Virus record (IMG/VR): IMGVR_UViG_3300045966_000079
Span: 1-22,084 of that record
Reading direction: 5' to 3' (one strand)
Length of the DNA stretch: 22,084 nt
Origin: a virus
Of this stretch, positions 1-22,084 are shown in pieces. Position 1 is the stretch's first letter. The number at the start of each line of letters is the position of its first letter. A model generated the notes under the pieces. The model did not search any database, had not been told where the DNA came from, and saw nothing but the letters and a program-made list of their open reading frames with translations. The translations under genes and the position numbers were made by a program.

Positions 1-750
1 CAAGTCTTGATTCTTTTGGTAGTTGATATATTCTAGTGCGTTCCCCTCGCCCACGCATCCAGCGATGAGCATAAGCGCGTCATCCAGCGTGCCGCCATGC
101 TGTTCGTTCACATCCATGAGACGCCCTGCCATGTCCCACGTACGCGGGCTAGGCCAAGGCTTGCCTAGCTCGCTTTCGTTCTTGGGTACCGCAAGCAACC
201 CGTGAGGCTTGGTACGGATATAGCCTGCGATACGGACGTGCGACTGTGAACGCTGGACGGCCCACGCAACCCATTCGTTAACGTCCACGGTCCAGGGGAT
301 ATGACAGAAACGGTTCGCCAGTGGCGCAGTTAGCTCACCGCCGCCAGCGCTGGTCGCGGGGGGGTTCATTGCCGCGATAATTCTGCAACTGTCAGGGAGC
401 TTGGTATCGCCAACCCACCGCTCATTGATGATCCGTAGTACGCCTGCTTGACACGCGGGTGGCGCGGTAGAGATTTCATCAAAGAATAGCAAGGTGGGTT
501 GATCGTTGTTGATAATGCGCTTGGCAAAGCCTGGCGGCGCGAGCGTTACGCCATCACTGGTCACGACTGGCAACCCACCAAGGTCAGTCACGTCGCGGAT
601 GCTTGCGATTACGGTTTCGCATCGCATTTGCAACGCGGGCGCTATCTCGCGCTCTATGCGGGCAGTCTTAGCCGTACCCGGTTCGCCAATGATAACGACT
701 GGCACGTTGGCGCGAATGGCGGTCATGAGTGGCGTGATTGACTTAGACAT
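1..750 (-). CDS. MoxR-type AAA+ ATPase (C-terminus beyond left edge)
   Basis: 250 codons are visible, with no stop before position 1, so the 3' end is missing. The start is an ATG preceded by GGAGA at good spacing. Walker A is GEPGTAKT (residues 22-29), Walker B is LLFFDE (87-92), sensor 1 is the Asn in AAMNPP (~129) and a likely arginine finger lies in LANRF (~147). This order, and the absence of a GAFTGA loop, fits the MoxR clade of AAA+ ATPases, which usually remodel protein complexes with a von Willebrand A (metal-ion-binding) partner. It overlaps the upstream gene by 8 nt and is the most distal visible gene of the leftward operon. Its role in the phage is unknown; a VWA partner gene just beyond the left edge would support a MoxR-VWA pair. 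The family call is firm, the function is not. Confidence 0.88.
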   Translation of the reverse strand, partial: MSKSITPLMTAIRANVPVVIIGEPGTAKTARIEREIAPALQMRCETVIASIRDVTDLGGLPVVTSDGVTLAPPGFAKRIINNDQPTLLFFDEISTAPPACQAGVLRIINERWVGDTKLPDSCRIIAAMNPPATSAGGGELTAPLANRFCHIPWTVDVNEWVAWAVQRSQSHVRIAGYIRTKPHGLLAVPKNESELGKPWPSPRTWDMAGRLMDVNEQHGGTLDDALMLIAGCVGEGNALEYINYQKNQDL

Positions 751-1027
751 TGGTTTCTCCTTTGGGTTTGCGCGGTTTGGGGTGTGCGTAGTTGCGGTAG
801 TGTTTCTTTTCAATGGTAGACATTGTATCGCTTTCTATGTGTTCGCCATACCAAAGCTTACACGCGGCCGAACACTTCCCGCCAAGGCGAAAATATCCGT
901 CTTTTGCATATGCGATATCACCTACCGCGAGTGCATCCGTCGCGCCAGTAATCACGATGCCCGCTAATTGATGGAGCGTAATTCTACGCTTGTTATATTC
1001 GCGGTGCCAGAGGTACATTCGGGTCAT
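743..1027 (-). CDS. Hypothetical protein, 94 aa
   Basis: The start is the ATG inside an ATGA overlap with the upstream gene, preceded by GAGGTG about 6 nt away. A longer reading from an upstream TTG is possible but would overlap more. The product is basic, has two Cys close together (KCSAAC) and a Lys/Arg/Pro-rich C-terminal tail. I recognise no family. Its ends overlap both neighbours, so it is almost certainly translated as part of the leftward operon. The hydrophilic composition suggests a cytoplasmic protein. Confidence 0.7.
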   Translation of the reverse strand: MTRMYLWHREYNKRRITLHQLAGIVITGATDALAVGDIAYAKDGYFRLGGKCSAACKLWYGEHIESDTMSTIEKKHYRNYAHPKPRKPKGETNV

Positions 1028-1311
1028 TGCGGACACCTCGGGCAACGATTACCTTTCATCGCACGAATTTTCAGCGTACAATTCCTCGTCATCATGATTT
1101 GATAGGGAAAGTACAACAAATGCTTGCGACGCAAATGCTTGCGACATCTGCTGGGCGTCCACCAGAAAGACTCATCAAATATCCGCCCATCTTGCGCTAT
1201 TTTATAACCCGCTAATAGAAGCATAGTCCAGGTGTTCTCATCAACTAGCTTACGGGTGTAACGCCCCTTACTGAAGATGTAATAGTGCAGGTGGTTGTCA
1301 GGAGCACGCAT
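1024..1311 (-). CDS. Hypothetical protein, 95 aa, with a tandem RKHL duplication
   Basis: The start ATG lies in a TAATG junction with the upstream gene, with GAGG about 8 nt upstream; a longer in-frame reading starting at 1353 would overlap the neighbour by 43 nt and is less likely. The protein is aromatic and basic. It carries a short internal duplication, CRKHL-RRKHL, that matches a 15-bp tandem repeat in the DNA, and ends in CPRCPQ. No family is recognised. The stop overlaps the next gene's ATG (ATGA). Confidence 0.68.
   Translation of the reverse strand: MRAPDNHLHYYIFSKGRYTRKLVDENTWTMLLLAGYKIAQDGRIFDESFWWTPSRCRKHLRRKHLLYFPYQIMMTRNCTLKIRAMKGNRCPRCPQ
1117..1146. repeat. 15-bp tandem duplication inside a gene
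   Basis: Two adjacent 15-bp units (1117-1131 and 1132-1146) are identical except at the last base. The duplication is in frame with the 95-aa leftward gene and repeats five residues (xRKHL). This looks like a recent slippage duplication. Confidence 0.85.
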
Positions 1312-1580
1312 TACGCTATCCTCGCCCGATACCGCCCATTCACCTTCCGCCAACCCGTACGCCCACGATTTTGCTCCTCGGCAATAATTGCCTGGATCAT
1401 GTCATGGTCTAGGCGGGCTTGATCTTCGGCGCGCCAGATAGCTCGCTCATCTTCGGTTGTCTCGCGTCCGCCCCATGCGCGATGATGGGTAGAGGATTGT
1501 GCCATCATACGCTCGTCTGACTTGCTCGTCTCTGCGAGCTTGCGCCTAAACCAATCGGCCGTGTGAGTGTAGCGTTTCAT
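1311..1580 (-). CDS. Hypothetical protein, 89 aa, charged and helical
   Basis: It starts at ATG with AAAGGGC upstream, 4 nt after the stop of the preceding gene, and ends in a TAATG junction with the next. The composition is strongly charged (E, D, R, K) with likely long helices in the middle (SKSDERMMAQ, EDQARLDHDMIQAIIAEE). No cysteine, membrane segment or known motif is visible. It is part of the leftward operon and its function is unknown. Confidence 0.68.
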   Translation of the reverse strand: MKRYTHTADWFRRKLAETSKSDERMMAQSSTHHRAWGGRETTEDERAIWRAEDQARLDHDMIQAIIAEEQNRGRTGWRKVNGRYRARIA

Positions 1581-1584
1581 TTGT

Positions 1585-1806
1585 TTAGCCCTTTATTGTT
1601 AGGGGTACCCAACCTTCTTTATAGACACCAGACCATATTACGTAGCGACCATCAGTAAGCTGCACGATAACAGGATGCTTCCATTTCTTCCAATTTCTCT
1701 CGCCTAAATAACCATCCCATTGACCAGGCACATACCGCATAACCCTACCCGATAGCATTGCGAGCGTAAACTCTTCCGCTGTTAACGTTGTCTTATGCCT
1801 TGCCAT
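1585..1806 (-). CDS. Hypothetical protein, 73 aa
   Basis: The start ATG has AGGCG upstream and overlaps the 3' end of the preceding 51-aa gene by 14 nt. The N-terminal part (TLTAEEFTLAMLSGRV) is helical. The remainder alternates Trp/Tyr and beta-prone residues (KHPVIVQLTDGRYVIWSG), suggesting a small alpha-beta fold. I do not recognise a family. It sits in the leftward operon, 4 nt before the next start. Confidence 0.65.
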   Translation of the reverse strand: MARHKTTLTAEEFTLAMLSGRVMRYVPGQWDGYLGERNWKKWKHPVIVQLTDGRYVIWSGVYKEGWVPLTIKG

Positions 1807-1948
1807 TGCGACGCCTGTCTAACAGCGTTTGAAAGCATTGCCTGCACATATCATGCTTTGGAATTATGCGTATGCGGTGGTCTGACCTACGCGCCAGACT
1901 CAGCGCGATAGCCTTGCGCCCGCATTCGCAATACTTGGGTTTATACAT
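1793..1948 (-). CDS. Zinc-knuckle micro-protein, 51 aa
   Basis: An open frame of 51 residues starts 6 nt after the stop of the preceding gene. The product begins MYKPKYCECGRKA and contains CxC near residue 7 and CxxC (MCRQC) near residue 35, a spacing that suits a single Zn2+ site; the rest is rich in Arg and Lys. The SD is weak, so initiation may rely on translational coupling. Basic charge plus four cysteines suggests nucleic-acid binding, but that is inference. It fills what would otherwise be a gap in the operon. Confidence 0.62.
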   Translation of the reverse strand: MYKPKYCECGRKAIALSLARRSDHRIRIIPKHDMCRQCFQTLLDRRRNGKA

Positions 1949-1954
1949 AGCAGT

Positions 1955-2107
1955 TTAATACGTAACGCGCCTCACACACTGCGCCCATACCATACCACCT
2001 TGTATCTCTTGGCGCTTGCACTCGGCGCGGTCGGTGTACTCGCGTGCGGATACCTCGTAGCATCCAGGACCACAGCTTGCGAGAATAAGGAGTATCCAGC
2101 TAATCAT
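1955..2107 (-). CDS. Small lipoprotein or secreted peptide, 50 aa
   Basis: The start ATG is in a TAATG junction with the upstream gene (AAGGTG as SD). The product begins MISWILLILASC, a short hydrophobic segment ending in LASC, which satisfies the lipobox pattern [LVI][ASTVI][GAS]C. Mature residues include two more cysteine pairs. The layout EYTDRAEC...WAQCV resembles small exported phage proteins with paired cysteines in a short alpha-beta unit. The signal is unusually short and has no positive n-region, so it may be an ordinary signal peptide or a membrane-tethered peptide instead. Its role is unknown; an outer-spanin function is possible but there is no adjacent inner spanin. Confidence 0.6.
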   Translation of the reverse strand: MISWILLILASCGPGCYEVSAREYTDRAECKRQEIQGGMVWAQCVRRVTY

Positions 2108-2289
2108 TACTTCACCTTGCCGCCATTCGGGCCGCACTCGCCGTCAATGTAAGCACGCCACCTATCAGGCAGGAAGTTAGCGTTCTGTGACTTACAGAAC
2201 GCCATGAGTACGCGAAGGTGAGCATCTGAAAAAGCTACTCCGCTAAGGCGAATAGCGTCCGCTAGGGCGATAAAGTGCTTCTTGCTCAT
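2107..2289 (-). CDS. Conserved phage protein, 60 aa, unknown function
   Basis: This is the first gene of the leftward operon. It has an ATG start with a G-rich SD (GGGGGGTAA) upstream. The sequence MSKKHFIALADAIR...ADA...FCKSQNANFLPDRWRAYIDGECGPNGG matches, from memory, a small protein widespread in tailed phages (the FIALADAIR / RW..YI.GECGPNGG pattern). Its function has not been defined to my knowledge. Two helices are likely. Being promoter-proximal, it would be the most strongly expressed gene of this operon. Confidence 0.78.
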   Translation of the reverse strand: MSKKHFIALADAIRLSGVAFSDAHLRVLMAFCKSQNANFLPDRWRAYIDGECGPNGGKVK

Positions 2290-2316
2290 TGTCTGTTACC
2301 CCCCACCCAACCAATA

Positions 2317-2334
2317 ATGCACGCGCTATGCCAA
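2317..2334 (-). promoter_or_regulatory. Sigma-54-like promoter for the leftward operon
   Basis: Reading leftward, the sequence is TTGGCATA-GCGC-GTGCAT. It matches the -24/-12 consensus YTGGCAYG-N4-TTGCW with correct spacing, except for A instead of G after TGGCAT and G instead of the first T of TTGCA. The predicted start near 2307 leaves a leader of about 18 nt holding the GGGGGG SD of the 60-aa gene. A competing sigma-70 -10 (TATAAT, 2365 to 2360 leftward) has no good -35. Confidence 0.45.
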
Positions 2335-2353
2335 CTATGCCATGCGCGTAAAC

Positions 2354-2368
2354 CCTTATATTATAAGG
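2354..2368. promoter_or_regulatory. Perfect 7-1-7 palindrome containing a TATAAT box
   Basis: CCTTATA-T-TATAAGG is perfectly self-complementary around one base. Read leftward it contains TATAAT, a possible sigma-70 -10, but no -35-like hexamer lies 16-18 bp upstream. It may be an operator or a weak alternative promoter for the leftward operon. Confidence 0.45.
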
Positions 2369-2371
2369 CTT

Positions 2372-2385
2372 TGTCATATTTGACA
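2372..2385. promoter_or_regulatory. Operator-like palindrome TGTCA-N4-TGACA (site 1)
   Basis: TGTCA-TATT-TGACA has perfect 5-bp arms. It lies about 65-78 bp upstream of the start predicted from the sigma-54-like promoter at 2317-2334. The same palindrome recurs as a cluster at 2914-2958. Confidence 0.6.
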
Positions 2386-2405
2386 TAGGCAATATGCCCT
2401 AGTGT

Positions 2406-2420
2406 GGTAAGAAACTTACC
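2406..2420. promoter_or_regulatory. Palindrome GGTAAG-AAA-CTTACC
   Basis: Perfect 6-bp arms separated by 3 bp. The core GTAA-N5-TTAC is shared with the palindrome at 2443-2455, suggesting two binding sites for one dimeric regulator, about 35 bp apart. Confidence 0.5.
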
Positions 2421-2442
2421 AGGGCAGGATTGTTACGCCAAT

Positions 2443-2455
2443 GTAAATAATTTAC
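2443..2455. promoter_or_regulatory. Palindrome GTAAAT-A-ATTTAC
   Basis: Perfect 6-1-6 palindrome with core GTAA-N5-TTAC, like the site at 2406-2420. A half-degenerate copy (caAATAATTTAC) appears near 2957-2968, next to the TGTCA palindrome cluster. Confidence 0.5.
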
Positions 2456-2475
2456 AAAATACCCCTTCCGCGGGC

Positions 2476-2521
2476 TATATGCAATGAAGCATATAAAATG
2501 GGAGTCTACCCTGGTCAGGGT
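2476..2521. other. Two inverted repeats in the control region
   Basis: TATATGC (2476-2482) and GCATATA (2489-2495) form a 7-bp inverted repeat with a 6-nt loop. ACCCTG-GT-CAGGGT (2508-2521) is a second perfect inverted repeat with a 2-nt centre, more likely a protein-binding site than an RNA hairpin. No convincing ORF lies here. Confidence 0.4.
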
Positions 2522-2534
2522 TATAAAGCGAGAC

Positions 2535-2618
2535 GGCTAGGCGCGTCAGCATGGCCTAGCCTGTCGAGCGCCAGACGTTTGATGAGGCTCGGGACCCTCT
2601 CACTACGTTTCGGGTCCC
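2535..2618 (+). other. Run of three GC-rich hairpins before the tRNA
   Basis: GGCTAGGC (2535-2542) pairs with GCCTAGCC (2554-2561). CGAGC (2565-2569) pairs with GCTCG (2587-2591). GGGACCC (2591-2597) pairs with GGGTCCC (2612-2618). The last two share one base. None is followed by a T tract, so they do not look like simple terminators. They could be a structured non-coding RNA or processing signals for a tRNA-containing transcript; no recognised RNA family matches. Confidence 0.35.
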
Positions 2619-2642
2619 TCGTTAGTATTTGAGTGTTTAGTT

Positions 2643-2717
2643 ACGGGATTAGCTCAGCGGTAGAGCAAGCGACTGTTAATTGCTAGGTCCGTGGTTCGAG
2701 CCCACGATCCCGTGCCA
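2643..2717 (+). tRNA. tRNA-Asn (anticodon GTT)
   Basis: A full cloverleaf can be folded by eye. The acceptor stem is ACGGGAT/ATCCCGT, the D stem GCTC/GAGC, and the anticodon stem AGCGA/TTGCT (one G-U pair) with loop CTGTTAA and anticodon GTT at 2675-2677. The variable loop has 5 nt, the T stem is CGTGG/CCACG, and the T loop is TTCGAGC. The discriminator is G and the CCA end is encoded at 2715-2717. It is the only tRNA in the window and sits alone between two leftward transcription units. Encoded CCA suggests a host lineage in which tRNA genes carry CCA. It could supply extra Asn tRNA for virion genes, or be a remnant of host tRNA capture. Confidence 0.96.
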
Positions 2718-2722
2718 GTTAG

Positions 2723-2821
2723 TCAACGGCCCATCAGTATGATGTAGAAATGCACTGCTAGCCCGGTTAGTCCGCTGATGATGAGTATGGCCGCGATCAG
2801 GTTGACGATTGTCACTCTCAT
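2723..2821 (-). CDS. Single-span membrane peptide, 32 aa
   Basis: A 32-residue frame begins at ATG with a strong SD (TTGGAGGC, 7 nt upstream), MRVTIVNLIAAILIISGL...FYIILMGR. Almost the whole peptide is one hydrophobic helix with a positively charged residue at each end. A longer in-frame ORF exists, but its upstream part crosses the promoter and operator region and is unlikely to be coding. It lies about 15 nt downstream of the start predicted for a sigma-54-like promoter (2847-2863). Its function is unknown; small phage membrane peptides of this size act as holin regulators, exclusion factors or membrane effectors, but nothing here distinguishes these. Confidence 0.6.
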   Translation of the reverse strand: MRVTIVNLIAAILIISGLTGLAVHFYIILMGR

Positions 2822-2846
2822 TTGTTTGCCTCCAAGGATTATAGTA

Positions 2847-2863
2847 TACAATTCTAGTGCCAA
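2847..2863 (-). promoter_or_regulatory. Sigma-54-like promoter, leftward (copy 1)
   Basis: Read leftward, TTGGCACT-AGAA-TTGTA differs from TTGGCACG-N4-TTGCA at two positions (G to T after TGGCAC, and C to T in the -12 box), with spacing preserved. The predicted start is near 2836, just ahead of the SD of the 32-aa membrane peptide. It belongs to a three-copy repeat with the promoters at 3001-3018 and 3103-3120. Confidence 0.55.
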
Positions 2864-2913
2864 CGTTAACTCTAATGAAATCAATGAGTTACGCGCGTAT
2901 GCTGCGCGAGTTT

Positions 2914-2958
2914 GCCATATTTGACAGTCAATGTTGACAAAACGTGTCAGATTTGACA
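2914..2958. promoter_or_regulatory. Cluster of three TGTCA-N4-TGACA palindromes
   Basis: Three sites lie in 45 bp: GCCA-TATT-TGAC (2914-2925, one mismatch), GTCA-ATGT-TGAC (2927-2938) and TGTCA-GATT-TGACA (2945-2958). They lie about 78-121 bp upstream of the start predicted from the promoter at 2847-2863, the range typical of enhancer sites for sigma-54 activators. They could equally be repressor operators. Confidence 0.6.
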
Positions 2959-3000
2959 AATAATTTACACTTTACCCGAGCGGTGGGGTATATGTAGTGT

Positions 3001-3018
3001 ATGCAAGTATCGTGCCAA
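3001..3018 (-). promoter_or_regulatory. Sigma-54 consensus promoter, leftward (copy 2)
   Basis: Read leftward, TTGGCACG-ATAC-TTGCAT is a perfect match to the sigma-54 core YTGGCACG-N4-TTGCW. The predicted start is near 2991. It would transcribe through the TGTCA palindrome cluster toward the 32-aa gene and, without a terminator, antisense to the tRNA and into the left operon. Confidence 0.7.
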
Positions 3019-3081
3019 CGCAACCATGATGGGACGGGTGTCGCATACCCCCAATTCCTACCAAAAAGGTAGACATTGCGA

Positions 3082-3098
3082 CTGGCATGGGTCTTGTA
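3082..3098 (+). promoter_or_regulatory. Near-consensus sigma-54 promoter, rightward
   Basis: CTGGCATG-GGTC-TTGTA matches YTGGCAYG-N4-TTGCW except for C to T in the -12 element. The predicted start is near 3109. It faces copy 3 (3103-3120) head-on, so the two could compete. Confidence 0.4.
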
Positions 3099-3102
3099 GG
3101 GT

Positions 3103-3120
3103 ATGCAACCAGCGTGCCAA
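3103..3120 (-). promoter_or_regulatory. Sigma-54 consensus promoter, leftward (copy 3)
   Basis: Read leftward, TTGGCACG-CTGG-TTGCAT again matches the sigma-54 core perfectly. It is exactly 102 bp from copy 2 and shares two further bases (AC) downstream, so the repeated unit is GTATRCAA-N4-MGTGCCAA on the top strand. The predicted start is near 3093. Confidence 0.7.
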
Positions 3121-3133
3121 TGCCAACGTGACA

Positions 3134-3150
3134 CTGGCATGACATATGCA
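3134..3150 (+). promoter_or_regulatory. Near-consensus sigma-54 promoter for the rightward genes
   Basis: CTGGCATG-ACAT-ATGCA matches the -24/-12 consensus except for the first T of TTGCA. The predicted start is near 3161, giving a G-rich leader of about 75 nt before the first rightward gene (GTG at 3236). No sigma-70 promoter with an acceptable -10 was found in this leader. Confidence 0.42.
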
Positions 3151-3235
3151 TGGGGTATTGGGCAGGCCGGGGGAGGAGTGGGGGCATTTGACGGGTAGTC
3201 GAGCGACATGGCGGGAAAACAAAAGGGGGCCTAAA

Positions 3236-3325
3236 GTGTTTGTACATAAGGACTTAGAGCCCGCGCAATGCCCCTTCTGCAAGATGAAAGATTGCCCGTG
3301 GCATTGCCCGCTTTGCCATGAGTAG
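3236..3325 (+). CDS. Zinc-finger micro-protein, 29 aa
   Basis: A 29-residue frame starts at GTG with AAGGGGG 7 nt upstream. The product ends CPFCKMKDCPWHCPLCHE, five cysteines and a histidine packed into 18 residues, consistent with one compact Zn2+ site. The stop codon overlaps the ATG of the next gene by 8 nt, so the two are probably coupled. It is the first rightward gene after the control region. Its length is below normal gene-calling limits; the cysteine spacing and SD are the evidence that it is real. Confidence 0.6.
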   Translation: MFVHKDLEPAQCPFCKMKDCPWHCPLCHE

Positions 3326-3458
3326 CGAAGAGGTCATGCGCGCGGCGCTTATCGAGATTAAGGTTCTCGGTAAGACGGCTAAGTCAGCGGCTTTATGGAC
3401 GAATCTGGAACGCAAAGTATTTGAAATTGCAAATAAAGCCTTAAGAGACGTGGCGTGA
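3318..3458 (+). CDS. Hypothetical helical protein, 46 aa
   Basis: This frame begins at an ATG overlapping the 29-aa gene and ends in a GTGA overlap with the next gene, which argues strongly for coding. The product (MSSEEVMRAALIEIKVLGKT...NLERKVFEIANKALRDVA) is almost entirely amphipathic helix with no cysteine or membrane segment. No SD is evident, so re-initiation from the upstream gene is likely. I do not recognise a family. Confidence 0.58.
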   Translation: MSSEEVMRAALIEIKVLGKTAKSAALWTNLERKVFEIANKALRDVA

Positions 3459-3709
3459 GCGATCATATCGCGGAGACCCCCAACCTCGCCCGCACTTATT
3501 GCCCGGATTGCGAGCCGGAAGCTGACCCTAGCGTGGAGATATTGGAAACGCGCTATTGCAGCACCCATGGCACCACCATCGGGGGCAGCGAGGACGAGCA
3601 CGTTAATAGCTCAACCTACATGTCAGGGTCAAGCGAGGCGGGCGGGCTAGATAACAAAATCTGGTGTGATTTGGTCCATAGAGGAATCATTGGCAAAATC
3701 GAAGGGTAG
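3455..3709 (+). CDS. CxxC zinc-ribbon-like phage protein, 84 aa
   Basis: The start is a GTG in a GTGA overlap. CPDC near residue 16 and CSTHG near residue 35 are likely zinc ligands; the pattern YCPDCEP..DPS.EIL..RYCSTH recurs in small phage proteins of unknown function as far as I recall. The second half is Gly/Ser-rich and acidic, then has a short C-terminal helix. The last 20 nt overlap the next gene. A nucleic-acid or protein-binding adaptor is plausible but unproven. Confidence 0.68.
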   Translation: MSDHIAETPNLARTYCPDCEPEADPSVEILETRYCSTHGTTIGGSEDEHVNSSTYMSGSSEAGGLDNKIWCDLVHRGIIGKIEG

Positions 3710-3905
3710 CCTCAAATACCCCAAAGTGCGTGCGGGCCAACGTGTGCCTATCCGGTGGAAGAAAGAGTCACTGAACATGGCGTGTTGCGATTGTGACCTT
3801 GTACACACGATTGTATTTACGGTCAAGGGTGACGTAATCACACTCCGCGCCTGGCGGGACGAGCCTGAAACTAAGAGATTGCGAAAGAAGCACGGGTTTA
3901 AGTAG
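3690..3905 (+). CDS. Conserved phage zinc-binding protein, 71 aa
   Basis: TTG at 3690 is chosen because AGAGGA lies 5 nt upstream; a GTG at 3666 in the same frame has no SD and would lengthen the overlap. The core is MACCDCDLVHTIVF followed by beta-prone residues and RAWRDEPETKRLRKKHGF. This CCDC-LVH...RAWRD-T...R pattern resembles a recurrent small phage protein family of unknown function. The C-terminus is very basic, so nucleic-acid binding is possible. Confidence 0.68.
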   Translation: MAKSKGSLKYPKVRAGQRVPIRWKKESLNMACCDCDLVHTIVFTVKGDVITLRAWRDEPETKRLRKKHGFK

Positions 3906-3920
3906 TAAGGAAGTATAAAA

Positions 3921-3953
3921 GCCCTAACAGTGGCTAAAGGGCGATAAAGCCAC
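3921..3953 (+). promoter_or_regulatory. H-type RNA pseudoknot abutting an SD
   Basis: GCCCT (3921-3925) pairs with AGGGC (3938-3942), and GTGGCT (3930-3935) pairs with AGCCAC (3948-3953). The two stems interleave, giving a compact pseudoknot with loops of 4, 2 and 5 nt, all Watson-Crick. The SD AGGAG (3954-3958) follows directly. This suggests ligand- or protein-controlled translation of the gene at 3962. It does not match the conserved nucleotides I know for preQ1-I or SAM-II. Confidence 0.55.
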
Positions 3954-3961
3954 AGGAGCCT

Positions 3962-4150
3962 ATGATGGCTCAATTCACTGATTTCGTTCATAGCGCTAGT
4001 AATGACGACCAGGTGTTGCGTTCACTGATGGATTTAGAGCGCACACTAACCCAGGCATGGAAAGCGAATCCCGTGCCTGAAAGTGTCCTTGGTGAGTGTG
4101 CGGCACTCGCAGCCGCAACCCGGTGGTTTTACCAGGAGAGTAGGCGATAA
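3962..4150 (+). CDS. Hypothetical helical protein, 62 aa
   Basis: The start is ATGATG; AGGAG ends 3 nt before the first ATG and 6 nt before the second, so Met2 (3965) may be the true start. The product is predicted all-helical (DDQVLRSLMDLERTLTQAW; LGECAALAAATRWFYQESRR) with no recognised motif. It is the first gene behind the pseudoknot at 3921-3953 and its stop overlaps the apparent AUA start of the next gene. Confidence 0.62.
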   Translation: MMAQFTDFVHSASNDDQVLRSLMDLERTLTQAWKANPVPESVLGECAALAAATRWFYQESRR

Positions 4151-4557
4151 GCATTTTCAGTCGCAAACCGAAGACGGTTGCCGAGCAAACCTACACTTCG
4201 ACCTTTAAAGCGGTTGGTGGAGCCCTTAAAGACTCTGACCAGCTTCCTGCATTGGAAGTGGTAGAGCCAACTAAGCCGGTTAGGCTAAAAGACCAGGCTC
4301 TACTCGCTAAGTGGCAGGACGCATCATTCCGTCTGCAAGACAAGCTGATGGCCGCTATGGACAATAACCGTCCAGCGGACGTGAAAGCTTATGCTATCGC
4401 GGCGGGCGTGGCTACCGACAAGCTGTTGGTGCTGGCCGGGCGTCCCACATCCATCGTCGCCGGTCTGCACGAAGTTAGGCATACCCTACCCCAGCTTGTC
4501 GCCACGCTCAATCAGGTCGCAACCATTATCAATCAGGAGGTTCCGCATGAAGGTTGA
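4147..4557 (+). CDS. Helical phage protein, 136 aa, apparent AUA start
   Basis: The frame is open from a TAG at 4141. The first ATG/GTG/TTG in frame is TTG at 4252, yet codons 4150-4251 encode a natural-looking N-terminus (SIFSRKPKTVAEQTYTSTFK). AGGAG (4134-4138) sits 8 nt before ATA at 4147, which overlaps the upstream stop as ATAA, exactly where this genome normally has ATGA. I therefore start at ATA; the conservative alternative is TTG 4252 (101 aa), which has no SD. The C-terminal part (AYAIAAGVATDKLLVLAGRPTSIVAGLHEVRH) loosely resembles small-terminase-like phage proteins, and its position before the large terminase would fit, but this is a weak call. Confidence 0.6.
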   Translation: MSIFSRKPKTVAEQTYTSTFKAVGGALKDSDQLPALEVVEPTKPVRLKDQALLAKWQDASFRLQDKLMAAMDNNRPADVKAYAIAAGVATDKLLVLAGRPTSIVAGLHEVRHTLPQLVATLNQVATIINQEVPHEG

Positions 4558-4726
4558 TCCAAAGAAGCTAATTCCGTCGCTCGTGAGCATTATTCCGCTG
4601 CTGATGGCTCCATTTAGCGAGCAGTTGACCACGCTCATCCAGAGCAACCCATATGCGTATATGGCCGTTCAGACCGCGCTCACAATATTGGCTAACCTGA
4701 CGAACGGTATCGCCGTTAAGAAGTAA
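4547..4726 (+). CDS. Small hydrophobic protein, 59 aa, holin-like
   Basis: ATG has a strong SD (AGGAGG, 6 nt upstream) and overlaps the preceding gene by 11 nt. A basic N-terminus (MKVDPKK) is followed by a hydrophobic stretch (LIPSLVSIIPLLMAPF), then a second one (AYMAVQTALTILANL), and a C-terminal KK. Two short membrane helices and a charged tail are compatible with a small holin or other virion-associated membrane protein. No lysis enzyme is adjacent, so function is not assigned. Confidence 0.6.
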   Translation: MKVDPKKLIPSLVSIIPLLMAPFSEQLTTLIQSNPYAYMAVQTALTILANLTNGIAVKK

Positions 4727-4881
4727 TGCCTCATCCCGTAGGCGAACGCGATGCCGGATGGTTTCATATGTATTGCGCCGTCGTCGGGATTCTACACTTC
4801 ATCGTTGGGCTCGGTAGCATTTACTACCATGCTGTTGCCGCGAGAAATCATTTTATTGACGCACGAAGGTTGGGTGACTAA
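4726..4881 (+). CDS. Small membrane protein, 51 aa
   Basis: It is joined to both neighbours by TAATG junctions at 4726 and 4881, which makes it almost certainly coding. The product reads MPHPVGERDAGWFHMY, then one transmembrane helix (CAVVGILHFIVGLGSIYY), then a basic tail (HAVAARNHFIDARRLGD). The GERDAGW-H-Y..VVG.LHF pattern is familiar from small phage membrane proteins located just before the virion genes. Its function is unknown; with the preceding gene it may form a membrane pair. Confidence 0.68.
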   Translation: MPHPVGERDAGWFHMYCAVVGILHFIVGLGSIYYHAVAARNHFIDARRLGD

Positions 4882-5756
4882 TGGCGTTCTTCGGCCCCCT
4901 GAAGCTTTCTGAAGCACAGTCGTCGCAGCCAGACTATATCAACCAGATTGGTTCTGCCCTTGCTGCGCGCTTCCCCGGTGCAAGCGGATTTACCGCATAT
5001 CCTGGTGCGGGAGGCAAAGGTACGGGGGCATTGGGGTTTACGTATAATACCCCGCCCAATAGCGGCGTGCTTGAGGGTGTCAAAGCCACTACCCCAGAGT
5101 CATTGACTGCACTCCTTGGCGGTGTTGGCGCACCTGCAAGCGTTGAAGAGCTAATCAGCCGCGTGCCTGCTGTGAACCTTCCGCCTATTGAAACCGATAT
5201 TCTCTCGGGTATCGCAGGGCAGGGTGCGCAATCTCCATTCGCCCAACAGCAGTCTGCAAACGCTGCGACCAACCAACGCATTGCGGGCCTTGAAGGCGAC
5301 CTCGCAGCCGCCCGTGCGATGCCGGTTGACCCTTACCAGCGCTCGTTGCAACTTGCAGGCGTTGCACCCGCAAACCAGTTGACTCCCTCACAGCCTGACA
5401 CCAGTGGCGGAGGTAGCGGCGGCGATTCAGTCATCTGTACCCATCTGCACGCGCGCGGCTATATGAGCGACGAAATGTACGCTGCCGACGAGCGCTTTGG
5501 CAAAACCTTAGACCACGCCACTTACAGGGGATACCGCACATGGGCAGATTCAGTCGTACGCCTGATGGAGAAGTATCCTTCACTCACGCCAATCGTAGCC
5601 TCGATTGCTCAGCCGTGGACGGTGCATATGGCATACCGACAGGGTGTGGGGGACCGGGACTCATGGATTGGGAAGACAATGATGGTGGTTGGCTCGACAG
5701 TGTGTAGGTTCATTGGACGCCGTGTATCGCATCGCGAGCCCCTGCCCACGGTGTAG
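4881..5756 (+). CDS. Probable virion protein with a phage-recurrent C-terminal domain, 291 aa
   Basis: Residues 1 to ~165 are low-complexity (Gly, Ala, Pro, Ser, Gln) with little predicted structure and one likely coiled segment (SANAATNQRIAGLEGDLAAARA). A linker SQPDTSGGGSGG leads to a C-terminal domain of about 110 residues beginning VICTHLHARGYMSDEMYAADE, continuing with TYRGYRTWADSVVRLMEKYP and ending in ...VCRFIGRR. I recognise this CTxLxxxGYM / RGY..W...V..M..SP domain as recurrent at the C-terminus of otherwise unrelated phage virion proteins; its function is not known to me. Here it is attached to a disordered N-terminus upstream of the terminase, an unusual place. Confidence 0.7.
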   Translation: MAFFGPLKLSEAQSSQPDYINQIGSALAARFPGASGFTAYPGAGGKGTGALGFTYNTPPNSGVLEGVKATTPESLTALLGGVGAPASVEELISRVPAVNLPPIETDILSGIAGQGAQSPFAQQQSANAATNQRIAGLEGDLAAARAMPVDPYQRSLQLAGVAPANQLTPSQPDTSGGGSGGDSVICTHLHARGYMSDEMYAADERFGKTLDHATYRGYRTWADSVVRLMEKYPSLTPIVASIAQPWTVHMAYRQGVGDRDSWIGKTMMVVGSTVCRFIGRRVSHREPLPTV

Positions 5757-5976
5757 CACCGGCTACATCAAGTGGGAGGCTGCGCGCATCGTTTGCATCA
5801 TTTGCGGCTTCCAGTACGAACGTATCGTTGCCCGTCGCCATGAGCGCATCCAAGCCGCAATGGACGCGCAGTTGCGTTGCAAAAGCGTAGAGTCGTTGTA
5901 CCTAACAAAAGATTATGAACCTGTACGACCTCACAGATATGACGCGCGACGAAATTCTGGAGAAAGCACAAACTGA
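5713..5976 (+). CDS. Zinc-ribbon protein, 87 aa
   Basis: SPCPRCSTGYIKW...RIVCIICGFQYER is a classical two-knuckle zinc ribbon (CPRC and CIIC, 17 residues apart between pairs), followed by a basic helix (RIVARRHERIQAAM) and a polar tail. The start is uncertain: TTG 5713 has a weak AGG upstream, GTG 5722 and TTG 5689 are alternatives, and all keep the zinc ribbon intact. It overlaps the preceding gene by 44 nt and the terminase by 62 nt. The ribbon plus Arg-rich helix suggests DNA or RNA binding; partnership with terminase is only inferred from position. Confidence 0.62.
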   Translation: MDAVYRIASPCPRCSTGYIKWEAARIVCIICGFQYERIVARRHERIQAAMDAQLRCKSVESLYLTKDYEPVRPHRYDARRNSGESTN

Positions 5977-7624
5977 TCCAGAGTGGTTTCGTCAAGCTAT
6001 CGCTGCTGTCAATGAAGCCATTACCGTTGATCGCCAAAATACACAACTGGCGTATTACACCACCGCAAACCCAGAATCAATCAAGGTTCACAAGTCACGC
6101 GCACGGGAAGTCGCAATCGTAGGCGGCAACCGCTCAAGCAAAACTGACACAATGCTCGCAGAGTTATCAATCCAGATGACGGGGCATATCCCGCTCAGTT
6201 TGCAAGGCGTGTATCCGCGAGAGAAGATTCGCGCGCCCATTCGCGCCCGTATCGTATGCAACTCGCTGACAGATACGCTTGAGCCTGTCATCAAACCCAA
6301 GCTGCGTTACGACCAATGGAACGGCATGGGCGAACCCAACCAAGGGCGCGGGCACTGGGGCTGGATTCCCCAGCATTGCTTGCAGGGCGGCACGTGGGAA
6401 AGCGCATACAGTGAGAAATACCGTACCCTTCGTGCAGCCGTAGATAGCCACTGGGTAGGCCAAGATGGCAGCGTCAACTCAATGCGAGGTTGGTCCTCAT
6501 GCCAATTTCTCAGCTATGACCAAGACCTCACCGCGTTTGCGGGTTCGTCAATGCACTTCGTCGGTCACGATGAGTTACCCCCAAATGACATCTATCGGGA
6601 AAATCGTATCCGCACTCTTGACGTACGCGGTCAGATTTATACAGCGTTCACGCCGCCAGACGAAATAGGCGCGTCAACCAAGGATGTTAGCTGGTTCTTT
6701 GATGAGGTATACGAGCGCGGGTTGGATGGGCCTACGCGCGACCCAAGCATTGAAACCATCGTCCTTCACACTGAACGCAATAAGTTCCTGTTGCCAGAAG
6801 ATGTCCGCGATATCGCAAGCAAGCTTACAGACGCCCAAAAGGAAGTGCGATTGTATGGGCGGTTTATTCACCTCAGCGGCGTTGTCTATTCGCTCTTTTG
6901 CGAGCGCCCTAACCTGTGGTGCTATAAATGTGAAAAGAAAATCCTTGCCACGGCGACCAACTGCCCCTTCTGTGGCGGCAATGATGTTGGCGATTTTAGC
7001 CACATCATTGAACCATTCATTGTGCCGTCCTCGTGGCCGGTTATCTTTGCCATTGACCCCCATCCTCGTAAGCCTGACATGATGGGCTGGTTTGCGATTG
7101 CGCCGAGCGATACCATCTTGCAGATTGGCGAATTGGAAATGGAAGGCACTGCCGACGACATCAAGCGTGCGGTTGACCAGTGGGAAGACGCCCACCGCAT
7201 TCGCCCCGTCAAGCGGTTGATGGACCCCAACATCGCCACTGAAACAAACGACAAGATGCGCCGGGGTTGGACCCTACGCACTGAGTATGACGAAGCGGGG
7301 TTGCGGTGCGATCTTGCGATTGATGAGGTTAATGCGGGTATTAGCGAAGTGCAAGGCTTGCTTAAGCCAGACCCATATTTGCGTGCGCCGCGTCTGCAAA
7401 TCTTCAACACGTGCAAGCGAACGATCCACGCATTTACGCGATGGTCATGGGACGAATACTCGCGCACGAGCGACCGTGAATTGAAGGAACGCCCGCGCGA
7501 TAGATTTAAGGACCCAATGGATGTTGTCCGTTACATGGCGATGGATCATCCGACTTACAGCCGCTATTCTATGGCTCCTGTTCGCACAGTGACGCGCGGT
7601 GCACGAGGCTATTATGGCCGATGA
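5915..7624 (+). CDS. terL: Terminase large subunit with a zinc-ribbon insert
   Basis: 569 aa. The ATPase half has Walker A GGNRSSKT (residues 70-77) and Walker B FVGHDE (215-220), followed by TAFTPPDE as a likely coupling motif. The nuclease half has the RNase H-like acidic residues in AIDPHP (~D381), LMDPNIA (~D437) and KDPMDVVRY (~D536). Between the halves lies WCYKCEKKILATATNCPFCGG, a four-cysteine zinc ribbon (336, 339, 350, 353). The enzyme translocates DNA into the prohead at the portal and cuts genome ends. The ATG at 5915 has only a weak SD; a second ATG at 5939 is possible. The portal follows downstream as expected. Confidence 0.95.
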   Translation: MNLYDLTDMTRDEILEKAQTDPEWFRQAIAAVNEAITVDRQNTQLAYYTTANPESIKVHKSRAREVAIVGGNRSSKTDTMLAELSIQMTGHIPLSLQGVYPREKIRAPIRARIVCNSLTDTLEPVIKPKLRYDQWNGMGEPNQGRGHWGWIPQHCLQGGTWESAYSEKYRTLRAAVDSHWVGQDGSVNSMRGWSSCQFLSYDQDLTAFAGSSMHFVGHDELPPNDIYRENRIRTLDVRGQIYTAFTPPDEIGASTKDVSWFFDEVYERGLDGPTRDPSIETIVLHTERNKFLLPEDVRDIASKLTDAQKEVRLYGRFIHLSGVVYSLFCERPNLWCYKCEKKILATATNCPFCGGNDVGDFSHIIEPFIVPSSWPVIFAIDPHPRKPDMMGWFAIAPSDTILQIGELEMEGTADDIKRAVDQWEDAHRIRPVKRLMDPNIATETNDKMRRGWTLRTEYDEAGLRCDLAIDEVNAGISEVQGLLKPDPYLRAPRLQIFNTCKRTIHAFTRWSWDEYSRTSDRELKERPRDRFKDPMDVVRYMAMDHPTYSRYSMAPVRTVTRGARGYYGR

Positions 7625-7913
7625 GAAGTGGGCTGATATCCACGGCAAGCGCCACGAGTATAAAACCTCTGGCAAGCGTATTGATACCCCGCGCGTAAAC
7701 AAGCCAACGTGTGAAGAGCATTGCTCTGGCAAGCATAAGCCCGAGGGCATCATGCAGTGCAATAAGTGCCAGACCGTAGGATATGTTGTCATCGCACATG
7801 AATGGAACACGAGCGACGGCCATTACTTCTATTCACTGGACCCGCGCAATGGCGCACCGCTGCCAGCAATGGATGATTGCCCATGCGGCGGGCGATTCAC
7901 CCGCGTTCTATGA
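7614..7913 (+). CDS. Multi-cysteine zinc-binding protein, 99 aa
   Basis: ATG at 7614 has GAGG 5 nt upstream and overlaps the terminase stop by 11 nt. CEEHC, QCNKC and CPCGG motifs supply six or seven cysteines, enough for one or two zinc sites. Between them is a beta-prone middle (GYVVIAHEWNTSDGHYFYSL). No family is recognised. Lying between terminase and portal and ending in an ATGA overlap with another CxxC protein, it may be an accessory packaging factor, but that is inferred from position only. Confidence 0.66.
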   Translation: MADEKWADIHGKRHEYKTSGKRIDTPRVNKPTCEEHCSGKHKPEGIMQCNKCQTVGYVVIAHEWNTSDGHYFYSLDPRNGAPLPAMDDCPCGGRFTRVL

Positions 7914-8179
7914 TGCGCTGCGATGGTTGCGACCGCCATATCAATTCTGAAGACATTACATTTCATCATCTCTTTGGTCACGTTATGCGCTACTGCGCAG
8001 AGTGCACTGACATCTGGATCAACTTCAAAGCCGCGTGCGAAGCGCAGGCGCAAAAGCTAAACGCTCAATTGGACATGTGGGAGAAAGACATGCGGGATCA
8101 GTTGCCCCTCCGCCTGACGCCGCTTGACCTCCCGCGTCTGATGGTTGAGCGCGACGGCAAAGGAATCGTTCTTGGCTGA
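7910..8179 (+). CDS. CxxC zinc-binding protein, 89 aa
   Basis: The start is ATGATG in an ATGA overlap. CDGCDRHI and RYCAEC flank a His-rich turn (ITFHHLFGHVM), a pattern typical of treble-clef or zinc-ribbon domains. A helical segment (NFKAACEAQAQKLNAQLDMWEKDM) follows, then LPLRLTPLDLPRL. Its 3' end overlaps the portal start by 8 nt. Function is unknown; it is the second of two consecutive cysteine-rich proteins between terminase and portal. Confidence 0.66.
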   Translation: MMRCDGCDRHINSEDITFHHLFGHVMRYCAECTDIWINFKAACEAQAQKLNAQLDMWEKDMRDQLPLRLTPLDLPRLMVERDGKGIVLG

Positions 8180-10565
8180 TTACACTGAAGACGCGCCCGT
8201 CCAGCTTGATCTATCGGGCGTTGAGCCTGATGTAAAGCCTGCGGGCGTCAAGCGCCGTCGCCCTGCACTCATTCCCCCGGATGAGGTTGAGCAGGTTGTC
8301 ATTGATTCGCTTCAGACCATCGCGGACGCGCAAGACGAGCGTATCGAGTGGATCAACATGCGCGAGCAGCGCTACGCCAAGCTGCGAGGGTGGCTTGAAT
8401 CGCGCACGTGGCCATGGGCAGAGGCTAGCAACCAGCATATTCCGATCATGCTTGCCAACAAGCTACGGATGGATGCGGGGTTATACAATGCAGTGCTGGG
8501 GATGCGCCCGCTCATGAAGTCTGTCCCCACGCGCGTAGATCACCGCGCAGTCGCAGAGCGCATTGACCATCTTCTCGACCACCAGATGTTTGTAGACAAC
8601 GCTGGCGAGAAAGAGATTGAGAAGTACATTGACCAGTACACGGGCGATGGCACGGTGTTTAGCTATCAACCGTGGGTCAAAGAGCGCGGCACCGTCTGCG
8701 ACACCCGCACGATCCCTGCTGAAGATGTCACGCCCGCGTTGCTTGACGCGCTCGTGCAAGAGCAAATCGGTCAGTTTGAAGAACTCGTAGAGCACGGCGA
8801 CAAGTGGACTGGGACGTATCGAGACAACGATGGTATCAAACGTAGCGTCACCATCACTGCCTACGACAGCTTTGATGACGGCATGATGGACATTACATTC
8901 GAGTGGGACGCGCCATTCTTTGACGGCCCCACGATGATCGTGCTTGACCTTGAGAATGTCGTCGCCCCGATGCGCAGCGAAAACCTGCAACCTGTTACGT
9001 TGCAAAACCCCAACGGTGCGCCGTGGGTTGCAACTCTGCACCGCATTGACTACGACGCAATCAAGCGCAGCAAAGCGCATGGCATATTCGATCTTCTCAC
9101 CGATGAAGAGATTGAAGAGATGCTCCCCCATGCGCAAGACCGTGCTGAGGGCGACCGCACCAACGATGAAGAGAAGCTTCGTACGCAACGCGATGAGTTA
9201 ACGGGTCTCGCTCCGGGCCAGTATGACGAAGGCCGCAGGTGGTTTACGCTCGTTAAATATTATTGCCGACGCGATGTCAACGGTGACGGCCTTGATGAAG
9301 ACATCATCATGTGGATTCTCAAGGAGCCAAAGAAGCTGGCGCGCGTAAAGTATTTGACTGAGCTATACCCTGGATTACCGCCGCGTCGTCCGTTGAGCGA
9401 AGCCCGTATGATTCCCGTTCCTGGCCAGCTATACGGCATCGGCCTTCCCGAGTTGATGGAAGGCTTGCACGAGATGATCCATGAACTCGTCAACCAGAAT
9501 ATTGATAGCGGCTGGCTGAGCAACATCCCGTTCTTCGGTTATCGCGCATCCAGCGGGTTCAAACCAGACGTTACAGAGTTAAGCCCTGGCTTGGGTATCC
9601 CGCTGGACAACCCGCAAACCGATTTGATCTTTCCGACGATGCCAACAAAGGATCAAACGTGGTCATTCAATATGATCGGGTTGGGTATGCAGTTTCTAGA
9701 GAGGCTTGTCCAGATATCTCCAATCCAGTTTGGACAAGTACCTCAGGGGAAAGCCTCTGCGCTGCGAACTACGGGAACAACGATGGCCTTGCTCCAGCAG
9801 GGTTCCGCAATGCCCGAGCAAATCCTGCGTCGCCTTTTCAGAGGCTTGCAAGAAGTCTTCGGGCAATTCCATCAGATGAACACACGCTTCCTGAGCAAGA
9901 AGAAGAGATTTCTCGTGACCGGACGCCCACTTGATTCGCAGGAAGCATACGGGTTGATCGAAGATCGGCGCGATATCTCAATTCCCATCTCGTTCAGCTT
10001 TGAAGCCACGTTGCTTAATACGAACAAAGGCTTGGTCGCAGAGTCGTTAGCCGCGATTGGAAGCGCGATGTTTAGCCCCCTGGCTATTCAGTTTGGTCTC
10101 GTAGACCAAGAGAAAATGTACAACTGGGCGCAAGACTACATCAAATCCGCTCAGCTTGACCCATCGCGCTATATCAAGCGTCCGCCCGGCGTCAGCGACA
10201 AGCCAAAGATCACCGCTGAGGAAGCCATTCTCACTATCCTTGAAGGTGGCTTGCCGGTGGATTGCACGCCGCTTGAGCCGCCCGATGAGCATTTGCGGAA
10301 GCTCATGGAGTATGCACAATCCGACCAGTTTGGGTTCATGACTGGCGGCAAAGAATTGCTATTTAAGCAATATCTGATGTACGTCCAGCAGCTTGTTCAG
10401 CAGATGCTTCAGCAACAGCAGATTATGCAAGCCGCCCAGCAATTCAGTCAGATGATGGGCCAAGGCGGCGGCAAGGGTCCGGGTGCACCGACGCAGAATG
10501 CGCCTGACACCAGCATGCAAACCGAGATGGGTACAAGTAGCGAGTTAGCGGGGGCTGAGAAGTGA
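8172..10565 (+). CDS. Portal protein
   Basis: 797 aa from TTG 8172, chosen because AAAGGA lies 7 nt upstream; an earlier in-frame TTG at 8145 has no SD. The N-terminal half includes the acidic motif IPPDEVEQVV, a Trp-rich clamp-like region (LRGWLESRTWPWAEASNQ) and a long alpha-beta stem. The region NIDSGWLSNIPFFGYRASSG...SPGLGIPLDNP, followed by QGKASALRTTGTTMALLQQG, is characteristic of large podovirus or P22-type portals. The C-terminus is Gln-rich (QQLVQQMLQQQQIMQAAQQ), as in portal barrel or tail regions. The protein forms the dodecameric DNA channel at one capsid vertex, docking terminase and tail. The size fits the larger portal class. Confidence 0.88.
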   Translation: MADYTEDAPVQLDLSGVEPDVKPAGVKRRRPALIPPDEVEQVVIDSLQTIADAQDERIEWINMREQRYAKLRGWLESRTWPWAEASNQHIPIMLANKLRMDAGLYNAVLGMRPLMKSVPTRVDHRAVAERIDHLLDHQMFVDNAGEKEIEKYIDQYTGDGTVFSYQPWVKERGTVCDTRTIPAEDVTPALLDALVQEQIGQFEELVEHGDKWTGTYRDNDGIKRSVTITAYDSFDDGMMDITFEWDAPFFDGPTMIVLDLENVVAPMRSENLQPVTLQNPNGAPWVATLHRIDYDAIKRSKAHGIFDLLTDEEIEEMLPHAQDRAEGDRTNDEEKLRTQRDELTGLAPGQYDEGRRWFTLVKYYCRRDVNGDGLDEDIIMWILKEPKKLARVKYLTELYPGLPPRRPLSEARMIPVPGQLYGIGLPELMEGLHEMIHELVNQNIDSGWLSNIPFFGYRASSGFKPDVTELSPGLGIPLDNPQTDLIFPTMPTKDQTWSFNMIGLGMQFLERLVQISPIQFGQVPQGKASALRTTGTTMALLQQGSAMPEQILRRLFRGLQEVFGQFHQMNTRFLSKKKRFLVTGRPLDSQEAYGLIEDRRDISIPISFSFEATLLNTNKGLVAESLAAIGSAMFSPLAIQFGLVDQEKMYNWAQDYIKSAQLDPSRYIKRPPGVSDKPKITAEEAILTILEGGLPVDCTPLEPPDEHLRKLMEYAQSDQFGFMTGGKELLFKQYLMYVQQLVQQMLQQQQIMQAAQQFSQMMGQGGGKGPGAPTQNAPDTSMQTEMGTSSELAGAEK

Positions 10566-10939
10566 GCCTAGCCACACGCACCTTTACGCAATATGCGGAG
10601 CGGTCTCGCGCCCCCCACGCGGACACTCGCTACGCCCGTGCGGTGATTGAAGTCGGGCGCAAGATTCAAATGGTCGTTGACCATCCCGGCTGGCAAGAAT
10701 ACGTCAACCATCTGGAAGCTATGCGCGACGCCGCGCAACGAAAGCGAGATTCGGTTGTGAGCGAAATTGTCAACACCGACAAGCTTGGTGAAGAGCTAGC
10801 GAAACTCAAGCTTCAGCTTACGTCTCTTGAGGGCGAATTGAAGGGCCTGAGCGCCGCGATTGACCTTGTTCCAGAGTTGATTAAGCGTGCCGCTGATGCG
10901 GTCAAGGTTATGGATTCTGCTAATAGTCCACGCGAGTAA
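10562..10939 (+). CDS. Coiled-coil protein, 125 aa
   Basis: It starts at GTG in a GTGA overlap with the portal. The product is almost entirely helical; residues ~60-110 (DKLGEELAKLKLQLTSLEGELKGLSAAID) form a clear heptad coiled coil. Located between portal and scaffold, it may be a head-assembly or internal structural factor. I recognise no family. Confidence 0.68.
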   Translation: MSLATRTFTQYAERSRAPHADTRYARAVIEVGRKIQMVVDHPGWQEYVNHLEAMRDAAQRKRDSVVSEIVNTDKLGEELAKLKLQLTSLEGELKGLSAAIDLVPELIKRAADAVKVMDSANSPRE

Positions 10940-10968
10940 ATTAGAACATTATCAATACGGGCGTAACC

Positions 10969-11006
10969 GCTAGGCCGCCGCTAGCAGACTCACTGGAAAG
11001 ACAGTG
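10969..11006 (+). other. Two small hairpins upstream of the scaffold gene
   Basis: GCTAG (10969-10973) pairs with CTAGC (10981-10985) around a 7-nt loop, and CACTG (10991-10995) pairs with CAGTG (11002-11006) around GAAAGA. The 105-nt gap at 10940-11044 also carries ATACGGGCG-like repeats at both ends. No promoter or T tract is seen. They may be RNA processing or stability elements. Confidence 0.35.
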
Positions 11007-11044
11007 CAATCTACAGTGCCGCCGACTATACGGGCGCAGAGGGT

Positions 11045-11824
11045 ATGATGCCAGAGAATGAAGACATTCAGCCAACAAACGAGCCTGTTGAAACGCCTGA
11101 GCCAGAGGTTGTTGAAACCCCTGAACCAGTCGTTGAAGAGACTCATCCACTAGAGCCGGGAGGAAAGCGTTTCGCTGAAGTTTATGGCGAGATGAAGGAT
11201 GCACGGCGCGAGGCGCAAGAGTTACGTGAACGCCTCGCACGGGTTGAGGGCCAGATTCAATCCCGCCCTGAGCCTGCTAAGGAACCCACATTCTACACCC
11301 ACCAACAGCTTCAAATGGCTGTTGACCAAGGCAAGATCACTCCAGGCCAAATGTCTGACCAACTCGCCTGGCAGCGTGCTCAGGAGATGCGCCGTGATAT
11401 TGAGCGCACGCAAGTTGAGAATGAACGCAAGCGCACGGCTGTAAGTGAAATCAATCAATACATTGAGAAAATCCCCTCGCTGATGACCAGCGGCTCGCCA
11501 GAGTTTAACCGTGTTGCCCGTGCCGCACGTGAGATTGCTGAGGAGACCGGGAAGTCGATGGATGACCCGGTTGTGCAGCGTCGCGCGCTTCGTGAAGCAT
11601 TCGGTACTATTGACAAGGTGACAGCGATCAAGCGGGCTACTGACATGCCGAGAGGGCAGAACAATATGGACACCACCCCCAGTGGCGGCGGTTCAATCGC
11701 TGCTGGCGGCAAGGTTGATCCTCTCCGCAACGTGCCACAGGTCTTCAAAGACCACTGGAAGCGGCTCGGTTATACGCAAGAGCGCATGATCGAAGAAGCT
11801 AAGTTCATCAAGCCGCGTCGATGA
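11045..11824 (+). CDS. Scaffold-like protein, 259 aa
   Basis: The start is ATGATG; AGAGG lies 2 nt before the first and 5 nt before the second ATG. The N-terminus is acidic and repetitive (VETPEPEVVETPEPVVEE), followed by long charged helices (MKDARREAQELRERLARVEGQIQ; WQRAQEMRRDIERTQVENERKR) and a basic C-terminus (FKDHWKRLGYTQERMIEEAKFIKPRR). Acidic start, coiled coil, basic capsid-binding tail and position between portal and capsid together make a head scaffolding protein the best call. It would guide capsid assembly and then leave or be cleaved; no protease is visible next to it. Confidence 0.78.
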   Translation: MMPENEDIQPTNEPVETPEPEVVETPEPVVEETHPLEPGGKRFAEVYGEMKDARREAQELRERLARVEGQIQSRPEPAKEPTFYTHQQLQMAVDQGKITPGQMSDQLAWQRAQEMRRDIERTQVENERKRTAVSEINQYIEKIPSLMTSGSPEFNRVARAAREIAEETGKSMDDPVVQRRALREAFGTIDKVTAIKRATDMPRGQNNMDTTPSGGGSIAAGGKVDPLRNVPQVFKDHWKRLGYTQERMIEEAKFIKPRR

Positions 11825-12168
11825 TTATTGCCGTTCCCAAGAATCAAAAGCTGGGTCAAGGCTATAGCAAGACTGAGCGTCTGAAAGCGGATGAAGACGC
11901 CGGTCGCCCATGGACACGCCCAGCCGGGGGATGGATTAGCGATCTCGCAGAGCTTCAAAAGTTCATTATGCTCTGCCCATTTTGCATCAGTAAGTTTAAT
12001 CCGCGCCGTGCAGGCTATGAAGTCTGGCGGCAGAACATTTACGGCGTCGGCAAATGCGACGGCTGTAAACAAATGTCCACCTACATCAAAGGCTTCATCA
12101 GCGAAGCATTGCACCAGACGGTCGGAGAGTGGGAGCGCCCACGCAAGGGCCGCTGGGTCAGGAGATAA
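11821..12168 (+). CDS. Zinc-ribbon protein, 115 aa
   Basis: It starts in an ATGA overlap with the scaffold gene. LCPFCISKF and GKCDGCKQ provide a four-cysteine ribbon; the linker between them is RRAGYEVWRQNIYGV. The N-terminus is basic, and a C-terminal helix (ISEALHQTVGEWERPRKGRW) ends positively charged. It lies between scaffold and the probable decoration protein. A role in head assembly is inferred from position only. Several small proteins of this window share this ribbon architecture. Confidence 0.68.
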   Translation: MIIAVPKNQKLGQGYSKTERLKADEDAGRPWTRPAGGWISDLAELQKFIMLCPFCISKFNPRRAGYEVWRQNIYGVGKCDGCKQMSTYIKGFISEALHQTVGEWERPRKGRWVRR

Positions 12169-12169
12169 T

Positions 12170-12886
12170 ATGAATTTTGCTTGGTCCTTTAGCGGGGGAG
12201 CCCCCGTTCTGAAGAAGTATCGTGTCGCCAGCGGTTCGACTGCCAATGCGGGCGGATATGTCACCGTGTCAGCGGCGGGCGGTTCGGGTCTTGTGCTTGG
12301 TTTGGTCACGACTGTCGCTGACCAGGTTGGTTCCACGTTGGATGCGGCGACTGGTTCTACCGCGCCGACCAGCGATACCGCTGCGGTGACGAGCGTCATT
12401 GTCAACCCCGATGCGGTCTACCGTGCGCTGATTGTGAAGGGCGCGACGGGCGGTCAGATTGACATTCTCACCGAGAGTGCTGGTGGGTCCAAGACCGCCA
12501 ATACCATCACCACGGGTGAGACTGCGCCTAACTCGCCCAGCATGGACGAGGGTACGATTGTCTGCGTCTTCGGCGCGAACAAGGGCCAGACCCGTAAGAT
12601 TACCTCGGTGTCTGCAACTGTTGCGACCATCACTGAGGGCTGGGTTAATAACAACGCCGCAAACGATATCTTCATCCTGCTTCCGTTCACCCCGGCTGAC
12701 GTGGCGGGTAACAACGTTCAGCTTACCACCGACCTGACCGCCGCACGTGCGGATATCGCGGTGGGCACGGGTGCAGACTTCCGCCCAGTTGAGTTGTTTG
12801 TTGACCAGGGCAGCGTCACCCACGCGCGCAACGGCTCATATGTCTATTTCGTGATGGACGACCACATTTACGGTCGCACCACTTAA
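12170..12886 (+). CDS. Probable capsid decoration or head-stabilising protein, 238 aa
   Basis: ATG has a strong SD (AGGAGATAAT) immediately upstream. The product is rich in Thr, Ala, Gly and Val with beta-strand periodicity (GGYVTVSAAGGSGLVLGLVTTVADQVG; TRKITSVSATVATITEGW), lacks cysteine-rich or helical segments, and ends HIYGRTT. An all-beta protein of this size directly before the major capsid gene is usually a decoration or head-stabilising protein. The assignment is from composition and position, not a recognised signature. Confidence 0.62.
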   Translation: MNFAWSFSGGAPVLKKYRVASGSTANAGGYVTVSAAGGSGLVLGLVTTVADQVGSTLDAATGSTAPTSDTAAVTSVIVNPDAVYRALIVKGATGGQIDILTESAGGSKTANTITTGETAPNSPSMDEGTIVCVFGANKGQTRKITSVSATVATITEGWVNNNAANDIFILLPFTPADVAGNNVQLTTDLTAARADIAVGTGADFRPVELFVDQGSVTHARNGSYVYFVMDDHIYGRTT

Positions 12887-12903
12887 GCGTATCTCAGATA
12901 CGC
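12887..12903 (+). other. Hairpin after the decoration gene
   Basis: GCGTATC (12887-12893) pairs with GATACGC (12897-12903) around TCA, starting 1 nt after the stop codon. No T tract follows, so it is more likely a 3' stabilising or processing hairpin than an intrinsic terminator. Confidence 0.55.
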
Positions 12904-12911
12904 AATAGTTA

Positions 12912-12966
12912 TAGGCCACCATTACGGCCTACGATGGTAATGGACTCCACCTTCAACATTGGAGTC
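12912..12966 (+). promoter_or_regulatory. H-type pseudoknot and SD-masking hairpin in the capsid leader
   Basis: TAGGCC (12912-12917) pairs with GGCCTA (12926-12931), and CCATTAC (12919-12925) pairs with GTAATGG (12937-12943). The stems interleave as an H-type pseudoknot with loops of 1, 0 and 5 nt, the same layout as the T-even gene 32 leader pseudoknot. Next, GACTCCA (12943-12949) pairs with TGGAGTC (12960-12966), and this stem contains the capsid SD GGAG (12961-12964). Translation of the capsid gene may therefore be controlled by RNA folding. Confidence 0.6.
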
Positions 12967-12973
12967 TTAAACA

Positions 12974-13894
12974 ATGGCTACTCCTTCCGTTAGTACGAAT
13001 TTCGGTGATCTTCTAGACCCCCGGTTTCAGAAGATTTTCAACGACCGCTATAACCAGCTTCCCGACATGCTGGGCAAGTTCTTCACCATGGTCAGTGATT
13101 CGCCCACGAAGGCTGACTACCGCACGTCGCAGATGGGTACGCTCGGGGATGTCCCGGAGTTTACCGGCACGGTGACGTACGATGACAGCTTCCAGGGGTA
13201 CGACGGCACCATCACCCCCAAGGAATATGCCAGTGGTTATCAGATTGAGCGCAAGCTCTACGATGACGACCAGTACGGCGTGATGGATGCTAAGCCCCGT
13301 ACGCTTGCGACTGCGTATCAGCGCACTCGCCAGAAGCACGGCGCACAGCTATTCAACAACATCTTCAGCGTGGATAGCACCTGGAATAGCTTCACTGAGA
13401 ACGTCGCCATTTGCTCGGATTCGCACACCACCACGTCTGGCGCAAGCACTGCCACTGGATTTGACAACCTCGTCACCACGTCACTGAGCGCGGTGTCGCT
13501 TGCGGCGGCGCGTATCCAGATGATTAACTTCCGTGGTGATCGTGCAGAGCGTATCAGTGTTGTGCCGAGCATGATCCTCATTCCACCCGATCTTTACGAC
13601 CTTGCCTACGAGATTGTTGAGTCGGAGGGCAAGCCGAATACTGCGAACAACAACGTCAACGTCCACAAGGGCAAGTATGACGTGGTTGAGTGGATTTATC
13701 TCAATGACGTGAACAACTGGATGCTCATTGATCCCGTCATGATGAAGGATTCGCTCTACTGGTTCGACCGTGTGCAGAAGGAGTTTGCCATGGTTGAGGA
13801 CTTTGACACGCTCGTTGCCAAGTGGCGCATGTATGCCCGCTACGGCCACGGCCACAACGACTGGCGCTGGGTTCTCGGCGCACAGGTGAGCTAA
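12974..13894 (+). CDS. Major capsid protein (HK97 fold, Mu gpT-like)
   Basis: 306 aa; ATG with GGAG 9 nt upstream. The sequence shows features of the Mu gpT-like HK97-fold capsid group: an N-terminal helix (FNDRYNQLPDMLGKFFTMV), a beta-rich E-loop region (VPEFTGTVTYDDSFQGYDGTITPKEYASGYQIERKLYDDDQYGVM), a long spine helix (LATAYQRTRQKHGAQLFNNIF), and a C-terminal A-domain with PDLYDLAYEIVESEGKPNTANNNVN and KWRMYARYGHGHNDWRWVLGA. It builds the icosahedral shell. It follows a scaffold and a probable decoration gene, and its leader is unusually structured. Confidence 0.92.
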   Translation: MATPSVSTNFGDLLDPRFQKIFNDRYNQLPDMLGKFFTMVSDSPTKADYRTSQMGTLGDVPEFTGTVTYDDSFQGYDGTITPKEYASGYQIERKLYDDDQYGVMDAKPRTLATAYQRTRQKHGAQLFNNIFSVDSTWNSFTENVAICSDSHTTTSGASTATGFDNLVTTSLSAVSLAAARIQMINFRGDRAERISVVPSMILIPPDLYDLAYEIVESEGKPNTANNNVNVHKGKYDVVEWIYLNDVNNWMLIDPVMMKDSLYWFDRVQKEFAMVEDFDTLVAKWRMYARYGHGHNDWRWVLGAQVS

Positions 13895-13899
13895 CACAC

Positions 13900-14079
13900 A
13901 TGGGAAAGGAACGCACCAGCACGCACTCCGCATCAGTCAAAGGCGGTTGGCCTAAGCACTTCAACTACGCACGCAAAGAAAACGTGCGCAACGATGGAGT
14001 GCGCAAAATGGACAACGCGGCTGGTGCGGTCCTGACCGCATCGAAGCGTAAAGCCACGCGGAAAGCGAAAGGCTACTGA
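13900..14079 (+). CDS. Basic hypothetical protein, 59 aa
   Basis: ATG starts 5 nt after the capsid stop, with AGGTGA about 9 nt upstream inside the capsid gene. The product is Lys/Arg/Asn-rich (MGKERTSTHSASVKGG..., ending ASKRKATRKAKGY), lacks cysteine and membrane segments, and ends in a TGATG junction with the next gene. It may be an intrinsically disordered nucleic-acid-binding or internal head protein. No family is recognised. Confidence 0.62.
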   Translation: MGKERTSTHSASVKGGWPKHFNYARKENVRNDGVRKMDNAAGAVLTASKRKATRKAKGY

Positions 14080-14303
14080 TGGCTAATCGTTTCTTCAACA
14101 AGCAAGTTTCACCCCGGCGCAGCGCCTATGGTTGGGAGACGAAAGCCAATAACGTCTATCCCGGCTCTGGCAAGAATGCTGCGGGTGACTATAATTGCCC
14201 CGGTTCTCCCAAGGACAAGCGCGGCCCCAAAGGCGCACGCAATAGCGCTGACAAATCCGGACGCGCGGGCAAAACGTTCGCAGACAATTTCAAGAGGAGC
14301 TAA
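14079..14303 (+). CDS. Basic low-complexity protein, 74 aa
   Basis: It begins in a TGATG junction. The product is basic, rich in Gly, Asn, Lys and Ser (RFFNKQVSPRRSAYGWETKA; KDKRGPKGARNSADKSGRAGK) with little predicted structure and a single cysteine. With the preceding 59-aa gene it forms a pair of small basic proteins just after the capsid gene, perhaps internal head proteins. Function unknown. Confidence 0.62.
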   Translation: MANRFFNKQVSPRRSAYGWETKANNVYPGSGKNAAGDYNCPGSPKDKRGPKGARNSADKSGRAGKTFADNFKRS

Positions 14304-14306
14304 TAC

Positions 14307-15248
14307 ATGAGTTTTCTCACCCAATACGGTTCGTTGTGGGGAGCGATCCCGCAGACGAGCGGGCGTGTGTTCTGGGTGTCGCCCAGTGCTACCTACACCG
14401 TGGAAGGGCGCTCGTACAGTGCCAGCGATGGCAATGATGGGCTGAGCCCTGAGCGTGCACTCCGCACGGTTGCCCAGGCCCACTCACTCTGCACGGCCAG
14501 CGTCAACGATGTTATCGTTCTACTCCCTGGCACGCACACCGTGACGGTTGCATCGCTCGCGCTAAGCAAGGCAGGCGTCACGATCATGGGCCTTCCTGGC
14601 GGCAGGGGCAATCCGTCGCGTCAGCGCACGTCGCTGACTACGTCGCTTGATGACCAGATTGCGAACGTCACCGCCGCCAATATTGAGATTGCGTATCTCA
14701 ACCTCATTCCGGTGACGACCAAAGCCGCTATCGACTATACCTCTGCGGCAGACGGGCTCTATATCCACGATTGCTCGATTGATATGTTCACTGCCGCCGC
14801 CAGCACGTCTACGCTTGGTATCGCAGCCACGACTGCGGCGCAGTCTCCGTCCGACATTCTCTTTGAAAACATCTACGCGATCAGCGACGGTGCGCAGGGT
14901 GCCGCGATTTCACTGGGCGACCCGGACGGTGCGGTTGTCCAGAATTGCGTGTTCCAGGTTCGCACGGGCACGTGGGCGCACGCTGTCAGCGTTGTCGGCG
15001 TTACTTCGCAAGCATCAGTGATTCGCAACTGTCACTTCAGCGCCCAATTCGGCACCATGACCGTTGGTATTCTTGGGTCTGACATGGCGTCTACGGGCCA
15101 GGTTGGCGTGTTCGATTGCCGATTTGACGAGAACGTGACTACGCCCATCGAAGACTTCGACGCTGAAGGTTGCAACATCGCTCAGAACTTCCGTGCTTCA
15201 GCAGATGGTAGTGCTGAAGGCGGTCTCTTGTGGTCGTCTACGACGTAA
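14307..15248 (+). CDS. Right-handed beta-helix virion protein, 313 aa
   Basis: ATG with a strong SD (AGAGGAGC, 6 nt upstream). After an N-terminal stretch (GRVFWVSPSATYTVEGRSYSAS), the motif DGNDGLSPERALRTVAQAHSLCTASVNDVIVLLPGTHTV is typical of phage parallel beta-helix proteins. It is followed by repeated coils with short beta strands and Asn/Cys stacks (VVQNCVFQVR, VIRNCHFSAQF, GVFDCRFDENV). This fold is common in tailspikes and head fibres that bind or cut host polysaccharides. No catalytic residues are assignable by eye. Its place directly before the glycan-modifying genes is notable. Confidence 0.72.
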   Translation: MSFLTQYGSLWGAIPQTSGRVFWVSPSATYTVEGRSYSASDGNDGLSPERALRTVAQAHSLCTASVNDVIVLLPGTHTVTVASLALSKAGVTIMGLPGGRGNPSRQRTSLTTSLDDQIANVTAANIEIAYLNLIPVTTKAAIDYTSAADGLYIHDCSIDMFTAAASTSTLGIAATTAAQSPSDILFENIYAISDGAQGAAISLGDPDGAVVQNCVFQVRTGTWAHAVSVVGVTSQASVIRNCHFSAQFGTMTVGILGSDMASTGQVGVFDCRFDENVTTPIEDFDAEGCNIAQNFRASADGSAEGGLLWSSTT

Positions 15249-15255
15249 TGGAGTT

Positions 15256-16035
15256 ATGCGCGAAGTAGATTCTGCCCATCCACCGGGACTCATCGGGGTC
15301 CCGTGTGGAGACCTCACTCGCTATACACGCACGCATCATGTTCTCAGCAACGTGTGTGTCCCCAAGGGCAGTGATCTACGTTACGGCGTTGGCGTCAATG
15401 TCGCCCACAACTGTAACAACCTTGTCAAAGAAATGCTTGAAGGCCCCTTTGAATGGCTCTGGATCATGGGCGACGATCATGGCTTTCAAGATTCGCTTCT
15501 ATTGTCTTTGTTGGACCGGGACGTTGATATTGTCGTTCCCATTGTTTCGCGTCGCGGTCCACCCTTTCAAACTGTGCTGTATCAATACGCCGCACTCGAC
15601 GGGTCAGCCTACATGACATTCTCGTGGGCCGATTTAAGCCGCAATCATCCGCAAGGTGGGTTGATTGCTGTAGACGCCGCAGGGTCAGGCGGGATGCTCA
15701 TTCGTCGCCATGTGCTTGAGACGATGACCGCACCTTGGTTCTCGTGGTCAGAGAAGATCAGTGAAGACGTTAACTTTTGCTTGAAGGCGCGCATCGCAGG
15801 CTTTGCAATCAATGCGGACCTTGACCAACGCATGACCCACCTTACGCCATGTGAACTTGAGCCATATCGTAATGACAAGGGTGAGTGGAACGTGGCAGCG
15901 GTCATTGGCGGGCGGCGCGTCTCACTGACCAACACCCTGCACGACGGCAAAGACTTACGCGAAATCACCTACGGTTACAAACCTGGTATGGAAGGCCGCA
16001 TGTGGGAAACATCTCCTACAGTGGAAGGGCTATGA
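15256..16035 (+). CDS. Glycosyltransferase-like protein (GT-A fold), 259 aa
   Basis: ATG with GGAG only 2 nt upstream; no better start is visible. [13 protein letters not shown] (GDDH at residues 72-75) is a DxD-type metal and nucleotide-sugar site, followed by [27 protein letters not shown] and [15 protein letters not shown]...[13 protein letters not shown], in the order seen in GT-A/GT2-like enzymes. It is paralogous to the protein at 20600-21307. It would transfer a sugar from a nucleotide donor; the acceptor could be a virion protein or host glycan. Its stop overlaps the acyltransferase ATG (ATGA), so the two are probably co-translated. Confidence 0.78.
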
Positions 16036-16517
16036 TCCACCTTACAGCGCAAATCCACGAAACTGCTGTCATCCCTGAAAACGTAGCCATCTGGCAATAC
16101 GCAAACATCATGAACGGCGTTGTCCTTGGAGAAGGCGTCAGCATTGGGGGCTCAAGCGAGATTGGGAGATTCAGCTTCATCGGCGCATGGACCCGCATCG
16201 GATATGGATGCTTCCTACCCTCTCGTAGCCGTATTGGTAGCCGCGTGTTCATTGGCCCTCATGTCACATTTTGTGATGACAAATATCCCGTTGTGGGCAA
16301 CCCACACTATGTCGGAAAGCCGCCGATTGTTGAAGACGGTGCTTCCATTGGAGCCGGGGCCGTAATACTGCCCGGTATTCGCATCGGCAAATACGCAATG
16401 GTCGGCGCGGGTGCCGTCGTCACCAAAGATGTCCCCGACGACACCACCGTCATTGGCAACCCTGCACAACCACTTTACCGTGCCGCCAACGTCAAGGGCG
16501 AGGAGAATATTTCGTGA
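16032..16517 (+). CDS. Left-handed beta-helix (hexapeptide) acyltransferase, 161 aa
   Basis: It starts in an ATGA overlap with GGAAGG upstream. Hexapeptide repeats run through most of the protein ([80 protein letters not shown]), the hallmark of trimeric acetyl-CoA-dependent sugar O- or N-acetyltransferases of the WbbJ/NeuD/VatD type. A His candidate for catalysis is in FIGPHVTF. The VIGNPAQ end is typical of the class. Together with the preceding glycosyltransferase it suggests synthesis or modification of an acetylated glycan. Confidence 0.88.
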
Positions 16518-17278
16518 GCAACACTGTTGAGAAACTGAAGTCTCTTTTGCATGACCAACCCTCTAACCCGCTCCGCCCGAATCAGGTTGAAGACTACAAA
16601 GAGGAGCGCAATCGCCTTCAGTCCATTGTCAAAGCCCCTGCATGGCAGGCTGGCGCAGACCGGGGCGCAGCAACCAAGCGTTTCCGCCAGATTGACAAGC
16701 TGATTGAAGACGGTGCGCCAAAGCGCCTGGATCGCCACCGCCAAGATCAGGTTGCGCAGTTGGCAAAGGAAGCCCAGCAAGAGATTCGTGACGCCATGCT
16801 GCCCCAGTCTCAGATGCGTCGTAACCCGCCTGGCAGCGTGGATGCGTACAGACGCGGTGAAGGTAGCAAGCGTATCAAAGATACGATCCTGACGTGGAAG
16901 CGTGCGATGCGAGCACTTGACCCGGATAACACCGAGCAAGACTACACCAATATTGAGAAGTTTCGCCCGACCGGCACGCCTGATAACGGCACGTCCACGT
17001 TCGCGGCTGATGCTCAAATCCCCGGTAAGTTTGCTCAGACACCGCTTGCAAAAGAGAATTGGCCCCTTGGCGAACCCACAGTTGACACCGCCATTGCTCA
17101 AGTACAGAAGCGCGAACGTAAAGAAATGAGTGCGGAAGCCAAACAGGCTGCACGCGATAGGCTCGCACAGGCCCGTGCAATCAAAGCTGCAAAGGCCCAC
17201 ACTAGCGTCACCCAAGATGTCCCGGCTGTGACGACAGAGGAGAACACTGATGGCATTTCCGTGGATATTCTACAGTAA
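16514..17278 (+). CDS. Hypothetical charged helical protein, 254 aa
   Basis: GTG start in a GTGA overlap, SD GAGGAG upstream. Residues 1-120 are charged helices ([48 protein letters not shown]). A central Pro/Gly-rich stretch follows, then a Lys/Ala-rich C-terminal helix ([31 protein letters not shown]). No cysteine or signal peptide. I recognise no family; position among virion genes suggests a structural or assembly role. The 3' end overlaps the next gene by 29 nt. Confidence 0.65.
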
Positions 17279-18287
17279 CTTTGAAGCTGGCACCAACGCT
17301 GAATGGACCTCTGAGACCGACACCGCCTCTCAGCTAGACATCGCGCATATCACTACGCTTGCTAGCGTAAGCGGGCGCGGTTCGCTCGCGCCATTTCGCG
17401 GTGCGTATTGTGCCCGTTGGCGACTCGGGGCAAACACTACCGATGCGTTTCTCACGTCCACCGGTATCGACATTGCGGACGCTGCCACGTCATACTTCCG
17501 TTGGTACATCTACTTTGGCCATGATTTCACGTTCACCGCAAACGATGTCGTTAGCCTGTTCAAGCTAACGCAGGCTGGTGGCGGCACGGTGGAATACACC
17601 GTTGGCATCAACTGTGTCGCCTCCACGGGGGATATGTTCCTGGGCGGCTCAGACGGCACCGCAGCCGCCGCATTTGGCACCAGCGCCATTAGTCGTGGTG
17701 TGTGGCACAGCATTGAAGTGTTGGCAACGGTGAGCACAAGCGACGCTGGCGTCATTACCACCTGGCTTGACGGCGTGCAGCAGACGACCGCTGACACGCT
17801 TGACCAAGCGGCAGGCGTTGGCGACGGCGTGTTGGGCGTCATGGACCGCCTGGCAACCACCACCGGCACCGTTCTGATGGATGACTTCATCCAAGACGAT
17901 GCACGCATCTATCCCATCGTTGACCGCTTCCCGCGTCAGCTATTGCTCACGAAGAGTGCACATGCATTCATTGGCCCGGGTGAGATTGAAAACGTCAGCT
18001 TGCTTAGTGGCGCGGGCACTGACAACGTCTTGACCATTTACGATACCAACCGCGCCAATACCAATGCCGCGAACAAGATCGGGATTGAACTCAAGAACGT
18101 CACCAATAACGACATTGTTGACCCCGCAGGTGTGCCAGTCTTGGTGACGCGCGGTGCATATGTTGTTCTTGCGGGCACGAACCCACGCGCCATGATTAAC
18201 ATTAAGTGGGCACCGGGTTATGGAAGCGCTGGGGCTGCGCGCACAGTCGCCGCGCGCTTGCGCACCCGACCGCTTGAAGTGCTATGA
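17250..18287 (+). CDS. LamG/concanavalin-like virion protein, 345 aa
   Basis: ATG at 17250 with GAGGAG 8 nt upstream inside the preceding gene. The N-terminal two thirds reads as a jelly-roll lectin-type fold ([80 protein letters not shown]), as in LamG or polysaccharide-lyase-like domains of phage adhesins. The C-terminal third is another beta domain. It likely contributes to a surface or tail adhesion structure. It is followed by an FnIII protein in an ATGA overlap. Confidence 0.72.
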   Translation: MAFPWIFYSNFEAGTNAEWTSETDTASQLDIAHITTLASVSGRGSLAPFRGAYCARWRLGANTTDAFLTSTGIDIADAATSYFRWYIYFGHDFTFTANDVVSLFKLTQAGGGTVEYTVGINCVASTGDMFLGGSDGTAAAAFGTSAISRGVWHSIEVLATVSTSDAGVITTWLDGVQQTTADTLDQAAGVGDGVLGVMDRLATTTGTVLMDDFIQDDARIYPIVDRFPRQLLLTKSAHAFIGPGEIENVSLLSGAGTDNVLTIYDTNRANTNAANKIGIELKNVTNNDIVDPAGVPVLVTRGAYVVLAGTNPRAMINIKWAPGYGSAGAARTVAARLRTRPLEVL

Positions 18288-18559
18288 CCTCGTTCCATCG
18301 CGTTATTCCTTTTTATTGGGACGAAACCACAATCCCCAACCTCTCGCATTACAAACTCTATGCGGGGCGTGCAACTGGGACATATGACGCAACCGGCTCT
18401 CCAAAGAACATGGGCAGCGGCACCAGCGGAACGTTTACCACGGACGCGAACGGCGTGTGGTATTTCGCGATGACAACCGTAGACACTGAGGCTGAAGAGA
18501 GTGAGTTTTCGCAAGAATACGTCGCGGACATCCCGCGCCCATCAGGCTTAATCGGATGA
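18284..18559 (+). CDS. Fibronectin type III-like protein, 91 aa
   Basis: ATGA overlap with the preceding gene. The sequence WDETTIPNLSHYKLYAGRATGTYDATGSP...GVWYFAMTTVDTEAEESEFSQEY has the strand order and Trp/Tyr positions of a single FnIII domain. Such domains decorate phage virions and bind weakly to bacterial surfaces. It ends in an ATGA overlap with a 42-aa gene. Confidence 0.75.
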   Translation: MTSFHRVIPFYWDETTIPNLSHYKLYAGRATGTYDATGSPKNMGSGTSGTFTTDANGVWYFAMTTVDTEAEESEFSQEYVADIPRPSGLIG

Positions 18560-18684
18560 TTAACTATCCAGAGCTACCGCCCTTCGGTCAAACACGCCCC
18601 CGCTACAAAGAGGGTGACGTGATTACGCACCCAAGCGGCAATGTGTACAAACGAATCAATGGGAATTGGGTTCTTCAAAAGTAG
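18556..18684 (+). CDS. Small hypothetical protein, 42 aa
   Basis: The frame starts in an ATGA overlap and encodes MINYPELPPFGQTRPRY, a short acidic/basic turn and a beta hairpin-like end (THPSGNVYKRINGNWVLQK). The YKRxNGxW end is typical of small beta domains in phage tail proteins. It overlaps the next gene by 26 nt (or 44 from the earlier ATG). Too short for gene callers, but the junctions are those used throughout this genome. Confidence 0.58.
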   Translation: MINYPELPPFGQTRPRYKEGDVITHPSGNVYKRINGNWVLQK

Positions 18685-19249
18685 CCTTATCGCGAGTGTC
18701 TTGCTATGCGCGAGCGCCGTATGGGCACAACCCAGCGGTGTCAATATTGGGACGAAACCGCAAACATACACGCTGACGGTATCCCGCGATGGCACGGGCC
18801 TTGGCAACGTCACGGGGACAGGTATCACATGTGGCGTCCTTAGCTTTGAAGACTGCACGCAGACCTTTAATCCGTTGACTACGGTAACGCTGACTGCTGT
18901 TGCAGCAATCAATACCGGCTCTACGTTTACCGGATGGGGCGGCGCGTGTTCTGGTTCAAGTGCAACGTGTGATGTGTTGATGACGCAAGCGCAATCCGTG
19001 ACCGCAACCTTTACCTTCGCTGGTTGGGTATTGCTCTGGGATGACAATTCAAGTGATGAAGACAACTTTGAATTGGAGCGCCGCACGACTTGCACGGGCG
19101 GGACGTACGCCTTGCTGACATCACCGATTGCGAACGCTGAGACATACACTGATACTACTGCGGTCGCAGGCACGCAATACGAATACCGCATTCGTGCGGT
19201 CAATACCTTTGGAAACTCTGCGTACTCTACCGCGCTCTGTGTCCCCTGA
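18659..19249 (+). CDS. Sec-signal protein with a bacterial surface repeat and FnIII domain, 196 aa
   Basis: The N-terminus MGIGFFKSSLIASVLLCASAVWAQ has an n-region Lys, a hydrophobic core and an AxA-type cleavage site (VWA-Q), a textbook Sec signal peptide. The mature part starts with a beta repeat (TYTLTVSRDGTGLGN...FTGWGGACSGSSATCDVLMTQAQSVTATFT) of the kind common in bacterial secreted proteins. It continues with an FnIII domain (WDDNSSDEDNFELERRTTC...TQYEYRIRAVNTFGNS). An earlier ATG (18641) adds six residues; neither start has a clear SD. A signal peptide on a protein encoded inside a virion gene block is unusual: it may be exported to alter the host surface, or the domain may be borrowed from a bacterial adhesin. 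Confidence 0.7.
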   Translation: MGIGFFKSSLIASVLLCASAVWAQPSGVNIGTKPQTYTLTVSRDGTGLGNVTGTGITCGVLSFEDCTQTFNPLTTVTLTAVAAINTGSTFTGWGGACSGSSATCDVLMTQAQSVTATFTFAGWVLLWDDNSSDEDNFELERRTTCTGGTYALLTSPIANAETYTDTTAVAGTQYEYRIRAVNTFGNSAYSTALCVP

Positions 19250-20289
19250 TGCCATATTACATTGCACCATATATCGGCACTGGAACGGATAACGACCCGT
19301 TTCGTCCGCGCGGCTCTGATCAATCCGGGTGGTCCGCGATTGATTTGCGCCCCAATGGTGGAGCCACGTTGGATGGAGGCGGATTAAATGCGTGTCTTCT
19401 GCACCTTCCAAGCCATGACCCTGACAGCGCACTGACGCTTATTGGCCACGCAAAACAAGAAGGCTTGGGCGCGCGTGCAACAGTCAATACGCGGCTCAAT
19501 ATGTCATTACGCGCGGGACAGTCAGTACAAGAAGCCGTCATTACCCTTTTAACAGAGCCCGCCGCTAACGGATGGAAGCCAATCCAGCCAACCATAGACG
19601 GCGCGTATGAAATTTGGCTTGGTGGGCTCTTTTGGTCCGCGAAAACGGTACGGGGCGGTGCGACATTCACGGATGATTACGAACGTGCAGATAGCGCCGA
19701 CCTTGGCGCGGATTGGGATGTATCAGCGACGGACGTAGACCGCCACCTTGCTATATTCTCGGGAATTGTTTACGCGGATGCTTTCCCGCCATGTTACGAG
19801 CACGTCACGTCGATATCTCCAGGCGAATCGCAATATTCACTCGTTACGCTGGATGATATCAATACGGCGACATTAGGTACAACCGAAGGCGGCGCAACAA
19901 TTCGTGTAACCGCAGGCGTGCTCCGTAACTTCTATCAATGCGCAGCCATGTTTGCGGGTGCAGGAACAACCACCCAACTCGGGAAGCGTATTGATGGGAC
20001 GTTAACTGAACTCGCCAGTGAGAACGCAACATCGTGGGCGAATACCAACACCATGCGATTAAGCGGTTCCGGAACAAGTATTACCGTCCAGCGCAACGGC
20101 TCAGGCACACTCCTCAACGCGACAGACAGTGCGCATTCTGGCGGCAGCGTCGGCATCTACAGCTTTAACGGCGACGGATGGTGCGGTATTAGCGATTATG
20201 AAGGTGGCGATACCTTAAGCGATGCTCAACGCGCCACCGCCTGTACCTCGCTAGGTGCTATTGGCATGGTTGGCCGGATGTGGAAATGA
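19249..20289 (+). CDS. Beta-rich virion or tail protein with a C-terminal lectin-like domain, 346 aa
   Basis: TGATG junction with the previous gene. The N-terminal ~130 residues (MPYYIAPYIGTGTDNDPFRPRGSD...EIWLGGLFWSAKTVRG) match in style a recurrent phage virion N-terminal module. From ~140 a jelly-roll-like domain starts (FTDDYERADSADLGADWDVSATDV) and continues to ...SVGIYSFNGDGWCGISDYEGGD, resembling LamG-like domains in phage baseplate or fibre proteins. It is probably a peripheral tail or fibre component. The end overlaps the next gene by 4 nt. Confidence 0.68.
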   Translation: MPYYIAPYIGTGTDNDPFRPRGSDQSGWSAIDLRPNGGATLDGGGLNACLLHLPSHDPDSALTLIGHAKQEGLGARATVNTRLNMSLRAGQSVQEAVITLLTEPAANGWKPIQPTIDGAYEIWLGGLFWSAKTVRGGATFTDDYERADSADLGADWDVSATDVDRHLAIFSGIVYADAFPPCYEHVTSISPGESQYSLVTLDDINTATLGTTEGGATIRVTAGVLRNFYQCAAMFAGAGTTTQLGKRIDGTLTELASENATSWANTNTMRLSGSGTSITVQRNGSGTLLNATDSAHSGGSVGIYSFNGDGWCGISDYEGGDTLSDAQRATACTSLGAIGMVGRMWK

Positions 20290-20600
20290 AAGGCCGATGG
20301 GGCTACAAACCAACCACCCGTCGCTTATGGTCCGTACCCGGCATTGGCCAACGCGGCAATCGCACGATGGGAAATCCGTTCCTCACGCTTGGTTTGGAGT
20401 GGTGCGCGCGGTGCAAGCAAGAGATGGATTGCGACACTGAAGCCAGCCATCGTAACGGCATGTATGTCTTCAAACGCTGGTGCCGTAGATGCGGGCTCGT
20501 TGTCAAGAGCGGTGTGTATCGCGCGCAAATCGTGAGCGACACCAACCTTGTCCCTATGGCCCTTGAGTGGGTCAATAAACCAGAGAAGGATCGACGCTAA
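20286..20600 (+). CDS. Zinc-ribbon protein, 104 aa
   Basis: ATGA overlap start. WCARCKQEMDC and RWCRRCGLV provide the zinc ligands (spacing ~30 residues). The N-terminus is basic (MKGRWGYKPTTRRLW) and the C-terminus is alpha-helical. It ends in a TAATG junction with the second glycosyltransferase. It is the only zinc-ribbon protein in the distal virion block, perhaps a regulator or an assembly factor; function unknown. Confidence 0.65.
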   Translation: MKGRWGYKPTTRRLWSVPGIGQRGNRTMGNPFLTLGLEWCARCKQEMDCDTEASHRNGMYVFKRWCRRCGLVVKSGVYRAQIVSDTNLVPMALEWVNKPEKDRR

Positions 20601-21307
20601 TGGCGATCATGTCGCCCGGCACAATCGTTGTAGCCAGTAGCGACCTTGCACGGTATCCGGGGTTCACTGTCAGCCTCTTACACTTGCAACGCCCGCCCGG
20701 TACAGAATGGCGCTTCCAGGTCGGCTTGAATGTCGCCGCGTCGCTGAACCAAGGGATTCAAACCATGGTAGGCGAGTGGGTGTGGATCATGGGCGATGAC
20801 CATATTTTGCCGCCCGACACGCTCATGCGTTTGCTCGCGCATAACAAAGACGTAATCGTCCCTGTATGCGTGCGCCGCAAGCCGCCATTCATTCCGGTGA
20901 TCTTCAAGAAGCCTGAAGAGGGCACGCCTGAATGGCGCTTTCCGCCGTGGAAGTGGACGGAGCTACCCAAGGAAGGCGGCGTTCACAAGATATGGGTCGC
21001 CGGCAGTGCGGGCATGTTGATTCGCAGACGTGTGCTTGAAGACATGCCGTTTCCGTGGTTTGAAGTTGGCCAACAAGATTCTCAACAGTTGAACGAAGAC
21101 TCATACTTTTGTACCAAGCTACAAAAGATGGGAGTTGACATACACGTAGACCTCGACACATGGATTGGCCATGTGACCCCGTGCGTGCTCTGGCCCGCGC
21201 GTACGAAGGATGGCTCGTGGACTGTCGAAGTCCGTTTTGACGGACAAATGAAAATGCAGCTACCTCCGGGGGCTGCCGAAAAGGGCTGGGACAATTATCC
21301 CGGATAA
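20600..21307 (+). CDS. Second glycosyltransferase-like protein (GT-A fold), 235 aa
   Basis: TAATG junction, AAGGA upstream. It shares with the protein at 15256-16035 the motifs WIMGDDH (residues 62-68), DVIVPVCVRRKPPF, AGSAGMLIRRRVLEDM, PWF and NEDSYFCTKL...DLDTWIGHVTPC in the same order, so the two are paralogues. The DDH motif is the expected metal and nucleotide-sugar site. It lacks a recognisable membrane segment, so it probably acts in the cytoplasm on virion proteins or sugar intermediates. Its separation from copy 1 by about 4.6 kb of adhesin-like genes suggests each may serve a different acceptor. Confidence 0.78.
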   Translation: MAIMSPGTIVVASSDLARYPGFTVSLLHLQRPPGTEWRFQVGLNVAASLNQGIQTMVGEWVWIMGDDHILPPDTLMRLLAHNKDVIVPVCVRRKPPFIPVIFKKPEEGTPEWRFPPWKWTELPKEGGVHKIWVAGSAGMLIRRRVLEDMPFPWFEVGQQDSQQLNEDSYFCTKLQKMGVDIHVDLDTWIGHVTPCVLWPARTKDGSWTVEVRFDGQMKMQLPPGAAEKGWDNYPG

Positions 21308-21318
21308 AGGAGACCACA

Positions 21319-21789
21319 ATGGGGAAGTTTGCAATTAGTGTTGCCGCGTTTACTACGTCAACGTCGCTGACGACTGCGATGGGCATGGGTCCCAATGCGG
21401 CGGGTGAGGTTGGCGAGTGCGTTGAAGTTGTCATGACGGGATCGGGCACCACGACTGCCGCAGATACGCAACACCGCTGCAACGTGTCGATGCTCACGCT
21501 GGCGACGACCGGCGTGTCCACGACCGCGACGCCCGAGCCATTTCATCAGGGCGCACGCGCGAGTCAGTTTATTGCTGGGCATACGTATACCACTGAGCCT
21601 ACGTCGTATTCTTCGCAGCCGAGCGTGCTCTTTGGCTTTAACCAGCGCGGAGGCATGCGTTGGGCGGTACCACAGGGTGAGGGGTTGCATATGGTCGGCG
21701 GGTTTGACGATGAGGGCGTTGGCGTTCGCACGATCAGTGCAGCGGCGGGCGCGGTTGACGGCCACGTGCATTGGTGGGAACAGGGTTAA
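21319..21789 (+). CDS. Beta-rich virion-type protein, 156 aa
   Basis: ATG with a strong SD (AAAGGAGA, 6 nt upstream). The product is rich in Thr, Gly and Ala (FTTSTSLTTAMGMGPNAAGEVGECVEVVMTGSGTT) with an aromatic C-terminal half (FGFNQRGGMRWAVPQGEGLHMVGG...GHVHWWEQG). It looks like a small structural beta protein. No family is recognised with confidence; the position suggests a tail or head-completion role. Confidence 0.65.
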   Translation: MGKFAISVAAFTTSTSLTTAMGMGPNAAGEVGECVEVVMTGSGTTTAADTQHRCNVSMLTLATTGVSTTATPEPFHQGARASQFIAGHTYTTEPTSYSSQPSVLFGFNQRGGMRWAVPQGEGLHMVGGFDDEGVGVRTISAAAGAVDGHVHWWEQG

Positions 21790-21862
21790 ACCTGTTTGAA
21801 CGGCTAGTACGCATTTTAGTGAATGTCGCGTGGTGGCTCTCCGCACTACGCGACTACACTAA
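21779..21862 (+). other. Strong stem-loops in the intergenic gap
   Basis: AACAGG (21779-21784) pairs with CCTGTT (21791-21796). Downstream, a long hairpin has outer stem TTAGTG (21816-21821)/CACTAA (21857-21862) and an 11-bp inner stem, GTCGCGTGGTG (21825-21835)/CACTACGCGAC (21844-21854), with one G-U pair. No T tract follows, so factor-independent termination is not evident; an mRNA end, attenuator or processing site is possible. Confidence 0.5.
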
Positions 21863-21890
21863 TATATTTGGAAAACGATAGGAGGATTTG

Positions 21891-22084
21891 ATGGCTCTGA
21901 CTCCTGCACAGCTTACTACGCTCAAGGCCGATATTGCCGCCAATAGCGATCTTAACTCCCAGCCGAACAACTCGGATGGCAACCTGGCGATTGCCAATCT
22001 GTACAACCTCAACGCCAGCCCGAACTTTACGGTCTGGAAGACGAACGTCCCGATTGGATCAATCGGGGCCAGTTTCAACGCGGC
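21891..22084 (+). CDS. Conserved phage protein, N-terminus only (runs off right edge)
   Basis: ATG has a near-perfect SD (AGGAGG, 5 nt upstream). The visible 64 residues, MALTPAQLTTLKADIAANSDLNSQPNN...AIANLYNLNASPNFTVWKT, match a pattern I recognise from a recurrent phage virion-region protein (LTPAQL.TLKA.I.A......PN..DGN..IA...N..ASP.F.VWKT). Its function is not known to me. The gene continues past the window. Confidence 0.8.
   Translation, partial: MALTPAQLTTLKADIAANSDLNSQPNNSDGNLAIANLYNLNASPNFTVWKTNVPIGSIGASFNA

Follow-up and report, generated by a model that had tools for sequence, protein, structure and literature searches.

Introduction

Promoters served by sigma-54 (RpoN) are not transcribed before an activator, working at the expense of ATP, has sensed a cue, for instance nitrogen, membrane stress or motility. 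The activator-bound enhancers lie 80-150 bp upstream, an IHF site between enhancer and promoter is frequent, without being obligatory, and transcription starts ~12 nt beyond the -12 box. The locus here described resembles bacterial promoters of this class, especially that of E. coli pspA, in its TTGGCAC-N5-TTGCA/TTGTA boxes with exact spacing, in an IHF match and dyads placed upstream at the usual distances, and in a short leader to the Shine-Dalgarno (SD) sequence. Unlike them, its putative sites belong to the control region of a phage, are arranged in tandem and have neighbouring sites that face the other way.

Among phages, protein P7 of phage Xp10 is reported to inhibit sigma-70 polymerase as well as sigma-54 polymerase (PMC5053324). 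P7 has in common with our locus a phage link to the host sigma-54 polymerase, yet it is an inhibitor protein, whereas the link proposed here would act in cis, within the phage DNA (PMC5053324). PMC6282759, considered as a precedent for phage sigma-54 arrays, was set aside, as it concerns host flagellar genes. Vibrio phage CHOED (L223) shares with the window opposed gene blocks and a tRNA-Asn upstream of the terminase large subunit gene (terL) in the rightward block, but differs in having no perfect sigma-54 site and in encoding an RNA polymerase; it also carries a tRNA-Ser upstream of terL. Sigma-54 promoters are known as such; the open literature yielded no account of phage arrays of them, nor of their tandem use at phage switches across uncultivated lineages (subscription journals were outside the scope).

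Genome organization

The window, that is, the whole stretch of DNA analysed, is a linear virus record of 22 kb. Its rightward block holds the terL, portal and major head protein genes, terL being the anchor gene of this packaging block. A control region of ~1 kb, in which an Rfam scan detected nothing besides the tRNA, separates it from a leftward block of small genes, presumed to be early genes. The first gene after the P1 site encodes a 32-aa protein without match in PHROG. Features are collected in Table 1.

Table 1. Features of the window (a dot-free empty strand cell marks elements given without orientation).
Feature	Position	Strand	Sequence	Basis or remark
Leftward small-gene block, MoxR-like AAA ATPase at its end	1..2289	-		gene calls, profile matches
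Fourth TGTCA-N4-TGACA dyad	2372..2385		TGTCATATTTGACA	perfect; upstream of repeat unit 2445-2486
tRNA-Asn (GTT)	2643..2717	+		within control region
32-aa hydrophobic, membrane-type ORF	2723..2821	-	MRVTIVNLIAAILIISGLTGLAVHFYIILMGR	sequence; GGAGG SD
P1, sigma-54-type promoter (putative)	2847..2863	-	TTGGCACTAGAATTGTA	predicted +1 at 2836
IHF consensus match	2879..2891	+	AATCAATGAGTTA	centre -49 from P1 predicted start
Three TGTCA-N4-TGACA dyads (2913, 2926, 2945)	2913..2958			one perfect, two with one mismatch
P2, perfect sigma-54 site	3002..3018	-	TTGGCACGATACTTGCA	predicted +1 at 2991
Near-match	3082..3098	+	CTGGCATGGGTCTTGTA	one mismatch to YTGGCAYRN4TTGCW
P3, perfect sigma-54 site	3104..3120	-	TTGGCACGCTGGTTGCA	predicted +1 at 3093
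Dyad	3120..3140		ATGCCAACGTGACACTGGCAT	centre -139 from P2 predicted start
Near-match	3134..3150	+	CTGGCATGACATATGCA	one mismatch to YTGGCAYRN4TTGCW
terL	5915..7624	+		weak PHROG terminase matches; tblastn to annotated terminases

Farther along the rightward strand, two proteins (15193-16035 and 20600-21307) have a stretch in common, WIMGDDH..VIVPV/IVPI, and resemble paralogous glycosyltransferase-type proteins, with a phrog_1574 assignment for the first; an acyltransferase-like ORF (15885-16517) is found near them.

Sigma-54-type sites in the control region

The original prediction had described a 20-bp motif, GTATRCAAN4MGTGCCAA, and scanning located it with zero mismatches at 2844-2863, 2999-3018 and 3101-3120 and nowhere else in the window. 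Read leftward, the copies at 2999 and 3101 are indeed perfect -24/-12 sites with exact spacing and, as had been judged by eye, YTGGCACGN4TTGCW is matched perfectly nowhere else in the whole record. The copy at 2844 has two mismatches to that pattern, as originally reported. In terms of the broader boxes (YTGGCAYR and TTGCW at exact spacing), P2 and P3 are perfect and P1 carries TTGTA; its form, TTGGCAC-N5-TTGTA, is that of the E. coli pspA promoter (TTGGCACGCAAATTGTA), and the P1 mismatch is no disqualifier because pspA also has TTGTA instead of TTGCA. Leftward sites in the window are limited to these three, spaced 102 and 155 bp. The two rightward near-matches of Table 1 had been overlooked earlier. 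Beyond the core, the motif copies have ATAC in common and, in part, CTACA.

The shuffling check that had been called for was performed with 1000 dinucleotide-preserving shuffles of the window and the pattern YTGGCAYRN4TTGCW. At least one perfect match appeared in 24 shuffles and two perfect matches in none, so that the group of sites exceeds chance, with the reservation that the three motif copies probably arose from each other by duplication and are therefore not independent draws in this comparison. Five sites with at most two mismatches are observed within 300 bp, an arrangement given by 0/1000 shuffles (the maximum, reached in 2 of them, was 4). Better matches spread through coding DNA, which would have spoken against the prediction, were not seen in scans of the window.

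Elements around the predicted promoters

Predicted starts assume +1 to lie 12 nt past the -12 box. For P1 the leader is then 15 nt long and includes a good SD, GGAGG, ahead of the ATG of the 32-aa ORF, which bears out the earlier remark that this copy lies just before a small gene with a strong SD. No SD-bearing start occurs within 250 nt of P3, and a sigma-70 scan of the control region returned no leftward promoter.

Only two perfect WATCAAN4TTR matches exist in the window, one of them being the IHF match of Table 1, and a 13-mer identical to it also lies upstream of the site in relative L045. The dyads at 2913-2926, 2926-2939 and 2945-2958 fall at -83, -96 and -115 from the P1 predicted start, a position that makes them candidate activator sites for P1, and the dyad at 3120..3140 is, likewise by its position, a candidate enhancer. 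None of the dyads at P1 and P2 matched a known activator consensus, and they may belong to other promoters. Those at 2913..2958 could instead serve a rightward repeat unit adjacent to them. This 42-nt repeat, AATAATTTACA..TATATG, is present at 2445-2486 and 2958-2999 (74% identical) with a dyad upstream of each unit, and the two units are possibly a rightward promoter pair, the first ahead of the tRNA-Asn and the second ahead of the late block. All in all, four TGTCA-N4-TGACA dyads, two of them perfect, are found in the control region as putative operator or activator sites of some regulator.

Recurrence in relatives

Two contigs are nearly identical to the window and belong to the same species. 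Searches with TerL yielded 80 loci, 59 after dereplication, the relatives being thus picked by TerL alone. In these 59 loci, perfect sites number 13 on the upstream side of terL and 0 on the downstream side, against averages of 0 and 0.23 for permuted patterns; with one mismatch allowed, the figures are 28 upstream vs 1 downstream, against ~3 and ~7. Of the perfect upstream sites, 11 (11/13) face away from terL, and a single locus (L048) accounts for six of the 13, one of these six inside an ORF. Another 33 loci without overlap, added later, gave one perfect upstream site, facing terL, and no one-mismatch excess. Perfect sites upstream of terL are carried by eight relatives.

Three phages, L053, L067 and L055 (TerL 74-80% identical), share two orthologous sites in which both boxes are preserved, TGGCA and CTTGC being constant while spacer bases vary. 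The divergent region of a 60% relative (G1) contains CTGGCACCAGGATTGCT, which also fits a sigma-70 promoter with extended -10 (TTGACG-N17-TATACA), and a 63% relative (G2) has no sigma-54 site. IHF matches in the family loci occur at 2.53/kb just upstream of sites vs 0.06/kb elsewhere, a ~40-fold difference. The conservation on which the original prediction had staked itself was seen, if patchily: place and, mostly, direction are kept, but only in a minority of relatives, among loci many of which stop short of the control region. Sigma-54 sites recur in several lineages, yet they are no family hallmark.

Tandem sites in other viral contigs

The tandem sigma-54 pattern was retrieved from at least 120 viral contig stretches and the reversed pattern, a control one degenerate base shorter, from 1. 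Phage genes were present in several of the tandem-pattern contigs tested for them. Twenty contigs, selected for carrying the tandem pattern, hold between 2 and 13 perfect sites apiece, for the most part within one region, and 0 reversed-pattern matches. No perfect site is contained in twelve hand-picked phage records from GenBank, 1.7 Mb in total, which do not amount to a survey; CHOED, Pasto and MW202795, a metagenome-derived record, are among them.

In the tandem-site contigs the free positions agree with the extended sigma-54 consensus. Among 106 one-mismatch neighbours, the GG is changed in 1 and the TG of TTGC in 0, the changes falling on Y, the first T or W in 71. IHF matches in the array loci number 23 upstream of sites vs 1 downstream, and the gene next to a site is codirectional in 216 cases vs 90, as judged with a simple ORF caller. 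Within 150 nt of array sites, an SD plus start codon was not clearly more frequent than in a mirror control. Array sites in these contigs are spaced 25-29 bp and, in L116, L127 and L143, packed in both directions.

Interpretation and alternatives

Considering (i) the boxes, (ii) the pspA form of P1, (iii) its 15-nt leader, (iv) the IHF match and dyads, and (v) the relatives, the sigma-54 interpretation is supported by computation, and the leftward sites are probably real host sigma-54 promoters for the leftward, presumed early genes. The same sites might bind the sigma-54 holoenzyme mainly as a sink or roadblock, titrating polymerase or parking closed complexes between operons; the close packing of array sites elsewhere, their occurrence in both directions in L116, L127 and L143, the perfect sites of L233 just behind opposite-strand genes, and perfect array sites that are not clearly closer to gene starts than in the mirror control would fit such a role. 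It appears improbable for this locus, given the orientation bias toward codirectional genes and away from terL, the IHF matches upstream and not downstream, the promoter-SD-ATG geometry of P1, and a window with three leftward sites only, at the distances stated above. The array spacing seen elsewhere leaves room for loading or titrating polymerase as a second role.

It is similarly unlikely that the motif is the site of another protein (a phage regulator, a replication initiator or the terminase small subunit) with a coincidental sigma-54 likeness, an idea prompted by the resemblance of the window copies beyond the sigma-54 core, by the sites that precede terL in several lineages and by the iteron-like arrays. 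A phage-specific motif should drift between lineages, whereas mismatch tolerance and free flanks here follow sigma-54 across lineages of differing G+C content, and the IHF enrichment is confined to the upstream side. Chance likeness, or ordinary sigma-70 promoters, spread via local duplication, would find a foothold in the TATAAT within P1 (2838-2843), in the double fit of the G1 site and in the frequency with which shuffles produce one perfect site, copyable by duplication. Against this, the distance between TTGGCA and TATAAT in P1, 14 bp, is too short for sigma-70, the scan passed no leftward sigma-70 site, and permuted patterns fail to give perfect sites upstream of terL as found in the eight relatives, which makes such an origin highly improbable.

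Returning to the promoter reading, computation establishes the sites, their non-randomness, their presence in some relatives as well, the layout and the excess of IHF matches; from these we infer sigma-54 binding, an activator, its cue, the transcripts and the early timing as follows. The switch region between the packaging/head genes and the leftward small-gene block would house P1-P3 (sites 2847, 3002 and 3104) as promoters for the host's sigma-54 RNA polymerase, which would form inactive closed complexes on them. Opening would be the task of a host enhancer-binding activator on the upstream dyads, delivered by an IHF bend; P1 would then give a transcript of the 32-aa membrane-type ORF with the 15-nt leader, P2 and P3 the same transcript with longer leaders, and leftward expression would track the signal sensed by the activator.

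The sites, together with their recurrence at the same place in some relatives, suggest that these phages couple gene expression to the physiological state of the host. If so, infection would be tied to host physiology at the level of the promoter itself, and host prediction would be aided, since hosts must have rpoN; a pspA-like promoter could, speculatively, let infection stress feed phage expression. With some reserve, we lean towards many uncultivated tailed-phage lineages having switch-region sigma-54 arrays with IHF sites and host-activator-gated genes, the arrays in some of them perhaps loading or sequestering polymerase. The pattern in viral contigs makes sigma-54 dependence testable across many lineages.

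Sigma-54 machinery and host

A phage-encoded sigma-54 or enhancer-binding activator was sought and not found. PF04552 (sigma-54) had no match in 37 family records, which are fragments, and the sole PF00158 match in them is partial and falls on the window's MoxR-like AAA_5 ATPase, which is without GAFTGA. Nor was there a match in 50 array records, also fragments. Prophage relatives sought in bacterial genomes for host assignment were none of them confirmed, and the host might be one without sigma-54, which is counted against the promoter reading, as are the patchy recurrence in relatives (with no site in G2), the double fit of the G1 site, the SD comparison for array sites and the lack of an SD-bearing start near P3.

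Other site arrangements

In L116, L127, L143, L161, L132 and L168, sigma-54 sites of the plus and minus strands alternate in arrays, the period being ~47 bp; where there is annotation (L143), terminase and portal genes lie downstream. On a 57.7-kb contig (L098, L233), a sigma-54-type site stands just before an SD and ATG in most intergenic gaps, with a perfect opposite-strand site just behind the preceding gene, and an element, TCCGGATAGG, ~100 bp upstream of the sites is a possible enhancer.
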